From: Chthonomonadaceae bacterium
Lineage (GTDB): Bacteria; Armatimonadota; Fimbriimonadia; Fimbriimonadales; Fimbriimonadaceae
Direction: 5' to 3'
NCBI GenBank assembly: GCA_015709495.1
Contig: CP054189.1
Coordinates: 1,054,001 to 1,118,000, forward strand
Length of the DNA stretch: 64,000 nucleotides
Shown in pieces: positions 1 to 64,000 of the stretch (position 1 is the stretch's first letter; each line of letters starts with the position of its first letter). The translations under genes were made by a program, and so were the position numbers. Below the pieces are notes generated by a model. It did not search any database, had not been told where the DNA came from, and worked only from the letters and a program-made list of their open reading frames with translations.

Positions 1-88
1 GAGCTACTCCCGCCGAGGGAGGTCCGAATTGTTCCAGAAGTCGGAAGATTCTGTCAACGGACAAGGTCCAACGGGGTAAACCCGCCAC
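1..88. other. window edge upstream of folK
   Basis: No complete gene fits here. One forward frame stays open from base 2 to a TAA at 77-79 and could be the last 25 codons of a preceding gene, nine bases before the folK start. The fragment is too short to identify. Confidence 0.25.
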
Positions 89-601
89 GTGGTCCAAGTG
101 TTCCTGGCCCTGGGATCCAACGTCGATGACCGTTTGCGAAACTTGCGCGAGGCGACGGCGGCGATCGGGCGCGCCTTTGATTGCCTGAGGAGTTCGAGGA
201 TCTACGAGACGGACGCAATGTACAAAGAGGACCAACCCGCTTTCCTCAACGCGGTGGTCGAGATCACGACGTCCGAGGGACCGCTCGAACTGCTTCGGAC
301 GGCCAAGAGGATCGAGGCCGCGATCGGGCCGCGGTCCGGTGAGCGCTACGGCCCGAGGCGAATCGACATCGACATCGTCGCTTATGGATCGCTTCGGCTG
401 CGATCGAGGGTTCGCGGCGAGACGACCCTCGAAATCCCTCATTCGCGGCTCTCAGAGCGCAGGTTCGTGCTCGAACCGCTTGCCGATTTGGCCCCTGAGT
501 TCGTACTGCCGGGGCATGGACGGGTTCGAGACCTATTGGAAGCGACGAAAGACTCCCGTTTTCGCGTCCAGCCATTGAGCGATGCCTTACTTCCGTTATG
601 A
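89..601 (+). CDS. folK: 2-amino-4-hydroxy-6-hydroxymethyldihydropteridine diphosphokinase (HPPK)
   Basis: HPPK transfers pyrophosphate from ATP to 6-hydroxymethyl-dihydropterin in the cytoplasmic folate pathway. The 170-residue length is typical. The N-terminus carries the family signature LALGSN (residues 6-11). The RRIDIDI block near residue 90 holds the Asp pair that binds magnesium, and LEIPHSRLSERRFVLEPL near residue 115 is the C-terminal family motif. The start is GTG; no ATG precedes it in frame. The stop overlaps the next gene by 20 bases, so translation is probably coupled to the pilC-like gene. That link between folate synthesis and secretion genes looks organisational rather than functional. 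Confidence 0.93.
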   Translation: MVQVFLALGSNVDDRLRNLREATAAIGRAFDCLRSSRIYETDAMYKEDQPAFLNAVVEITTSEGPLELLRTAKRIEAAIGPRSGERYGPRRIDIDIVAYGSLRLRSRVRGETTLEIPHSRLSERRFVLEPLADLAPEFVLPGHGRVRDLLEATKDSRFRVQPLSDALLPL

Positions 602-1838
602 GGCTACAGATTCAACGGGTCGCCGCGTAGACGGGACGATTCAAGCTGCCTCGGCGCAGTCGGCCCGAGACACCTTGTCGCAACGCGGTTTTCAATCGGT
701 TCTGTTTCAAGACCCGGCTTCCCGCGCGGCCCCACCCGCCCACCGGCCCGCGCCCACCCCGGCGCAAGTCGCTCCGAGCGCTCCCGGCGAGCGCACCGAT
801 TGGGGCACGGAGGACGACCTGATGTTCCTCTTCAGCCAACTTGGGGCGCACATCCGCTCAGGCATCAACCCCGCGGAAGCGTGCCACAACCTGTCGCTTC
901 GCGCCCCGCGGAAGGACTACGCTCGCGCCTTGGAGGAGATGTCCCGCTTTGCTGCCGAAGGCCGAGGGCTTTCGACCGCGATGGCTCGCTGGCCCTACCT
1001 CTTCCCGCCTCATGTCATCGGCACGGTACGGGTCGGTGAGCTTGCGGGCGTTCTGCCGGAGGCATGCGACCGGATCGCCGAACAGTCCCAAAAGGCCTCT
1101 GGGCTACGTCGGATGTTCTGGTGGATTTCGCTCTTGGCTTGGGGCACGGTGGTGGCTTCGCCGATCGGTTACGTGATCGTCGTCGCGCTCGCGAGGTCGG
1201 TCGAGATTCAAGGAACCCAAGGAAGCTCTCCGCGCCCGGCCGACGCCATCGCAGACGCGCTCCGTGAGACGATCTTCGGGGTTCCGGGTCTCGCGGTCGC
1301 GCTGGCTCTCTTCGGGATATTGGGGCTCAGGCAGTATTGGCGTTCGATGCGGTTTCGGGCGAACCGGCACCGCGCGGTGACGTGGGCGCCCCTCGTCGGC
1401 GCCCGGACTCGAAGCGAGGCGATCGAGTCGTTTTCTTGGGCTCTCGCGCATGTGTCACGGGCCGCCCTCGCCCCTCGAACCGCCTTCGTCGAGGCGATGA
1501 ACGCAATTCCGAACCTATGGCTGCTCAAGGACTTCGAGGCGGTCGCGAGTCGCATGACCGATAAGTCGCCCATCTCCGAGAATCTGAAGGAGATCAGGTG
1601 GCTGCCCCCAGAGCTTGTCCCCCTCATCGCGACGGGCGAAATGACCGGCGACATAGGCTCGCAAATGCGCTTCGCCGTCGAGTCGGCGCGGTCGGAGTCC
1701 GAGTTCCACACGACCGCGCTCAAGAGCCGAATCGGATGCTGGGTTCTCTTGATCTACTTGATGGGAACGCTCATCGCGTCGTATTTCCTATATGGGGTCT
1801 TCTATCCCGTATTAATGCGGACGCTCTTGGGAGAGTGA
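582..1838 (+). CDS. type II secretion/type IV pilus inner-membrane protein, GspF/PilC family
   Basis: This 418-residue protein belongs to the GspF/PilC family, the polytopic platform protein that links the pilus or pseudopilus assembly ATPase to the inner membrane. It opens with the usual small beta domain (MPYFRYEA, then DGTIQAAS). A Pro/Ala-rich linker at about residues 45-70 follows, then two T2SSF helical domains and membrane spans near 175-200, 235-255 and 385-410. A near-equal-sized paralog follows 38 bases downstream. No PilB/GspE ATPase or PilM/N/O genes are nearby. Two PilC-like genes in tandem may form a heteromeric platform; this is inference. Confidence 0.85.
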   Translation: MPYFRYEATDSTGRRVDGTIQAASAQSARDTLSQRGFQSVLFQDPASRAAPPAHRPAPTPAQVAPSAPGERTDWGTEDDLMFLFSQLGAHIRSGINPAEACHNLSLRAPRKDYARALEEMSRFAAEGRGLSTAMARWPYLFPPHVIGTVRVGELAGVLPEACDRIAEQSQKASGLRRMFWWISLLAWGTVVASPIGYVIVVALARSVEIQGTQGSSPRPADAIADALRETIFGVPGLAVALALFGILGLRQYWRSMRFRANRHRAVTWAPLVGARTRSEAIESFSWALAHVSRAALAPRTAFVEAMNAIPNLWLLKDFEAVASRMTDKSPISENLKEIRWLPPELVPLIATGEMTGDIGSQMRFAVESARSESEFHTTALKSRIGCWVLLIYLMGTLIASYFLYGVFYPVLMRTLLGE

Positions 1839-1876
1839 CCGATTCCGACGACAATGAGGAGAAGTAGGGCCGTTCG

Positions 1877-3139
1877 ATGGCGATTTTCGAATACAAAGGG
1901 CACGACTCGGAAGGCAAACCCGTCACCGGTACGGTGATCGGCCCCTCGATGGCGTCGGTGGCCGACGACCTCTCCAAGCGGGGAGTGCGCGTGGCGCATT
2001 TGGGCGAAGCTTCGATGCCGAACGATCCTCTCGCTGAGCCCGTTCGGCGCGTGGAGAGCCCCCGAACTCCCGAAGCGCCGCCTCGCGACCCCACGCTCGA
2101 AGCTCGCTCGCGGTGGATGTCCGAAGTCGTCGCACCGCTGGTCTCGCCGGTCCCGCTTTCGGCCCTGCTTTTCTTTTTCCGACAACTAGGGTCGATGGTC
2201 TCTGCAGGCGTTGGCGTCGTGCAATCGCTCCACACGCTTTCCACCCAGACCCCGAACGCCACACTCAGGCCCATCGTGGCGGAACTCAAGGTTCACGCCG
2301 AGCAGGGAAGGCCGATCTCGGTGGGGCTCGAGCGGTATCCCGAAGTCTTCCCTCCTGTCATGCTCAACCTCGTTCGTGTAGGGGAAGAGACGGGCACGCT
2401 CGACAAGGCCCTGGGGCTCGTTGCCCACTACATCGAGCAGGAAATCGAGCTGCGAAACCTCTATCGGAGGGTCACGCTGTACCCCAAGCTCGTCGTCGGT
2501 TCCTCGATCGTGATCATCCTCGCCACGAACTGGATCATCGGCTACTTCGGAAAGACCGGAGGCATCGCTTCTCCGCTCACGAACCCGGTGACTTGGTTGT
2601 TCCTCGGTCCGCTTCTCGTTCTCATGTTCTTGTTCTTTCGTGTGGGGACTAAGAACCGGGAGGTTCGAAGGACGTACGACCTGCTCACGAGCACGATGCC
2701 CTATCTCGGCACGACCCTTCGCCAACTCTCGATGGCGAAGTTCGGGCGGGCGTTCGGGGCGCTTTATGGTGCCGGAGTTGCGTTGCCTCGGGCGTTTCAA
2801 CTCGCCGCCGACGCATGCGGCAACGAATACCTGAGAGAGCGGATGTACCCGGCGGTGAAGCAACTCGAAAACGGCGAGTCGATCACGGAGGTCTTCGCGG
2901 GAACCGGGGCGTTTTCGCCGATCGTGCTCGACATGACGCGCACGGGCGAGACGACCGGCAACCTCGACCAGATGCTGCTCAAGCTTGCGGACTATTACGA
3001 GGATGACTCCAAGACGCGCGCGATTCAGATGGGCTATGTGTTGGGCGTGGTCGCCCTGCTCATCGTCGCGGTCTACGTCGCGTACGTGGTGATCACGTTT
3101 TGGGTCGGCTATGCCACCGGCGCGGTGAGCGGAGCGTAG
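1877..3139 (+). CDS. type II secretion/type IV pilus inner-membrane protein, GspF/PilC family (second copy)
   Basis: This 420-residue GspF/PilC protein is more canonical than its upstream paralog. It has the N-terminal EYKGHDSEGKPVTGTV segment, a charged linker near residues 55-80, and two T2SSF repeats with conserved F-RQLGSMVSAGVGVV (near 98) and FGRAFGALYGAGVALPRAF (near 290). Both repeats contain the family's RVGEETGTLD / TRTGETTGNLD motif. Membrane spans lie near 205-225, 240-260 and 385-410. It probably sits in the inner membrane and recruits an assembly ATPase encoded elsewhere. The gene lies in a forward run of genes that starts with folK, and the next start is four bases beyond its stop. 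Confidence 0.9.
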   Translation: MAIFEYKGHDSEGKPVTGTVIGPSMASVADDLSKRGVRVAHLGEASMPNDPLAEPVRRVESPRTPEAPPRDPTLEARSRWMSEVVAPLVSPVPLSALLFFFRQLGSMVSAGVGVVQSLHTLSTQTPNATLRPIVAELKVHAEQGRPISVGLERYPEVFPPVMLNLVRVGEETGTLDKALGLVAHYIEQEIELRNLYRRVTLYPKLVVGSSIVIILATNWIIGYFGKTGGIASPLTNPVTWLFLGPLLVLMFLFFRVGTKNREVRRTYDLLTSTMPYLGTTLRQLSMAKFGRAFGALYGAGVALPRAFQLAADACGNEYLRERMYPAVKQLENGESITEVFAGTGAFSPIVLDMTRTGETTGNLDQMLLKLADYYEDDSKTRAIQMGYVLGVVALLIVAVYVAYVVITFWVGYATGAVSGA

Positions 3140-3143
3140 GATC

Positions 3144-4238
3144 GTGCCGACGCCTCAACCCGATCATTACAGGGCGCTCGGGATCGCTCGCGACAGCACC
3201 CCCGAGCAGATTCGATCGGCGTTTCGCAAGCTGGTGTTGAAGTACCACCCGGATCGGTCGAAGGACCCCAAGACCGTCGATACGTTCATGCGCATCACAG
3301 CGGCTTACGAAGTCCTTTCCGACCCTGAGCGGAAGGCGAACTACGACCGGCTGCTTCAGCTCTCGACGCAACCCAGCCGGCCGACGGCGCGCCCTTCCGC
3401 CCCAAGGAGTTCCGCAGCTTCGTCGTCGTCGCGGGCGCGGCAAGCTCCGGCGTCGGACGCGGTCGAAAGGCTGCGAGAGCAACTCCGGCGAGGGAAGCTG
3501 TTCGAGGCTGAAATCACGGCGAACGAGGTCTTGCGCGAGAACCCGAAGAGCGGCTTTGCGTACGGGGTTTTGGGCGACATCGCCCGCACCCGCGGCGACT
3601 ATCCCCGCGCTTCGAAGATGTACGCTTTCGCCCTCCAGATGGAGCCGGGCAGCGCCCATTACCTCACCCGGCATTTGGAGACGCTGGGCATCCTCAACCA
3701 ACGGACGCGATCGGCTTCGGGATCGGGCTCGTCCGGTTCAAAAGCAGCGGCCTTTCTCATCGGTGTCGTCTCGGTGTTGCTCGCTGGGATGTTCGTTGCG
3801 ACGAGCCCAGAGAAGTCCGCGCTGGCAGGGGTGACGCCGGTCGATACCTGGACCGTGGGTCTGCTGGCCGTCCTCGCGCTTTGCGGGGTCGCGGTGGGCG
3901 CGGCGCTCAGTATCGCCCGACTTGTGGACCGGTTCGACGCTACGGGCTCGACGACGATGGGTCGGATCACCCCTTGGGTCGCGCTGATGTTCGTCGCAGT
4001 CATCAATTTCTGGGCCTCGTGCTTCCTGTTTCTGGTGGTGAGTTCGGTCCAGAGGGTCTTCGATAACTCCACGTCTCGCCTTCTGGCTGCCGTCGGAGGC
4101 GTGATCGCCTTTCTCACCCTGTCCGCGCTGGTATCAAGGCAACTCGACCCCTTGCAGGTCTTCCTATGGGGCGGCAACGTCAGCTATGTGGGTGCGGTAT
4201 GCGGATGGATGGTCGCCGACGCGCTGGGCGCCCGCTGA
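3144..4238 (+). CDS. membrane-anchored J-domain protein
   Basis: An N-terminal J domain (residues 6-72) contains the HPD tripeptide in KYHPDRSKD, so it should stimulate the ATPase of an Hsp70 (DnaK). A Ser/Ala/Pro-rich linker (75-105) and a short TPR-like helical segment (about 110-175) follow. The C-terminal half has four or five hydrophobic segments between 200 and 364, which places the J domain at the inner membrane. The start is GTG, four bases after the pilC-like gene, so the two are surely co-transcribed. A role in folding or assembling the pilus machinery is plausible but inferred only from position. Confidence 0.8.
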   Translation: MPTPQPDHYRALGIARDSTPEQIRSAFRKLVLKYHPDRSKDPKTVDTFMRITAAYEVLSDPERKANYDRLLQLSTQPSRPTARPSAPRSSAASSSSRARQAPASDAVERLREQLRRGKLFEAEITANEVLRENPKSGFAYGVLGDIARTRGDYPRASKMYAFALQMEPGSAHYLTRHLETLGILNQRTRSASGSGSSGSKAAAFLIGVVSVLLAGMFVATSPEKSALAGVTPVDTWTVGLLAVLALCGVAVGAALSIARLVDRFDATGSTTMGRITPWVALMFVAVINFWASCFLFLVVSSVQRVFDNSTSRLLAAVGGVIAFLTLSALVSRQLDPLQVFLWGGNVSYVGAVCGWMVADALGAR

Positions 4239-4319
4239 CCGGGGAATCCTCGACCGGCTCGGCATCCGGAGGGGAGTCTTGCGGTACGATTGGCCTCAAC
4301 GGTCAAGGAGAATCAGGGT

Positions 4320-4889
4320 TTGTCTGTCGATACGAGCGACTTCAAGAACGGAATGCACATCTACCTCGATGGTGAGGTGTTTACGATCGTCGAGTTTCAG
4401 CACGTGAAGCCGGGTAAGGGCGGAGCGTTCGTCCGCACGAAGCTGCGCAAGCTAAAGTCTGGCGCTACGCTGGAAAAGACTTTCCGAGCGGGGGAGCGGT
4501 TCGACCCGGCGTATCTCGAACGAAAGGCGCTGCAGTTCCTCTATCGGCAGGGAGACGACCTCGTCTTGATGGACCTCGATTCGTTCGAACAGGTACCGGT
4601 TTCGGCGCAGGCGTTCGGTGAGGCCCTGAAGTACCTGATCGAAGAAATGGAGGTCACGTGCCTCGAAGTCGACGGACAAGTGATGGGGTACGAGATCCCG
4701 ACCTTCGTCGAATTGGAGGTCGTTGAAACGGACCCTGGGTATAAGGGCGACACCGTGAGCGGGAGCAGTAGCAAGCCGGCCAAACTGGCGTCCGGCGCGA
4801 TGATCCAGGTTCCCTATCATATCAGCGAAGGCGATGTGGTCAAAGTCGATACTCGAACGGACACCTATTTGGAGCGCGTCAAAAAGTAA
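4320..4889 (+). CDS. efp: elongation factor P
   Basis: EF-P binds between the ribosomal P and E sites and relieves stalling at polyproline. The 189-residue protein has the three expected beta-barrel domains: a KOW-like N-domain, an OB domain with YLIEEMEVTCLEVDGQVMGY, and a C-terminal OB domain with VPYHISEGDVVKVDTRT. The loop PGKGGAF keeps the lysine (Lys33) that is modified in many bacteria. I chose the TTG start at 4320 because AAGGAG lies nine bases upstream and it gives the normal family length; a TTG at 4290 would add a non-conserved leader. No epmA/epmB or other modification genes are visible nearby. Confidence 0.95.
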   Translation: MSVDTSDFKNGMHIYLDGEVFTIVEFQHVKPGKGGAFVRTKLRKLKSGATLEKTFRAGERFDPAYLERKALQFLYRQGDDLVLMDLDSFEQVPVSAQAFGEALKYLIEEMEVTCLEVDGQVMGYEIPTFVELEVVETDPGYKGDTVSGSSSKPAKLASGAMIQVPYHISEGDVVKVDTRTDTYLERVKK

Positions 4890-4954
4890 GTTCGCGACGC
4901 AGCCATCAATGGGGGCGCAACGAACGTCTTTGAAAGCAGCAACGAGACGAGTCG

Positions 4955-6055
4955 ATGAGTAAGCCGACGCCTCAACCGTCCCCCGCCCCAATCATTGACC
5001 CCAAGGACGCCTTTGTACAGTTCTTGGATTCCGTTGCGCGATTCCTGTTCTGGGCGGGAACGGTCGCCACGCTCATTTCTCTGGGCTTTCTGATCTACAC
5101 GTTCCAGACGTTCATGAGCGGGGGAGCGGGACTGAACCAGGACCTGGCGCTCAGCAACATCGGGCTTTTCAAGAACATCCTGCTCGCGGGCGTGTTGGCG
5201 CTTTCCGTGGGAGCGACCTTCACGTTTTGGGGCGAGGAGGTGCTGGGCTTTCTCCAATTGCTCGGCGCAGGCGCTCTGTTCTTCGCCCCGATCTACCTCC
5301 CGATGGTTCTCGCCGGGGGCCAAACGCCGACGCCTGTTTCCGCAGAGGCCCTGGCGGCGATGCAGTTCGCCGGAGGGATCTTCGGGCTCGTCGCGATCGC
5401 GGTCACGATCATCGACATCATCCAGCGCATCCAACTCCGCTCGCAACAGGGGGCGCGCGCGGACCAGCTCAAATACGGCAAGGGCATCAAAGAAGAGAAG
5501 GACATCCAAGACGTCTTCATGGGGAAGTGTTGGCAGCTTCCGTTTTGCAGGAAGTTCGTCCGGGAGCGATGCCCGATTTACCACTCTCGGCGAACTTGTT
5601 GGCGGGAGCAGGTCGGGTGCATGTGCGAGGAGCAGGTCATCCGCGACGCGATGTCGGGAAAAGTCATCCCCAAGGACGCGGTGCAAGCCGCCAAGTTTAT
5701 CCCGATCAACAACAAACTGACCCCTTCGCAAAAGCAAGAGCGCTGCCGGCAATGCGTGATCTATAACGAGCATCAGAAGCACAAGTACAAGCTCATTCTG
5801 CCCGTGGCTACGGCTGTGTTCGTCGGACTGTATCTTCTGTTCCGGGGGCCGCTGCTGGAGATGACGAGCCAATTGCTGGTCACGATCGACAGGATGATCG
5901 GGCGCGCTACCTTCCGCAGCGATGCGAACGTGGCGCAGCAGATCACGGATTCCGGAATGCACTTCCAAGAGGTCCTCCTGATCTGTCTCAGCTTGATCGT
6001 ATTCACTTACGTGCTCAAGCTCGTCGAATTTCTGATCTTCAAGCTGAAGGTGTGA
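4955..6055 (+). CDS. Cys-rich polytopic membrane protein of unknown function
   Basis: I do not recognise this 366-residue protein. It has about six hydrophobic spans, near 28-50, 70-90, 98-121, 137-157, 279-297 and 338-360. Between spans four and five is a soluble domain with eight cysteines at 192, 198, 206, 215, 222, 224, 264 and 267. They are arranged as three spaced cysteines, a CWREQVGCMC cluster and a final CRQC pair. This suggests a bound metal (zinc or iron-sulfur) or a disulfide-rich domain, depending on topology. The gene sits between efp and the RtcA-like gene and shares a start/stop overlap with the latter. Confidence 0.75.
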   Translation: MSKPTPQPSPAPIIDPKDAFVQFLDSVARFLFWAGTVATLISLGFLIYTFQTFMSGGAGLNQDLALSNIGLFKNILLAGVLALSVGATFTFWGEEVLGFLQLLGAGALFFAPIYLPMVLAGGQTPTPVSAEALAAMQFAGGIFGLVAIAVTIIDIIQRIQLRSQQGARADQLKYGKGIKEEKDIQDVFMGKCWQLPFCRKFVRERCPIYHSRRTCWREQVGCMCEEQVIRDAMSGKVIPKDAVQAAKFIPINNKLTPSQKQERCRQCVIYNEHQKHKYKLILPVATAVFVGLYLLFRGPLLEMTSQLLVTIDRMIGRATFRSDANVAQQITDSGMHFQEVLLICLSLIVFTYVLKLVEFLIFKLKV

Positions 6056-7116
6056 TGCCCCTTACGACTCGGCCGCTCACCTTAGATGGAGCTTACGGCG
6101 AAGGGGGAGCCTCTCTCGTTCGGACCGCCCTCGTGATGTCGGCGCTCACCCAAACTCCGGTGACCGTCCAGAACGTGCGTGGGGCGATGCGGCAAGGGGG
6201 GCTCGCCGCCGAAGACCTCACGCTCCTTTCTGCCCTCGGCTCTTGTTGCGACGCGGAAGTGTCGGGCGCTGAGTTCCGTTCGAGGGAGTTCTCGTTCGTT
6301 CCTCAGGGACGGCCCCATGCCCTAAAGGAGCCAATCTCGCACTCGAACGTCCCCGAGTCAGACCCCTCGGTCGCTGCGATGGTGGTTCTCAACGCCCTGT
6401 TGCCCGTGCTTTGTCAGACCAAGGCGTATTCGACCGTGGTCGCCGAGGGCGAGACGTACGGCCACCGGATCCTGACCTATGACTACTACGAGCAGGTGGC
6501 GTTATCGGCGTATCGGGCGATGGGCGTTCATGCGTATCCTCACCTGATCGTGGCGGGGTATGGGAAGGGGGCCCGCGGCACGGTCGAACTCGACGTCGAG
6601 CCGAGCGTTCCTCACGGCATCGATTGGGCGGAACGTGGCCCCTTCGAAGGCGCGTTTGCGCGGATCGCCCTCTCCGAGGTGTCGGAGGGGATCGGAGAGC
6701 GCGGCGTGGCTCACTTTGAGAGGCTCGCTCGGGGCGCGGGAATCGAACTCCATGTGGAGTACGAGGTCGTGCCTTCGGTCAATCCGGGCGTGTTCGTAAC
6801 GGTTTGGGGCCAGTTTGCGACGGCGAGGGGCGGCGCTACGGCAAAGGGCGAAAGGGGGATTCGCGTCGAGTCGGTCGTGCAAAGCGCGTTTGGCGCGTTC
6901 TTGGAGTGGTACTCTTCGGGTTCGACGGTTGACGAGTTCTTGGCGGACCAAGTGCTCGTCGCTTTGGCGTTCGCCGAAGGGGATTCGGCGTTGCGGCTCC
7001 ACCGCGTGACGCAAAGGCTCCAAACTATGGTTTGGGTCATCAAGCAGTTTCTCCCGATCCACATTACGCTTCGGGGCGGGTTGGGAGAGCCTGGCGAACT
7101 GACGGTACGTAGATGA
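6055..7116 (+). CDS. RNA 3'-terminal phosphate cyclase-like protein, probably lacking cyclase activity
   Basis: The fold is RtcA/Rcl1-like. LDGAYGEGGASLVRTAL (residues 10-26) matches the family start, and VDEFLADQVLVALAFAEGD (292-310) matches the conserved region before the active site. Bona fide cyclases form a covalent adenylate on a histidine in an HxxTN-like motif near the C-terminus. By eye that position is Arg321 here (QRLQTMVWVIKQFLP), so nucleotidyl transfer looks lost, as in eukaryotic Rcl1. The start is ATG 6055, overlapping the previous stop; a GTG one codon earlier is possible. Its role is unknown; an RNA-binding or processing function is inference. Confidence 0.75.
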   Translation: MPLTTRPLTLDGAYGEGGASLVRTALVMSALTQTPVTVQNVRGAMRQGGLAAEDLTLLSALGSCCDAEVSGAEFRSREFSFVPQGRPHALKEPISHSNVPESDPSVAAMVVLNALLPVLCQTKAYSTVVAEGETYGHRILTYDYYEQVALSAYRAMGVHAYPHLIVAGYGKGARGTVELDVEPSVPHGIDWAERGPFEGAFARIALSEVSEGIGERGVAHFERLARGAGIELHVEYEVVPSVNPGVFVTVWGQFATARGGATAKGERGIRVESVVQSAFGAFLEWYSSGSTVDEFLADQVLVALAFAEGDSALRLHRVTQRLQTMVWVIKQFLPIHITLRGGLGEPGELTVRR

Positions 7117-7442
7117 AGGTATGGCTTTTTGAAACCAACTTGCTCTGGAGCGAACGGCTCAAGAGCGGGCTCTTGGCCTTGGGGCATGAGGTCGAGCAGG
7201 TGTCCCCGGCGGCGGTCCCCGATGGCGCGGCGGACCTCGTGATCGCGAGCCTCACCGAGATCGCCAAGGCGCCCCCCGACTTCGTTCAGCTCCTCAAGAG
7301 CCGGAGCGCCAAGATCATTGGCCACGCCGGCCACGTGGAAACCGATCTCTTCCAACTGGGGAGCGACCTCGGATTCGACGCCGTTTTCCCCAACGGAAAG
7401 GTGGCGAATCGGCTCGAAGCGGTCCTCAAAGAAATCGGGTAG
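7113..7442 (+). CDS. small receiver-like (CheY-fold) protein
   Basis: This 109-residue protein has an alternating alpha/beta pattern: MKVWLFE, then ADLVIASL, then AKIIGHAGH, then GFDAVFPNG. The order resembles a shortened response-regulator receiver or a similar flavodoxin-like fold. The usual phospho-acceptor aspartate after the third strand is not obvious (ASLTE in its place), so it is probably not a phosphorylated switch. It overlaps the RtcA-like gene by four bases (ATGA), indicating coupled translation. A terminator follows at 7555. The function is unknown. Confidence 0.7.
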   Translation: MKVWLFETNLLWSERLKSGLLALGHEVEQVSPAAVPDGAADLVIASLTEIAKAPPDFVQLLKSRSAKIIGHAGHVETDLFQLGSDLGFDAVFPNGKVANRLEAVLKEIG

Positions 7443-7673
7443 CTCGTCAAACTTCGCTACCCTATTCCAGAACACTTGACGACGAGGGTCGTCAAAATCA
7501 TGAGTGGCGCACATCCGCGAATGTGTGCTGCGTATCCTGGGATTACATACTTGTGGGAGCGCCTCGCGCGCTCCCGTTTTTTTGCACTTCTTGCGGTTTC
7601 TTCGGACGGGCTGCTCGCATCGCCGCGCCGAACAGGCACGCCCAAGTAGAATGAGGCGACTGGAGTCGAAGCA
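7443..7673 (+). promoter_or_regulatory. 231-base intergenic region with a palindrome
   Basis: No protein gene is visible. A perfect inverted repeat, TTGACGA-cgaggg-TCGTCAA, spans 7476-7495, and a further half site TCGTCAA lies at 7444-7450. It could be an operator or the base of an RNA hairpin. The gap ends with the terminator described next, followed by a likely leader for the CoA-transferase gene. Confidence 0.35.
7555..7583 (+). terminator. Rho-independent terminator
   Basis: A seven-base-pair GC-rich stem (GGGAGCG at 7555-7561, CGCTCCC at 7569-7575) is followed by a G and seven T residues. It lies 113 bases beyond the stop of the small receiver-like gene and should end the folK-to-7442 transcript. 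Confidence 0.85.
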
Positions 7674-8375
7674 ATGGAAAAGGTTTTTGGCGACGCTACG
7701 AGCGCTCTTGAAGGACTGTTGTTTGACGGCATGACTCTCATGGCCGGAGGTTTCGGACTGTGCGGGATTCCTGAGAACCTCATTCTTGCGATTCGAGATT
7801 CTGGTGTGAAGGACCTCACGGTGATCAGCAACAACTGCGGCGTGGACGACTTTGGCCTCGGCATTTTGCTGGCGACCAGGCAGATCAGAAAGATGGTCAG
7901 TTCCTATGTCGGGGAGAACGCTGAATTCGAGCGGCAGTTTCTCAGCGGGGAACTGGAGGTCGAACTGACGCCCCAAGGCACTTTGGCCGAGAGAATCCGG
8001 GCCGGGGGAGCGGGAATCCCCGCGTTTTACACCCGAACGGGCTTTGGGACCGTCGTCGCCGAGGGCAAAGAGACCCGCGAGTTCGACGGACACGGGTACG
8101 TGATGGAGCGCGCCCTCACTGCGGACCTCGCCCTCGTGAAGGCTTGGAAAGCCGACTCAACGGGGAACTTGGTGTTTCGCAGAACCGCTCGCAATTTCAA
8201 TCCCATGATGGCCTCAGCGGCTAAGGTCACCGTAGCCGAAGTCGAAGAGATCGTGCCCGTGGGCGAACTCGATGCCGATTGCATCCACACTCCGAGCGTC
8301 TATGTGAGCCGACTGCTGAAGGGCGCAGCGTATGAGAAGCGCATCGAGCGCCTCACCACGCGGCCCCGATCGTAG
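7674..8375 (+). CDS. scoA: 3-oxoacid CoA-transferase, alpha subunit
   Basis: This 233-residue protein matches the A subunit of succinyl-CoA:3-ketoacid CoA-transferase, which moves CoA between succinyl-CoA and acetoacetate. The conserved [13 protein letters not shown] (residues 27-39) forms the CoA-binding part. [17 protein letters not shown] and [16 protein letters not shown] are further subunit-A signatures. The catalytic glutamate is carried by the B subunit, but no B gene follows; the next gene is a DinB-like protein. The partner must lie elsewhere or this copy is orphaned. The start ATG is supported by exact alignment with the family N-terminus (MEKVFGDAT). Confidence 0.9.
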
Positions 8376-8426
8376 GCGAGGCCCCGAGGGCTGACCCGCA
8401 CAAGTCAGGGAGCAGGTGATCTGGAA

Positions 8427-8903
8427 GTGAGTTCGTCGCATCTCGATCTGCTATTCCAACAAATCCTCGAAGGGTGGGACATCCCGACTCCTCAGGGGCT
8501 CCTCCGCATCAAGCAAGAGGATGCGGCGAAGCAACTCCCGGCCCACCCGTATTCGGCGCTCAAGAACCTCGCGCACGCCGTCTTTTGGCAAGACCTGTGG
8601 TTGGGACAGCTAGCCGGACAGCCTCGGCCGCCTAGCGAGTTCGTCTGGCAAAACGACTTTCGGGACCCTGACCCTTCGGAATGGCCTACCTTGCGCCGCC
8701 GGTTCGTCGAGGGACTCCAGGAGGCGAGGCGTTATTGCCAAGCCGACCCGCCCGCTCTTGGGTGCGATTCCGAAGAAAAGGCGGTGGACTTGCTCTTGCG
8801 CATCGCGATCCACGCAAGCTACCACATGGGCCAACTCAACCTCCTCAAGCGCGCACTGAGAGCGAGCAATTCGGGAACCTCGGGCGACGACGAGGCGGAG
8901 TAG
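8427..8903 (+). CDS. DinB-like four-helix-bundle protein
   Basis: This 158-residue helical protein is of the DinB/YfiT-like superfamily. Candidate metal ligands are a histidine in KNLAHAVFWQ (near 50) and the HASYHMGQ motif (near 131-138), the arrangement seen in DinB-type divalent-metal enzymes. Many family members are thiol transferases, but DNA-damage induction has been shown only for some. The start is GTG, with a purine-rich GGGAGCAGG just upstream. It is convergent with the pseudopilin-like gene, whose stop is 26 bases away. Confidence 0.75.
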   Translation: MSSSHLDLLFQQILEGWDIPTPQGLLRIKQEDAAKQLPAHPYSALKNLAHAVFWQDLWLGQLAGQPRPPSEFVWQNDFRDPDPSEWPTLRRRFVEGLQEARRYCQADPPALGCDSEEKAVDLLLRIAIHASYHMGQLNLLKRALRASNSGTSGDDEAE

Positions 8904-8928
8904 ATCGGCACGAGCAAGCCGCGCCGCG

Positions 8929-9483
8929 TCAATCCTTGACGAACCTTGCGCTTCCGTCGGCGAACCCGACGAAGTTCCCCTGCCCAGAGTTCGTTGTGTG
9001 CCGCCCTGGAGTTGGCTTCGAGCGATAAGGCGCGACGGCATTGGGCTCGATGACGGTCGATTCGAAGACGATCGGAACGTTGTTGAGGGGTTCTGCGGAG
9101 GTCAACCGCCGGCCTGCATAGCTCTCGTTGAGCGCGTAGCCGAAAGGTTCGCTGTCCGCCGATCCCAAAGCCGGGCAATGCAGCATCTTCAGGTCGTTGA
9201 GGTAGGGCGAAACCGCGAGGGTCCATGACTCGCCCGCAGGGAGGGATTCGTTATTGTCGAGCTGATACTGCACCAGCGCGGCGCTCAGCTTGCGAACGTT
9301 GGAAAGGCAGACTGCGCTTACCGCTCCCTTTCGAGCTGAAAAGAAAACGGGCGCCAACACAGCGACGCCGAGTACCCCCAAAAGCACGATCAAACCCACG
9401 AACCCCAGCAAGAAGCCGAGCGGAAACGCGTTTTGTTCCGACGAAGGGCTCGCGGAGGGCGGTTCGGCCGGGTTGGGTTGCAT
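8929..9483 (-). CDS. DUF1559-like pseudopilin-related membrane protein
   Basis: This 184-residue protein has a Pro/Ser-rich cytoplasmic start, one long membrane helix (about 21-48), then a periplasmic domain resembling DUF1559/GspG-like proteins. That domain has CLSNVRKLSAALVQYQLDNN, then L-PYL---KMLHCPAL, and near the end the FVGFADGSARFV strand motif. No processed prepilin site (G/FTLIE) is present, so it is probably not a pilus subunit but a membrane-anchored relative. It follows the response regulator by 12 bases, in one operon. A shorter relative lies at 60159-60701 and shares GYALNE--AG and VFES blocks. Confidence 0.7.
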   Translation of the reverse strand: MQPNPAEPPSASPSSEQNAFPLGFLLGFVGLIVLLGVLGVAVLAPVFFSARKGAVSAVCLSNVRKLSAALVQYQLDNNESLPAGESWTLAVSPYLNDLKMLHCPALGSADSEPFGYALNESYAGRRLTSAEPLNNVPIVFESTVIEPNAVAPYRSKPTPGRHTTNSGQGNFVGFADGSARFVKD

Positions 9484-9495
9484 CGAACTTACGTC

Positions 9496-10161
9496 CTAAC
9501 CCTCGCGGCCCCCCATGCGAGAGCGCACGGCCTTCATGGCGGCCTCGGTCCGGCTGTTCACGTGGAGCGCCTTGAGGATATTGCTTACGTGGTTCTTCAC
9601 GGTTTTTTCTGCGATGCAGAGCTTGTTGGCGATTTCCTTGTTTCTCATGCCCTCGGCGATCAAGTCGAGAATCTCTTGTTCCCGGTCGCTAAGGACGTAC
9701 AATTCGGTGTCGTCAGGCGGATCGATCTCGCGGACCCGTCGAAAATCGGCGACGACCTTGGCTGCGATCTTCGGCGTGATTTTCGCTTCCCCCTTGGCCG
9801 CCAGACGAATCGCTTCGATCACGTCTTGCGGGGTGGAACTCTTGAGAAGATAGCCCAGCGCCCCGGCCCTAAACGCGTCATAGACGGTCTCGTCGTCCTC
9901 TTGAACCGTCAGGACGACGATCTTGATCTCCGGGGACTCGGCCGAGAGCTTGGTGGCAAGCTCCACGCCGGACATGCGCGGCATATTGACGTCGGTCAGC
10001 AGCACGTCAGGAGTCTCGGCAAGGCAAGCGTCAAGCGCTTCTTGCCCGTCCTTGCACATAGCGACCACCTCGCAATCCGGCATCAGATCGAGCGTGCGCT
10101 GGAGCGCGTTTCGATACGCAACCTCGTCGTCCGCAACGACGACTCGTACACGAGAAGACAT
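9496..10161 (-). CDS. NarL/FixJ-family response regulator
   Basis: This 221-residue transcription factor has an N-terminal receiver (residues 1-120) with VVVADDE acidic residues and the phospho-acceptor Asp in VLLTDVNMPRMSG. A C-terminal LuxR-type helix-turn-helix (about 155-215) contains LSDREQEILDLIAEGMRNKEIANKLCIAEKTVKNHV. No histidine kinase is next to it. A TATACT hexamer on the minus strand at 10169-10174 lies 8 bases before the ATG, suggesting a very short or absent leader. It heads an operon with the pseudopilin-like gene and may regulate envelope or pilus functions; that is inference. Confidence 0.9.
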   Translation of the reverse strand: MSSRVRVVVADDEVAYRNALQRTLDLMPDCEVVAMCKDGQEALDACLAETPDVLLTDVNMPRMSGVELATKLSAESPEIKIVVLTVQEDDETVYDAFRAGALGYLLKSSTPQDVIEAIRLAAKGEAKITPKIAAKVVADFRRVREIDPPDDTELYVLSDREQEILDLIAEGMRNKEIANKLCIAEKTVKNHVSNILKALHVNSRTEAAMKAVRSRMGGREG

Positions 10162-10280
10162 GGCGTTGAGTATACAACTCCGGGCGCCGTCGCTCGTAGC
10201 GAACCCGTCTCCAAGAAATCCCCGTTGCTTCGGGGCAAGCGCAAACTCAGCATCGACTCTTGGGAGATAATGACGCGGTT

Positions 10281-11270
10281 ATGGCGATCTTGGAAGTTGT
10301 GGACCTCGAGGTCGAAATCGCGGGCGTGAGGGTACTCCGCGGGGTCTCGCTCGAACTTGAAGCCGGCCACACGCTCGGGGTCGTCGGCGAGTCGGGATGC
10401 GGAAAGTCGATGACCGGGATGGCGATCATGAACATGCTTCCCGCGTCGGCCCGGATCACCAAGGGGTCGATCGTCTTGGAGGGCCGGGAACTCCTCACCC
10501 TCCCCAAGCGAGAGTGGTTGGACATTCGGGGCCAGCAGATCGCTCTCGTCATGCAGGACCCGTTCACCAGCCTCAATCCGATGATGCGAGTGGGGCACCA
10601 GATCGCGGAAGTGTTGATGCTTCACCACAATCTCTCGCGATCCGAGGCGTGGAAGCGAAGCGTCGAGATGCTCGACAAGGTCGGCGTCCCCACTCCCGAA
10701 CTGTCCGCGCGAAAGTATCCCCACCAGTTGTCGGGCGGCCAGCGGCAACGTGTCGTTATTGCGATCGCGTTCGCCTGCAAGCCCAAGGTGTTGATCGCGG
10801 ACGAGCCCACTACCGCGCTCGACGTGACGCTTCAGGCGCAGATTCTGCGGCTTCTCAAGGACCTCAAGGAAACCGAAGGCGTGGCGGTTATGCTGATTTC
10901 CCACGACATCGGGGTCATCGGTTCGCTGGCTTCGAACATCGCCGTTTATTACGCCGGCCGAGTCGTCGAGCGAGGCGATGCGGAGTCCGTCTTGCGCAGT
11001 CCGGCGCATCCTTACACACAAGCGCTTTTGGCCGCGATGCCGAAAGCGGGCGCGAAGACGCTCGAACCCATTGGCGGCCAACCCCCCGACTTCGCTCGTT
11101 TGCCACCCGGATGCTCGTTTGCCCCGCGATGCCGGTTTCGATTGGACCGCTGCGAGGATTCTGAGCCGGGGCTGATCCCTCGAAGTCAGACGCAACGAGC
11201 CGCCTGCTGGCTCCTCGACGACGCCTTCCGCTCGAATTCCGAAGGGACTTCTCCGGTGAGCGCAGAATAG
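10281..11270 (+). CDS. oligopeptide/dipeptide-type ABC transporter ATP-binding protein (DppD/OppD family)
   Basis: This cytoplasmic ATPase has Walker A GESGCGKS (near residue 35), a Q-loop MQDPFTSLNPMM, signature LSGGQRQRV, Walker B VLIADEPTTALD and an H-loop ISHD. After the ATPase core it carries the oligopeptide-family C-terminal extension with PHPYTQALLAA-like and PPGCSFAPRCRFRLDRCE motifs. The cysteines of that extension are known in OppD/DppD to bind an iron-sulfur cluster. I chose ATG 10281, which starts at the family-conserved MAILEV; a TTG at 10260 would add seven residues. No peptide permease is present. The next gene, 11 bases on, begins a sugar ABC transporter. Confidence 0.9.
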   Translation: MAILEVVDLEVEIAGVRVLRGVSLELEAGHTLGVVGESGCGKSMTGMAIMNMLPASARITKGSIVLEGRELLTLPKREWLDIRGQQIALVMQDPFTSLNPMMRVGHQIAEVLMLHHNLSRSEAWKRSVEMLDKVGVPTPELSARKYPHQLSGGQRQRVVIAIAFACKPKVLIADEPTTALDVTLQAQILRLLKDLKETEGVAVMLISHDIGVIGSLASNIAVYYAGRVVERGDAESVLRSPAHPYTQALLAAMPKAGAKTLEPIGGQPPDFARLPPGCSFAPRCRFRLDRCEDSEPGLIPRSQTQRAACWLLDDAFRSNSEGTSPVSAE

Positions 11271-11281
11271 GTTCGACGGGT

Positions 11282-12613
11282 ATGACAATGCGGCCTCTCG
11301 TGCGTTGGCTTGGAATCGCAATCGTCGTGGCTTGTTTCTGGACGAGCGAGCGCGTCGTTCGAAAGCCCGAACGACCCAATCGTGTGGTGGTCACCTACTG
11401 GGAGAAATGGACCAAGTTCGAAGGCGAAGCGATGCGCGCCGTCGTCGATGAGTTCAACCGATCTCAGGACCGAATCTACGTCGACTACCTCAGCATCGCC
11501 GCCGTCAATTCCAAGACCTTGCTGGCGGCTTCGGGAGGCGTGCCTCCGGACGTTGCGGGCCTGTATGATGCCGACGTCGCGCAGTTTGCCGACGACAACG
11601 CGCTGATTCCCCTCGACGACTTCTGCCGGGAAGCCGGGATCGACTCCAGCCGGTACATTCCCGCGTATTGGGACATCTGCGAGTACGGCGGCAAGGTCTG
11701 GGCTCTTCCGACGACCCCGGCCTCGACGGCGCTCCATTACAACCGGGAAATGCTTCGCGCTGCGGGCCTCGATCCCGACCGGCCCCCAACGACCATCGAA
11801 GAACTGATCGACTACTCCGACCGGCTCTTGGTTCGCGATGAGCGCGGACGAATTCGGAAGGCGGGCTTCTTGCCGCAAGAGCCGGGGTGGTGGAACTGGG
11901 CCTGGGGGTACATGTACGGAGGACGCCTTTGGGACGGGAAAGACAAGATCACCTGCGATAGCCCTGAGAACGTCCGAGCGTTCGAGTTCGTGATGAAGTT
12001 CTCGGACCTTTACGGGGCGACCGACATCCAAGCGTTCCGGCAGGGCTTTGGGGCGTTTTCTTCGCCTCAGAACGCCTTCATGTCCGAAAAGGTCGCGATG
12101 GTGCTTCAGGGAGTTTGGATGTACAACTTCATCACGGAAGTCGCCCCCGACCTCGATTGGGCCGTGGCCCCGTTTCCCCACCCGCAAGACCGGCCGGACC
12201 TCTCTGAAATGACCTTTGTGGGTCTGGATGTCCTGGGGATTCCCCGCGGCGCCCGGCATCCCAAGGAGGCGTTTGAGTTCATCAAGTTCGTGCAGTCGCA
12301 AAGGGGGATGGAACTGCTCTGCATGGGGCAGCGAAAGCACAGCCCGCTCGTCGAAGTGAGCGAGGACTTCTACGAAAGGCACCCCAACCCCTACATTCGC
12401 CTCTTTGCCGAACTGCCTCGCGGTCCGAACGCCGTCGCTCCTCCTCAATTCGGGATTTGGCCCCAATACTCCCAAGAGCTGGCGGCTGCGATCGAACAGG
12501 TCTTTCTGAAGCAGAAGACCCCCCAAGAGGCGCTGCGCGACGTCCGGATTCGAATGCAACCCAAGCTCGACGCCTACTTGAAGACCCTCGCACAAAGGAA
12601 TCGCGACCGATGA
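11282..12613 (+). CDS. sugar ABC transporter substrate-binding lipoprotein
   Basis: This 443-residue extracellular binding protein is of the family 1 (maltose/sn-glycerol-3-phosphate-like) type. The N-terminal hydrophobic segment ends in IVVAC, which fits a lipobox and suggests anchoring by a lipidated cysteine. The mature part starts with TYWEKW and contains FNRSQDRIYVDYLSI, a typical SBP lobe-1 pattern, then GVWMYNF and GLDVLGIPRGARHPKEAFEFIKF near the hinge. The ligand cannot be read from sequence. Its stop overlaps the permease start (ATGA), so binding protein and permeases are made together. No sugar-type ATPase lies in the operon. Confidence 0.88.
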   Translation: MTMRPLVRWLGIAIVVACFWTSERVVRKPERPNRVVVTYWEKWTKFEGEAMRAVVDEFNRSQDRIYVDYLSIAAVNSKTLLAASGGVPPDVAGLYDADVAQFADDNALIPLDDFCREAGIDSSRYIPAYWDICEYGGKVWALPTTPASTALHYNREMLRAAGLDPDRPPTTIEELIDYSDRLLVRDERGRIRKAGFLPQEPGWWNWAWGYMYGGRLWDGKDKITCDSPENVRAFEFVMKFSDLYGATDIQAFRQGFGAFSSPQNAFMSEKVAMVLQGVWMYNFITEVAPDLDWAVAPFPHPQDRPDLSEMTFVGLDVLGIPRGARHPKEAFEFIKFVQSQRGMELLCMGQRKHSPLVEVSEDFYERHPNPYIRLFAELPRGPNAVAPPQFGIWPQYSQELAAAIEQVFLKQKTPQEALRDVRIRMQPKLDAYLKTLAQRNRDR

Positions 12614-13491
12614 CGCTGAGGCGAAAGGAGGCTTGGATGGGCGTCTTGTTCGCCTCGCCCTGGATCGTGGGGTTTTGCGGGTTCATGCTGTATCCCGTGG
12701 TCGCTTCGATGTACTTCAGCTTCTGCGACTATTCGGTCCTCCGGAAACCCATCTGGATCGGGACCGACAACTACAGCGAGCTCTTGAGCGACGAACTCTT
12801 TTGGGTGGCGCTCAAGAACACGTTCCTGTACGCGGTGATGGCCCTCCCTCTTTCGGCTTTGGCGGCGTTGGGGCTGGCGCTCTTGCTCAACACGAAGATT
12901 CGTGGGCTTACGGTTTACCGAACGATCTTCTTTCTACCCTCGCTGGTGCCGCTGGTGTCTCTGGCGGTGTTGTGGCTGTGGATGTTCAACGGCCAGACCG
13001 GCCTGGTCAACGTGGCGCTCGGCTCGATCGGAATCAGCGGCCCCAACTGGCTGGGCGATCCCACCTGGTCCAAGCCCGCGCTCGTGCTCATGGCGATGTG
13101 GGGTGTGGGGCACGCGATGGTGATCTACTTGGCAGGGCTTCAGAGCGTTCCGGTGAGCCTGTTCGAGGCGGCTCAACTGGACGGCGCCGGGGCCTGGAAG
13201 AAGACCCGTCACATCACGCTGCCGATGATCAGCCCGGTCATCATGTTCAACGTCATCATGGGGATGATCGGCACACTCCAGGTCTTCACGGTGCCGTATG
13301 TGATGTTTCCCAACGGCGCGCCTGCGCGGTCCACCTACTTCTACACGATGTATCTTTACGACAACGCGTTCCGGTTTCTGCGCATGGGTTACGCTTCGGC
13401 GATGGGGTGGCTGATGTTCCTGATCATTTTCGCCTTGACGCTGATCTCGCTCAAGTTGATGGAGCGGAGGGTTCACTATGCTGGCGATTAG
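12610..13491 (+). CDS. sugar ABC transporter permease (MalF/UgpA type)
   Basis: This 293-residue inner-membrane permease has six predicted spans. The coupling-helix EAA motif is EAAQLDGAGAWKKTRHITLPMISP (near residue 197). The ATG at 12610 overlaps the binding-protein stop by four bases and begins a conventional MTLRRKEAWMGVLFASPWIVGF start, so I reject longer upstream starts. It should pair with the next permease to form the transmembrane pore for a carbohydrate. Confidence 0.92.
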   Translation: MTLRRKEAWMGVLFASPWIVGFCGFMLYPVVASMYFSFCDYSVLRKPIWIGTDNYSELLSDELFWVALKNTFLYAVMALPLSALAALGLALLLNTKIRGLTVYRTIFFLPSLVPLVSLAVLWLWMFNGQTGLVNVALGSIGISGPNWLGDPTWSKPALVLMAMWGVGHAMVIYLAGLQSVPVSLFEAAQLDGAGAWKKTRHITLPMISPVIMFNVIMGMIGTLQVFTVPYVMFPNGAPARSTYFYTMYLYDNAFRFLRMGYASAMGWLMFLIIFALTLISLKLMERRVHYAGD

Positions 13492-14371
13492 GCGAGGGGA
13501 GAACCGTCAGCGCTCGATCGGCCAAGAGCGCCGCCAAGGTGCATGGCTCATCCACGCCTTACTGCTCACGCTCTCGGCACTCTTCCTCATGCCGCTCCTG
13601 TGGATGATCTCGACCTCGCTCAAGGACATCAACCAGGCAGTCGCCGATCCGCCGGTCTGGATTCCCGACCCTGTCGTCTGGCAGAACTACCCTGAAGCAG
13701 TCGCCTTCGAGAGCGAGAAGCTGGGGTACATCCCGTTCCTGGTCTATGCAAGGAACACCCTGCTCATTTGCGTCCTCACCGTCGCTGGTTCTCTTGTGGC
13801 GAACTCGCTCGTCGCCTATTCGTTCGCCAAGTTACGCTGGAAGGGGCGCGACGTGTTTTTTGCGGCGACTCTCGGGACCATGATGATCCCGTTTCCGGTG
13901 GTGATGGTGCCGACGTTTGGGCTGTTTCGGGCGCTCGACTGGATCGGTACCTTTCGACCCTTGTGGGTTCCGGCATGGTTCGGGACCGCGTTCAGTATTT
14001 TCCTCTTGCGCCAGTTTTTCCGAACGATCCCCGAAGAACTTTCTGAGGCGGCCCGGCTCGACGGAGGTTCGGAGTGGCACATTTACAGCCGTGTGGTCAT
14101 GCCGCTCAGCAAGCCCGCCCTCGCGGTAGTGGCGCTCTTCACTTTCATGGCTTCGTGGAACGACTTCCTCGGCCCGCTTATCTACTTGCTGCACCAATAC
14201 ACGTTCACGCTCTCGCTAGGGCTGCAGTTCTTCCAATCGCAACAGGGAGCGACGCAATGGCACCTCTTGATGGCGGCCTCGACGGTGATCGTCACGCCCG
14301 TCATCGTGTTGTTCTTCTTGGCCCAGCGCTACTTCATCCAGGGGATCGCCTTGACGGGCCTGAAGGGGTAA
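13478..14371 (+). CDS. sugar ABC transporter permease (MalG/UgpE type)
   Basis: This 297-residue partner permease has six spans and the EAA motif EAARLDGGSEWHIYSRVVMPLSKPALA (near 200). The C-terminus GIALTGLKG is the classic MalG-type ending. It overlaps the upstream permease by 14 bases. With the lipoprotein and MalF-type protein it completes the membrane part of a CUT1-like importer. The ATPase must come from another gene, either a shared MsmX/UgpC-like protein elsewhere or, less likely, the peptide-type ATPase at the head of this operon. The downstream gene is on the other strand, four bases away. Confidence 0.92.
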   Translation: MLAIRRGENRQRSIGQERRQGAWLIHALLLTLSALFLMPLLWMISTSLKDINQAVADPPVWIPDPVVWQNYPEAVAFESEKLGYIPFLVYARNTLLICVLTVAGSLVANSLVAYSFAKLRWKGRDVFFAATLGTMMIPFPVVMVPTFGLFRALDWIGTFRPLWVPAWFGTAFSIFLLRQFFRTIPEELSEAARLDGGSEWHIYSRVVMPLSKPALAVVALFTFMASWNDFLGPLIYLLHQYTFTLSLGLQFFQSQQGATQWHLLMAASTVIVTPVIVLFFLAQRYFIQGIALTGLKG

Positions 14372-14375
14372 GCGC

Positions 14376-15584
14376 TCATTCGTATCGGAGCGCTTCGATG
14401 GGCGTGAGCCTGCTCGCTCGCATGGCCGGATACAGCCCGAAGAACAGCCCCACCAAAGCAGAGAACCCAAAAGCCATCACGATCGCTTGCGTGTTGATGA
14501 TGGGCGGGACCTTCAGCGCTTGGGCGACGAACACGACGCCCGTGGAGCCGAGGATGATCCCCACCACGCCTCCGACGAGGCACATTACGATCGATTCGAG
14601 AAGGAACTGGGCGAGCACGGACGTTCGTTTTGCGCCTATGGCTTTTCGGAGCCCGATCTCTCGCGTCCGTTCGGTAACGCTCACCAGCATGATGTTCATG
14701 ATCCCGATCCCGCCGACGAGCAGGGAAACGGAAGCGATTCCAGCCAGGAGGAAACTGAGCAGGCGGGTCTGGGTCTCAATCTGCTCGATCCACTCGCCCT
14801 GGTTCATGATGCGAAACAGCGACTCGCCCATCGCGTTGCTCTGCTTGCGCTGGAGAACCTCTTCGACCTTGGCCTGGGTGTAGAAGAGCAAGCCGCTTTT
14901 CGCGGTCAGGTTGATCATGTCGTACTTGGTCTTACCTAGAAGGCGAGTTTGCGCGGTCTTGAGGGGTACGTAGATCTGGTCGTCTGGGTTCATGAACCCC
15001 GAACCCCCCTTATAGGCCACGACGCCGACCACTTCGTAGTTCCGCCCTTTGACGCGGATCGTCGCGCCGATGGCGTTCTCGCCTTGGAAGAGCTCGTCGT
15101 AAACGGTGTATCCCAAGACCGCCTTGCGGTTGGCCATCGCCTCGTCTTCGGCGGTGTACCAGGTGCCCTGGTGCATTTTCGTCGCGTTCCGGATGAGGGC
15201 GACTTGGGGTTCCGCGCCGTAGACCTGCGTGTTCGTGGTCCGGTTGCCGTACTTGACGGACGCGCCGGATCGGACCGACCCGGTGATGAACTCAATCGTT
15301 TCGACTTCGCGCTTGAGAGCCGCCACGTCGTCTTCGGTCAGATTCGGGTTATCGCCTGCTCCGAGGCTGACGTTTCCTCTTCGCCAGTTGGGCATGATCG
15401 TGAGCATGTTCGTGCCCATGACCTCGATGTTCTCGAGCGACTTCTGCGCAGTCCCCGCGCCGATGCCGATCATCGCGATCACGGACCCGACCCCGATCAC
15501 GACGCCGAGCATGGTAAGCACCGAACGCAGTTTGTTCGCCGCGACGGCTCGCAATGCGCTTTCCACGCTATCCCAGAAACTCAC
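14376..15584 (-). CDS. MacB-type ABC transporter permease
   Basis: This 402-residue protein has the MacB_PCD/FtsX layout: one N-terminal span (about 19-42), a large periplasmic domain (45-265), then three spans (about 280-300, 330-355, 365-390). NKLRSVLTMLGVVIGVGSVIAMIGIG and ERTREIGLRKAIGAKR are diagnostic of the family. It lacks a fused ATPase, so a separate LolD-type ATPase is required, and none lies nearby. The start is GTG, directly abutting the adaptor stop. With the adaptor and TolC it would span both membranes to export a small molecule, lipid or peptide. Confidence 0.9.
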   Translation of the reverse strand: MSFWDSVESALRAVAANKLRSVLTMLGVVIGVGSVIAMIGIGAGTAQKSLENIEVMGTNMLTIMPNWRRGNVSLGAGDNPNLTEDDVAALKREVETIEFITGSVRSGASVKYGNRTTNTQVYGAEPQVALIRNATKMHQGTWYTAEDEAMANRKAVLGYTVYDELFQGENAIGATIRVKGRNYEVVGVVAYKGGSGFMNPDDQIYVPLKTAQTRLLGKTKYDMINLTAKSGLLFYTQAKVEEVLQRKQSNAMGESLFRIMNQGEWIEQIETQTRLLSFLLAGIASVSLLVGGIGIMNIMLVSVTERTREIGLRKAIGAKRTSVLAQFLLESIVMCLVGGVVGIILGSTGVVFVAQALKVPPIINTQAIVMAFGFSALVGLFFGLYPAMRASRLTPIEALRYE

Positions 15585-17483
15585 CTAAGAACCTCCCGTG
15601 CGAGGAGCGCCGCCTCCCGAAGAGCCTCCACCGGGCGGTCCGCCGCTTGGCGCTCCGCCTCCGGCAGGTCCGCCTCCCGATGCGCCGCCTCCACCCGGCA
15701 TGGCGCCGCCCGAAGTCCCGCCACCTGAAGTGCCGGGTCTTTGCATTCCGCCCGGACTCGCTCCAGAACCAGATCCGCTCGTCGTCGTTTGCGTTCGGGG
15801 CCGTCCGCCGCCGGGCCTTGTGCCTCCGGCGAGCCCACCACCCTCCTGAGCCTCCTCCATGCGAGTTTGAATCTCGCGAAGGGCAGCGATGTCGATTTCA
15901 GCCACGACGACCTCGTCGCCTTCTTTGAGGCCCTCGACGACTTCAATTCCGTTGTTGCCCGTGTCGCCCGTTTTAACTTCGCGCACTTCGGGTTTGAGCG
16001 GGTCGGCGGTCTTGATCTTCACTGTGGCCTTGTCTCCCTCGAAGTTGACGGCCTGCGAGGGAACGAGCAGAACGTTCGGCTTCGACATGGTGATGAACTC
16101 GGCGGTGCCGTTCATTCCGGGCAGAAGCTTGAGGTCATGGCCGGGCAGGACCTCGATGCGGACCTTGACCGCAGTAATGTTGTTGTCCGTAGCTGCCGCC
16201 GGATTAATTCTCTCGACGACCCCTCGGAACTGCCGGCCAGGAAATGCCTCGGTAGTGATCCTCACTTGCTGGCCCTTCCGGACGTCGCTGATGTCGGCCT
16301 CATCGACCAAGCACTCCATGAACAGCTTGGAAACGTCGCTGAGCTGCACGATGCTCGTGCCTTGGGCGAAGGTGCTGGTTCCAGGCGGGATGATGGTGCC
16401 CTCTTCGAGGTATTTCATCGTCACAACGCCATCGCGCGGCGCGACTACGGTGGTGCTCTCGAGTTGGACTTTGGCGTTGTCGAGGGCCACCTTGCTTCGG
16501 ACCGTGCCCGCCTCTGCTGCGACTACCTCGCTCTGGCGGATGCGGTTGTTGAGTTGGGCGTCGATCATCTTCTGCAGGTTGATTTCGGCCTGCTGGACGG
16601 CTTTGCGCGACTCTTCGAGGTTCCTCCGAGCGATGTCGACTTGGCTCCGCTGAGCGATCGCGTCGTCTTGGGTCGCTTGGGCCCTTCTCAGCGCAAGCCT
16701 GAGCCGTTCCATCTCGGCCGTAATCTCGCGGTCGAGCGTTTGGCTGCGCTGGCTCGCCGAGGTGTACGAAGCTCGCGCGGCCTCGAGGGTTGCCTTGGCT
16801 CTCTCCACCGTGCCCTCGCTCACGAATCCACGCTTGAGGAGTTCCTGTTGCCGAGTGTAATCTGCCTCGGCGGCGTCGAAGTCCGCTTGGGCCCTCGCGA
16901 GTGACCCGCTCACGTCTCGGCGAATCTGAGGAGCGGTGACCCGCTCGTACACATCGAGGTCTTGCTTGGCGAGATCGAGCTGAGCCTTCGCCGAAGTGAG
17001 GTTGGATTCTGTAAGAGTCGGTTGGCGTTCGGCTTCGATTTGAGCTCGGGCGAGCCGAATTCGAGCGGTCTCTAAGGCCACCTGAGCGTCTTCGACGGAG
17101 GTCTTGCTTCCCGCGATTTGGAGATCATAGTTGACCTTCGCTTGCGCTGCTCGGGCAGTCGCTTGCCGAAGGTCGGCCTCGGCTTGACTGTAGCTGGCTT
17201 GGGTGTCCCGAGGGTCGATGATCGCGATCAGGTCGCCCCTTTTGACCTCGCTGCCCTCATCGACCACGAGTTGCTCGACGATGCCGCCCGCTTTCGACTT
17301 CACGTCCACCGTAGTCAGGGCGACGAGCACTCCTGTCGCGGTGATCGAACGCACGATCTCACCCTTGACCACAGGGGCGTAGCGATACTCCAACTCGGGC
17401 TCCTTGGAACCCGTGCGCATCACGTACCAAAACACCGCGACGATCGCGGCGAGTCCTCCGATAACCAGCAGTCCTGTCTTCAA
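15585..17483 (-). CDS. MacA/HlyD-type periplasmic adaptor with glycine-rich tail
   Basis: This 632-residue membrane-fusion protein has an N-terminal anchor (residues 3-22), then a lipoyl half (SKAGGIVEQLVVDEGSEVKRGD). A very long alpha-helical hairpin of Gln/Ala/Arg-rich repeats (about 90-320) precedes the second lipoyl half (VVAPRDGVVTMKYLEEGTI) and beta-barrel. The hairpin is much longer than in E. coli MacA. The last 90 residues are almost all Gly, Pro, Ser and Thr, a low-complexity tail of unknown role. Its start overlaps the TolC gene by four bases. The adaptor links the MacB-type permease to TolC. Confidence 0.88.
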   Translation of the reverse strand: MKTGLLVIGGLAAIVAVFWYVMRTGSKEPELEYRYAPVVKGEIVRSITATGVLVALTTVDVKSKAGGIVEQLVVDEGSEVKRGDLIAIIDPRDTQASYSQAEADLRQATARAAQAKVNYDLQIAGSKTSVEDAQVALETARIRLARAQIEAERQPTLTESNLTSAKAQLDLAKQDLDVYERVTAPQIRRDVSGSLARAQADFDAAEADYTRQQELLKRGFVSEGTVERAKATLEAARASYTSASQRSQTLDREITAEMERLRLALRRAQATQDDAIAQRSQVDIARRNLEESRKAVQQAEINLQKMIDAQLNNRIRQSEVVAAEAGTVRSKVALDNAKVQLESTTVVAPRDGVVTMKYLEEGTIIPPGTSTFAQGTSIVQLSDVSKLFMECLVDEADISDVRKGQQVRITTEAFPGRQFRGVVERINPAAATDNNITAVKVRIEVLPGHDLKLLPGMNGTAEFITMSKPNVLLVPSQAVNFEGDKATVKIKTADPLKPEVREVKTGDTGNNGIEVVEGLKEGDEVVVAEIDIAALREIQTRMEEAQEGGGLAGGTRPGGGRPRTQTTTSGSGSGASPGGMQRPGTSGGGTSGGAMPGGGGASGGGPAGGGAPSGGPPGGGSSGGGAPRTGGS

Positions 17484-18796
17484 CTCTCTTCGCCAGGCAA
17501 CGACTCGCCCACGGCGAGCCTCAGCCTCATCTCCGAAATAAGGTAGTCGTATACAGCTTCTACGTAATTCAACTCCGCGGTGACTAGGCTCACCTGCGCG
17601 GTGAGCACCGTGATGACCGTGGTGCCCTCTGCGCCTTGCTTCTGCGATTCGACGGCGGCCTCATAGTTGAGTTGGGCCGCCTCTCGCGCCGCGAGCGCCG
17701 CGTGAACCCTTTCGATATCCTGCGACAGCGAGACGTGAGCGGACTCGATCTCCGCCCGCGCCTGGCGCTCGGCCTGGACCAACTCCGCTTCAAACGCATC
17801 GTAACTAAGCCGTGCTTGGCGCGCCGATTCGCGGGCGAAATTCCCGTCGAACAGCGGCATCGACACGAGGAACGTTAGCGCGCGCTGGTCCGAAACGTCG
17901 GGTCCGAATTGGCGGACGTAAGAGGCGTCCAGGGTCCAACTGAAGGAAGCGTCTCGTTCCGCTCGCAAGACCTGATAGCGTTGGCTCGAAAGGCGTTGCC
18001 GCCGGGATTGAAGGTCGGGGCGGTTTGCCAGGCCCAATCGGGTGGCTTCGGCCAGAGGCAGAATCGGCGGGAACCTCTGGGGGACCATGGCCGCCATGAG
18101 TTTGGGTAGGTCGCGGGACTCGGGCCAAGCCAAGGTTGCCTTGAGCGTCGTCAAGGCGATGGCCCGCTGGTTGAGGGTCTGCAGACGCTGAACTTGAGCG
18201 TTGAGGAAGTCCGCGTTCGCCTGCAGGCGGTCCTTTTTGGGCGCCATCCCTACTTCGATCTGGGCGTCAGTTTGCTTGAGGATCGTCTCGGCCCGATTGA
18301 GTTGCGCTTCAGAAACCGCCATCAACTCTTGGGCGCGAAGGGCGTCGTAATACTGCTGATGAACCTGAAAAAGAAGGTTGCGCACGGTTTGTATCGCATC
18401 CCATTCCGCCGCGCTCGCTTGACGCCGAGACGACTGGTAGCTCCATTCGCGCTCGCCGGAATCGAGGAGCCGCCAATTCGCCGTCACTTGAGGGGTACCG
18501 TCGCTCCGCTTCGTCACTCCCGCAAACGAGCCCGTGTAGGTCTCGCTCCGCGAGGTGTCGTACCGGAAGGACGGCGTTACTGTGGGGAGAAACAGGCTGA
18601 AAGCCTGACGAACCCGGCTGCGGGCGGCTTCAAGGTCGAGGAACGCCGCCCGTACCGTCCCGTTGTTGGCTATGGTCAATTCGAGCGTGCGCTGGAGCGA
18701 GAGAGCCTCTTGATCCTGCGCGAACGCCGTGGCGCACAGCAAAGCGCTCAACCCGTAAGCGGCGCGCAGCCCAGTTTTGTTTCCGATTCGAGTCAT
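17480..18796 (-). CDS. TolC-family outer-membrane efflux protein
   Basis: This is a 438-residue outer-membrane channel of the TolC family. ATG 18796 gives a signal peptide (MTRIGNKTGLRAAYGLSALLCATAFA) followed by ALSLQRTLELTIANNGTV, the canonical first helix. A longer upstream frame would bury the signal, so I reject it. Two internally repeated halves of long amphipathic helices follow (for example AEATRLGLANRPDLQSRRQRL and AELNYVEAVYDYLISEMRLRLAVG). Finding TolC translationally coupled to the adaptor and permease indicates one tripartite exporter. Confidence 0.9.
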   Translation of the reverse strand: MTRIGNKTGLRAAYGLSALLCATAFAQDQEALSLQRTLELTIANNGTVRAAFLDLEAARSRVRQAFSLFLPTVTPSFRYDTSRSETYTGSFAGVTKRSDGTPQVTANWRLLDSGEREWSYQSSRRQASAAEWDAIQTVRNLLFQVHQQYYDALRAQELMAVSEAQLNRAETILKQTDAQIEVGMAPKKDRLQANADFLNAQVQRLQTLNQRAIALTTLKATLAWPESRDLPKLMAAMVPQRFPPILPLAEATRLGLANRPDLQSRRQRLSSQRYQVLRAERDASFSWTLDASYVRQFGPDVSDQRALTFLVSMPLFDGNFARESARQARLSYDAFEAELVQAERQARAEIESAHVSLSQDIERVHAALAAREAAQLNYEAAVESQKQGAEGTTVITVLTAQVSLVTAELNYVEAVYDYLISEMRLRLAVGESLPGEES

Positions 18797-18918
18797 GGCA
18801 GAGAACACGATACCGCTTGCGCTTGGAACGCACCGTGACTTTCGCCGGAGGCCGGCGTCCGTGTCTAAGTTCCCCATACGAATCGCGCGCCACGTTGAGT
18901 TCCGGCTGTTCATGGGGC

Positions 18919-20208
18919 TCACGGCCAGATCAGGTCCTCCCGATGAAGAATCGTCTGCTGCCGGTCGGGACCCACCGACACGATGCAAATGGGAGTTCTC
19001 GTTTCCTCCTCGATGAGGTTCAAGTAGTCCCTCGCGGCCGTGGGGAGATCGGCTAGGCTGCGGGCGCCCGTGATGTCGGCGTCCCAGCCGGGAACGGTCT
19101 TATAGTCGGGCTCCACCTGGCTGAGCAGGAACGTGTCTTGCGGAACGGTGTTGAGGGTCTTCCCGTTCCATCGGTAGCCGGTACAAACGTGCAATCGTTC
19201 GAAACCTGAGAGCACGTCGAGACGCGTCACGACCCACCCGCTGAGCGAATTCAGCGACGCGCTACGGCGCAACAGGTTCAAGTCGAGCCATCCGCACCTG
19301 CGGCCTCGGCCGGTCGTCGTTCCGAACTCCTGACCCCGCTCCCGAATCTTGTCCCCGATTTCATTGTCCAGTTCGGTAGGAAACGGGCCTGCGCCGACGC
19401 GAGTCGTGTAGGCTTTGCAGACTCCCAGCACCTGGTCGATCGCGCGGGGGCCGATCCCAGTCCCCAGGCAAGCGCCGCCAGCCACCGGATGGCTGCTCGT
19501 GACATAGGGATACGTTCCTGAATCGAGATCGAGGAACGTGCCTTGCGCCCCTTCGAACATGATTCGCTTGCCAGCGGCCAAGACATCCGCCACGAACGAT
19601 TCGGAATCTCCGACGAAGCCGCGGAGCGCAGACGCGTAGCTTGAGTACTCGTCGAGCAAGGGCTTGAACTCGATTGCCTCGCCCCCGAGCATGGAGAGCA
19701 ATCGGTTCTTGTATTCGAGCACCTCCTCCAGCCGCACGGGGAAGACCTCAGGATCGACGAATTCGCCCATTCGGATGCCGAACCGGCCTACTTTGTCTTG
19801 AAAGGCGGGGCCGATGCCTCGCGAAGTCGTGCCGATCTTGTTGTGCCCGCGGGCCGCCTCTTCAAGCGCGTCCAGCGACTTGTGGTACGGGAACACCACA
19901 TGCGCCCCGCTACTGATCTTGAGGGTTCCGAGTTCCGATCTCATGGAACGGGCGGTCTGCCACTCTTCAAGAAGGCTCTTGGGACAGACCACCATTCCGC
20001 TTCCCAGTACGGCGGTCACCTGGGGGTGCAGAATCCCCGCCGGGATGAGATGGAACTTGAACGTTTGGCCACCCGTGATGACCGTGTGTCCCGCGTTGTT
20101 GCCGCCGCTATAGCGAACCACGACGTCGGCGCCGTCGGCCAAGACGTCCACAATTTTGCCTTTGGCTTCGTCGCCCCACTGTGCCCCTACGATCACTAAC
20201 GTCGGCAT
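18919..20208 (-). CDS. purA: adenylosuccinate synthetase
   Basis: PurA converts IMP, aspartate and GTP into adenylosuccinate, the first step towards AMP. The 429-residue protein aligns along its full length: VGAQWGDEAKGKIVD (residues 6-20), GGNNAGHTV, GTTSRGIGPAFQDKVGRFGIRMGE, FEGAQGTFLDLDSGTYPYVTSSHP, TELDNEIG, and TTGRGRRCGWLDL. The P-loop reads GDEAKGK rather than the common GDEGKGK. The catalytic Asp and the His of GGNNAGHT are kept. It is monocistronic or leads into the TolC operon, which starts 122 bases downstream. A TATAAT-containing promoter lies upstream. Confidence 0.96.
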   Translation of the reverse strand: MPTLVIVGAQWGDEAKGKIVDVLADGADVVVRYSGGNNAGHTVITGGQTFKFHLIPAGILHPQVTAVLGSGMVVCPKSLLEEWQTARSMRSELGTLKISSGAHVVFPYHKSLDALEEAARGHNKIGTTSRGIGPAFQDKVGRFGIRMGEFVDPEVFPVRLEEVLEYKNRLLSMLGGEAIEFKPLLDEYSSYASALRGFVGDSESFVADVLAAGKRIMFEGAQGTFLDLDSGTYPYVTSSHPVAGGACLGTGIGPRAIDQVLGVCKAYTTRVGAGPFPTELDNEIGDKIRERGQEFGTTTGRGRRCGWLDLNLLRRSASLNSLSGWVVTRLDVLSGFERLHVCTGYRWNGKTLNTVPQDTFLLSQVEPDYKTVPGWDADITGARSLADLPTAARDYLNLIEEETRTPICIVSVGPDRQQTILHREDLIWP

Positions 20209-20309
20209 GATTGGTTCTCCCGAAAGCGGTCCCCCAACATGAGAAAGCCGGCGGCTCCCTAACGAGGATCCGCCGACCCAATGGCCGATACGCCTTTTCT
20301 CGCAAGGGG

Positions 20310-20339
20310 ATTATACAAAGTGTCTCCGGAAGAGCGCAA
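20310..20339 (-). promoter_or_regulatory. sigma-70-like promoter for purA
   Basis: On the minus strand a consensus TATAAT (20310-20315) stands 18 bases from TTGCGC (20334-20339). Initiation would give a leader of about 95 bases before the purA ATG. The leader is GC-rich and can pair, but I do not recognise a riboswitch in it. Confidence 0.55.
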
Positions 20340-20348
20340 GTAATCCCC

Positions 20349-21548
20349 TCAGACGCCGACTCGATCGCGGACCCTTTGAAAAGCCCTCAAAGCGAATTCA
20401 AGGTCGTCGGGCGTGTGGGTGGCGTTGGGCATCGTGCGGATTCGAGCCTTGCCTTTGGGCACCGTTGGATACACGATGGAAAGCGCGTACACCCCTTCTT
20501 CGAAAAGCGCCCTCTCCGCCTCTTGAGCCGCCCTTTCATCGCCGAAATACACGGGGGTGATGGGCGTTTCACTCCCCATCGTATCGAACCCGGCTTCGGC
20601 CAACGCAGACTTCCACCAGTTGGTGTTTTCCCACAGCCGGCGCATCGGTTCGGGGTCGTGCTCCATGACCTCGAGCGAGGCGATCAACGCGGCGGGCACC
20701 ATCGGCGGGTGGGCCGTGCTGAATAGGTGAGGCCGGCCGCGGTTGATGAGCCATCGCTTGAGCGGATCGGAACCTGCGATGTACCCGCCCACAACCCCCA
20801 GCGCCTTGGAGAGAGTTCCGAGTTGAATGTCCACCCGCCCGTACAGCCCATAGTGCGAGGTCGTTCCCGCGCCTTTCTCGCCGAGTACGCCCGATCCGTG
20901 AGCGTCGTCGACCATGAGAACCGCGTCATAGCGCTCGCACAACTCGACAATCTGCGGGAGCGGTGCGATGTCTCCGTCCATGCTGAACACGCCGTCGGTG
21001 ATCACGAGCTTCTTCTGAAACCCCCGCTGCTGAGCCCGCCGCAAGCAGTCTTCGAGGGCGTTCATGTCCTTGTGCGCATAGACCCACCCGTCGCTCTTGC
21101 GATACTCCGCGCTGGAAAGCCTGACCCCATCGATGATGCTTGCGTGGTTCAGCTCGTCCGAGATGATCACGTCCTGGTTCGTGGTGACGGCAGGAATGCA
21201 CCCTGAATTGGCGGTGAATCCAGACGTGAACACGAGCACCGCCTCGACCTTCTTGAACTTCGCGAGCCTTTGCTCTAGCTCTTCGTGGACGGTCATTTCG
21301 CCGCCGATCCAGCGCACCGCGCCCGCGCCCACGCCCCACCTCTCGACCGCTTCGAGCGCGGCTTGCCGAACCTTGGGGTGATTGGCGAGCCCCAGGTAGT
21401 TGTTGCTGGAAAGGTTGACGACCTCTTTGCCGTCCATCCGCACCCTGCCGCCTGCCGGAGTTTCGAGCACGCGAGGTTGCTTGTAGAGGTGCTGATCTTT
21501 GAGGTCCTGGAGGTTGGAGGCGAGCCAGGACTGGAACGCCGTGTTCAT
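20349..21548 (-). CDS. kbl: glycine C-acetyltransferase / 2-amino-3-ketobutyrate CoA ligase family PLP enzyme
   Basis: This 399-residue alpha-oxoamine synthase is of the Kbl/BioF family. The start MNTAFQSWLASNLQDLKDQHLYKQPRVL matches Kbl-like proteins. The PLP lysine is in GTLSKALGVVGGYIAG, and the cofactor-binding Asp and His are in LMVDDAHGSGVLGEKGAG. SSNNYLGLANHP and GSGAVRWIGG-like AGAVRWIGGEMTVHEELE are family signatures. Kbl cleaves 2-amino-3-ketobutyrate to glycine and acetyl-CoA, but BioF and other synthases share this fold, and no tdh or bio genes are adjacent. I chose ATG 21548 over a longer frame to 21722 because conservation starts there. Confidence 0.85.
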   Translation of the reverse strand: MNTAFQSWLASNLQDLKDQHLYKQPRVLETPAGGRVRMDGKEVVNLSSNNYLGLANHPKVRQAALEAVERWGVGAGAVRWIGGEMTVHEELEQRLAKFKKVEAVLVFTSGFTANSGCIPAVTTNQDVIISDELNHASIIDGVRLSSAEYRKSDGWVYAHKDMNALEDCLRRAQQRGFQKKLVITDGVFSMDGDIAPLPQIVELCERYDAVLMVDDAHGSGVLGEKGAGTTSHYGLYGRVDIQLGTLSKALGVVGGYIAGSDPLKRWLINRGRPHLFSTAHPPMVPAALIASLEVMEHDPEPMRRLWENTNWWKSALAEAGFDTMGSETPITPVYFGDERAAQEAERALFEEGVYALSIVYPTVPKGKARIRTMPNATHTPDDLEFALRAFQRVRDRVGV

Positions 21549-21751
21549 GGCCCATTGTAGCGCGTCGATGCGCCGGCCGCGATCTCGGAGAGGCTGCCGA
21601 ATCAGCGGAAAGGTAATTGCCGAAACGGTGACGGTCCCGCTCTGGCGCCCCAGAAGAGCTTTCTTAGTCGGCCCGCGAGTTCGGCATCTGCCTTCGTTCG
21701 ACCTCCGCCTAGCGTTCTGCATCCGCTAAGGAGGCATCTTTCAGCAGGCGT

Positions 21752-21967
21752 TTAGTCCTCGTCGCCGTATCGGGGTCGAACTTCGAGATCGCCCGCCAGA
21801 AACTGCCCGTGGTGGTCCTTCTCGCCGTCGAAGTAGGTGGCCTCGACCATCAGGTTTCCGTCGGTGGCCCGATAGACCCGCTCGACGGTCATAGGAACAC
21901 CTCCCGTGCGCAGCCACACGGTATCGCCGACCTTGATTTCGGGCGTCACTCCTTGCTCGTCGCTCAT
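21752..21967 (-). CDS. small DUF2158 (YodC)-like protein
   Basis: This 71-residue protein contains KVGDTVWLRTGGVPMTVERV followed by YFDGEKDHHGQF, the pattern of the DUF2158/YodC family (GD-V-LKSGG--MTV---, then WF----- F). The fold is a small SH3-like barrel, and its function is unknown. The ATG at 21967 is preceded by a long purine-poor leader. It stands alone between the Kbl-like gene and the small gene at 22082. Confidence 0.7.
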   Translation of the reverse strand: MSDEQGVTPEIKVGDTVWLRTGGVPMTVERVYRATDGNLMVEATYFDGEKDHHGQFLAGDLEVRPRYGDED

Positions 21968-22081
21968 AAGGAAAGGGTACTCGAAGGAAGCGTCTCCTTT
22001 TTGGCGCGGCGGAGCGCGTTCGAAGTTGGGAGGAAAGCGAGGGGACTTTCCGCGAATTGCCTTTACGACCAGTCCTGAACT

Positions 22082-22585
22082 TCAATCTTCGCAGCAGTCA
22101 AGGGCGCGGTTCAAGGCGCTCAGGTCGTCGGGCAGGGCAGCGAGGAACTCCAGCGTGGGGATCAACTGGCCCTCGAAGCCTTCAAACAGATAGTAAACCT
22201 TCTTTGGGTAGGCGCCGAATGCATGGACGCCAGGCCGCTCGGTATTGACTTGCCAAGGCCCTGGGGGCAATTCAGCAAGCTCGTTCATGGCCCGTTGGAA
22301 TTCGGCGATCTGGAGGAACGGCTGGCTTGTGAGCAGACAGCCCGCAAGGAGCGGCACGTGAGCTCTCGCCCATGAGGCAAGGTGAGCCGCGGAGTTGCTC
22401 ATTGCGCTGAAGCGTCCAGGAGTATGCAGAGGGTGGCGAACATGGACTCCGGAGTGGGTGATCTCGCCCTCTCCATCGTCGATGGGCAGGTACTGCGTCC
22501 AAGGCAACCAGGATCCACCTGCCGCCCGAGCGCACCGAAGGTGGATCTGCCCCAACTGGGTTCGGGTGTCGTCGTCCAACGTCAT
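22082..22585 (-). CDS. unknown protein translationally coupled to the giant beta-helix gene
   Basis: This 167-residue protein has no recognised domain. It is rich in aromatic and Leu residues (SWLPWTQYLPIDDGEGEI, then PKKVYYLFEGFEGQLIPTLEFLAALPDDL) and ends with paired cysteines (DCCED). It has no signal peptide or membrane span. ATG 22585 overlaps the upstream stop by four bases, so it is made together with the 1489-residue protein and may be its partner or immunity-like factor; this is inference. A longer frame to 22648 is unlikely. Confidence 0.6.
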   Translation of the reverse strand: MTLDDDTRTQLGQIHLRCARAAGGSWLPWTQYLPIDDGEGEITHSGVHVRHPLHTPGRFSAMSNSAAHLASWARAHVPLLAGCLLTSQPFLQIAEFQRAMNELAELPPGPWQVNTERPGVHAFGAYPKKVYYLFEGFEGQLIPTLEFLAALPDDLSALNRALDCCED

Positions 22586-25500
22586 CCCTTCCGCTCCTTG
22601 AGTCGCGGGATGAACTTGAGAAGGTTTTGGACGACCAGTGCGGCCCAAATCCAGCCGATAAGTGAAAGCGCGCTGGCGACCTGGCTGTATGTGGGCCTAA
22701 GCGTGTTCCCTGTCGCCTCGTCGTTCTTGATCTCCGGAAAGCGGATCGGCATGTCAGATGCGGCCCACTGAGTCCGAACCTGTGCGTTTGAGATCGGCCA
22801 GAAATACCCCATCGTGAGATAGAACGCGTCCCCAACGCTACTTAACTGGGTTCTTGCGACCGCTCCCTTCGGCTTGAGTTCGATCACCGCTCCTTCAGAT
22901 TGAAACAAGGCCGTGCCCCAAATGGTTAGGATCGCGAGGAGTCCGACGAGAGGTGAGGTCCTGACGCCGTGTCCGGTAAGCATGTGGAGCAAGAGAGAAG
23001 GCAACCAACGGAAGCTGTGAGGGGACCGAAGGAACTGAAGGCGCTGCCACTGGAGGCTGACCTTGTCTGCGTCAGAGTGGTTACCCTCGGCCCGGAACTG
23101 CCGTTCCACGGTTGCGAAGATGCCTTCATCGTTCTCGGCAAGGGCAAGGACCTGGATGTAGTCGTGGATTCCTCTTCGCCTCACGATCCACGCAGTCGCG
23201 ACGAGCAGCGTAAAGGCTATGAGAACACCCAGAAAACCTACATATACACCCAAGCGATGCGCGAGAACTGCGAGGGCCAAGAAGAATGCAAAGGAAACCC
23301 AGGCCCACTGTACCGCGCGGTCAGAGCCCCAAGCTTTCTTGATCCTCGTCCAGTAGTGGGACGACGTCGACGCGAACGATGCGAGGTAGGTGAGGCCACC
23401 AACAAAGGCTACGCTCACTCCATACCATGGACCGAAAGCGAGGTGAGTCGTCAGCCAAACCATGGCCCACCCGACTCCTACGCTGTGAGCGAACAGTGAT
23501 TGCCCGCGAGAAAGTGGTCTGCTTTGCCCACCGAAGACTTCGCCCGAAAGTCGCTCACGATCCTTCTGGCCGATGCTAACCGAGTCGACGCGAACGTCGC
23601 GGAATGAATACGCTCTGCCCAACAGACTGCCTTGACCCATGCAGAGACTTGAGGCCCGGCGAACGCACCCACGGGCGGCAACGACGAGGACTCCGATCGC
23701 GACGTAAGTTGCGATTACCGACATCCTGTCCCACTCCCAAAACAAGGTGAATAAGAGGGGTGAAAGCGCGAGCAAGCATACAGCGGCCGAGAAAAAGAAA
23801 TTACCCGCGAATTCGCAGCCCTTGGACTTCTGGACGCGCCGCTGCTCCTCAGTCGAGTCGTTATCTTCAGGCTTCTGGTTTTGCTGCGCTTGTTGTCCGG
23901 TCTCACACGGACTTTCACTAACCCCAGTATGAAACTCAATGGCTCTGGCCCTCAGAGACGCGAAGTTCAACGCCACTTGGCCTTCGGCGGGCCTGAGGGT
24001 CGAAGGGATCTCCGGAACTTCATCGATCACGAGGCGGGAGCCCACAGTTGCCCCAGCCATTTCAATCAACGGTGCAGAGGAATTGCCTTGGGTAGCCTTC
24101 GAAGGAGGGCGAAAGCAAATGCCCTGCAGAAAGAGGTCACCCGCGAAGGAAGCGCCCACAGCGCGAATGCCCGTCCATGCCCCCTTGGGACCCACTCCAA
24201 TCCCAATGAGGCTGCGAAGGTCTTTCTCGTTCGATTCTTGACGGCCCGATAAGGATTGTCCGAGCGCAATTTTGAACGGGGAGAAGTCCGCCTGCCCTTC
24301 GATCTTCGTCCTTGCCATGATAATCCCGTGCGTGAGATGGCACCCCCCGGCGAACAAGTAGCCATGCACCTCTGAGCCCGTGCCCATGACCGACACTCGG
24401 AGCTTGTACTCGTGGTCCTTGGTGCTCCGGCTCATTCCCATTCCGGTACAGGGTCCGATCAGCGTCCTTTCGTAAATCAGAGTGGCGTGCGATGCATCGG
24501 CCGCGTTCATCAGGTGGGGTTGAAGGACGATATGGCCACCGATTGTCGCATTGCTGAACCGGAGGCCCGAAGTCAGAATGGAGCCTCGAAGGTCGATGTC
24601 TCCGTCCATCTGGGTTCCCGTCAAGTCGACGCTGTAGACGCTCTTTCCCGTTTCGACGGCAGGTCCGATGAACGTCGTGAAATACGTTTCGTCTTTGTAC
24701 TGTTTGGTTGCGATGAGTTTGGATTCACTTGCGGCGTCGGAACTTGCAGGTTCAGGGCGTTCGATTCCTTCCAGCATAAGGCTGCCGCCGAGTTTGGCGC
24801 TTTGGCAAAGGATGCCTCCCAAGGCAAACAGCCCTCGAAGGTCGACATCCCCTTCGATCTGGAGGCCGTTAAGGAGCAAGGAGGCTTTCTCACCCTTCGA
24901 CCAATATCCCTGGCCGATGAAGGCTCGGCGCTCGTCGGTGCCGTATAGGCTGTAGTAGCAACTTTTCAGTAGATAGGGTAGTCCCGTCCGATCATGGTCG
25001 AACCAATAAGAATTAGCGCTCAAGTCGCCCTTAACGGACGCGTTTTCGAGGCTGAGACCCGCCGCAAGGTACGCGCCGATGAGGTTCACCGAGCCCCCTA
25101 TCGTCGTGGCCGTCAGGCGGAGCGAGTAACTTCGGCCCTCAGGACCCGAAGCTGCGCCGATCATCGTGCGGCATCCGCCCCAACTGTCTGCGGATACCAT
25201 GCCTTGCACCTTGGCGCCGTAGAGGTTCACCCCGTTCGTGAGAATCGCGCCGCTGAGCGAGACGTAGCGGCCGACTTGGAGGTTCTCTCCTGTAATGGAG
25301 GCCGCCATATCTCTGGACTTCGGGTGGGGGCCGATCACGGTGGGAAACAGGTCGGAGAGATCTTTTTTGCAGGTGGCATCTGACACCGCTTTCCCCTCCG
25401 CGACATTGGTGGCGCGGCAGATCAAGTTGCCTTCGATGACCGCCGCCGAAACATCGAGCCCTTCCGAGATCAGCGCCCCTTGGAGCGACAAATCGCCCCG

Positions 25501-27051
25501 AATCGTCACCGACCTTAGGCTGAGCTTCCCGCTGATGTGTAAGAAGGAGTGGCTGTCTTTGTCGGCAACGCTCTGGGTCCAGTCTTCAAGGTCCAGGCGG
25601 CATGTGCAGTCAAACTTCGTGGGGCGAGACTTCGTGTGGACGGGCCATTCCTTATAGAGGGCCGCCAGCGGGTTGAGGAACTTAAGGCCGTTCGTTCGGG
25701 ATTTCACCCCCGAGTTATTGGGGCCCCGCTTGAGGACTGTGTTCGAGAACTCATGGAGCAGATTGCGCAGAAGTTCAGAGTCGTCTTTCGAATTTCTCTC
25801 GAGGTCGTCGAAGGCGCCGCTGCCCTCAGCCAGGAACTGGAACCTCTTCGACTTCAGGTGGGTGGGTTGGGAAATCAATTCGAGTTCTTTATTCGTGGCG
25901 CTCTCGCAGATTCGAATGATCTCGACAGCGTGCCTGGCGTATTCGGAGATGGCGGGAACCGTATTGCGCCAACTCGGTTTCCTCCGGCCGGCAGGAGTGC
26001 GGTTGCACTTCCCCGAGCGGTGGCCATACAACGAGCCGATCTCCGAGAAGTCCAAGTCGACGCCGTCTCCGAGGAACGCGCCCGAGAGGTCGAGCAGTCC
26101 CTTGATCGTACACCGAGCGGCCCGGATTCCACCCCGCAGTTCCGTTGGTTCTCCCTCGGCATTCTCGAGCGCTTCCTTGAGGTCGGGTTGCCGCAGCACC
26201 TTCGGATCGCCGCGGTCGTTCGGAAACCAAGGCCTTGCGATCAAGGTCTGGCCGATCGTTGAGTTCGAGAAGATCGTTCTGCCAGCAACAAGGGTCCCTT
26301 GAAGGTAAACGTCGGATTCCACCTGAACCCCATGCAGGTCGAGCATTCCGCCGACGAAGGCGTGGGCGGGGAGTTTCTTGAGAGCGGCACTGAGCTTTGC
26401 ATTTTGTCCGCTAAGCGCTTGGAGCTCAGAGTCGGACACCCACTGCGCGAATCGGAGAGTTCCTTCGATCACTGCGTTGACGAGGCGAAGGTCCTTCACC
26501 ACTTGGACGCAACTCAGGTTGACGGTTCCCTTGCAGCGCAGATCCGTTAGGTCGATCAGACCGGCAATGGAGTTTCTCTTATAGGAGTCCTGCTGTAAGT
26601 TCCTTTCGGCGGACATGAGGTTGATGAGGAGCGCGTCGCTGATGCCAAGATCGTGACCGGCTTCCTCCTTGATCGGACCTGCGCGCAAGCCCGCTCCGAC
26701 TTCGAGGCCAATTCCCCGGATCGCGCCTTCGACCCAGATGCCCCTCATGTCGAGTTCCCCCTCGATCTTGGTGGCGCTTAGGTTGAGAACCGTGGTGTTC
26801 GGGTTCTCCAACTTGAAGTCTCCAGAGGAGCCGCGGGCTCGAATCGTCAGCCCCGACAAGTTCATCGCGCCCTTGCAGACACAATTCTCGAGTTTGAGCG
26901 GAGCATCGAGGGCGCGGCCCGACAAATCAAAGCCCTCGTCGAAGGTGCAGTTCTCAAACGTATGGGCATCCACTCCTGAACCAGCATACGGGGCACTGTA
27001 GCTGCCCCGTGAGAAACCAATGCTCTTGCCTGCGATTGTTATGCTTGGCAC
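22582..27051 (-). CDS. giant beta-helix membrane protein with degenerate two-helix ion-channel module
   Basis: This 1489-residue protein has three parts. Residues 1-1060 are dozens of short strands of the form 'I-G-L-L-GA-', for example TKIEGELDMRG and GTQMDGDIDLRGSIL, predicting a right-handed pentapeptide-like beta-helix with an inserted helical segment near 350-470. After a charged linker come about six membrane spans (1095-1310). The end matches the linker-plus-channel layout known from pentapeptide/ion-channel proteins: ERQFRAEGNHSDADKVSLQW, TGHGVRTSPL, a span, a pore-helix-like GDAFYLTMGYFWPIS, and a last span. The TVGYGD selectivity filter is missing, so K+ conduction is doubtful. It lacks a signal peptide, placing the helix in the cytoplasm. 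Confidence 0.75.
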   Translation of the reverse strand: MPSITIAGKSIGFSRGSYSAPYAGSGVDAHTFENCTFDEGFDLSGRALDAPLKLENCVCKGAMNLSGLTIRARGSSGDFKLENPNTTVLNLSATKIEGELDMRGIWVEGAIRGIGLEVGAGLRAGPIKEEAGHDLGISDALLINLMSAERNLQQDSYKRNSIAGLIDLTDLRCKGTVNLSCVQVVKDLRLVNAVIEGTLRFAQWVSDSELQALSGQNAKLSAALKKLPAHAFVGGMLDLHGVQVESDVYLQGTLVAGRTIFSNSTIGQTLIARPWFPNDRGDPKVLRQPDLKEALENAEGEPTELRGGIRAARCTIKGLLDLSGAFLGDGVDLDFSEIGSLYGHRSGKCNRTPAGRRKPSWRNTVPAISEYARHAVEIIRICESATNKELELISQPTHLKSKRFQFLAEGSGAFDDLERNSKDDSELLRNLLHEFSNTVLKRGPNNSGVKSRTNGLKFLNPLAALYKEWPVHTKSRPTKFDCTCRLDLEDWTQSVADKDSHSFLHISGKLSLRSVTIRGDLSLQGALISEGLDVSAAVIEGNLICRATNVAEGKAVSDATCKKDLSDLFPTVIGPHPKSRDMAASITGENLQVGRYVSLSGAILTNGVNLYGAKVQGMVSADSWGGCRTMIGAASGPEGRSYSLRLTATTIGGSVNLIGAYLAAGLSLENASVKGDLSANSYWFDHDRTGLPYLLKSCYYSLYGTDERRAFIGQGYWSKGEKASLLLNGLQIEGDVDLRGLFALGGILCQSAKLGGSLMLEGIERPEPASSDAASESKLIATKQYKDETYFTTFIGPAVETGKSVYSVDLTGTQMDGDIDLRGSILTSGLRFSNATIGGHIVLQPHLMNAADASHATLIYERTLIGPCTGMGMSRSTKDHEYKLRVSVMGTGSEVHGYLFAGGCHLTHGIIMARTKIEGQADFSPFKIALGQSLSGRQESNEKDLRSLIGIGVGPKGAWTGIRAVGASFAGDLFLQGICFRPPSKATQGNSSAPLIEMAGATVGSRLVIDEVPEIPSTLRPAEGQVALNFASLRARAIEFHTGVSESPCETGQQAQQNQKPEDNDSTEEQRRVQKSKGCEFAGNFFFSAAVCLLALSPLLFTLFWEWDRMSVIATYVAIGVLVVAARGCVRRASSLCMGQGSLLGRAYSFRDVRVDSVSIGQKDRERLSGEVFGGQSRPLSRGQSLFAHSVGVGWAMVWLTTHLAFGPWYGVSVAFVGGLTYLASFASTSSHYWTRIKKAWGSDRAVQWAWVSFAFFLALAVLAHRLGVYVGFLGVLIAFTLLVATAWIVRRRGIHDYIQVLALAENDEGIFATVERQFRAEGNHSDADKVSLQWQRLQFLRSPHSFRWLPSLLLHMLTGHGVRTSPLVGLLAILTIWGTALFQSEGAVIELKPKGAVARTQLSSVGDAFYLTMGYFWPISNAQVRTQWAASDMPIRFPEIKNDEATGNTLRPTYSQVASALSLIGWIWAALVVQNLLKFIPRLKERKG

Positions 27052-27206
27052 TTCGACTCTCCGAACTTGTATTCTCTTCGAGAGGCTAGATCGGTCAAGT
27101 TCGCCGAGGCGGAAAGCTTCTCCTTCCCGATTGGCCTGAGGTGGACGATTCGCGCAGAGTGTCGTAGACTAAGCGCAGGCGTGCCCGAGGCGTTGAGGTG
27201 CAGGAG
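27052..27206. promoter_or_regulatory. divergent intergenic region
   Basis: This 155-base gap separates two divergent genes and should hold both promoters. I see no convincing -35/-10 pair and no repeat. Confidence 0.3.
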
Positions 27207-28325
27207 ATGTCGGACCTATCTGAAGATCGTAAACGGCAGATTCGCGAAGAGGAGGAGGCGCGGTTTCGGGCGCGGCTCCAAGAAGAGCAGGCTTACCGGG
27301 AGCACGTGCGCCGGGAGTTAGAGGCCCAACAAGCCGAGCAGCAGGAGGCTGCTTTTCGCGAGCAGGTGCGAAGGGAACTCGAGTCGGGCGGAGCGCAGCA
27401 GGCTCCTCCTCCCAGGCCCCAGGAGCCCGCCCAAGCCCCAGGCTTCGACGTCGGGCCCAGCCCCTCCGGCGCGCCGAGCCCCCGCTCCACGGCTCGAAAG
27501 CCCCGGAAGTCCTCTCGCAAGACGGTGGGGGCGCTAATGGTCGTGGGCGCGGTCGCTTCGATCGCCGCTGCGGTGGTCATGGGGTTCAAGGTGCCTTTTC
27601 TAAGCCCGAAAACGGAGTCTGAATTCACGATTGAGGCCGGCGAGGGCGCGGAACCCCCCGCTCCAGTCGCCGTAACCAACGACCTTCTCGATCCGGCCGA
27701 CTTCGAAGGCTTGCCTGGGTCCGTGCCGAAAATCGACCTTGCCGCGAAGCCTCCCGCCTCCACGGCTTCCTCGGCGACAGCCAAGTCCGCGGCGTCCGCC
27801 TCAACGGAAAAGCCCAGGGAATCGACGGGAACAGCCACCAAGTCCTCGCCTCCCCCCAAATCAAGGTCATCGACCACCAGCGGTTCTTCGGCTGCGCCTT
27901 CGGGCCGGTCGATTCTGGGCGGGCAGGCGAGCCTGCCGCTCACCTCAGAATGGGCCGTCAAGACCGACAGCGCGAGGCAATTCGAGGCGGTCTGGGTCGA
28001 TCCTGGCGGCCACGAGTGGTTTCTTGGCTGCCGCTTCATGGACCTGCGGAGTGGCGAGGGGCTGGAGCAGTTCGCCGCGCGAATGATGGAGGATGTCGAC
28101 CCGGACGACTACACGGTCGTCGAGTCGGGCTACATCGAGATCGGCGGCGTGACGGGCAAGTACTTCGTTGCCGAAACGCGAAACGTGGCCAACGGATTTG
28201 GAATCGGGGCGATGGCGGTTGTCGGCGGGCGAGGGGTTACGCTGGCCGCTCTGGGTTTCGGGGACCCTTGGGGAGAAAACCGGAGGATCATGCAGCAGTG
28301 GATCGAGGCGGTGAGGTTCAGATGA
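27207..28325 (+). CDS. membrane-anchored protein with coiled-coil start, Ser/Pro linker and unknown C-terminal domain
   Basis: This protein is about 372 residues. Residues 1-65 are Glu/Arg/Gln-rich and form a predicted coiled coil with repeats of EEQAYREHVRRELE. A Pro-rich stretch precedes one membrane span (about 112-135), then a Ser/Lys/Pro/Thr-rich linker (about 190-240). The last 120 residues form a compact domain (SEWAVKTDSARQFEAVW and so on) I do not recognise. Topology is probably N-in, C-out. ATG 27207 fits related proteins that begin MSDLSEDRKRQI; a GTG at 27198 is also possible. It overlaps the next gene by ATGA, so the C-terminal domain may serve the VWA protein. Confidence 0.65.
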   Translation: MSDLSEDRKRQIREEEEARFRARLQEEQAYREHVRRELEAQQAEQQEAAFREQVRRELESGGAQQAPPPRPQEPAQAPGFDVGPSPSGAPSPRSTARKPRKSSRKTVGALMVVGAVASIAAAVVMGFKVPFLSPKTESEFTIEAGEGAEPPAPVAVTNDLLDPADFEGLPGSVPKIDLAAKPPASTASSATAKSAASASTEKPRESTGTATKSSPPPKSRSSTTSGSSAAPSGRSILGGQASLPLTSEWAVKTDSARQFEAVWVDPGGHEWFLGCRFMDLRSGEGLEQFAARMMEDVDPDDYTVVESGYIEIGGVTGKYFVAETRNVANGFGIGAMAVVGGRGVTLAALGFGDPWGENRRIMQQWIEAVRFR

Positions 28326-30865
28326 AGAGATCGAAAGGGGGTTCGATTCGTGCAACGCGGAACGTCGGCGGACTCGCATTGGCCGCGGTCCTGGGGTTGG
28401 CGCTTCCCGCAAGAATCGATTCGTGGGGGACTCTCACGGGCCGGATTCCTTTGAGTGAGGACCAGCGGACCAAGATCAACTTGCTCATCACGAACTTCGC
28501 GGTCGATCCTACGACGATGGCGGCGGAGCTCCAGCCTCGAAGCGGTCCACATCCCATTCATCAGTTCATCGTTTCGCAGGCGTACAGGATGCTCCAGGCC
28601 GACCCGGCCTTCGGAGAAGAAGGGGAGAGCGGTTTCCCCGCGCTTCACAGCATCAACGCATGGGACGGCGTGGAGCACACGGACAAGGGAATGATGGCGC
28701 GAAGAGGGGTCGGCATCGTCGACGCGGACGCGCCCGATCTCGCGCCCACATTCCGGGGGGCCGGAGGGCCGAGCGCCGACGCTGAGCTGACTTTGGGCAA
28801 CGCCTGGAACCCTGAGTATTCGGGTAGGGCGCACTATTGGAATCCTTGGCTCGGAGCGGGAGGAAAGAGCGCCGAGGAAGGCTCGGGAGACGCGCCCTGG
28901 GCCGCGGGAGAGTATTATGCCAGGCTCGTTCAGGCGATTGAAACGGGAGGCTCCGAGCAGGACAAAGCCCACTTTGCCGCCTATATGGCGCACTACGTTT
29001 CCGATGTCGCCAGCGCCAAGCACGCCGATGCATTTGAGGTGAGCGGGGGAACGCTTAAACGGCTGCGCGAACTTGCGGACACGTGGTATGCCGGGCTCGG
29101 AGAAGATCCGGACACTTACATCAACAGCGCGCCGGTGATTCAGGCGGAGACCCTTTTGCGGGACGAGGTGCTGCGAATCAACCCCTCGGTCGCCAACGCC
29201 TACTGGAGGCGAGTGGAAGACAACATCAGAGCCAATGCGTACCTTCGTCCGGGCAGCATCATGAAAGTGGACATCATGCCGCAGTCGATACGGTCGAGCG
29301 TTGCGGCCTACCTGGACTATCTGTATAAAGGCAAGAAGGAGAACAAGTCTTACGCTCAGTTTTATAGCTACTTCGATCCGTTCTATTTTAACGGGCCTCT
29401 CTATGATCCCCTCAACGGATACCCGGATTATGAGGCGGCGACGCCGATGAGCGAGCATCTGCACTACGAAACCAACCCGGATCACTATGCCACTGCCAGG
29501 GCCGCCACCCGCGAAAACCGAACTCTGCTTCCGACGGACAATCTCAGGCGACACTATTACGGCCTCCGGGCGCCCGAGGCGTTTTATGGGTTCAAGGAGA
29601 AGGAGCGACGCGAAGCGAGGATCGACGTGATGGCGAACCTCGTGAAGGCGTGCTCGCTCGAAGCGCACGGCCCCAACATCGCCGATTACAAAGCGTTCAA
29701 TCATGCGGGCTATCGCGAGTACATGGACACGGCCATTAAGTACACGTTCAACGCTTTTCGGGCTAGCATTTCGGCCCTTAGAATCGAGCCATACTATACT
29801 TTGGAGAAGGACAACGACTTTCGAATGCGGATCGTTGTTAAGAACCTGGCGGACGAAGCCGCCTCGCTTTCGGGGCTGCGACTCTACCGACTGGAGTCTT
29901 CGGCCGAGGGGGCCAAGATCGTGCGCCAGTGGGACCTCAAGCTAAGCGGCACGGTTCCAGCAAAGGGCGAGCACGTCGTCAAGGGCACGATTCGAAAAGT
30001 AGAACTGCCCGAGGGGACCGACCCGGTGTTCGATGTCGAGGTACGGGCTTCGTATCGGGAAACTCCGGACTCCGGGGTGCAGCGAAGGAGGGCGCAAAAG
30101 CGGGCTCAGAGCATCATCCACAACCCTACTTCGGTCGGCGATGTGGGCTATGAGGCCGGACCGCTCGACATCGCCGTCGTGCTCGATACGACTTCTTCGA
30201 TGGGCCGAATGCTGGCTTCGATGCGGGAGAACGCGATTCGGATCGTCGAGGACCTCCGACTCAAGACGAAAGACATTCGACTCTGTGTGGTGTCTTTCCG
30301 CGATGCGAAGGCCGATAAGAACAACGCCTTCGAGGCCCATAACTTCACTACCGACCTCGGCAAACAGTTCGAGCGCATGAGGGTGTGGGAGCCCATAGGC
30401 GGCGGCGATTGGCCCGAGGACCAACTCCGGGGAATCGAGCTCGCGCTGAACTTCTGGAAGAACGAAAAGCCGTCGTCGCGGATCCCCACGAAGATCGTCA
30501 TCGTGATTTCGGACGCGCCCGCCCATGCGCCCGATAGCGGCGGACGAACCATCACGAAGATTGCCGACCTAGCCGAACGCGTCGACCCCGCCCACATCTA
30601 TCCGATCGTTGTGGGATCGGACACCAACGCTAAAGCCCATGCCGAGAAGCTCGCGTCGCTCACGGGCGGCAAGGTGCTGTCTTCGACTTCCGGCGCCGAC
30701 GTTGCCGATCTATTGCTCGAGGCGGTCGAGACGGGAATCCGGGAGCATGGCGCCCCTCCAGAGGCCGCGGCGAGCGTTCCGTGGTCGTCGGTCGCTTTTT
30801 ACGGCGGGCTCGGGTTGCTTCTTGCTGGCGGAGCCGTACTGCTCGCGGGTCGGCGGGGCGCATAA
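28322..30865 (+). CDS. secreted phospholipase C-like / VWA-domain protein with C-terminal anchor
   Basis: This is an 847-residue exported protein. After a signal-like segment (MKRSKGGSIRATRNVGGLAL) comes a helical domain (about 40-330) with HPIHQFIVSQAY, NAWDGVEHTD and AHYVSDVASAKHADAFE. These spaced His/Asp residues resemble zinc-dependent phospholipase C / S1-P1 nucleases. A beta-rich spacer follows. The von Willebrand A domain starts near residue 615 with VVLDTTSSM, a MIDAS DxTxS variant, and contains a conserved VISDAP strand. A final span and RRGA anchor it. The start overlaps the upstream stop (ATGA). Metal-dependent adhesion plus hydrolysis at the cell surface is plausible but inferred. 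Confidence 0.7.
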   Translation: MKRSKGGSIRATRNVGGLALAAVLGLALPARIDSWGTLTGRIPLSEDQRTKINLLITNFAVDPTTMAAELQPRSGPHPIHQFIVSQAYRMLQADPAFGEEGESGFPALHSINAWDGVEHTDKGMMARRGVGIVDADAPDLAPTFRGAGGPSADAELTLGNAWNPEYSGRAHYWNPWLGAGGKSAEEGSGDAPWAAGEYYARLVQAIETGGSEQDKAHFAAYMAHYVSDVASAKHADAFEVSGGTLKRLRELADTWYAGLGEDPDTYINSAPVIQAETLLRDEVLRINPSVANAYWRRVEDNIRANAYLRPGSIMKVDIMPQSIRSSVAAYLDYLYKGKKENKSYAQFYSYFDPFYFNGPLYDPLNGYPDYEAATPMSEHLHYETNPDHYATARAATRENRTLLPTDNLRRHYYGLRAPEAFYGFKEKERREARIDVMANLVKACSLEAHGPNIADYKAFNHAGYREYMDTAIKYTFNAFRASISALRIEPYYTLEKDNDFRMRIVVKNLADEAASLSGLRLYRLESSAEGAKIVRQWDLKLSGTVPAKGEHVVKGTIRKVELPEGTDPVFDVEVRASYRETPDSGVQRRRAQKRAQSIIHNPTSVGDVGYEAGPLDIAVVLDTTSSMGRMLASMRENAIRIVEDLRLKTKDIRLCVVSFRDAKADKNNAFEAHNFTTDLGKQFERMRVWEPIGGGDWPEDQLRGIELALNFWKNEKPSSRIPTKIVIVISDAPAHAPDSGGRTITKIADLAERVDPAHIYPIVVGSDTNAKAHAEKLASLTGGKVLSSTSGADVADLLLEAVETGIREHGAPPEAAASVPWSSVAFYGGLGLLLAGGAVLLAGRRGA

Positions 30866-30882
30866 ACAGGCGCAAGCGGGCT

Positions 30883-30902
30883 GGGGCTCGATCCGAAGCC
30901 CC
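30883..30902. other. hairpin between convergent genes
   Basis: GGGGCT (30883-30888) and AGCCCC (30897-30902) form a six-base-pair stem between two converging genes. There is no T-tract on either strand, so termination is only a guess. Confidence 0.3.
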
Positions 30903-30929
30903 AACCTCGCAAATCGCCCGAAGCCGAAC

Positions 30930-31598
30930 CTACCTTCGACGGCGGCGGAGCAGCGCAACGATGCCGATTCCCAAGGCGCCCATGGTCGCAGGCTCCGGAA
31001 CCGCCGTGATGATTCGCATCTGATCTCCAGGGTTCGATGCGGTCCAATCGACTTCGATCTCGTTCGCCGCGTGGAAGATCACGTTGTCGGTGGGCATTTC
31101 CAACCCCCGATCCCCAAAGTGCGTCGTCGGGATGTTCGCCGCCGGTACTGAAGGGTCGATCAGGTAGTCGGACAGCATGAAGTGGTCATTGGCAGCGGAG
31201 CTTCGATGGTTCGAAATCAACCCGAGGATGGGGTTGGTGGTTCGGAACCTCGTCGTCACGCTCTTCGTTCCGCTCGGATCGAAGTACAGGTAGTAGCTTT
31301 CGATGCTCGTTCCCGCAGCGATGAAGTTGTCGTTGTTGTTCGCGTGCGAGGTGACGTTTGTGGGGTACGACACCGGTGGAACGATGCTGATCACGAGGTC
31401 TTGCGACAGCGTATACGAAGCGCGTTCCGTCCAGTATCGAACGAGGGCGGTGGGGTCGTCGTAAGGCGCGGCCTTGTAGTTCATCACGTTGGGATCGGTG
31501 ACGAGCAAGGCGGGTCCGCTGACGACGCTGATGCTGGCATACGACGTTCCAGCAACGGCAAGGCAGAGCGCCCCTGCGGCGATCGGTTTTCGTATCAT
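30930..31598 (-). CDS. PEP-CTERM sorting-domain protein
   Basis: This 222-residue secreted protein has a signal peptide (MIRKPIAAGALCLAVAGTSYA). Its C-terminus has the tripartite PEP-CTERM form: VPEPATMGALGIGIVALL, then RRRRR. The PEP motif, hydrophobic helix and Arg tail mark substrates of exosortase-type enzymes. The middle domain is a beta-rich, Asn/Thr-rich module without catalytic motifs. AAGGAGAG lies just upstream of the ATG, and a TATAAT hexamer stands at 31665-31670 on the minus strand. Its likely site is the cell surface or extracellular matrix. Confidence 0.85.
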   Translation of the reverse strand: MIRKPIAAGALCLAVAGTSYASISVVSGPALLVTDPNVMNYKAAPYDDPTALVRYWTERASYTLSQDLVISIVPPVSYPTNVTSHANNNDNFIAAGTSIESYYLYFDPSGTKSVTTRFRTTNPILGLISNHRSSAANDHFMLSDYLIDPSVPAANIPTTHFGDRGLEMPTDNVIFHAANEIEVDWTASNPGDQMRIITAVPEPATMGALGIGIVALLRRRRR

Positions 31599-31664
31599 AT
31601 TGGACTCTCCTTTGTGCGAACCGCGGGCGAGCTATCGCGCACCCAGCCATTCAGATCACTACGA

Positions 31665-31670
31665 ATTATA
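31665..31670 (-). promoter_or_regulatory. -10 hexamer of the PEP-CTERM gene
   Basis: A perfect TATAAT on the minus strand lies 66 bases before the ATG at 31598. The -35 region is weak by eye. Confidence 0.4.
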
Positions 31671-31759
31671 CATGACTTTTCTGCGAGTGGAGGCCAAGAA
31701 GCAGGACAGACCGCCCCCGCGAATCGCGAGAACGGTCTGCGCCCTCAGGGAGGCAATGA

Positions 31760-32494
31760 CTACTTCCTGCGGCGACGAAGCAATGCAGCGGCTCCGAGTC
31801 CCAAAGCGATCATCGAAGAAGGCTCCGGAACGACCTCGGCCTTCATCCAAAACGACACAACGCTGCTTTGATCGTAGCGGATGGTCGGCGCAGCTTGGGG
31901 CTGCGTGGTCGGGTGGGTCGTGAGGCGTAGCCAGCGAGCGGCAGTGCCATCGATGTACTGGTAGTCCAGCCGATAGGATGCGTTGCCCGTATGGCTAACC
32001 GAGTTGTCGACCTTCGCGGTTCCACCGGCTACAAGATGGGACGCCGTGGAGCCTGAGAAGTTAGGCTCTTGGAACATCACCTCTTGGCCGTCGGCGTACC
32101 CTTCGAACGTTCCGAAGTTGTACACGTCAGTTCCGTTCAATGTGTCCGTAACATCATCGATCCAGAGTCGAATCGGGTTCGAGATGTTCGTGTTCTTGAT
32201 GCGAATGTTCTCAATCGTCCCAGCAACTCCATCCAACACGCCGTTCGCAGTCGTGCCCGCGAAGGCCGTGAGGGGGTCGGTGGCCATCGTAAAAGTGAAC
32301 AACTGCCAAGTGCTGTTGGTGTGGAGCGTTTGACCGTCGAGATTGACCCATTCGATCCCCCCAGACGTTCCACCGTTCTCGCCGATAGCGGCCGAAGTCC
32401 CGGTTTCACGGGTCCCAAAAGAAATCATGAGGCCTTGCGACATGGAAGCGGCTGCAAGCGCCGCCAGCGCAAGCGTACCAAGCGTTCGATTCAT
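31760..32494 (-). CDS. PEP-CTERM sorting-domain protein
   Basis: This 244-residue secreted protein has a signal peptide (MNRTLGTLALAALAAASMSQG). Its end carries VPEPSSMIALGLGAAALLRRRRK, a PEP-CTERM signal. The body has a jelly-roll-like pattern with WINVDGQTL-type and IRLWIDDVTDTLNG strands, similar to carbohydrate-binding PEP-CTERM proteins, but no enzyme motif. ATG 32494 is supported by AAGGAGGA six bases upstream; an in-frame start at 32593 is not. It is a separate transcription unit from the next PEP-CTERM gene, with its own TATAAT at 32627-32632. Confidence 0.85.
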   Translation of the reverse strand: MNRTLGTLALAALAAASMSQGLMISFGTRETGTSAAIGENGGTSGGIEWVNLDGQTLHTNSTWQLFTFTMATDPLTAFAGTTANGVLDGVAGTIENIRIKNTNISNPIRLWIDDVTDTLNGTDVYNFGTFEGYADGQEVMFQEPNFSGSTASHLVAGGTAKVDNSVSHTGNASYRLDYQYIDGTAARWLRLTTHPTTQPQAAPTIRYDQSSVVSFWMKAEVVPEPSSMIALGLGAAALLRRRRK

Positions 32495-32790
32495 TATGCG
32501 TTCCTCCTTCAGCCGGGGAAAGCCGGCCGTTGACGTATCTGACATCCAGACCTGAAGCAAACGATTTCCGCGCCGTAGGTCGCAATCGATCATCGTTCGG
32601 GCAGCAACGCACCCGATCTCATGAACATTATAGTAAGTTCTGCGTTGATCGGGAAGCCTGTACGAATTATGAGGGTCAAACCTGGCAATGTTTGCAGGTC
32701 GGCGAAGCGTGCGGGAGTCGTTCCGTTGCTCGGACTTGACCGGGCCGCATGGGGCGACAGACCGCGCCTGAAGGCGTTACAATCAACGAC
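32495..32790. promoter_or_regulatory. intergenic region with TATAAT promoter element
   Basis: This is a 296-base divergent gap between the PEP-CTERM gene (-) and the GH20 gene (+). On the minus strand a perfect TATAAT lies at 32627-32632, giving a leader of about 125 bases. I find no clear forward promoter, gene or repeat. Confidence 0.45.
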
Positions 32791-35112
32791 ATGACGCTCG
32801 CCGCCACGTGCCTCGTCGCCGCAGGACTCGCCTTATTCGCTCGCGACTCCTCCTCGCTTCCCGCCCTCTTTCCCTATCCGCAACGGATGACGCCGCTCGA
32901 GGACTCGCCATTTGCGGCCTCGCAAGGCACCCTGGTCTTCGATTCGAGCGGTAGCCTGGGCGGTCAGTTGCTCGCCGAACGGCTTCGAGCGTTGGTTGGA
33001 GAGGGGGTTCGACTTTCCGGCGAGCGAGCCGACGCGGACCGGGACCAGGTGATCGCATTCCTTCCCGCATTGCCCCAGCATGGCGTTCGGTATGAGGGCT
33101 ACCGCCTTACGATCGGGAATCGGCGCATCGAGGTTCGCTATGTCGATCCCGCAGGGGCGCTTCATGCCGCCCAAACGCTGATTCAACTCTTGCCTCCGGC
33201 TCCTTCGAACCCGCGGCAACGAACTTCGCGAGTCGAGATACCCGCGATGGAGATCGCCGACTGGCCCCGGTTTTCGTGGAGGGGGATGCACCTCGACGTG
33301 TCGCGACACTTCTTCCCTGTGGAGGACATCAAGCGCTACCTCGACTCTCTCGCGCTCCACAAGATGAACGTGTTCCATTGGCACCTGACCGACGACGGGG
33401 GCTGGCGAATGCAGAGCGACCGCTACCCCAAGCTCACCGAGGTCGGAGCTTGGCGGGTCGATACCGGCGGCCAGTGGCCGGGAGGCAACTGGAACTATTC
33501 GGAACTCAGGTTCCCTGGACCGAACTCGGGCAAGAAGCTATATGGCGGCTACTACACGAAGGAGCAGATTCGGGACATTGTAAAGTACGCGGCGGACCGC
33601 AACATCACCGTTGTGCCGGAGATCGAGATGCCGGGCCATTCGTTGCCCGCGCTCGTCGCCTACCCTGAGCTAGGCTGCGACAACGTAGAGCCGTTCCCGG
33701 AGCCCGGGTTCAACCGGACGAACAACTTCTGCCCCGGAAAGGACGAAACGCTCGAATTCCTCGAAGCCATCCTCGACGAAACGCTCGACCTGTTCCCTTC
33801 GAAGTTCATTCACATCGGCGCTGACGAGGTCTGGAAGGGGTTCTGGCAGAAGTGCCCGAAGTGCCAAGAACGGATTCGCACCGAAGGGCTCGCCGTCAAC
33901 AATGGCCACTCACCTGAGGAGAACCTCCAGAGTTGGCTCGTTCGGCGCGTCGAAAGCTACCTTTGGCGCAAGGGAAGAAGGCTCGTCGGATGGGATGAAA
34001 TCCTCGAAGGCGGGCTCGCGCCTGGGGCGACCGTCATGTCGTGGCGCGGGATTGCCGGAGGGATCGCGGCTGCGAAGGCGGGGCAAGACGTTGTGATGTC
34101 GCCGACTTCGCATTGCTACTTCGACTACAGCTACGAGACCACGCCGGTTCGGCACGTTTATTCGTGGGATCCCGTGCCCGCAGACCTGAGCCCCGAGGAA
34201 GCGAAGCACGTCCTGGGGGGCCAGGCCAACGTCTGGACGGAGTGGATTCCAACATGGGAAAGGGTCGAGACGATGATCTTCCCGAGGATGCTCGCGACGG
34301 CGGAAGTGCTCTGGACCGAAAAGTCCGCTCTCGACTGGAACAGCTTCGAATCGCGGCTGGCCCGGTATTTCCCCCGACTCGACGCGATGGGGATCGCCTA
34401 TCACATGCCGAAACCGACGATCGCCGCCGGCGCGGTGCTGTTCGACGACGTTACGCGGGTCGAGATCGATGTGCCCGAGGGAATGCCCTTCCTTCTCAGA
34501 TTCACGTCGGACGGGAGTCTGCCGACGGGAGATTCCCGCCTGTATGACGGGCCGATCGAAGTCCGGGAATCGTCGGTTCTGACGTTCTCCTACGTCAACT
34601 CGCAAGGCAAAGCGGGCGACCCTGCACGGATCGAGTGCAAGAAGTATCTTCCCGAAAAAGAGGTTCGGGGGCTCGCAGAAGGGTGGTCCGCCAGGCTGTT
34701 TGCGGGTCGGTGGTCGAGCGTCCCCTCGTTCGAAGAGCTATCCCCCTCGGCTTCTGGGAGGGCGCTTTCGGTGAGCTTCGCCGATCCGGCTTCGAGCTTG
34801 GAAAGCCTGACCCTGCCTCGCGAGAACTTCGCGTTGGAGTTCGAGGGCTTCTTCCGAGTGGAGTCGCCGGGGGTCTACACCTTCAGCTTGGGTAGCGACG
34901 ACGGATCGGTGCTGTGGATCGCGGGCGCGAAGCTGATCGACAACGACGGGCTTCATGGTTACTTGGAGAAGTCGGCGTCGGTCGCGCTCAAGCCGGGTTA
35001 CTATCCGCTTCGAGTGGGGATGTTTCAGGCAGGGGGCGCAAGGTCGCTGTCGCTAAACGTCGAGGGGCCGGGCCTCGCCAAGGGCCAGGTCAAGGCCTGG
35101 AGCCGCCCCTAG
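32791..35112 (+). CDS. secreted beta-N-acetylhexosaminidase, GH20, with PA14 domain
   Basis: This 773-residue exported glycosidase removes terminal GlcNAc/GalNAc, probably from chitin- or peptidoglycan-derived sugars. ATG 32791 gives a signal peptide (MTLAATCLVAAGLALFA). Residues 25-150 are the GH20b domain. The catalytic barrel runs from about 155 to 520, with HLTDDGGWRMQSDRYPKLTEVGAW, EIEMPGHSLPALVAYPE and the catalytic Asp-Glu pair in HIGADEVWKG (Asp345, Glu346). A chitobiase C-terminal beta domain (about 555-630) is followed by a PA14 module (about 640-770), with VYTFSLGSDDGSVLWI, which likely binds carbohydrate. It is monocistronic; tRNA-Lys follows. Confidence 0.93.
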   Translation: MTLAATCLVAAGLALFARDSSSLPALFPYPQRMTPLEDSPFAASQGTLVFDSSGSLGGQLLAERLRALVGEGVRLSGERADADRDQVIAFLPALPQHGVRYEGYRLTIGNRRIEVRYVDPAGALHAAQTLIQLLPPAPSNPRQRTSRVEIPAMEIADWPRFSWRGMHLDVSRHFFPVEDIKRYLDSLALHKMNVFHWHLTDDGGWRMQSDRYPKLTEVGAWRVDTGGQWPGGNWNYSELRFPGPNSGKKLYGGYYTKEQIRDIVKYAADRNITVVPEIEMPGHSLPALVAYPELGCDNVEPFPEPGFNRTNNFCPGKDETLEFLEAILDETLDLFPSKFIHIGADEVWKGFWQKCPKCQERIRTEGLAVNNGHSPEENLQSWLVRRVESYLWRKGRRLVGWDEILEGGLAPGATVMSWRGIAGGIAAAKAGQDVVMSPTSHCYFDYSYETTPVRHVYSWDPVPADLSPEEAKHVLGGQANVWTEWIPTWERVETMIFPRMLATAEVLWTEKSALDWNSFESRLARYFPRLDAMGIAYHMPKPTIAAGAVLFDDVTRVEIDVPEGMPFLLRFTSDGSLPTGDSRLYDGPIEVRESSVLTFSYVNSQGKAGDPARIECKKYLPEKEVRGLAEGWSARLFAGRWSSVPSFEELSPSASGRALSVSFADPASSLESLTLPRENFALEFEGFFRVESPGVYTFSLGSDDGSVLWIAGAKLIDNDGLHGYLEKSASVALKPGYYPLRVGMFQAGGARSLSLNVEGPGLAKGQVKAWSRP

Positions 35113-35203
35113 AGGCGAACCCGAAGCTGCGGAAAACGAGGGTGCAGGGCCTCCGGGGTCCTGCCTCTCCGACCCCCCGAATCGGGTATCTTTCTTGCTC
35201 CGT

Positions 35204-35279
<76 letters not shown>

Positions 35280-35387
35280 AACTCCGATCTGGCCTTCTCT
35301 TGCTTGTGGAAGGGCACCAGAGTCCTGATGCTTGGGAAAACCGTTGCCTGTTGTGTCCGGTAGGGCGAGATAAAATAGCACTTATTC

Positions 35388-36155
35388 ATGCGTCGAATTC
35401 GCTCCGTTCGACTTGGCAAAGAGGGCATCGACCGCCTCGTTCTCGCGATGGAATCGAAGCAACGGCGGGACTCGCCAGGCCAGAGGCTGACTCGTGACCA
35501 AAAGGGGGCGATGCTGGGCGGCCTCAGCGTGGCCACTGTTGACAAACTGCTTCAAGGTCGGGTCGTGGACCGAGCCACGGCGGAACTGGCATTCCGTGCT
35601 GTCGGCCTTTCCTTGTCAAACGAGGACATCGTCCCAGGAACTGATACGCAACTTGAAGACGAACGAAGTGGACCTGACCAGTTGGCGGAGATTGGCAAGC
35701 CTCGGAGCAGGAAAGCTCTCCTGACCGTCGCCGTCGTTTCGACGGTCGCTGTTGCGTGGGTCGCTCAGGTGGCCATTGTCGGAATGGGTGGAAAGGATGT
35801 AAATAGGAACGACATGTCCTTTTGGTACGGCACTTGGCGGCTCAAATCAATGAACATCGGCAAGCAGACGACGCCATGCCCGGGCGAAATCACCCATGAC
35901 GGCATTACGACGCCGTGCGAGGCCGAGACCTGGACGCTCAATCCGGACGGAACTGCTGTGATCAACGGCGAGAAGGGGAAGTGGCACACGAAGAACGGCG
36001 AGTTCTCTCTCTTCCTTAAGGGCGTTGGCCACGGCTTCACGGTCAGCCGAGCCGATACGTATTTTATCCTGAGGTACGACGTGCCGTGGCAGACTTGGAG
36101 CGAGTTCTACTTCTTTGAGAGGGCTGAGCCGCAGTCCGAAGGCGCAAGCCGATAA
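35388..36155 (+). CDS. membrane protein with HTH-like N-terminus and lipocalin-like C-terminal domain
   Basis: This 255-residue protein is not assigned to a family. Residues 33-82 (LTRDQKGAMLGGLSVATVDKLLQGRVVDRATAELAF) resemble the degenerate helix-turn-helix that precedes signalling modules in some STAND/NB-ARC-type proteins. One span is at about 107-127. The C-terminal 110 residues alternate in a strand pattern (YGTWRLKSMNIG, TWTLNPDGTAVINGEKGKW, YFILRYDVPWQTWSEFYFF), as in small lipocalin-like barrels, and include two cysteines. It would sense something outside or bind lipid; that is inference. It is the first accessory gene after tRNA-Lys. Confidence 0.55.
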   Translation: MRRIRSVRLGKEGIDRLVLAMESKQRRDSPGQRLTRDQKGAMLGGLSVATVDKLLQGRVVDRATAELAFRAVGLSLSNEDIVPGTDTQLEDERSGPDQLAEIGKPRSRKALLTVAVVSTVAVAWVAQVAIVGMGGKDVNRNDMSFWYGTWRLKSMNIGKQTTPCPGEITHDGITTPCEAETWTLNPDGTAVINGEKGKWHTKNGEFSLFLKGVGHGFTVSRADTYFILRYDVPWQTWSEFYFFERAEPQSEGASR

Positions 36156-36340
36156 GATTCTATAAGTTAAGTTGGCAAGCATATGCACCCTGATTGCCTC
36201 ATGCCATACTGTCGAGGTGTGACCAGAAAGCTCTAGGTTCTCCGACACGATGTAAGCGTCAGTGTCCGGAGTTGGGCATGGTTTGCCCCGTCAAGAGCGA
36301 GGAGATTGAACAGTCAGTCCTCCGAACCTAGGTCGGAGCC
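36156..36340. other. gap, possible left end of a decayed IS
   Basis: There is no gene. The last 90 bases before 36341 are a plausible non-coding left end of an IS3-type element whose orfA start follows. I could not find a matching right inverted repeat. Confidence 0.3.
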
Positions 36341-36445
36341 ATGAGGCAGTCTAAGTTCAACGAGTCAAAGATCGTGGGGATCCTTCAGGAGATCTGGCTG
36401 GACTGCTTGCCACAGAGACTTCAGACACACGGGGGCCCCACGTGA
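36341..36445 (+). pseudogene. IS3-family transposase orfA, 5' fragment
   Basis: The ATG at 36341 starts MRQSKFNESKIVGILQE, which strongly resembles the N-terminus of IS3-type OrfA proteins (MRKSKFTEEQIIGILKE-like). The similarity stops after about 18 residues, and the frame runs into the GTG of the next gene. It is a relic, not an active element. Confidence 0.55.
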
Positions 36446-37212
36446 GTTCCATCCCCCAATGCCCAGAATGCCTCAAAGGCTTCAGTCCTAGCATGGTCTT
36501 CTGCTGCGAGTGCGGCTACCAACTCCTGGACGCACAAGCATCAGATACGGCAAGCTACTATGATCTTCTTGGCATTTCCCTTGGGGCGTCGCGAGAAGAG
36601 GTTGCCCTCGCGTCTGAGGTCATCCTTCGCCGTTTAGCCAACAGCCGACGTGAGGACGCTGCATTTTCCCCTCGAGAGCTGGAACGACGTGTCGTGGAGG
36701 CGACCAAGGTCCTTTCCAACCCAGAGCTAAGGCGGAGTTACGACGCTATGTCAGCCCACTCCCTCAATGCCGTTCCTGGCAGGTCTTCTCGGGCTACCCC
36801 GCCACATGTCAGTCAACAAGCGACCCGGAAAGCACCCCTCTCAGCACCCACGTGGGATATTGGTCCCAGTTCGGCCCCTCCACGCGACCCGAAGGCACCT
36901 CAATGGGACTTTGGGCAACCTGCGGTGCCACAAGCTACGGCTGCAGAGCAAAAGCCCAACGCAGTTGATCCCATAGCAGGGTTCTTCCGCTTGCTCGGCA
37001 TAGGCTTCTTTGCATGGATGCTTGTAGTATTGCTTGTCTTTCCCATTAGCTACCTTCTCCTGATTCCAGCAATTCGTGGGACGTTCTTCCCTGACGGACG
37101 TTGGATTGGGCTTGCGACCCCCTTGACAGGCATGCTCATATGGATTGTGCTTCTTCCGATCGTCTACGTCTGCCTATTGGTCCTGCAGGTGGCCACTTCG
37201 ATGCAAAGGTGA
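36442..37212 (+). CDS. zinc-ribbon / degenerate J-domain membrane protein
   Basis: This 256-residue protein begins with a zinc ribbon (CPECLKGFSPSMVFCCECG, residues 7-25). A J-like domain (about 38-105) follows, with YYDLLGISLGASREEVALASEVI and SNPELRRSYDAMS framing. The loop that should contain HPD reads RRLANSRRED, so it cannot activate Hsp70 in the usual way. A Pro-rich linker (about 110-175) leads to two C-terminal spans (about 190-220 and 230-252). The start is GTG. It is followed by a gene with an intact J domain two bases after its stop. The local sequence is less GC-rich than the flanks, suggesting foreign origin. Confidence 0.6.
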   Translation: MSSIPQCPECLKGFSPSMVFCCECGYQLLDAQASDTASYYDLLGISLGASREEVALASEVILRRLANSRREDAAFSPRELERRVVEATKVLSNPELRRSYDAMSAHSLNAVPGRSSRATPPHVSQQATRKAPLSAPTWDIGPSSAPPRDPKAPQWDFGQPAVPQATAAEQKPNAVDPIAGFFRLLGIGFFAWMLVVLLVFPISYLLLIPAIRGTFFPDGRWIGLATPLTGMLIWIVLLPIVYVCLLVLQVATSMQR

Positions 37213-37213
37213 C

Positions 37214-38152
37214 ATGGGAAACCTCATAGACTACTATCGTGTGCTGAATGTTGACCGCACGGCAACCGAAAGCGACATTCGCAAAGCCTATCGATTCTTG
37301 GTCTCGTTTTATCATCCGGATATCAATCACGGTGAAAAGGCAGAGTATGCAGCCAAAAAGACCGTCGAGCTCAATGAGGCATATGCTGTTCTGTGTGACC
37401 CAAAAGCCCGGGCCGCATACGATCAGTGTTTTTTCGCAAATGACAGTGGCTCCTCGGAATCCACTTGGGACCCGGATACCTATCAGTCTCCAGACGACAT
37501 GGCCGCCCAAGCCGCCTATGAGTCGACCCAACAATTCTACGAGCTGATTGGCAAAGGAGGATTTTGGGATAGCGTAACGGGTAGGACCTCTGAATACAGA
37601 GACCGAGCCGTAAGGCAGTTGGAGACTGTGGTCAATCGGTGGCCTAAGAGCAGATGGGCACTTCAGGCTCAATCGGACATTCTGGGGCTGTACTTGACTG
37701 TCGAACAAGACATTCCGCTCGCTGAGAACGCTGCCCGGACGCTCGGGCGAATGGCTCCAGGCTCAGAATTTCAGGACTTCGCAACGCTTGGCCTTGCGAT
37801 TTGCTACTCAAGAAAGGGTCAGCCCAACCATGGTCTTCAGCTACTTCGAGCTTTGCTTCGAAAGGAACTAACGTACGAAATTCGCACAGAAGCCGAGTTT
37901 GTTCTCGGACACTTGCTCCATGAGGGACTGTGTGATCACGAAGCTGCAATTCAGCAATACGTTAAGTTCTCCGTCGCCTATCCTGAGCACTGCTACGCTG
38001 CTCAATCGATCTATTTGGCAGGACGTATCGCAGACAGCGTGCTCAACCAAAAGCCAAGAGCAATTACGCTTTACGAAGAAGTCAGGCGACGGTATCCAAG
38101 CAGTGAGGAGGCATCGGACTGCGGTTGGAGAATCGACTATCTATGGGCGTGA
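37214..38152 (+). CDS. J-domain protein with TPR-like helices
   Basis: This 312-residue soluble protein has an N-terminal J domain (residues 5-70) with DYYRVLNVDRTATESDIRKAYR and the HPD tripeptide in FYHPDINHG. A spacer follows, then about 180 residues of TPR-like helical repeats (LGLAICYSRKGQPNHGLQLLRALL, FVLGHLLHEGLCDHEAAIQQYV). It likely recruits DnaK to a client or complex. I chose ATG 37214, two bases after the upstream stop. The adjacent degenerate-J membrane protein suggests the pair work together, one providing a scaffold and the other Hsp70 activation; this is inference. Confidence 0.7.
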   Translation: MGNLIDYYRVLNVDRTATESDIRKAYRFLVSFYHPDINHGEKAEYAAKKTVELNEAYAVLCDPKARAAYDQCFFANDSGSSESTWDPDTYQSPDDMAAQAAYESTQQFYELIGKGGFWDSVTGRTSEYRDRAVRQLETVVNRWPKSRWALQAQSDILGLYLTVEQDIPLAENAARTLGRMAPGSEFQDFATLGLAICYSRKGQPNHGLQLLRALLRKELTYEIRTEAEFVLGHLLHEGLCDHEAAIQQYVKFSVAYPEHCYAAQSIYLAGRIADSVLNQKPRAITLYEEVRRRYPSSEEASDCGWRIDYLWA

Positions 38153-38164
38153 CGATATCAAGTG

Positions 38165-38434
38165 ATGACGAACGATTATTCCATGATCCTGGGTTTTGTG
38201 TTTCTTGTCATAGCAGCTTTCTGTTTTTTTGCAGTGATTGTTACTGCCGGTAGCGACCACTGGATTTTGGGGTGGCTGTGTTGGATTCCCTGCATTTTTG
38301 TTTTGTATTTCCTCATTCGATTTCCGAAGGCGTTTAGGGAAAATCTTGACCGAAACCCAATTTATGTGCTTGTAGGCCTTCCACTGTCAGCCTGGCTTTC
38401 CTACTGGTGCTATTCACAGGCGTGGGCGAAGTAG
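38165..38434 (+). CDS. small hydrophobic membrane protein
   Basis: This 89-residue protein has three predicted spans: MILGFVFLVIAAFCFFAVIVT, GWLCWIPCIFVLYFLI and NPIYVLVGLPLSAWLSYWCY. It is rich in Trp and Phe, with no known domain. It is 12 bases downstream of the J-TPR gene on the same strand and likely co-transcribed. A GTG three bases earlier is an alternative start. Its base composition is AT-richer than the core genes. Confidence 0.5.
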   Translation: MTNDYSMILGFVFLVIAAFCFFAVIVTAGSDHWILGWLCWIPCIFVLYFLIRFPKAFRENLDRNPIYVLVGLPLSAWLSYWCYSQAWAK

Positions 38435-38651
38435 CAGGAAAATGCCAGGTTAGGCACGTCAAAACACATCGACCCAGAGATCGGGGTGTGGGTCATTTTT
38501 CGACCCCCGGGTGTTTTCTGAGAGCCCTCCGGCCAGCCAACCCTCTCCATGGGAAGCGGCTTCGCCGTACGCGACCGGCCGACCTCGAATCAGCAGCGAC
38601 TTCGTCGCAATGATTCTCGAGGTCTAGGCTTCACCGGGCTTCCACGCTCGG
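38435..38651. other. gap with no gene seen
   Basis: This 217-base gap has no supported gene. It includes a short stem around 38470-38510 (GACCC and GGGTC copies). It precedes the first copy of the interspersed repeat. Confidence 0.3.
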
Positions 38652-38903
38652 CGGCGGTCCGAGACTGCGCACCTCGGTTTGGCATGAGCGTGGACGCGGG
38701 GCCGGTTGCGACTTCCCCCTCGCCTCGCCGGGGGAGAGGGGGACCAAGGGGGTGAGGGGTTCATTGGCTTGGGCATCTGCGAGAAGCTGTCGCCCATTCA
38801 GGGCTCGATCCTGAGGGGACGGGCATATTTCCAGGCCTTCGGCCTTCGCTATAGTCTTTTCGACCCTTTGGGCCTCGGCTCGGCCTATGGGGTCGGCTGA
38901 GGG
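38652..38903. repeat. interspersed repeat A, copy 1
   Basis: This 252-base unit is repeated with high similarity at 43361-43611, in the same orientation. It contains a GC-rich palindrome around 38713-38742 (CCCCCTC...GAGGGGG), then a block ending in a run through CAGGCCTTCGGCCTTCG and CCTTTGGGCCTC. There is no coding content. It resembles REP/MITE-like genomic repeats. Confidence 0.8.
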
Positions 38904-38911
38904 ATCGAGGG

Positions 38912-39067
38912 CAGCGGGTGGCTCGGTCTGATCCGCAGAGCGGGTCGGGTGAGGGAAGGCGCTCTTTTCGGGACCCGCCCAAGGAGTCCGACCCGGCCTC
39001 CCAGCCCGCTGGAGAGTCTGGTCGGTTCCCTGACAAACGGCACGAACCATCCGCCTGTCAGAGCCAC
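38912..39067. repeat. interspersed repeat C, copy 1
   Basis: This unit of about 156 bases is repeated at 46045-46202, with a shorter third copy at 46270-46322. Its 3' end holds an inverted repeat, CTGACA...TGTCAG with a loop of about 20 bases (CCCTGACA/TGTCAGGG in copies 2 and 3). The unit ends at the GCCACC-CGGCCG block. Confidence 0.75.
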
Positions 39068-39068
39068 C

Positions 39069-39197
39069 GGCCGAGAGTTCTTTTCCAGCGGGCCCGAATT
39101 CCAAGCCCATTTGGACGACCATCTGACGTACAACAAACATCGCCGGCCGCACCGAAGCCTCATCGGGCTCACCCCCGCAACCCTCAGAAGCCGTGTT
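39069..39197 (+). pseudogene. integrase-core transposase, C-terminal fragment
   Basis: The frame encodes FFSSGPEFQAHLDDHL-TYNKHRRPHRSLIGLTPATL, which matches the C-terminal end of IS481/IS3-type DDE transposases (the YN-HRPH--L-G-TP signature). There is no catalytic domain upstream; repeat C abuts it directly. It is a relic of a lost insertion sequence. Confidence 0.6.
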
Positions 39198-39276
39198 TCA
39201 AACACAATGCACAACCAAAACTCGGACCAGGTCGAGAAATGGAGACCAGGCACGCCTTCTTTGCCATGTCTTCTCC

Positions 39277-41037
39277 CTAACCGGCCTGCTTCGCCTCTAG
39301 AGCCGGTGCCAACAGCTTCCTCAAATGCCCTTCAAGCAATTTCGAGCGTTCGATCAGAAACTGATCGAAGTGCTCCACCGAATAGAGCTTTGCATCAGCA
39401 GGTATGAAATGGCGGTCCAGGAAGCTCGGATCACGGGTCGTGATCCACTCCTCGAATGGTGTTGCCGACTTCTCCTGATTTTCCGCCGCACTCAAAAGAC
39501 AGAGATTCGCCGTCCGATTTAGTGGGCTGTTCCAGGAATACACCGGTTCTTCAAAATCCTTTGTCGGCAGTTGCGTTGATCTTGGGAAGATATGGTCAAT
39601 GTGCAGGTCCGATGCACCAGCAATCCCTGAGTAGAACAGGGAAAGCACCGCTCTTATGTGAGAACCGTAGTAGCCGAGGTCCATTGCTTCCGCAATAATG
39701 CCGGTCAAAAGTTGATCGGAACTGCCGTCATTGTCCGCTATCAATCCCAGGAGAGGGAATGGCTTGTTCCCTTCGACTGCTTTGCGGATCACGTCCCTTG
39801 CCTTCGACAGGGCAGAGTCTGCACTGCTACGGAACTGACCCCGAAGTAAGGCAAGCACGAGCCAAGCATGGATCGACTTAGCGTTCAGCACGTCGTCGAT
39901 GGAAGTCCCGTCTGGACGAAGATCACGTCGCTTCGAGTAGAAGTAGACAATGGGGATCAGCGCGTTCGTGCTTGTCAGCGTGTCGCCGGTGATTCCATAA
40001 GCACTAAGAAGATCGACCGCCTTGCCAATCGCCTTCTTCGACTCAGTCCAGTTCTCTTTGATCTTCAGCAGATTGGCGTCCGTGAAGTTCTGGACCCGAT
40101 ACTTGACGGGAAGATCGTTAATGACAAGGCTTGCCTTCATCACGAAGTCCTTGTCAATTTCCGACCGCCTTGGAAGAGATCGGTTGAGGCGATCTACGAG
40201 CGATTGAATCTCGTATCGTGCGTCGATGTTGCCCCAGCTTGCCGTGATCGTACTCATGAGCAGGTCTGACTTGCTCAGCTTCGTTCCGCCCGAGTTCGCT
40301 CGAACGAAGACATCGAGAACCCGGTCGTAATCTTGCTCACGTTCGACGTAATAGGCGATCACGTCGTCCTTGTGGATTGCTCTGTAGAGTCGATCCAGGT
40401 TCATTCGGGCCGCACGACGTTGTTCCTTCGTCGTGCTTTCGTCAATGGACTCAACGAATTCGTCCCTAAACTCATCGAACTCCCGATCCGACTTGAACGA
40501 GAGAATCTTTCCAACCTCGAACCAGCGGCTTTCCCCGTTCCCCTTGCCGCCCTTTCCCTTGTCTCGAAACTCAAACCTGAAGAAGTTGTCTTCGTAGTTT
40601 GGATCGACCAAGGTCAGCGGGTCGTGGAGAATATCGAGAAACAGGGTCCGTTTGCTCCAAGCGTCTGGGTTGTCCTTTCTACCGTACTTCTTCTTGACCG
40701 TATAAGTGCCGCGTAAACCGATGTTCAATGAGGTGAGCCGTTGCTGCCCATCGAGGATCAGGTGAAGTTCGGTCACGGCACTCAGATTCGCTTCTGGATT
40801 GTGGACCCCGCCGTCCTTCCCGTCAATCAAGAACTGGTATGCCCTCCACTTGTCGTAATTCGCGGCCTCAATCGCCCAGAAAAGGAAGGAACTGATCGGG
40901 TAGCCGCGCAGAATCGAGTCGAACAATTGCACGATCTGCGAAGAGTCCCAGACGAACTCCCGTTGAATCGCAGGGAGGTAGTAGTTCGCGTTCAGCCTTG
41001 CGATGGTGTTTGCGATCGTTTCAGTCTTGTAGCTCAT
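39277..41037 (-). CDS. DUF262/DUF1524 nuclease-like protein (GmrSD-like)
   Basis: This 586-residue protein has an N-terminal DUF262 domain with ILDGQQRLTSLN (DGQQR at 96-100), the nucleotide-handling motif of the ParB/DUF262 fold. A helical middle follows. The C-terminal DUF1524 HNH-type nuclease has HIDHIFPRS (479-487), then NRTANLCLL and NQEKSATPFEEW. This arrangement is that of type IV modification-dependent restriction enzymes (GmrSD) and related defence proteins, which cut modified phage DNA. It starts six bases after the AlbA_2 gene stop, so the two form one operon. A defence role is well founded for the family, not shown here. Confidence 0.82.
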   Translation of the reverse strand: MSYKTETIANTIARLNANYYLPAIQREFVWDSSQIVQLFDSILRGYPISSFLFWAIEAANYDKWRAYQFLIDGKDGGVHNPEANLSAVTELHLILDGQQRLTSLNIGLRGTYTVKKKYGRKDNPDAWSKRTLFLDILHDPLTLVDPNYEDNFFRFEFRDKGKGGKGNGESRWFEVGKILSFKSDREFDEFRDEFVESIDESTTKEQRRAARMNLDRLYRAIHKDDVIAYYVEREQDYDRVLDVFVRANSGGTKLSKSDLLMSTITASWGNIDARYEIQSLVDRLNRSLPRRSEIDKDFVMKASLVINDLPVKYRVQNFTDANLLKIKENWTESKKAIGKAVDLLSAYGITGDTLTSTNALIPIVYFYSKRRDLRPDGTSIDDVLNAKSIHAWLVLALLRGQFRSSADSALSKARDVIRKAVEGNKPFPLLGLIADNDGSSDQLLTGIIAEAMDLGYYGSHIRAVLSLFYSGIAGASDLHIDHIFPRSTQLPTKDFEEPVYSWNSPLNRTANLCLLSAAENQEKSATPFEEWITTRDPSFLDRHFIPADAKLYSVEHFDQFLIERSKLLEGHLRKLLAPALEAKQAG

Positions 41038-41043
41038 CTGGAT

Positions 41044-43026
41044 TCACTTGCCCGTAATGTGGTACCGCTGATCGGGTCGGTTCGGCTTGTCGGGGAACTG
41101 GGGCGCAAGCCGTCCCTCCCGAACCAAGGCTCGGACATAGAACTCAGCGACATGCCTTGGTTTGCGCCGGATGTAATGTGCGATCTGGTTCGGCTCAAGG
41201 GGCTTCCAAGCGCAAAGGTTCAGGATTGCCTGCTTGACTTGATCGGGCGAAGCCCTTCTGCCCAAGCTGTCCACTACGTCCTGAAGCTCCGGTGGCAAGG
41301 GTTCGTGCGCTCCTGTCAGTCCGCCGGACTCTACTGATAAGCTGCCGGACTCTACAGATAAGCCACCTGACTCTACAGGCAAGGACACAATTGAACCTGG
41401 CTCCGGCGGTTCATCCAGTGCGCTTGTCTGTGGACCAGACTCTCCAGACAAGCGCTTGCCAGGGTAATAGATCGTATTCGGTCCTTGTCCGCGCTGTTCG
41501 AGAAGACCGAGATTTCGGAGCCGTTGAAGCCGTCGGCTCGCTGTCAGTGTGTCAATCTTGAAAAAGGTTCTGACGATGCTGTTATTGACCAGCCCCAGCT
41601 CGCGTGTCACGATCAGGATATGGGCTTCATCCTCACTCAGGCTGCAGTCTGAAAACTGAGACAGCCATTCCACGTCTTCCTTCCCAAGCAAGTGATGGGT
41701 GAACAGCGTGACGGCGAACCGGTTACCCACCCGATCCGATTCGAGGATCGGTTCGGAGAGGTTGGCCCGATTCATGGCCTCAATCATTGTTCGGATTCCG
41801 CTTCCCTTGGTCTCCGCAAACCCGACGTCATGCAGGACAGCAGCAATCTTCTCGTTACGGTGAAGCGAACCTGGCTCTCCAAGCCGCTCATCGGGAACGA
41901 GCGAGTGCCCCGGGTTCCGTATCTCAATGCGATTCGAATAGCGGATGATCTGCACCGGTTGCCGGATGGAGTAGTTCCGGTGCATCAGCGCGTTCACAAC
42001 AGACTCGCGAATCACGACTTCAGGGATCAGTGGCTGATCCTGCCGCTGAATCTGACCCCGTGGCAAGTGAAACGCCTTCGGAATATCGCCCAAGACAAGG
42101 GACACAATTCGAGGGATCAACACGATCAGCGGTTCGAGGTATTCCTGGGTCGCGAAGCGCCTCTGCGCGTCAGGAACCCAGTCCCGTCCCGGCACGACGA
42201 CGTAGTCAACCCGATTCATCGGGAAGTGCCGCCTAAGTGACGACTTCTTCCCGAACAGCATCATTCCGGCAACCGTCGGGTAGACCCTCCCATTCTCTCG
42301 GGTCACAGCATGGAGCGCATAGAGAAGCTCTTCGTCGTTATAGGTAAGCTCTGAAGCAGTTGCTCTTTCCTTGCCTCGCAATCGCCTGTATTCGGTGACT
42401 GCGTCCGGGTCCAAGTCTTCGAGCGACGCGTCTCGAATGACTGTTTGATCGAATGTTCGGTGGTCCCGTTGCTGATGGAGAAGAGCGATATCGTCTTCAG
42501 TGCACTTCTGGTCCGTTGAGCCAATCCTTCGATATGAGCCGTGCTGTAGCCCCTTGCTCTGGATGTATACAGGCTTGTTCTGAGGATCAGCTTCGGGAAC
42601 GAATACCAGCACGACAGGCTTGTCTTCGACAAGCTCGGTTGTAACGACTGGACGGATCGCGACGCTAAAGAGCGAAGCGCACTGACTCGCGATGTCCGAC
42701 TGAAGCTGCTCAGGGTCCGCTACTCCTTCGACTTCATAGTCTGAAGCCATTTCCGGGAACAAGGAATCTTGCTTCCGTTCAACACCCATAAGGATGTATC
42801 CTCCTCCGCGGCCCGGCTCGTTGGCGAACGCTGAGACCGATTCCAAGAAGGACGGGCCAAGCCGTTCTCCGCGCTTCGCCTCAAGGTCAACGGACTCTTC
42901 AGTCAGGCGAAGCTTCTCGAACAGGTCCGCAAAGCTCTGATGTCCTATCGAAGCACCTCCCTGCCAAATTTCGAGCGGATCATGTTCGCCGGGTCCCTTG
43001 AGTCGGTGATCTCGATAAAGTCCCAT
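41044..43026 (-). CDS. AlbA_2 / HATPase_c_4 'RecG-like' regulator with winged helix
   Basis: This 660-residue protein has an AlbA_2 (Schlafen-type) domain at about 35-160 (ESVDLEAKRGERLGPSFLESVSAFANEPGRGGGYILMGV). An HATPase_c_4-type region at about 340-450 has NALMHRNYSIR, IEIRNPGHSL and ETKGSGIRTMIEAM. Winged-helix segments follow near 465-520 and 590-655. It lacks helicase motifs, so the common label RecG-like helicase is wrong. Between the wings is a repeat of VESG-LS units. The start is uncertain: the ATG at 43026 overlaps the type III fragment, and no better in-frame start is visible before the domain. It is co-transcribed with the DUF262 gene. Confidence 0.75.
   Translation of the reverse strand: MGLYRDHRLKGPGEHDPLEIWQGGASIGHQSFADLFEKLRLTEESVDLEAKRGERLGPSFLESVSAFANEPGRGGGYILMGVERKQDSLFPEMASDYEVEGVADPEQLQSDIASQCASLFSVAIRPVVTTELVEDKPVVLVFVPEADPQNKPVYIQSKGLQHGSYRRIGSTDQKCTEDDIALLHQQRDHRTFDQTVIRDASLEDLDPDAVTEYRRLRGKERATASELTYNDEELLYALHAVTRENGRVYPTVAGMMLFGKKSSLRRHFPMNRVDYVVVPGRDWVPDAQRRFATQEYLEPLIVLIPRIVSLVLGDIPKAFHLPRGQIQRQDQPLIPEVVIRESVVNALMHRNYSIRQPVQIIRYSNRIEIRNPGHSLVPDERLGEPGSLHRNEKIAAVLHDVGFAETKGSGIRTMIEAMNRANLSEPILESDRVGNRFAVTLFTHHLLGKEDVEWLSQFSDCSLSEDEAHILIVTRELGLVNNSIVRTFFKIDTLTASRRLQRLRNLGLLEQRGQGPNTIYYPGKRLSGESGPQTSALDEPPEPGSIVSLPVESGGLSVESGSLSVESGGLTGAHEPLPPELQDVVDSLGRRASPDQVKQAILNLCAWKPLEPNQIAHYIRRKPRHVAEFYVRALVREGRLAPQFPDKPNRPDQRYHITGK
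41324..41386. repeat. 21-base tandem repeat in the AlbA_2 gene
   Basis: Three 21-base units (CCGGACTCTAC-GATAAGC-like) lie head to tail and encode repeated VESGGLS heptads. A similar half unit lies nearby. They form a flexible linker that could vary in copy number. Confidence 0.7.
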
Positions 43027-43196
43027 CGGTCCAAGCCGCCGGGATTGTAGACAGCGGGTCCCCAGGGGGTTTGTGCCGTCGTGACCTTGGCCTCCTTGTC
43101 CCGCTTGGATGCGCCGGTCACTTCAATGATCAAGTTAGGTAGATCGTCGGGATCGACTCCGTCGTCGATTACCGAGATAAGGTCGGGGACGTAGCT
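42945..43196 (-). pseudogene. type III restriction subunit (Res), C-terminal fragment
   Basis: About 84 codons remain: SYVPDLISVIDDG, LPNLIIEVTGASKRDKEAKV, PWGPAVYNPGGLDRWDFIEITD. This is the conserved PD-(D/E)xK-containing C-terminus of type III Res proteins (YIPDF...NLIVEIKG...WVPGVNN-GRWAF). The usual EVKG/EIKG lysine is replaced by Thr in EVTG. No helicase domain remains. The fragment is fused in frame to repeat B on its upstream side, forming a longer open frame to 43394 that is probably not a real protein. Confidence 0.65.
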
Positions 43197-43204
43197 CCGG
43201 CAGG

Positions 43205-43360
43205 TGGCCGCTGCTGTGGATTCCAGGGGACGGCACATCGTGAAGCCCGAGGCGCGTGCCTTCCAAGCGTGCTCGGGGGAATCCTCGACCATTTGCAGAC
43301 GCCCCGTCACCATCCCTCCCAGTATACGGCACCTCTCGGCATCCAGCAAGAAGGGTTGGG
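43205..43360. repeat. interspersed repeat B, copy 1
   Basis: This block of about 156 bases is about three-quarters identical by eye to 45830-45980. On the minus strand it contains TATACT (43321-43326) directly followed by GGGAGGGATGGTG, resembling a -10 box plus ribosome-binding site and start. A short open frame with the shared words ES--A--A and RPLES follows. Confidence 0.6.
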
Positions 43361-43611
43361 CGGCGGTCCGAGGCTGCGTACCCCGGTTTGGCATGAGAGT
43401 GGACGCGGGGCCGTTCCGACTTCCCCCTCGCCTCGCCGGGGGAGAGAGGGACTAAGGGGGTGAGGGGTTCGTTGGATTGGGCATCGGCGAGAAGGTGTCG
43501 CCCATTCAGGGCTCGATCCTGAGGGGACGGGCATATTTCCAGGCCTTCGGCCTTCGCTATAGTCTTTTCGACCCTTTGGGCCTCAGCGCGGCCTGTAGGG
43601 TCGGTAGAGGG
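43361..43611. repeat. interspersed repeat A, copy 2
   Basis: This 251-base copy is in the same orientation as 38652-38903 and very similar. It directly abuts repeat B here, whereas copy 1 is followed by repeat C. The repeats are therefore mosaic units that combine in different orders. Confidence 0.8.
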
Positions 43612-44238
43612 AATTTGGGTTCCTGGGGAGGGAAGGCGGACGGGTGGCCCGGGTGGGAAGTCGGGTGCCACGGATAGAGGATTGTGCTATCCGTGCCCGT
43701 CAGGCTCCATAAGAACTGGAACGAGGGATACTTCCGAAAGCCGGCAAGCCACAGACCCCGACTTCCCAGAGGGTCAGCGTTCCGTTGCGTCTCCCCGGTC
43801 CCCTTGAAAGACGACGAGTTCCCTGTTTCGGGAGAGCCTGACCGAAGAACTTGGCCATTCGGCCGTCTCTGCCCTGATACTTCTTCGAGCGGGGTTCTGG
43901 CGGAGTGGGCAGGGCCATCGATGCCAAGGACTTCCGCATCTTTCGCGGAGGGCTTAGGCTCACGGGCTCCGCTTTCGACGAGTCGATGTGGGTTCCCACT
44001 CAGAACTCGGGGTCTGAGGCTCGACGTAGGTTCGCGGCCTGCGGCATTCGGAGTCCTATTGAGGTCACCAGGGCATGGAGAGCACGAACCTCTATCCATG
44101 GCACCCGAGTTCTGCTTTCCACCCCGGCCACCGGGCAAAACCCATTTGGTAGTTAGGACCAATACTCTCGGGACATGGACGCGCTCTGCGCCAGGTTCCG
44201 GTGAGCGTGTCCTTAATGTTCGTCGGGGTGTCAGTGTC
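43612..44238. other. 627-base non-coding stretch with an inverted repeat
   Basis: I see no real gene; open frames on both strands have no domain or codon-like pattern. A nine-base-pair perfect inverted repeat, CACGGATAG...CTATCCGTG, spans 43669-43695. The rest resembles decayed repeat or gene debris. Confidence 0.5.
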
Positions 44239-45468
44239 TTAGACGAACCCCAGGCTACCGGCGATGCCAGCGATGCTTTCAGCAAACCGAAAGAGATCAG
44301 ATTCGGTGTGTTGAGAGGTCACATTGACGCGGAAGCGGCACTTGTCCTTTGGCACGGCCGGGAACCGAATCACGGGTTGATGGATTCCTGCCTGAAACAA
44401 GCGTCTCTCCGCCTCCAACCCCACGCAGTCCAAGCCCACGAGGACGCTCAGTGACGGATGGCGCTCGTCGCCTAAGACGGTCAAACCGATTCGCCGCAGT
44501 TCCGTTTCAAGCCTTCTGGCAAGCTGCAGTGCCCTTTCGCGTCGGCCATTCGATTCGCGGATAATCCTGATCGCTTCCAAGACGCCGCCAGCCGTTCCGA
44601 CTGGAAAGCACGAGGACAAGACCGACGAACGGCAGGCGACGAGCAGGAGCCTGATCAGTTCACGACTGCCGCACAGAAAGCCACCCGTCGCACCCAGGGC
44701 TTTATCCATGCAACCCATATACAGGTCGATGCCCGAGGTGTCGCCGTACAGAGAACCGGTTCCACCGCCTTTGGGACCGATCAAGCCCACCCCGTGAGCA
44801 TCGTCGACCATGAGCAGAGCTCCATATCCTCGCGCCATCGCGACGTAGGGGGGCAGATCGACGATGGTGCCCTCCAGGGTGTAGACCCCTTCGATGACAA
44901 TCAACTTCGGGGCATCGGGATAGCGGCCAAGCCGCCGATCCAGATCGTCGGGGTCGTTGTGACGAAACGGGAGGACCTTTACTTGCGCCAGGGCACAGCC
45001 GTCGATAACGGAACCGTGCATGAACTGATCGACAAACACCACTGGTTCCAGGCCCCCGCCGCTGGAAAGGATGGGACGCACCATCGCTCGAATGACTCCC
45101 ACATTGGCCATATAGCCCGTTGGAAATGCCAGGCAGGCTTCGAAGCCAGTCCATTCGGCAATAGTCGCCTCTAGCTCTGCCACCAGGGCTGGCGTACCGC
45201 CGATAGCGCGAGAGAAGCCAGGGCCGATTCCGTGATCACGGATGGCTTGGCAGGCCGCTTCGGTAACGGCCGGGTCGTCGCTCAAGCCGAGATAGTTGTT
45301 ACCAGCGAATGACAGGAAGCATTGACCGTCGATCACCGGGCGGGGACCGGTGGCGCCACCGTCGACCGTCACCAGCGCAGGATAGAGCCCGGCACCATCG
45401 ATTTCCGCCAAAGACTGCTTCCAGATTCCGCCCGCCCGCTCCGTTCCTGACCGTTCCCAATCTGCCAC
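44239..45468 (-). CDS. alpha-oxoamine synthase family PLP enzyme (AONS/Kbl/SPT-like)
   Basis: This 409-residue PLP enzyme is related to the Kbl-like protein at 20349 but clearly diverged. The cofactor lysine is in MDKALGATGGF, and the Asp-His pair in LLMVDDAHGVGLIGPKGGG. FAGNNYLGLSDDP and GPGFSRAIGGTPALVAELE are family blocks. Members condense an acyl-CoA or acyl-ACP with an amino acid (glycine, alanine, serine) and release CO2. The substrate is unknown; no bio or sphingolipid genes adjoin it. It lies in the accessory zone next to a divergent XRE regulator 74 bases away, suggesting a regulated small-molecule or lipid function. Confidence 0.82.
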   Translation of the reverse strand: MADWERSGTERAGGIWKQSLAEIDGAGLYPALVTVDGGATGPRPVIDGQCFLSFAGNNYLGLSDDPAVTEAACQAIRDHGIGPGFSRAIGGTPALVAELEATIAEWTGFEACLAFPTGYMANVGVIRAMVRPILSSGGGLEPVVFVDQFMHGSVIDGCALAQVKVLPFRHNDPDDLDRRLGRYPDAPKLIVIEGVYTLEGTIVDLPPYVAMARGYGALLMVDDAHGVGLIGPKGGGTGSLYGDTSGIDLYMGCMDKALGATGGFLCGSRELIRLLLVACRSSVLSSCFPVGTAGGVLEAIRIIRESNGRRERALQLARRLETELRRIGLTVLGDERHPSLSVLVGLDCVGLEAERRLFQAGIHQPVIRFPAVPKDKCRFRVNVTSQHTESDLFRFAESIAGIAGSLGFV

Positions 45469-45542
45469 TGACAGAAGTATTCCATATTAGCGGCATTTTG
45501 CATCTCACTTCGCATCACTGTGCATCTCATGCTTCAAAGCAG

Positions 45543-45785
45543 GTGAAGCTGGCTCGTCGTCCCGAATACATCACGCTTGGCGAAGTCCTTCGCGAGGCCC
45601 GGGAAGAGCTTGGCTTGACTCAAAGGGCCCTAGCGCGAAAGCTCGGGCGCGCCGAAACATCGATTGGAAAAATTGAAGCCGGTCAACAAAGAATTGACTT
45701 GGTGGAGTTAGCCGATCTCGCCGTTGCACTGCGCATTTCCCTGACTGATTTGACGGCCCGTTTTGAAAGGAAACTGGGCCGCTGA
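45543..45785 (+). CDS. XRE-family helix-turn-helix regulator
   Basis: This 80-residue DNA-binding protein has a Cro/CI-type HTH: LGEVLREAREELGLTQRALARKLGRAETSIGKIEAGQQRIDLVELADLAVALRISLTDL. The start is the GTG at 45543; no ATG is available in frame. It is divergent from the AONS-like gene, with a 74-base gap that likely carries its operator. Small XRE proteins of this kind commonly repress a neighbouring gene. Confidence 0.8.
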   Translation: MKLARRPEYITLGEVLREAREELGLTQRALARKLGRAETSIGKIEAGQQRIDLVELADLAVALRISLTDLTARFERKLGR

Positions 45786-45829
45786 ACAGCGTCAAAGTCC
45801 TCTCTCCAAAACACGACGGGTGGCCCCTC

Positions 45830-45980
45830 TCGCGGATTCCAGGGGACGGCGCCTGGTGAAGCCCGGGGCGGGTGTCCTCCGAGCTTGCTCGGCGGATTCC
45901 TCGGCCCATTGTACATGCCTCTCCACCATCCCTCCCATTATAGGGCATCTCGCGGCAACCAGGGAAAAGAATCGGGCGGG
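45830..45980. repeat. interspersed repeat B, copy 2
   Basis: This is the counterpart of 43205-43360. On the minus strand it has TATAAT (45937-45942) followed by GGGAGGGATGGTG and a short frame with EES-EQA and RRPLES, like copy 1. The conservation of the -10-like box and start context suggests a mobile promoter or mini-gene. Confidence 0.6.
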
Positions 45981-46044
45981 GGTTCCGGCCGTTCTACAGG
46001 CAAACGGTTCGCGGAAGCCCGATCGGTATGTTGCCCCACGGCCG

Positions 46045-46202
46045 GGTGGCCCGGTCTGACTCGCAGAGCAGGCCGGGTGAGGGAAGGCGCTCTTTTCAGG
46101 CCCCACCCAAGGGGTCCGATCCGGCCTCCCAGCCCGCTGGAGAGTCTGGTCGGTTCCCTGACAAACGGCACGAACCCTCCGCCTGTCAGGGCCACCCGGC
46201 CG
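46045..46202. repeat. interspersed repeat C, copy 2
   Basis: This is a full-length copy of the 38912-39067 unit with the CCCTGACA...TGTCAGGG inverted repeat at 46155-46191. Its right end abuts a DUF5131 gene remnant. Confidence 0.75.
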
Positions 46203-46262
46203 CAGTGGCCGGGTTCTAGATGGGCGCACTTGGGACGAGTTCCCCAGCATCCGATCGGGAGA
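46203..46262 (+). pseudogene. DUF5131 gene, 3'-terminal fragment
   Basis: About 60 bases encode [19 protein letters not shown] and align at roughly 84% by eye with the end of the intact DUF5131 gene (49275-49335, [19 protein letters not shown]). Differences are mostly silent or conservative. It lies to the left of the left tRNA-Pro repeat, just where the tail of an earlier element would be. Confidence 0.7.
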
Positions 46263-46269
46263 GGCTGCC

Positions 46270-46322
46270 TGGTTCCCTGACAAACGGCACGAACCCTCCG
46301 CCTGTCAGGGCCACCCGGCCGA
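46270..46322. repeat. interspersed repeat C, short copy 3
   Basis: This carries only the last 53 bases of the C unit, including the CCCTGACA...TGTCAGGG hairpin. It interrupts the space between the DUF5131 remnant and the left tRNA-Pro repeat. Confidence 0.75.
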
Positions 46323-46358
46323 GATGCCCTAGCTGAAAGAAGGGCCTGAAGTTCAAAT

Positions 46359-46408
46359 TCTGGTCGGGGCGACACGATTCGAACGTGCGACCTCTTCCAC
46401 CCCATGGA
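46359..46408. repeat. left attachment repeat (3' half of tRNA-Pro)
   Basis: This 50-base stretch is identical to 49366-49415. It reproduces the 3' half of tRNA-Pro (minus strand): anticodon loop, variable loop, T-arm, acceptor strand, CCA and two flanking bases. The similarity ends abruptly on both sides. This is the expected scar of site-specific integration into a tRNA gene. Confidence 0.92.
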
Positions 46409-46449
46409 GAAAACGGCAGGTTCAGCGCGCGGGAAGTGAATCTACAGAG

Positions 46450-46488
46450 GTCTCAGAACGTCTCAGTTAGTCTCCTTCAATTGAGAGA
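46450..46488. promoter_or_regulatory. phased GTCTC repeats (possible operator)
   Basis: GTCTC occurs at 46450, 46460 and 46470, exactly ten bases apart, and once inverted as GAGAC at 46484-46488. CTTCAATTGA occurs at 46475-46484 and again at 46501-46510. Helical phasing suggests a bound regulator or recombination accessory factor next to the promoter of the three-gene operon. Confidence 0.45.
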
Positions 46489-46506
46489 CATTTGAGCGAC
46501 CTTCAA

Positions 46507-46538
46507 TTGACAACATGTAGGCGTATGTCTGCTATACT
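46507..46538 (+). promoter_or_regulatory. promoter of the three-gene operon, leaderless-like
   Basis: A perfect TTGACA (46507-46512) and TATACT (46533-46538), preceded by TGC as an extended -10, are 20 bases apart, slightly long. The GTG start is nine bases beyond, so the transcript would begin at or next to the start codon, without a ribosome-binding site. Confidence 0.5.
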
Positions 46539-46547
46539 GAAGAAGCC

Positions 46548-47507
46548 GTGGTCATCTCCGCAAGTCGCAAGACCGATATACCCGCCTTCTACGGGGACTG
46601 GCTGCTGAATCGGCTCGAAGAGGGCTATTGCGTGATGCGGAACTCCTATTCGCGGCGGCCCAAGCGCGTGTCGCTCGCGCGTGAAGACGTGGATGCCTTC
46701 GTCTTCTGGACCAAGAACCCGAAGCCGTTCTTGCCAGCGCTTTCCGAGATCGCGCGCCGCAGGTTCCCCTTTTACTTGCACGTCACCGTGACGGGCTACG
46801 GCCAGCCGATGGAGCGTTCGGTGGCTTCGTGGGAGTCGGTTGTCGATTGCTGCCGTCGCTTGGTTTCCGATTTCGGGCCGAGGACGGTGGCCTGGCGCTA
46901 CGATCCGATCGTTATCACGGAAGCAATGACTCCGGCATGGCACGCGGAGAACTTCGCCCGACTCGCCGACGTCTTTGCTGGGATTTCCGACGAAGTGGCG
47001 ACATCCTTCGTCGAGCCCTACCGCAAGGTGCGATCCAATCTGGATCGACTGAGCGCAAAGACGGGCGTCCGCTGGCGCGACCCGGCTCTGGACGAGAAGC
47101 GTGACTTGGTCCGCCGGCTGTCAGGCTTGGGGGCAGAGCGCGGCATGCTGCTCAGAGTCTGCTCGCAGCCCGAAGTGGCGGGCGGCCTGCCCGAGGGGCG
47201 CTGCATCGATCCGGTTCGCCTGCGCGACGTGGGCGCGTCCAGCTTCAGCTCCCGTTCGGCGCCCACCCGGACCGGCTGCAACTGCATCCAAAGCATCGAC
47301 ATCGGGGAGTACGACACCTGCCCGCAAGGATGTGCGTACTGCTATGCCAATAGGGATCGGGAGACTGCGGTGAGGAATTTGAAGGAGCACTCAGACACCT
47401 CCGAATCCATTCTATGTCTGGGCCCGTCAGACCCTGTGACGGTGAACGGCCAAATGCACCTATTCGACCGCGGGTCTGAGCCACAGACAAGAGGATTCAC
47501 GGCGTGA
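46548..47507 (+). CDS. DUF1848 protein with C-terminal radical-SAM-like cysteine motif
   Basis: This 319-residue protein opens with VISASRKTDIPAFYGDWLLNRL, the DUF1848 hallmark, followed by FVFWTKNPKPFL and HVTVTGYGQPME. Near the end is CNCIQSIDIGEYDTCPQGCAYCYANRD, with cysteines at 244, 246, 258, 262 and 265. CPQGCAYC is a CxxxCxxC pattern like the 4Fe-4S motif of radical SAM enzymes such as spore photoproduct lyase, but at the C-terminus instead of the N-terminus. The start is GTG, without a Shine-Dalgarno site. Its stop overlaps the TcmP start (GTGA). The substrate is unknown; nucleic-acid chemistry is inference. Confidence 0.8.
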   Translation: MVISASRKTDIPAFYGDWLLNRLEEGYCVMRNSYSRRPKRVSLAREDVDAFVFWTKNPKPFLPALSEIARRRFPFYLHVTVTGYGQPMERSVASWESVVDCCRRLVSDFGPRTVAWRYDPIVITEAMTPAWHAENFARLADVFAGISDEVATSFVEPYRKVRSNLDRLSAKTGVRWRDPALDEKRDLVRRLSGLGAERGMLLRVCSQPEVAGGLPEGRCIDPVRLRDVGASSFSSRSAPTRTGCNCIQSIDIGEYDTCPQGCAYCYANRDRETAVRNLKEHSDTSESILCLGPSDPVTVNGQMHLFDRGSEPQTRGFTA

Positions 47508-48628
47508 GAAGTAAGCCATTCTTCGACGAATCGACTGAACAATCCCGCGCGAAAGCCGCGATCGTTTCGAAGTACTTCGATGCTTGGGCGAAGGTAATCA
47601 CCCGGCAGCCCCATGTGGACCGCATAGCCTACCTAGACTTGTTCGCCGGTCCTGGGAGATACAAAGATGGGACAACTTCCACCCCACTTCTCGTTCTTGA
47701 AAAGGCTATCGCAGATCCCGTTCTATGCCAGAAGCTGGTCAGCCTCTTCAACGATGCGAACACGCAAAACACAACCGACCTTCAGCAATCGATTCAAGCA
47801 CTTCCCGGCATTGACAAGCTGAAGTACAAGCCCGACGTTCGAAACAACGAAGTCGGGACCGAGATGGTCAAGCAATTCGAAGCGATGAAGCTTGTCCCTA
47901 CTCTTTTCTTCGTTGACCCGTGGGGCTACAAGGGCCTATCACTTGGACTCGTAAACGCGGTCGTCAAGGACTGGGGATGCGAATGCGTGTTCTTCTTCAA
48001 CTACACGCGTATCAACATGGGCCTGACGAACGAGTTTGTCATTCAGCACATGGACTCGCTGTTTGGAAAGGAAGTCGCCGACAATCTACGGCAGCGGCTA
48101 AGTAGCTACACAACACCGCGTGATCGTGAACTTGACATCGTCGAATCGCTTTGCAAGGCATTGAACCCTGATGGGAAGCGGTTCGTCCTTCCCTTCGCGT
48201 TCAAGAACGAGTCTGGTCAGCGGACAAGCCATCATCTGATCTTCGTTACCAAGAACAGCCGTGGCTACTCCATAATGAAGGAAGTTATGGCTCGTGAAAG
48301 CACGTCACAACCCCAGGGCGTCCCGAGCTTCACGTACAACCCTGCTGACGCCCGGTTCCCGGTCCTCTTTGAATATGCAAGGCCCCTGGACGATCTAAAG
48401 GGCATGCTTCTCGATCAGTTCCAAGGCCAAGCCCTGTCGGTCAAGGCGATATGCGAGAAGCACCATGTCGGGCGCCCGTTCATTGAGAAGAACTACAAGG
48501 ATGCGGTGATCCAGCTTGACGATCAGGGGATCGTTACCACGAATCGCACCGACGCCCATAAGAAGCGCGGTCAGTGCCCGCCCGACAAGGTGATCGTGAC
48601 CTTCCCAAGGAGTCTCAAGAATGGCTGA
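47504..48628 (+). CDS. tcmP: three-Cys-motif partner protein TcmP (methyltransferase-like)
   Basis: TcmP proteins are named because they occur beside a 'three-Cys-motif' DUF5131 protein, as here. The 374-residue protein has YLDLFAGPG (residues 43-51), similar to SAM-binding motif I of methyltransferases, and [10 protein letters not shown] (135-144), similar to the DPPY-like catalytic motif IV. A C-terminal winged-helix-like part (about 305-355) includes [25 protein letters not shown] methyltransferase-fold role is therefore likely, while DNA or RNA modification is inferred. The GTG start overlaps the upstream stop by four bases. It overlaps the next start by eight. Confidence 0.85.
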
Positions 48629-49361
48629 GTCCTGCATCGAATGGACCGACTCCACCTGGAACCCGACGACCGGCTGCACCAAGATCAGCCACGGATGCAA
48701 ACACTGCTACGCCGAACGGATGGCAAAGCGGCTCAAAGCAATGGGTCAGCCGAACTATAGGAACGGCTTCAGATTGACCCTTCACGATCATATGATTGAG
48801 CTTCCCCTCAAGTGGTCGAAACCGCAACGAATCTTCGTAAACTCAATGTCCGACCTATTCCACAAGGACGTTCCCCTGGACTTCATTCTTCGGGTCTTTC
48901 AGACGATGCTCAGGGCTGACTGGCATCAATATCAGATACTGACCAAGCGAGCGGACAGGCTTGCGGAACTCGACAAGGACCTGCCTTGGGCAAACCATAT
49001 TTGGATGGGCACTAGCGTGGAAGACGAGCGTGTCAGAGAAAGGATTGACCACCTTCGACGCACGAGTGCCAAAGTGAAGTTCTTGTCTCTGGAGCCTCTA
49101 ATCGGCCCCTTGCCGAACCTCGACCTGAGCGGAATCGACTGGGTGATCGTCGGCGGGGAGTCCGGCCCCGGCGCAAGACCCATGAAGCCCGAATGGGCAC
49201 GGGATTTGCGCGACCAATGCCAATCTGCGGGTGTCGCCTTCTTCTTCAAGCAATGGGGCGGAGTCGTCAAGAGCCGCAATGGCCGGGTGCTCGACGGGCG
49301 CACTTGGGACGAGTACCCAAGCGTCCGATCGGAAGAGTCCAGGCTTTCGGCCATGGCCTGA
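48621..49361 (+). CDS. DUF5131 (phage Gp37/Gp68) three-Cys-motif protein
   Basis: This 246-residue protein starts [37 protein letters not shown], which defines the family. Cysteines at 19, 26 and 29 give Cx6CxxC, a radical-SAM-like iron-sulfur site. [36 protein letters not shown] and [32 protein letters not shown] follow in the expected order. The gene is found in phages and mobile elements. It overlaps TcmP and ends five bases before the tRNA-Pro repeat. Its activity has not been established for the family as far as I know; a nucleotide or nucleic-acid modification step is plausible. Confidence 0.85.
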
Positions 49362-49365
49362 GTGC

Positions 49366-49415
49366 TCTGGTCGGGGCGACACGATTCGAACGTGCGACCT
49401 CTTCCACCCCATGGA
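49366..49415. repeat. right attachment repeat within tRNA-Pro
   Basis: This is the second copy of the 50-base repeat, running from two bases beyond the tRNA 3' end to the start of the anticodon loop region. Bases 49416 onward (the tRNA 5' half) are host DNA by this reading. Confidence 0.92.
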
Positions 49416-49444
49416 AGCGCGCTACCAAACTGCGCCACGCCCCG
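49368..49444 (-). tRNA. tRNA-Pro (GGG anticodon), attachment site of the element
   Basis: This is a 77-base tRNA on the minus strand. Acceptor CGGGGCG/CGCCCCG, D-arm GCGC/GCGC, anticodon stem CTTCC/GGAAG with loop ATGGGGT (GGG), variable loop AGGTC, T-arm GCACG/CGTGT around TTCGAAT, then A and CCA. All stems pair. Its 3' half is duplicated at 46359-46408, and the gene is intact despite the insertion downstream of it. Confidence 0.95.
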
Positions 49445-49483
49445 ACATCTGCGTTGCGACCGGAAGCACCGCACTGGCGACCT

Positions 49484-49526
49484 TCCCGATCCATCGGGAC
49501 GCGCTACCAAACCGCGCCACGCCCCG
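49484..49526 (-). pseudogene. truncated tRNA-Pro remnant
   Basis: On the minus strand CGGGGCGTGGCGCGG-TTTGGTAGCGCG matches the acceptor and D-arm of the intact tRNA-Pro. A stem TCCCG/CGGGA encloses a six-base loop ATGGAT that contains TGG. The T-arm and 3' acceptor strand are absent. It is a dead 5' half, possibly left by an older insertion into a tandem tRNA-Pro(TGG). Confidence 0.55.
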
Positions 49527-49589
49527 ACACGAACCAAGAGGATACCTTTCCCTAAAGGAGCCGTGGCAGCTCAAGGGCCATCGGGCCCC

Positions 49590-50249
49590 TCAATATGCGC
49601 CGTCGCCCCGGAAAACGGCGATGGGCGTCAGCAAGAGAATCTTGAGGTCGGTCCAGACTCCCATCTCCCGGAGGTACCGCTTGTCGAGTTCCATCCATTC
49701 CTCGAACGAGAGGTCGCTACGCCCCATGATCTGCCAGTAGCAGGTGATTCCAGGCTTCACGCTGAGCCTCTCTAAGCAGTCCTCGGTGTATTGTTCGACC
49801 TCGCGGGGCAACGGGGGACGCGGCCCGACGAGGCTCATTTCGCCGACAAAGACGTTCCACAATTGGGGAAGTTCGTCGAGGCTATATCTTCGCAAGGCGC
49901 GCCCGATGGGAGTGATCCGAGGGTCGTTCTTCATTTTGAAGATCGGGCCGTCCTTTTCGTTCTGCGCCAAAAGCTCGGCTTGCCTGCGGTCGGCATCGAC
50001 GTACATCGAGCGAAACTTGAGGAATTGGAAGTGGCGTCCGCCTAAGCCCACGCGGGTGGACTTATAGATCACGGGCCCCTTGCTCGTCAGCTTCACCCAC
50101 AAGGCGATCGCCAGAAGAAGCGGCGAGAGCAGGACCATCAGGAGCAACGAGCCGAGAATATCAAGAATTCTCTTCCGCTTCACGTAATGAATCACGCGGG
50201 GTCGGACGAGACGCTCTTTGGGCGCTTCGGCCGGCGCCTTGGCTTGCAT
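49590..50249 (-). CDS. undecaprenyl-phosphate sugar-1-phosphate transferase (bacterial sugar transferase)
   Basis: This 219-residue monotopic enzyme starts glycan assembly by moving a sugar-1-phosphate from UDP-sugar to undecaprenyl phosphate. It has one reentrant helix (about 25-48), then [12 protein letters not shown], the [32 protein letters not shown] block and [19 protein letters not shown], all diagnostic. This is the minimal catalytic form without the N-terminal spans of WcaJ/WbaP. ATG 50249 is preceded by AAGG; an upstream in-frame TTG at 50288 is less likely. It probably initiates a capsule or exopolysaccharide supplied by the neighbouring GlmS and dehydrogenase. Confidence 0.92.
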
Positions 50250-50496
50250 AACCTTACTCAACCTTGTCCCCTGCGGGCTTTCCCACAAACACTCTAATAA
50301 ATGTCGGTCTCATCCTTCGCGGACCGGACCCTTCGAGCCCGGAACCGGCGATCGGAAATCCACTGTCAAAAGCGCACCCACCAATTGTGGACTCGCAGTT
50401 CATTATATTGCAGGAAGCGTACCGAAACGGTCCCTTGAACCGGGTTAACGGCCCGTTACGGCAATTTTGCCGGTTGGCCCGCGCCCCCTCTTCTCT
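50250..50496. other. gap with no gene seen
   Basis: This 247-base gap lies between glmS and the sugar transferase, both on the minus strand. There is no gene. It should contain the transferase promoter; I see no convincing motif. Confidence 0.3.
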
Positions 50497-52326
50497 TCAT
50501 TCGACCGTGACAGACTTAGCGAGGTTCCGTGGCTGGTCGATTTCGCAGCCCTTGAGGCGGGCGACGTGGTAGGCCAGAAGTTGAAGGGGAATCACCCCCA
50601 GCAGGGCGTTGAGGAAGTCGAAACCCGTATCCGGCACGAGGAGCAGTTCATCTGCGGTCTGGCGCACAGGGGTTGGGCGATCGACCGTGATGGCCACGAT
50701 CGTTCCCCCGCGGGCCTGCACCTCTCTCATGTTGCTGACGAGCTTGTCGTGAATCGTTGGGTCCGTTGCGCCGAACACCGCCATCACGCCCTTTTGAACC
50801 AAGGCGAGGGGACCGTGCTTCATCTCTCCCGCTGGGCATTCTTGCGTAGCAACGTAGGCGACTTCTTTCATCTTGAGGGCGCCTTCGAGCGCCACGAAAG
50901 CATCGGCCCCTCGGCCGAGATAGAAGTAAAGGTGCGATTCGAGATACTTTTCGGCGACCCGGATTACGCTCGCTTCGTCTTCGAGCACCGCGCGAGCCCG
51001 GTCCGGCAGTTTGCGGAGTTCGTCGACGCACTGAGAGACCCGCACGCCCGGCATTTCCCGCACCTGCGCAACGTAGAGGGCGAGCAGAGAGAGAATCAGG
51101 ACCTGCGCGACATAGGCCTTGGTGCTTGCAACGCTGACTTCGGGTCCGGCCTGCGTGTAGATCACCCTATCGCACTCGCGCGCGATGCTGGAGCCGACTA
51201 CGTTGACGATTCCCAAGGTGCGGATTCGCCTCTCCTTGCAGAGCCTTAGCGCGGCGAGCGAGTCCGCAGTTTCACCCGACTGGCTGATGAAGATGGCGAG
51301 GGACTTGGGAGAAAGAACGGGATCGCCATAACGAAACTCGCTCGAATAGAACACGTCCGTCGGGAGCCTGAGCAGCTTCTCAAACATGTGCTTCCCAAGC
51401 AGTCCTGCATGAAACGCGGTGCCACAGGCGATGATGTTGACGCGGTCGATCTCCGTCCATACGTGTTCGCTGAAGACCTGTTCCAAGCGAATGGCGTTGT
51501 GTTCGTCGATTCTGCCGAGCAGCGCTTGGCGAATGACCTCCGGCTGCTCGAAGATCTCCTTGTGCATGAAGTGCTCGTGCCCGCCCTTTTCCGCAGCTTC
51601 TACGTCCCAGTCAACGGTCAGAGGCTCGATGGGGCACTCCCGGCCGTCGATGTCGAGGATGCGAGGACCTTCGGTGGTAACCACCGCGATCCGGTCATCT
51701 TCGAGCACGGCGATTTGGCGCGTGTGAGGCAGCAGCGCCGGGATGTCGCTTGCGAGCAACCCCTCTCCTTCGGCGAGCCCCAGAATGATCGGGCTCGCGT
51801 TCCTCGCAGCTACGATCTTGTTCGGTTCGCGCTTGGAAACCACGACGAGCGCGTAGGCGCCTCGCAGCCTTCGGATGGCGAGCCGGACAGCCTCTTCCAG
51901 GGGTACCCCTTTGGAGTACTCCTCCCCCACCACGTGCGCCGCGACCTCGGTATCGGTTTCGGACTGAAACACGTGGCCTTGGCTCGTCAGGCTCTCCTTC
52001 AATTCGAGGTAGTTCTCGAAAATGCCGTTGTGGATCACCGAAACCTGCTCGTACCGGTCGAAGTGGGGATGCGCGTTGAGATCGGTGGGGCCGCCATGCG
52101 TCGCCCATCTCGAATGCCCGATCGCCAGGCTGGAAACGGGGGTGCGTTCGTCGATCAATCGACCTAGCTCGCTGAGTTTGCCGGCCTTCTTGAGAACGGA
52201 GATGTCGCCTCCATTCAGGTACGCGATTCCCGCGCTGTCATAACCCCGGTACTCGAGGCGCTTGAGTTGCTCGAACACGACCTCGACGGCGTTCTTCGGT
52301 CCGACGTAGCCGGCGATACCGCACAT
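50497..52326 (-). CDS. glmS: glutamine-fructose-6-phosphate aminotransferase
   Basis: GlmS makes glucosamine-6-phosphate from fructose-6-phosphate and glutamine, feeding UDP-GlcNAc. The 609-residue protein starts MCGIAGYVGPKNAVEV, and the Cys after Met is the N-terminal glutaminase nucleophile. HSRWATHGGPTDLNAHPH and HNGIFENYLELKE follow. Two SIS domains hold FISQSGETADSLAAL and STKAYVAQVLILSLLALY. It ends NLAKSVTVE, the expected C-terminal lid. There is no glmS ribozyme-like leader in the short upstream gap. It lies 32 bases downstream of the nucleotide-sugar dehydrogenase and is probably in that operon. Confidence 0.97.
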   Translation of the reverse strand: MCGIAGYVGPKNAVEVVFEQLKRLEYRGYDSAGIAYLNGGDISVLKKAGKLSELGRLIDERTPVSSLAIGHSRWATHGGPTDLNAHPHFDRYEQVSVIHNGIFENYLELKESLTSQGHVFQSETDTEVAAHVVGEEYSKGVPLEEAVRLAIRRLRGAYALVVVSKREPNKIVAARNASPIILGLAEGEGLLASDIPALLPHTRQIAVLEDDRIAVVTTEGPRILDIDGRECPIEPLTVDWDVEAAEKGGHEHFMHKEIFEQPEVIRQALLGRIDEHNAIRLEQVFSEHVWTEIDRVNIIACGTAFHAGLLGKHMFEKLLRLPTDVFYSSEFRYGDPVLSPKSLAIFISQSGETADSLAALRLCKERRIRTLGIVNVVGSSIARECDRVIYTQAGPEVSVASTKAYVAQVLILSLLALYVAQVREMPGVRVSQCVDELRKLPDRARAVLEDEASVIRVAEKYLESHLYFYLGRGADAFVALEGALKMKEVAYVATQECPAGEMKHGPLALVQKGVMAVFGATDPTIHDKLVSNMREVQARGGTIVAITVDRPTPVRQTADELLLVPDTGFDFLNALLGVIPLQLLAYHVARLKGCEIDQPRNLAKSVTVE

Positions 52327-52358
52327 AGGGTTGATTGTAGCTCTTTCGCCTCTTGGCC

Positions 52359-53666
52359 TTAGGCCCTGCGAACGTGGGGATACTCCCCTCGAAGACGCCC
52401 ACGAGTATCCAAGACCAACCTGGCGTGGCGAAGAATGAGGTCATAGTCGAAGGCGTCGTGATCGGTGGCGATGAGCACGGCGTCCTGATCCGCGAGCGCC
52501 TCAGGGGAGACCTCCACCGAATGCAGTTGCAGATCGTGGCGCCTCATCTTGGGGATCGAAGGAAAGTAAGGGTCCGAATAGCGGGCGTTCGCGCCCTTGT
52601 TCAAGAGCATCGAAAGAATCTCGACGGCGGGCGACTCGCGCAGGTCGTCTACGTTCTTCTTGTAAGCCAGACCAAGGACGAGGATGTTGGCGCTCTTGAT
52701 TGCCTTCCCGTGTTCGTTGAGGGCTTCGGTGAGTCGGCTCACTACGTAGTCCGGCATCCTTCGATTGACGTCTCCTGCGAGTTCGATAAACCGCGTCCGA
52801 ACTCCGAATTCCCTCGCTCGCCAGGCCAGGTAATAGGGGTCGATGGGGATGCAGTGCCCACCCAACCCCGGGCCAGGATAGAAAGGCGTGAATCCGAACG
52901 GCTTGGTCGAGGCGGCTTCGATCACTTCCCAGATGTCGATTTCCATCGCATCGCACACGATTTTGAGTTCGTTGACCAGACCCACGTTCACCGCGCGGTA
53001 GATGTTTTCGAGCAGCTTCGACATCTCCGCGACTTCGGGGCTGCTTACTGGGACGATCCGCTCGATCACAGACCCGTAAAGAGCGACGCCCACCTCCCGG
53101 CAAGCGTCGGTGACTCCTCCGACCACCTTGGGGATCGTGGCGGTGCGAAAGCTGGGGTTGCCGGGGTCTTCGCGTTCGGGGGAAAAGGCGACAAAGACGT
53201 CCTTTCCGACTTCAAAGCCAAGCTGTTCGACTTGGGGGACCACGATCTCGCGCGTGGTGCCTGGGTACGTCGTCGATTCCAGGCTCAGAATCTGGCCGGC
53301 ACGGATTCCTTCTCGGAGCGAGTCGAGCGAACCCACGACGTATTGCATGTCGGGCTCCATGTGCGTCCCGAGGGGTGTGGGGACGCAGAGAATTAGGGCG
53401 TCGCACTCCTTCGCACGCGAAAAGTCGGAGGTCGCCGCCAGCTTGCCGCCCGCAACCGCCGAGGCCACTCGCTCGCCGGTGATATGCTTGATGTAGGTCT
53501 CGCCGCGGTTGAGCGTCTCAGCCTTTGTCGGGTCGATGTCGAACCCCAGAGTCGGGAACCCCGATTCCGCGAACTGGAGCGAGAGCGGGAGGCCCACATA
53601 GCCGAGTCCGACCACGCCTACCACAGCCTTGCGGGAGGCGATCCGTTGGAGAATCTGATCTTTCAT
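52359..53666 (-). CDS. nucleotide-sugar dehydrogenase (UDP-GlcNAc/UDP-ManNAc 6-dehydrogenase type)
   Basis: This 435-residue NAD-dependent enzyme oxidises the C6 hydroxyl of a UDP-sugar to the uronate. A Rossmann start GVVGLGYVGLPLSLQF (near 18-33) is followed by the middle domain LESTTYPGTT and FSPEREDPGN. The catalytic cysteine is in GPGLGGHCIPIDPYYL, the WbpA/VipA/TviB-like form. The third domain has VLGLAYKKNVDDLRESPA and LIATDHDAFDYD. The exact UDP-sugar cannot be read. It heads a minus-strand operon with glmS, consistent with use of UDP-GlcNAc. Confidence 0.9.
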   Translation of the reverse strand: MKDQILQRIASRKAVVGVVGLGYVGLPLSLQFAESGFPTLGFDIDPTKAETLNRGETYIKHITGERVASAVAGGKLAATSDFSRAKECDALILCVPTPLGTHMEPDMQYVVGSLDSLREGIRAGQILSLESTTYPGTTREIVVPQVEQLGFEVGKDVFVAFSPEREDPGNPSFRTATIPKVVGGVTDACREVGVALYGSVIERIVPVSSPEVAEMSKLLENIYRAVNVGLVNELKIVCDAMEIDIWEVIEAASTKPFGFTPFYPGPGLGGHCIPIDPYYLAWRAREFGVRTRFIELAGDVNRRMPDYVVSRLTEALNEHGKAIKSANILVLGLAYKKNVDDLRESPAVEILSMLLNKGANARYSDPYFPSIPKMRRHDLQLHSVEVSPEALADQDAVLIATDHDAFDYDLILRHARLVLDTRGRLRGEYPHVRRA

Positions 53667-53741
53667 GGGAAGGGAAACCTGGGCGAACGAAGTGTACCTG
53701 CGCTCCCCTCAGCTTCCAGGCCGCGTCCATAATGGCGGAAC

Positions 53742-54632
53742 ATGGCTCTCGCGCCGCATATCCGCATCCTACGACCGAAGCAGTGGACGAAGAACCTGCT
53801 GGTCTTCGCGGCGCTCCTTTTCACGGCCAGGTTCGGAGAACCGGGCGCGCTTACCTCGACGCTGGTGGCTGCGCTCGCGATGTGCCTTCTCAGCTCGGCG
53901 GTTTACGTCTGGAACGACATTCTCGATGCGGACCGCGACAGGGAGCATCCACGAAGAAAGAACCGGCCGATCGCCGCCGGACAGGTAGCCGTACCAATGG
54001 CTTCGATCCTTGCCGTGCTGTTGCTGGGGGGCGGCGTGGCGATGATGTATGGGTTGGGCCGGGGGCCGTTGTGGATCGCCACCGCCTACCTCTTGCTTCA
54101 GTTCCTCTATAACGCAGGCGGACGCGCGCTTGCCATCACCGACGTATTCCTCATCGCGTCCGGGTTCGTTCTTCGGGCCATGCTGGGCGCGGCGGCGATT
54201 TCGGCCAGCATTTCCGGGTGGCTTGTGTTCTGCACGGGCTGCCTCGCTCTCATGATCGGCTTTGCTAAGCGGCGTAGCGAGTTCGTCCTGATGGGCGACG
54301 CAAAGGCGGACTCGCGGACCAGCTTGTCGGAGTACTCGCTCAAAGCGCTCGATTCGCTCGTGCTCCTTTTTGCTGCGGGGGCTGCGCTGACGTACGGAAT
54401 CTATTCGATTGAGAGCGAAACCGCTCGCAAATACCCGGCGCTGATCCTGAGCGCTATCTTTGTCGTGTATGGGGTGAGCCGGTACTTGGTGCTTGTTTTC
54501 GGACGCGATGAGGGCGGCGAACCTGAAGTCCTCCTGTTCCGGGATCCCCACATGCTCGCCAGCGTGTTGTTGTTCGTGGCCTCGGCGGCGCTCGCGATGT
54601 CTGGGGTGAAGCTGCCCCTCCTGGAGACTTGA
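53742..54632 (+). CDS. UbiA-family polyprenyl-phosphate phosphoribosyltransferase-like (DPPR synthase type)
   Basis: This 296-residue membrane prenyltransferase-like enzyme has about eight spans. RPKQWTKNLLVFAALLF (residues 11-27) and the metal-binding NDILDADRDREHPRRKNRPIAAG (about 63-85) are typical of the decaprenyl-phosphate phosphoribosyltransferase branch of UbiA. GFVLRAMLGAAAI and DAKADSRTSLSEYS are also branch-like. It would load PRPP-derived ribose-5-phosphate on a polyprenyl phosphate. The next two genes are DprE2- and DprE1-like, which supports this. The SDR gene starts one base after its stop. Confidence 0.82.
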   Translation: MALAPHIRILRPKQWTKNLLVFAALLFTARFGEPGALTSTLVAALAMCLLSSAVYVWNDILDADRDREHPRRKNRPIAAGQVAVPMASILAVLLLGGGVAMMYGLGRGPLWIATAYLLLQFLYNAGGRALAITDVFLIASGFVLRAMLGAAAISASISGWLVFCTGCLALMIGFAKRRSEFVLMGDAKADSRTSLSEYSLKALDSLVLLFAAGAALTYGIYSIESETARKYPALILSAIFVVYGVSRYLVLVFGRDEGGEPEVLLFRDPHMLASVLLFVASAALAMSGVKLPLLET

Positions 54633-54633
54633 C

Positions 54634-55371
54634 ATGCCGAACAAGTGGGGATACGAAAGAGCGATCGTCGTCGGCGCGTCTTCGGGAATCGGGCTCGAAA
54701 TCGCCAGGCTGCTCGCTACGGATGGGTGCCGAGTCGCAGCCGTCGCAAGGAGGGCCGACCGGCTGCGCAAGCTCGCCGAGGAGTTCCCTGAGCGAGTCCT
54801 TGCGTTTGAGCACGACGTCACCCAGTTCGGCGCGACTCGAGGCCTCTTCCAAGAGATCACGCGTCAGCTCGGGGGCCTGGACCTTGTGGTGTACGCCGCC
54901 GGAGCGATGCTCCCCGTCGGGAGGGACGAGTTCGACTTTGAGAAGGACCAAGCGATGTTCGCCATCAACGTCTTGGGCTGCGTCGCTTGGATGAATGAGG
55001 CCGCGGACAGGTTTCAGGGAGTCGGCGCGGGAACGCTCTTGGCCATCGGCAGCGTCGCGGGTGACCGGGGACGCGCCGCCCAGCCCGGATACAACTCCAG
55101 CAAGGCGGCGCTCGCCACCTTCATGGAGGCCCTTCGAAACCGATTGGCCAAGAAAGGTGTTCGAGTGGTTACGATCAAACCCGGACCCACTCGAACAGAA
55201 ATGACGGCGCACCTGGACACCTCGAAAATGATGAGCCCCGAAGCGGTCGCCCGAATCGCTCTCACGAAGTCCAGGCGGACCGGCGAGCACTACGTGAAAC
55301 TCACTCACGCGATCCTGTTCGCCATCCTCAAGCACATCCCCAGTTGGATCTTCCGCAGGCTCAAGATATGA
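54634..55371 (+). CDS. short-chain dehydrogenase (DprE2-like)
   Basis: This 245-residue SDR has the cofactor motif VGASSGIGLEIARLLA (near 12-27), VYAAGAM (NAG-like), and the catalytic GS..YNSSKAAL (Tyr-X3-Lys: YNSSK near 152-156). The C-terminus has a hydrophobic tail KHIPSWIFRRL like DprE2. In the mycobacterial pathway DprE2 reduces the 2'-keto intermediate to the arabinose form. Its position between the UbiA-type and DprE1-type genes makes this role likely. The stop overlaps the next start by four bases. Confidence 0.8.
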   Translation: MPNKWGYERAIVVGASSGIGLEIARLLATDGCRVAAVARRADRLRKLAEEFPERVLAFEHDVTQFGATRGLFQEITRQLGGLDLVVYAAGAMLPVGRDEFDFEKDQAMFAINVLGCVAWMNEAADRFQGVGAGTLLAIGSVAGDRGRAAQPGYNSSKAALATFMEALRNRLAKKGVRVVTIKPGPTRTEMTAHLDTSKMMSPEAVARIALTKSRRTGEHYVKLTHAILFAILKHIPSWIFRRLKI

Positions 55372-56804
55372 GCGCGTGCTTGCCCCCCGGAGCGGTGAGG
55401 AGGCTGTGCGGGTTTGGGCGCACGACTTGCGCCGATGGGTACGTGCTTCGCCCCGAGTCGGTGGAAGCGGCTCAGGAGGTCCTATCGCTCGCGCAAAGAG
55501 CGGGCCGAAACGTGGTGTTGCGGGGAGCTGGCCGAAGCTACGGCGACGCCTCTCTCTTGCCCGAAGCGGTAGTGATCGACACCTGCGACCTCGCTCGCAT
55601 CCTCGCTTGGAGCCCAGATACGGGACGCATGGTCTGCGAGCCTGGCGTGACCCTCGAAGACATCTGCCGCCGCGCGATGGGGGAGGGGTGGTGGCTCCCG
55701 GTGGTTAGCGGCACTATGAAGACCACGGTCGGGGGCGCGCTGGCGATGAATATTCACGGCAAGAACGCGTTTCGCGCAGGGCCCTTCGGGTGTCACGCAT
55801 CGAGCATCGAGGTTCTGCTTCCCACCGGTCGATCGACCGAGCTTCGCTCCAATGATCCGGCGTTTCGAGCGGTCGTAGGGTCTGCGGGACTTTTGGGGCT
55901 GATCACGAAGGCGGAGATTCAACTCAAGAGAGTCTTGAGCGGCCGCCTTCGAGTGACTCCGATCTCGTGCAGGAACTGGAACGACCAGTTTCGAGCCTTC
56001 GAAGAGCGCACCGACGAAGAGTATTGCGTGAGTTGGATCGATGGCATGGCTCGGGGACCGACCGCGGGCCGCGGGCTCTTTCACTCCGCGAGGCACGAAG
56101 ACGCCCCCCACGCGCCAAGCCTCGACTGGGCGAGCCAGCAGCTTCCCGCACGCATCGCTGGTGTGGTTCCGAAGTCCACGGTGTGGCGAGTCTTGCGGCT
56201 CTTCAACAACGATCCCGGCATGAGGCTCCTGAACTCTCTCAAGCACCTCGGCGGGAAGCGCGGGTCGGGGCGTCCGTACCTCCAATCGCTGGCGGAGTTC
56301 TCGTTCCTACTGGACTACGTTCCGAATTGGGAATTGGCGTATGGGAGACGAGGGTTCATTCAGTACCAAAGCTTTGTCCCTTCCGATTCCGCGCAGGAGG
56401 TGTTCGAATCGCAGGTAGGCCGCTTGCAAAGCGAAGGCACGCCGTCCTACCTCTGCGTTCTGAAGCGGCACCGCCCCGATGAGTTCCTTTTCTCGCATGG
56501 CGTCGAAGGGTTTTCGCTCGCCCTCGACATCAAGGTCCCGGCTCAGGGGTGGGGCCATCTTGAGCGCGTCTGCCACGCCCTGAATGATGAGGTGCTCCAA
56601 GCGGGCGGGAGGTTCTACCTCGCCAAAGACTCCACATTGCGCGCCACCGATTTCGCTCGGTCGCTGGGCGAGGGAGCGATCGAGGAGTTCTTCCGCTGGA
56701 AGCGGGAGTTCGACCCTGAGGGCGTGCTTTCGAGCTCGCTTGCCCGCAGGCTCGGCCTCGAACCGATTCGAGTACAATCACCCCGGACTCAAGGGGCTAT
56801 GTGA
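55368..56804 (+). CDS. FAD-dependent oxidoreductase, DprE1-like
   Basis: This 478-residue protein is of the VAO/DprE1 fold. The FAD-binding part has VVLRGAGRSYGDASLLPEAVVID and the long VVSGTMKTTVGGALAMNIHGKNAF block, close to DprE1. Near the C-terminus GGRFYLAKDS holds Lys420, which aligns with catalytic Lys418 of the mycobacterial enzyme. By eye the benzothiazinone-target Cys is Ala385 (FSLALDIKV), so natural resistance would be expected. It oxidises the 2'-hydroxyl of polyprenyl-phosphoryl ribose. The ATG overlaps the SDR stop (ATGA). Confidence 0.85.
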   Translation: MSACLPPGAVRRLCGFGRTTCADGYVLRPESVEAAQEVLSLAQRAGRNVVLRGAGRSYGDASLLPEAVVIDTCDLARILAWSPDTGRMVCEPGVTLEDICRRAMGEGWWLPVVSGTMKTTVGGALAMNIHGKNAFRAGPFGCHASSIEVLLPTGRSTELRSNDPAFRAVVGSAGLLGLITKAEIQLKRVLSGRLRVTPISCRNWNDQFRAFEERTDEEYCVSWIDGMARGPTAGRGLFHSARHEDAPHAPSLDWASQQLPARIAGVVPKSTVWRVLRLFNNDPGMRLLNSLKHLGGKRGSGRPYLQSLAEFSFLLDYVPNWELAYGRRGFIQYQSFVPSDSAQEVFESQVGRLQSEGTPSYLCVLKRHRPDEFLFSHGVEGFSLALDIKVPAQGWGHLERVCHALNDEVLQAGGRFYLAKDSTLRATDFARSLGEGAIEEFFRWKREFDPEGVLSSSLARRLGLEPIRVQSPRTQGAM

Positions 56805-56808
56805 AGCG

Positions 56809-57798
56809 TTGACGACCATTCGCCAGATACCCGAAAACCTGGTGCGGGAGTTCGATCGACTGGTTCAGGATTCCCGCACTGCGCTGATCGGCACCCATCT
56901 GAACCCGGATGGCGATGCGCTCGGTTCAGCTCTCGCGGTCGCGTTTTATCTGGAGAGCCGGGGGCTCGAATGCGAGTTGGTATGCCACCACGCCGCCCCT
57001 GAGAACTTGAGGTTCCTTCCGGGAAGCGAGCGGTTCAGCACCGAGGTCTCGCGCGGCTCGTTCGACTTCGGGGTGATCCTCGATCTCGATTCCACGGACC
57101 GCCTCGGATCCGTTGCCAATCACTTCGAGGCTTGCAGCCGGGTGGTCGTGATCGATCATCACAAGCCTCACCATGAGCCGGGCGACTTGCGCATTATCGA
57201 CGAGTCCGCCCCTGCGACGGCGGTGATCCTGACGAGGCTTATGACGCAACTTGGGGCCCAGTTTAGCGCCGATATCGCTGTGAGCCTCTTGACGGGGATC
57301 GTGACCGATACCGGCAGCTTCCGCTTCCGCAACACGACGCCGGAGGCTCTTGCGATGGCCGCGCTCTTGATCGAATCCGGAGCCGACATCAACCTCGTGA
57401 GCGAGGAGGTTTACAACCGGAAATCGCTGTCGAGCCTCAGACTTCTGGGGCGGATTCTCGAAAACATGCGCCTCGAAAGCGGCGGGCGGATAGCTTGGGC
57501 CACGGTGTCGTTCGATGAATTCGAACAGAACGGAGCGTCCGACGAGGACACGGAAGGGTTTGTCAACGAACTGCTTGCTGTACGGACCGTTCAGATCGCC
57601 GCGCTCTTCCGGGAGCCGCGGAGGGGCCGAGTTCGGGTCAGCCTGCGCTCGCGAGGCGACTTCGATGTTGCCGCTGTAGCGCAGGAGTTCGGAGGGGGCG
57701 GGCATCGCAACGCCGCCGGTATCTCCTTCGAGCGCGACCTGAGCCAAGGGGCAGCCGACGTGGTAGAACGGCTAAAGAGTTGTTGGGAATCCTCTTGA
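56809..57798 (+). CDS. nrnA: bifunctional oligoribonuclease / PAP phosphatase (NrnA)
   Basis: This 329-residue DHH-DHHA1 phosphoesterase degrades short RNA oligos and 3'-phosphoadenosine 5'-phosphate. Motifs in order: GTHLNPDGDALGSALA (near 28-43), ILDLDSTDRLG, VVIDHHKPHH, GIVTDTGSFRFRNTT, and GGGGHRNAAG at the DHHA1 end. The start is a TTG directly after the DprE1 stop, with AAGGGG upstream; no ATG fits. It overlaps truB by 19 bases. This gene order (nrnA-truB) is common in bacteria, next to ribosome-related genes such as rbfA, which is absent here. Confidence 0.92.
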   Translation: MTTIRQIPENLVREFDRLVQDSRTALIGTHLNPDGDALGSALAVAFYLESRGLECELVCHHAAPENLRFLPGSERFSTEVSRGSFDFGVILDLDSTDRLGSVANHFEACSRVVVIDHHKPHHEPGDLRIIDESAPATAVILTRLMTQLGAQFSADIAVSLLTGIVTDTGSFRFRNTTPEALAMAALLIESGADINLVSEEVYNRKSLSSLRLLGRILENMRLESGGRIAWATVSFDEFEQNGASDEDTEGFVNELLAVRTVQIAALFREPRRGRVRVSLRSRGDFDVAAVAQEFGGGGHRNAAGISFERDLSQGAADVVERLKSCWESS

Positions 57799-58643
57799 TC
57801 GACAAGCCGAAAGGGCTGACTTCTCACGACGTGGTGGACCTCTTACGAGCCCGACTGGGGATCAGGAGGGTCGGCCATGCGGGAACTCTCGACCCGCTCG
57901 CGACGGGGCTCCTGGTCGTAGCGGTCGGCCCCGCCACGAGGTTCCTTCAGTACCTTTCGCTGGAACCCAAAGTGTACGAAGTCGAAGCGACCTTTGGCGC
58001 ACGATCGACGACCTTTGACGCCGAAGGAGAAATCGAACCTTTGGGGAGGCCACCGGAGGACATCGAGGCGAGAATCGAGTCGGAAATCCCTTCGTTCTTG
58101 GGGGTCATCCAGCAAGTCCCTCCCGCTTTCAGCGCAGTGAAGGTGAAGGGAGTTCCGCTCTACAAGAGAGCCAGGCGAGGCGAGGCGGTAAGACCTTCCG
58201 CCCGAACCGTGCACGTCGCTGAAATCGAGACGCTCCGCGCAGAGGGTCCGAGTGCCTCTTTGCGAATCGTCTGCTCCGGCGGAACGTATGTTCGTTCACT
58301 GGTGAACGATTTGGGCGCAAAGGTCGGTTGCGGGGCTTATGTATCCGCCTTGCGGAGAACTCGCGCGGGCAGCTTCACGGTCGAAGAGGCCGTTTTGCCC
58401 GAGGATGCGAGTGCGGAGAATCTCCTTCTTCTTGCGGAGGCACTTCGACCCATGCCGCACTTCGTGCTTTCTGACGAAAATCGGGCCGCGGCGCTCGTGG
58501 GCCGGCCGTTCTCCTTCGACGCGCCCGATTCCGCGAACAAAGTTGCCCTGAGCGACTCGGCCAATAGGTTCGTGGGCGTCGCCCGAGTCGATTGCGGCTG
58601 GGCCCACCCTGAGTGCATCCTTCCCCAAGAGGTTCACTCATGA
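57780..58643 (+). CDS. truB: tRNA pseudouridine(55) synthase TruB
   Basis: This 287-residue enzyme makes pseudouridine 55 in the tRNA T-loop. It opens GILLIDKPKGLTSHDVVDLLR and has the catalytic aspartate in GHAGTLDPLATGLL (Asp near 40). Further motifs are QVPPAFSAVKVKG, YKRARRGE and VVCSGGTYVRSLVND-like IVCSGGTYVRSLVNDLG. Two adjacent TTG codons are possible starts. It is translationally coupled to nrnA upstream and to the DUF2752 gene by ATGA. Confidence 0.96.
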   Translation: MLGILLIDKPKGLTSHDVVDLLRARLGIRRVGHAGTLDPLATGLLVVAVGPATRFLQYLSLEPKVYEVEATFGARSTTFDAEGEIEPLGRPPEDIEARIESEIPSFLGVIQQVPPAFSAVKVKGVPLYKRARRGEAVRPSARTVHVAEIETLRAEGPSASLRIVCSGGTYVRSLVNDLGAKVGCGAYVSALRRTRAGSFTVEEAVLPEDASAENLLLLAEALRPMPHFVLSDENRAAALVGRPFSFDAPDSANKVALSDSANRFVGVARVDCGWAHPECILPQEVHS

Positions 58644-59128
58644 TTCGCTTCGTTCCCGAATCCTCTCGCAAGAACCTCACGTTCCAAATGGGCTGGTTCA
58701 CGATGTGGCTGGGCGTGACGATTGTGGCGCTGTTTCTTTCACCCGACCCTCGGGGCCACGGCACCCACACGCAGTTGGGGCTCCCGCCCTGCGCGACGGC
58801 AGCCGTGACTGGACGGCCTTGTCCTGGGTGCGGCCTGACGACCTCGTTCGCTAGCACCGTAAGGGGCAACTTAGCCGGCGCTTGGCGCTCGAACCCGTTC
58901 GGCGTTCCGCTCTACCTCCTGTTCACCGCGAGCGCTCTGGCGTCGGTCTACGGGTTCTGGAAGAAGCTCCGGATGGACTGCTCGTCGAGATCGTTCAATT
59001 TCGCGCTGGGAGCGCTCCTGGTTGTCTACGTCGGGTTCGGACTCGTCCGCTTTTTCACGAGCCCTTACCCTGAGACGACGCTGATTCAGATGGCTCTAAA
59101 GGACTCGCCGTCCAACCAGGCGCGGTGA
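58640..59128 (+). CDS. DUF2752 membrane protein
   Basis: This 162-residue protein has three spans (about 25-45, 90-110, 125-145). The DUF2752 signature CPGCGLTTSFASTVRGNLAGAWRSNPFGVPLYL (about 60-92) carries the two cysteines that may bind a metal or redox pair. The function is unknown in the family. The ATG overlaps the truB stop by four bases. It ends 74 bases inside the convergent PLP-enzyme gene, so one of the two C-termini must be read through the other in the opposite direction. Both ends look genuine. Confidence 0.8.
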   Translation: MIRFVPESSRKNLTFQMGWFTMWLGVTIVALFLSPDPRGHGTHTQLGLPPCATAAVTGRPCPGCGLTTSFASTVRGNLAGAWRSNPFGVPLYLLFTASALASVYGFWKKLRMDCSSRSFNFALGALLVVYVGFGLVRFFTSPYPETTLIQMALKDSPSNQAR

Positions 59129-60095
59129 AGATCGTCGGGTAGCCCCCGGTGTGCCAAAAGAGCGTTTTTCCCCTGAGTTCGCCTGTGCGGGCAAGCTCCA
59201 TCAACCCCGCGAACGCCTTGGAGGTGTAAACGGGATCGAGGAATAGGCCCTCAGCACGGGCGAGAAACTCGTTGGCTCGTGCGCCCGCCTCGCTGGGAAC
59301 TGAATAGCCTTCACCGGCCCAATCTTGCCTTAGGTCGATCTGATCCAGCCTGACCCCGCGTCGTTCCCCCAGAAGGGAATCGAGTTGAGCGCAAAGCTCC
59401 GCGATGTCGTGCGCCAGGACGTTTTCGGGGTCAGGGTCGGCAGAGATTCCGATCACCCGCGTGGATGACCCTGCGAAGTGGTAGGCGATGCCCGCATGGG
59501 TGCTGCCGCTGCTGCTCGGAGTCACGATCCCATCGAAGTCCCCTCCTTGCGACTGCGCCTCTTGCGCCGCCTCCCGAAACGCCAGCGCGGAAAGCACCGA
59601 CGAACCACCCACCGCCATCCGGTAGACGCGAAGCCCTTGGGATGCGAGTTCTTCGGCGACCCGGATCGAATGAACCTCCAAGTCCTTCCAGTCGCCGTCT
59701 TCGAAGTACCGGAGTTCGACGCCGAGCATCGCGTCCAGAAGGACGTTCCCTCCGTCCTTGGAAAGACCTGGAGACGCCGGTTTCCCAGCCGCCACATAAA
59801 ACGGAAGGTCCATGACGGCGGCGACACAGCGGATCCCGAATCTCGCACAGGCTGCCCCTAATTGGCGCACGAAGTTCGATTGCGCCGCCCCGCTCGCGAC
59901 GACGACGTCCGCGCCGGTTCGAAGCACGTCGGCCATCAGGTATTCGAGCTTCCGACCCTTGTTGCCTCCCAGCGCAAAGCCGGTCAGATCGTCCCTTTTG
60001 ACCCACAGCTCGATTCCCAACCGCTCGGACGCGCGTAGAAGGGGATGGCAAGGCGTTGGCTTGAGGATCAACTCGATGCGGTCAGGGCGCGGCAT
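59055..60095 (-). CDS. D-cysteine desulfhydrase / ACC-deaminase family PLP enzyme
   Basis: This 346-residue fold-type II PLP enzyme has the cofactor lysine in GGNKGRKLEYL (near 47). VASGAAQSNFVRQLGAA positions the substrate carboxylate, and VTPSSSGSTHAGIA forms the glycine-rich phosphate-binding loop. LFWHTGGYPTIF is a family C-terminal motif. Members release ammonia from D-cysteine (with H2S and pyruvate) or from 1-aminocyclopropane-1-carboxylate; sequence alone does not separate these. It stands alone on the minus strand, converging on the DUF2752 gene with 74 bases of overlap. Confidence 0.88.
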   Translation of the reverse strand: MPRPDRIELILKPTPCHPLLRASERLGIELWVKRDDLTGFALGGNKGRKLEYLMADVLRTGADVVVASGAAQSNFVRQLGAACARFGIRCVAAVMDLPFYVAAGKPASPGLSKDGGNVLLDAMLGVELRYFEDGDWKDLEVHSIRVAEELASQGLRVYRMAVGGSSVLSALAFREAAQEAQSQGGDFDGIVTPSSSGSTHAGIAYHFAGSSTRVIGISADPDPENVLAHDIAELCAQLDSLLGERRGVRLDQIDLRQDWAGEGYSVPSEAGARANEFLARAEGLFLDPVYTSKAFAGLMELARTGELRGKTLFWHTGGYPTIFTAPGWTASPLEPSESASSQGKGS

Positions 60096-60158
60096 ACGGG
60101 GCAGTTTACGCGGATCGAGTGGCGAGCCGGGCCTAGAAGCCCATAATCAAAGGGTCGC

Positions 60159-60701
60159 ATGAGGTCACTTTTCGCAAAACGTCCGGCACGGTTCGTCGGC
60201 GTCAGCTTGCTGGCGCTGTTCCTTGCCGGTGGGTTCATGGTCGGCCCCGCTCTCTGGGACATTTGGCGGGCGGGTTTCTTCCATAAGGTCTCTCAAAGGG
60301 ACTACCAGGGCGACAGCCGCTCGAACCTCGAAGCCATGTATCGGGCGCTGAAGCTCTACCACGACAGCGAGGAGAAGTTTCCAGGCGCGGAAGGCTGGAT
60401 GGAGGAGGTCGAGCGCCGTTTGCGCGTCTACGACATGAAGCCCGAGGAGACGGCCAAGAAGATGATTCGGCCCGACCTTTGGGAGACCTCGGGCCGGCAC
60501 GGCTACGCGCTCAACGAAGCCTGTGCGGGCAAGTATATCGACGACATCGAGGACGCTTCGAGCACCTTGCTCGTTTTCGAGAGCCAACTCGAATCTCGCG
60601 ACGCAGCGGGGGATCCCGACAAGGTCGGCCTTGCTCCATCCGGCGGCAAGGTCTTGGGAGTCACGGCGACCGGCGAAATCATCGAGTTTGAACCTCGCTA
60701 A
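60159..60701 (+). CDS. pseudopilin-related membrane protein, diverged
   Basis: This 180-residue protein has a span at about 10-32. A globular part (RSNLEAMYRALKLYHDSEEKFPGAEGWMEEVERRLRVY) is like a DUF1559/GspG-type start. GYALNEACAGKYID and LLVFESQL resemble the paralog at 8929-9483. It has no prepilin cleavage site. It is a single gene between divergent and co-directional neighbours. The function is unknown. Confidence 0.65.
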   Translation: MRSLFAKRPARFVGVSLLALFLAGGFMVGPALWDIWRAGFFHKVSQRDYQGDSRSNLEAMYRALKLYHDSEEKFPGAEGWMEEVERRLRVYDMKPEETAKKMIRPDLWETSGRHGYALNEACAGKYIDDIEDASSTLLVFESQLESRDAAGDPDKVGLAPSGGKVLGVTATGEIIEFEPR

Positions 60702-60800
60702 GCGTTCTCGCGCGCTGCGCTAAAGGCCCTCAGGCTCGGTTATAATGAGTCCAATTCCTGGATTTCGAGTCCAGCCTTTTCAACGAGGAGAAAGGCCAAC
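60702..60800 (+). promoter_or_regulatory. promoter region of the E1 gene
   Basis: TATAAT at 60741-60746 is a consensus -10; the -35 region (CGCTAA, 17 bases upstream) is weak. AGGAG lies about 10 bases before the ATG at 60801. The leader is about 55 bases. Confidence 0.5.
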
Positions 60801-62768
60801 ATGTCCACGATTTCCGCCAACAAAGCTTTCAACAAGATCGACTTCTTGCGGTTGATGATGCTCAGCCGCGAAGGCGACCGTCGTGAGGGGATCCTGCTTC
60901 GGCAAAGCAAGGGTTGGTTCCAGGTTGGGGGCCTGGGCCACGAGGCGCTCGCGTCCCTGGCCTTCAGCATGCGCCCCGGCGACTACGTTTTTCCCTACTA
61001 CCGAAGCAGGGCTTTGATGCTCGCCCGCGGCATGACGAATCGAGACTTGGCGCTGGCCTACTATGCCAAGAGGGACTCGAGCTCGCGCGGCCGCCAGATG
61101 CCGGGGCACTTCAGTTCGCGCAAGCTCAACGTCTTTAGCGTGCCCACTCCGACGGGCGCCAACCTGATCCCCGCTTGCGGAGCCGCTTGGGGTATGAAGC
61201 TCTCGAACGACCCGTCGGTAGCCCTTGCGAGCGTCGGCGACGCGGCCTCGCGTCAGGGCGAGTTTTACGAAGCCGTCTCCTTCGCCGTTCAAGAGAACTT
61301 GCCCGTCGTGATCATGGTTGAGGACAACAAGTACGGGATCTCGACTCCGACGGAGAAGTTCCTGCCCTTCAACCTTGGAATCATCAACCCCGAGATCGTG
61401 ACCCACGTCAACGCCCGCTACGCCGAGCAGGTGTATGAAGCTGGCGCTGTCGCTTTTGAGAAGGCCCGGTCGGGCAGAGGGCCGACGGTGCTATGGTGCG
61501 ACCTTGACCGGTTGGGCAGCCACACGAGCTCCGACGACCATCGAGTCTATCGCGACCTCGAAGAGATCGAGGAGATGCAAAAGCGAGACCCGATCCTTTT
61601 GCTCAAGCAAGAGTTGATCGCCTCGGGCGAACTGACCGAAGACGAGTTCGATCGGATTCACCAAGAACTGGTCAAAGAGGTCGATGAGGACTACCAGTGG
61701 GCGGAGGCCGCCGAAGACCCGCGCGCCGAGGATGTCGAAGCGGCGAATTTTGGAGAGCCCGCGCCCGCCTTGAAGCCCCCCCTTGCGGCAGGTCAGAAAA
61801 CGACGATGGTGCAGGCCATCAACCAAACGCTCCGCAAAGCCCTCGAAGACGACCCGAAAGTCATCGTTTTCGGCGAAGACATCGAGGACCCGAAGGGCGG
61901 CGTGTTTGGGATCACCAAAGGCCTCAGTTCCGAGTTCCCCAAGCAGGTGTTCAACGCGCCGCTTGCCGAAGCGACCATCGTCGGGGTGGCTGTCGGACTC
62001 GCCGCGTACGGAATGAAGCCTGTGTTCGAGTTGCAGTTCGTCGACTTCATCTCGCCGGGCTGGAATCAGGTTGTGACGAATCTGTCCACTCTGCGCTGGC
62101 GAACGTTTGGCGACTGGAAATGCCCCTGCGTGATCTACGCGCCCTGTGGCGCTTACCTTCCTGGAGGCTCGCTTTGGCACTCGATGTCGGGTGAGGGATA
62201 TCTTGCCCACACGACCGGGCTGAAGGTGGCGATGCCGAGCGCGCCCGAAGACGCTGCAGGGCTCTTCTGGACAGCGATCCACTCCGACGACCCTACGTTC
62301 GTACTCGTGCCTAAGCACATCTTCCGTAAGCAGGCCGAGGTGAGCTCGGTCGAACCAGTTCCTTTGGGAAAGGCGAAGGTGCTCCGGGAGGGCGCCGACG
62401 TCACACTGGTGACCTACGGCAATTGCACGGAACTGGCGGAGGACGCCGCGCGGCAACTCGAAGGCGAGGCGGGCGTCGAGATCATCGACATTCGTACTAT
62501 CGTTCCCTGCGACTACGAAACGATCACTCGATCGGTCGAAAAGACCGGCAGGCTGGTCGTCGTATTCGAGGACAACCGCACGGCTGGGTTCGGGCAGACG
62601 ATCGTCGCGGAGATGACCTCCATCCCCGAACGCTGGAATCTGTTCCTCTCGCCCCCGCAGGTGGTCGCCAGGAAGGACGTTCCTATCGGATTCAACCCCA
62701 TCTACGAGTACGCGGCCTTGCCTTCGGTCGAGGATGTGGTCGCAGCGATCCGCGTTACGATGGAGTAG
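60801..62768 (+). CDS. fused E1 alpha-beta 2-oxoacid dehydrogenase (branched-chain/pyruvate type)
   Basis: This 655-residue protein joins both E1 chains. The alpha part (1-340) has the YYRSRALMLARG substrate region and the thiamine-binding segment GDAASRQGEF...VMVEDNKYG, where GDA replaces the usual GDG. The beta part (340-655) has FGEDIEDPKGGVFGITKGL, PLAEATIVGVAVGLAAYGMKPVFELQFVDFI and LVTYGN (the C-terminal transketolase domain). In most bacteria the chains are separate genes; fused versions are known in some groups. It decarboxylates a 2-oxo acid for E2. No E2 or E3 gene follows, so the complex partners are elsewhere. Confidence 0.9.
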   Translation: MSTISANKAFNKIDFLRLMMLSREGDRREGILLRQSKGWFQVGGLGHEALASLAFSMRPGDYVFPYYRSRALMLARGMTNRDLALAYYAKRDSSSRGRQMPGHFSSRKLNVFSVPTPTGANLIPACGAAWGMKLSNDPSVALASVGDAASRQGEFYEAVSFAVQENLPVVIMVEDNKYGISTPTEKFLPFNLGIINPEIVTHVNARYAEQVYEAGAVAFEKARSGRGPTVLWCDLDRLGSHTSSDDHRVYRDLEEIEEMQKRDPILLLKQELIASGELTEDEFDRIHQELVKEVDEDYQWAEAAEDPRAEDVEAANFGEPAPALKPPLAAGQKTTMVQAINQTLRKALEDDPKVIVFGEDIEDPKGGVFGITKGLSSEFPKQVFNAPLAEATIVGVAVGLAAYGMKPVFELQFVDFISPGWNQVVTNLSTLRWRTFGDWKCPCVIYAPCGAYLPGGSLWHSMSGEGYLAHTTGLKVAMPSAPEDAAGLFWTAIHSDDPTFVLVPKHIFRKQAEVSSVEPVPLGKAKVLREGADVTLVTYGNCTELAEDAARQLEGEAGVEIIDIRTIVPCDYETITRSVEKTGRLVVVFEDNRTAGFGQTIVAEMTSIPERWNLFLSPPQVVARKDVPIGFNPIYEYAALPSVEDVVAAIRVTME

Positions 62769-62780
62769 CCCGTGGGCCAA

Positions 62781-62813
62781 GAAAAAGCAGAGAGCCCTAG
62801 TAAGGGGGCTCCC
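62781..62813 (-). terminator. Rho-independent terminator of the PEP-CTERM gene
   Basis: On the minus strand GAGCCCCCTTACTAGGGCTC forms a hairpin followed by TCTGC and five T. It lies between two converging genes and could serve the PEP-CTERM gene; forward termination would lack T residues. Confidence 0.6.
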
Positions 62814-62845
62814 TGCCGCTGAGTTGTCGCTGAAGCGAAGAAGGC

Positions 62846-63439
62846 TTACGCCGACTTGCGACGACGGACGAGGGCGAGCGCCGCGAGTCCGAGCGCGCTG
62901 AGAGTCGCCGGCTCGGGGACGGCCACGACCTCTAGGTTGTCCCAGTACATATTGTTGAATCCGGCATAGCCGATGTTATAGAACTGAACCGACAAGATCG
63001 GGGTCAGCGAGCTTACGCCGAGCGTCGCGAAATCAGGAATCGACTCCCAAGTGTCCCAAAACACATAGTCGGAATCGAGGATCGCTCCCGTTCCACCTGC
63101 GCCCGCGTAGGCGATCATGTAGAGGTCGTCCGCATCCGCGTTGTAGTCCGACGCTTGGATGCTGGCGCTGTAAATGGCGACGGAGAAGTCGACCGTCACC
63201 GGAGTCGCCGAACTCGTATACGGCAGCAACGACTGGGAACCCCACGAACCGACGCCGGGGTTGCCGACGATGTCCATTGGATCGCCACCCTGCGAGAACG
63301 TAGCGGTGACGCCGCCCGACGTTTCCGAGAATGAAGTGTGCGAGCCGCCGGCGACGGTCTCGAAGCCAAAGAGTTGCGCCTGGGCAGCCCCAAACGTACC
63401 GACGGCCACGCAAAGGGCCGCCAAACGAAGATTTCTCAT
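62846..63439 (-). CDS. PEP-CTERM sorting-domain protein
   Basis: This 197-residue secreted protein has a signal peptide MRNLRLAALCVAVGTFGAAQA. The mature part begins FGFETVAGGSHTSF and is Gly/Ser/Asp-rich, with FYNIGYAGFNNMYWDNLEVVAV near the end, a pattern seen in jelly-roll carbohydrate-binding PEP-CTERM proteins. The end is VPEPATLSALGLAALALVRRRKSA. AAGGAG precedes the ATG at 63439; an in-frame start at 63511 is not supported. It is the third PEP-CTERM protein in the window. Confidence 0.85.
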   Translation of the reverse strand: MRNLRLAALCVAVGTFGAAQAQLFGFETVAGGSHTSFSETSGGVTATFSQGGDPMDIVGNPGVGSWGSQSLLPYTSSATPVTVDFSVAIYSASIQASDYNADADDLYMIAYAGAGGTGAILDSDYVFWDTWESIPDFATLGVSSLTPILSVQFYNIGYAGFNNMYWDNLEVVAVPEPATLSALGLAALALVRRRKSA

Positions 63440-63569
63440 GTTGTACTCCTTTCGAAACGAGATAACACTCGGCGGCAAGGACCGCCAATAGGGAATTGTC
63501 CGGCGGAGCACAAATCGTGAACTCTTTGTTGAGAAACCCGTAAAGTTATCGGGCTCGTAGACTGAGTTC

Positions 63570-64000
63570 TCAGTCGGCGACGGGTTGCGCAGAAACGTCG
63601 AGCATTCGATCGAGGGCTAACCTTGCGTTCGCTCGGACCTCGGACGGCACGGCGACCTCATTGACCACTCTGCCCTCCGCCAGGTTCTCCAAGGCCCAAA
63701 GCAAGAACGAAGGGTGGATGCGGTACATCGTCGAACACGGACAAACTTGCGGATCGAGGCAGAAGATCGTACGGTCCGGCATGGCCTTCGCCAGCCTTGA
63801 AACGAGGTTGATCTCCGTACCCACCGCCCACGTCGATCCGGTCTCGGATTGCAGGATCGTCTCGATGATGTACTGCGTCGAGCCCACGAAGTCGGCCTGA
63901 CGCACCACGTCCAACGTACATTCCGGGTGCACGATCACCTGGATCTCGGGATGCTGCTCCCTCGCTTGAGCCACCTGCTCGACGGTGAATCTCATGTGGA
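63570..64000 (-). CDS. nadA: quinolinate synthase NadA, C-terminal part (runs off the window)
   Basis: About 143 C-terminal residues are visible; the reading frame continues past base 64000 (HMRFTVEQV precedes the first Met). VIVHPECTLDVV, FVGSTQYI, GTEINLVSRLAKAMPDRTIFCLDPQVCPCSTMYRIHPSFLLWALENLAEG match NadA, including cysteines of the 4Fe-4S cluster. NadA condenses iminoaspartate and dihydroxyacetone phosphate into quinolinate for NAD. The N-terminal domains lie outside this window. Confidence 0.93.
   Translation of the reverse strand, partial: HMRFTVEQVAQAREQHPEIQVIVHPECTLDVVRQADFVGSTQYIIETILQSETGSTWAVGTEINLVSRLAKAMPDRTIFCLDPQVCPCSTMYRIHPSFLLWALENLAEGRVVNEVAVPSEVRANARLALDRMLDVSAQPVAD

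Follow-up and report, generated by a model that had tools for sequence, protein, structure and literature searches.

Genes and Features of the Locus

The window, i.e., the whole stretch of 64,000 nucleotides that was analysed, belongs to a host genome assembled as a single contig of 2.9 Mb. Judged by eye from the PEP-CTERM proteins, the lineage looks Fimbriimonadales-like. The features considered here are all on the (-) strand and are given in window coordinates:

22582-27051, (-): giant beta-helix and membrane protein gene (P0001), GTG start, 1489 aa
23932-27051, (-): beta-helix-like region, residues 1-1040, with inserts, presumably cytoplasmic; from 11/22-residue periodicity and Pfam
23662-23799, (-): extra membrane spans 1 and 2, residues ~1085-1130 (1086-1104 and 1112-1130, both strong); from hydropathy
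23197-23484, (-): further extra spans, residues ~1190-1285, two weak followed by two strong; from hydropathy and a low-confidence model
23002-23166, (-): helical linker, residues ~1296-1350; a homolog of the linker 'PQPYEQLAxVLRxxGHDEDAxxVL' found in the filterless family described below
22903-22959, (-): penultimate TM helix, residues 1365-1383, preceded by 'GHGVR'; aligns with 'YGRQP' and the TM of relatives
22789-22809, (-): GYFWPIS, residues 1415-1421; P1419 and W1429 have the P-x9-W spacing of the filterless family
22618-22686, (-): last TM helix, residues 1456-1478; from hydropathy and model
22082-22585, (-): small ORF, 167 aa, starting in ATGA; no TM, no family, species-specific

The 1489-residue protein announced in a preliminary description of the locus is encoded by a genuine reading frame, with an in-frame codon score of +0.137, negative scores in all other frames and an ortholog (1516 aa, 89% identical) at the same place in a second genome of the species (G159). 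Over the whole gene, dN/dS between these two orthologs is 0.34-0.36. Four further genomes of the same family likewise have full-length giant homologs, namely G004 (1463 aa), G033 (1482), G013 (1557) and G144 (1640), and matches to the giant protein were found in 7 out of 291 genomes of the phylum. The giant gene is thus real, though patchy in its distribution. In both genomes of the species it is flanked by housekeeping-type genes on one side and a VWA-type gene on the other. In G001, the sole other genome of the genus, the adjoining kbl-type gene is kept and the upstream content differs. Two glycine C-acetyltransferase/serine palmitoyltransferase-type genes were recognised by eye in the same window (20349-21722 and 44239-45468).

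A Predicted Pentapeptide-like Beta-Helix

Hydrophobic positions in residues 1-1040 recur with periods of 11 and 22 residues (z of 7.1 and 3.4 compared to shuffles), and the Pfam model Pentapeptide_3 matches the protein above its cut-off (39.3 versus 27 bits), with 36.9-104.6 bits in the homologs. Both observations bear out the giant beta-helix-like part that had been proposed. A run of at least eight consecutive AxLxx pentapeptides (20-residue coils) does not occur in the protein; a single 31-residue stretch matched. Because the period is 11/22 rather than 5/20, the N-terminal region is best called a pentapeptide-like beta-helix, a relative of the classical pentapeptide proteins rather than one of them. 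Residues 401-500 (window 25552-25851) are hypervariable, being only 66% identical to the G159 ortholog compared to 93-94% in the flanking blocks. Topology was derived from hydropathy and flanking charges: the positive charges around the spans fit a cytoplasmic N-terminus and no signal peptide was seen, which would place the beta-helix in the cytoplasm.

Membrane Spans and C-Terminal Unit

The count of about six extra spans holds, with four clear spans and about two weaker ones. The strong spans of the second set lie at 1246-1264 and 1267-1285; the weaker ones lie at 1190-1235, and one of them passes the threshold in G159. They are followed by the charged, helical linker and by the last two spans, which are separated by a 70-residue loop carrying GYFWPIS. 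This string indeed stands between hydrophobic spans, where TVGYGD would be expected in a pentapeptide/ion-channel fusion, and neither a TVGYGD-like string nor a T-x-G-Y/F-G selectivity filter is present in the sequence. Likewise, Pfam PF07885 (Ion_trans_2) gives no match to the protein or its homologs up to an E-value of 10.

When dN/dS against the G159 ortholog is calculated by part, it amounts to 0.46 for residues 1-1040, 0.31 for the extra spans and 0.066 for residues 1291-1489, making the C-terminal membrane unit the most constrained part of the giant gene. A constrained tail combined with a variable beta-helix would fit a conserved output attached to a diversifying surface for sensing or docking.

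Separate Ion_trans_2 genes are absent from the genome of the window (G000) and from G159, G004, G033 and G013. They are present in 45 of the 85 genomes of the family, including G144, which has a giant protein itself. The twelve such genes fetched from the family's genomes encode channels of the RCK type; none is a beta-helix fusion.

A Widespread Family without a K+ Filter

A search of plasmids with the G013 homolog retrieved proteins of about 570-750 aa in Rhizobium, Microvirga, Mesorhizobium, Rhodococcus and Streptomyces, and the tails of these proteins, when run against 84,980 species genomes, yielded 106 relatives, 80 of which were kept, all alphaproteobacterial by title. These are the other members lacking a filter that the preliminary description had called for. 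They form an unnamed family, represented by L039, by WP_237371179.1 of Rhizobium sp. SL42 and by L038 of S. chartreusis, and none of the Pfam and NCBIfam models searched covers its membrane unit. The linker 'PQPYEQLAxVLRxxGHDEDAxxVLIxKE' leads to a first TM in 'VTVxYGRQPLLAxxWLxxFWxxG', the loop ends in 'MYSLDVLLPVLSIGQKxFWRP', and the last TM follows in 'FQSxVGWALSLLAVAGFSGLVK'. The place of the TVGYGD of channels is occupied by a 'SLDxLLPV...W' element, in which nine residues separate the W from the P, and no TVGYGD or T-x-G-Y/F-G filter is found in the family sequences examined. In L039, Q529 and W533 are invariant positions and P523 is nearly so.

The giant protein shares with this family the predicted pentapeptide-like beta-helix, the helical linker, a YG-R-P/GHGVR segment followed by a TM, a loop with hydrophobic-P-x9-W/Y, a last TM and the lack of a K+ filter. 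The hydrophobic-P-x9-W/Y/F element reads WPISNAQVRTQW in the giant protein and occurs in 35 out of 39 rows of the filterless family as well as in G013, with a chance of about 3.5% in each case; the P-x9-W spacing is missing in G004 and G033. By alignment, GYFWPIS corresponds to the SLDxLLPV element and not to a recognisable decayed TVGYGD. On the other hand, family members have only two TMs and 574-750 aa, whereas the giant protein has 1489 aa, about six more spans and a loop in which the SLD part is not kept. Going by these alignments, filterless ends are the rule in a large alphaproteobacterial and actinobacterial family rather than a peculiarity of this protein, so that a stand-alone new type is not supported. 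The proposal of a channel-like module without a filter is borne out in outline. As judged from sequence comparison, the protein is an outsized form, with additional spans, of a beta-helix family that is widespread and unnamed and ends in a filterless, channel-like two-TM unit. It stands out by its size, by its additional spans and by having lost the SLD motif.

Among the neighbours of loci L039-L118, named from a look at the sequences and the annotation of L033, transporters of the SLC13 type (26 loci) and AbgT type (23) and subunits of Na+/H+ antiporters (15) were noted. Most of these neighbours point towards or away from the family gene rather than forming an operon with it, and they offer no firm clue. 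A tblastn of the tail against plasmids returned chance matches only (Cupriavidus, Sinorhizobium), and scans of viral contigs with P0001, P0004 and the S. chartreusis tail returned no relatives.

Structure Models

A confident AlphaFold model was obtained for the family member L039 (alignment of 35 sequences, pLDDT 88). It comprises a beta-helix at ~80-330, linker helices at 361-373, 377-398 and 402-422 and a TM at 425-448. After a small extracellular part come a short helix on MYSLDVLLP (513-521) and a TM at 542-567. Its N-terminal part superposes on solved right-handed parallel beta-helices with Z up to 19.4 (rmsd 4.3 over 292 residues). The Foldseek and VIA rows are mostly beta-helices and pentapeptide proteins that barely cover the membrane unit, and a sequence search of the PDB found no solved relative.

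For the giant protein, distant relatives were left out of the modelling alignment since MAFFT misplaced the P region, and the single-sequence model of residues 501-1489 is poor (pLDDT 37); the right-handed beta-helix fold is seen for the relative L039 only. At this low confidence, helices are placed at 1309-1321, 1325-1341, 1344-1359, 1367-1386, 1406-1417, 1424-1430 and 1455-1486. Their order is the same as in L039, which is consistent with a shared architecture of the modelled unit but is no proof of it. A helix-pore-helix end, for which an AlphaFold check had been suggested, is predicted with confidence, as helix-short helix-helix, in L039, while in the giant protein it appears at low confidence only.

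Relationship to Pentapeptide Channels

Profiles were compared with hhalign, using 40 column-shuffled profiles (for the giant family versus the filterless family) and reversed profiles as controls. The tails of the giant family match the filterless family with scores of 43.1 (E 8e-6) and 37.6 (E 9e-5), compared to at most 19.9 for shuffled and 14.8 for reversed profiles. The filterless family in turn matches pentapeptide channels with TLGYGD from haloarchaea and Aeromonas, scoring 38.4 where no control exceeds 23.3, and these channels match Ion_trans_2 pores (69.8; controls at most 22.4). The direct comparison of the giant tails with the TLGYGD channels is marginal (23.2; controls at most 16.2, reversed 20.3), and neither the giant nor the filterless tails score above controls against Ion_trans_2 pores directly.

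The matched part in this chain consists of the linker and the first TM. For the second half, i.e., the P-like element and the last TM, the giant family reaches a marginal 17.6 against the filterless family (control 15.6), and the filterless family is not above controls against the TLGYGD channels (15.2 versus 17.7). The chain thus argues well for homology of the linker and first TM, is suggestive for the loop and is silent on descent of the loop from a K+ pore. The filterless unit has either lost a K+ filter or never had one.

Through this chain, the proposed layout, with the linker and TM-x-TM order of pentapeptide proteins fused to ion channels, is recovered by way of the filterless family. 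Relatives with channel modules accordingly exist one step away, and the suggested profile check came out divided: Pentapeptide_3 matched and the indirect chain stood, but a direct Ion_trans_2 match did not emerge. The haloarchaeal proteins WP_233340543.1 and WP_168654377.1, pentapeptide proteins with an Ion_trans_2 pore, are related to the giant protein in beta-helix, linker and first TM through the filterless family; their pore helix is followed by TLGYGD (or TLGYGG), which the giant protein does not have. Streptomyces proteins ending in 'SVVFRSSGQxLT' (P0007) represent another filterless version of the linker-TM-x-TM plan and score 51.7 against the TLGYGD channels (controls at most 20.8). 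They differ from the giant protein in the element between the TMs, and the sequence link between the two is weak (20.0 versus a control of 17.6). Such pentapeptide proteins were seen in 93 plasmid records, from Streptomyces and related plasmids (e.g., L036:2611-4653, Streptomyces sp. NBC_00015); one of them has a weak match to the HalA model, taken up below.

Proposed Function and Alternatives

The best reading, to which we give about an even chance, is that of a giant extra-span beta-helix protein with a channel-like filterless unit, in which the cytoplasmic beta-helix would act through the linker on a pore or gate other than a K+ filter. The beta-helix would serve as a sensor or docking rod in the cytoplasm, and its state would reach the TM pair via the helical linker. 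The two-TM unit may oligomerise into a membrane pore or gate without K+ selection of the TVGYGD type, and the extra spans may anchor the two-TM core or pack around it. Channel activity is predicted here from sequence relationships; a role as mechanosensor, which had also been put forward, found neither support nor contradiction.

The main rival is a membrane-anchored cytoplasmic scaffold, in which the two-TM unit would be a non-conducting, channel-derived anchor and the beta-helix would organise other proteins at the membrane. This is a serious possibility, though short of an even chance. Across the whole filterless family, there is neither a filter nor a recognisable pore signature, and a precedent exists in HglK of Nostoc, a pentapeptide protein of the cytoplasmic membrane with a role in the cell envelope and septal junctions (PMC8145042). 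HglK and the giant protein both join pentapeptide repeats to several cytoplasmic-membrane spans, but in HglK the spans are N-terminal and the repeats C-terminal, and no channel-like unit is described for it in PMC8145042. The scaffold reading also has to account for the strong constraint on the C-terminal unit (dN/dS 0.066) and for the retention of specific positions (Q529, W533 and nearly P523 in L039), both of which go beyond the needs of a plain anchor.

Two further explanations concern a partner or ligand, and both are improbable, the second slightly more so. HalA of the Hailong system combines a pentapeptide-like domain with an ion-channel effector, a plan similar to that of the giant protein, which might analogously be a defence or stress effector that is kept shut by a ligand on the beta-helix and opens to depolarise the cell. 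HalA is described as an ion channel blocked by poly-dA (DNA) adducts of HalB (PMC13275509). This precedent, the patchy distribution of the giant gene and a weak match of a relative with this class of module in Streptomyces to NCBIfam anti_phage_HalA (E 2.9e-6, 26.7 bits versus a cut-off of 250) speak for such a role. That match spans the beta-helix repeats only, however, and the giant protein itself has no match in PADLOC or to anti_phage_HalA (up to an E-value of 10), neither a nucleotidyltransferase nor a HalB partner was seen beside it, and its housekeeping-type and VWA-type flanks are the same in both genomes of the species. The other explanation would join both genes into one system, with the 167-aa protein gating or assembling the large one. 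The stop codon TGA of the giant gene lies inside the ATGA overlap with the small ORF, an arrangement kept in G159, and the small ORF has coding-type codon use. Its dN/dS between the two genomes of the species is 0.8-1.0, without detectable constraint; none of 60 other related genomes, three of which have a giant protein, yielded a homolog, and the family-model searches gave no match. As the small protein is missing beside other giant homologs, it is no required subunit of the family. The coupled partner of the preliminary description hence stands as far as the overlap is concerned, but a functional coupling is not supported, and the small ORF is probably accessory or incidental and does not encode an obligatory subunit.

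Returning to the channel-like reading, a bolder and rather unlikely extension is that the filterless unit defines a distinct class of pores over several phyla that are not K+-selective and whose gating is exerted by a beta-helix rod on the cytoplasmic side, to which the giant form would add a multi-span collar and an unusually large single-chain beta-helix sensor. The matter is of interest as the filterless unit occurs in many alphaproteobacteria and also in actinobacteria while lacking a model among those searched. Should the unit conduct, it would illustrate how a pore functions when an unrelated element stands in for the K+ filter, and what is sensed by the cytoplasmic beta-helices of channels. 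Should it be non-conducting, a channel-type unit would have been reused as the anchor of a large scaffold.

Other Genes in the Window

Elsewhere in the window, inspection by eye revealed adjoining genes resembling a three-Cys-motif partner protein and a phage Gp37/Gp68-type radical SAM protein (46548-49361), a set that is frequent with mobile or defence DNA. At 39277-43026, also by eye, a DUF262/GmrSD-like gene lies beside an AlbA_2-type ATP-binding gene, possibly as a defence pair.
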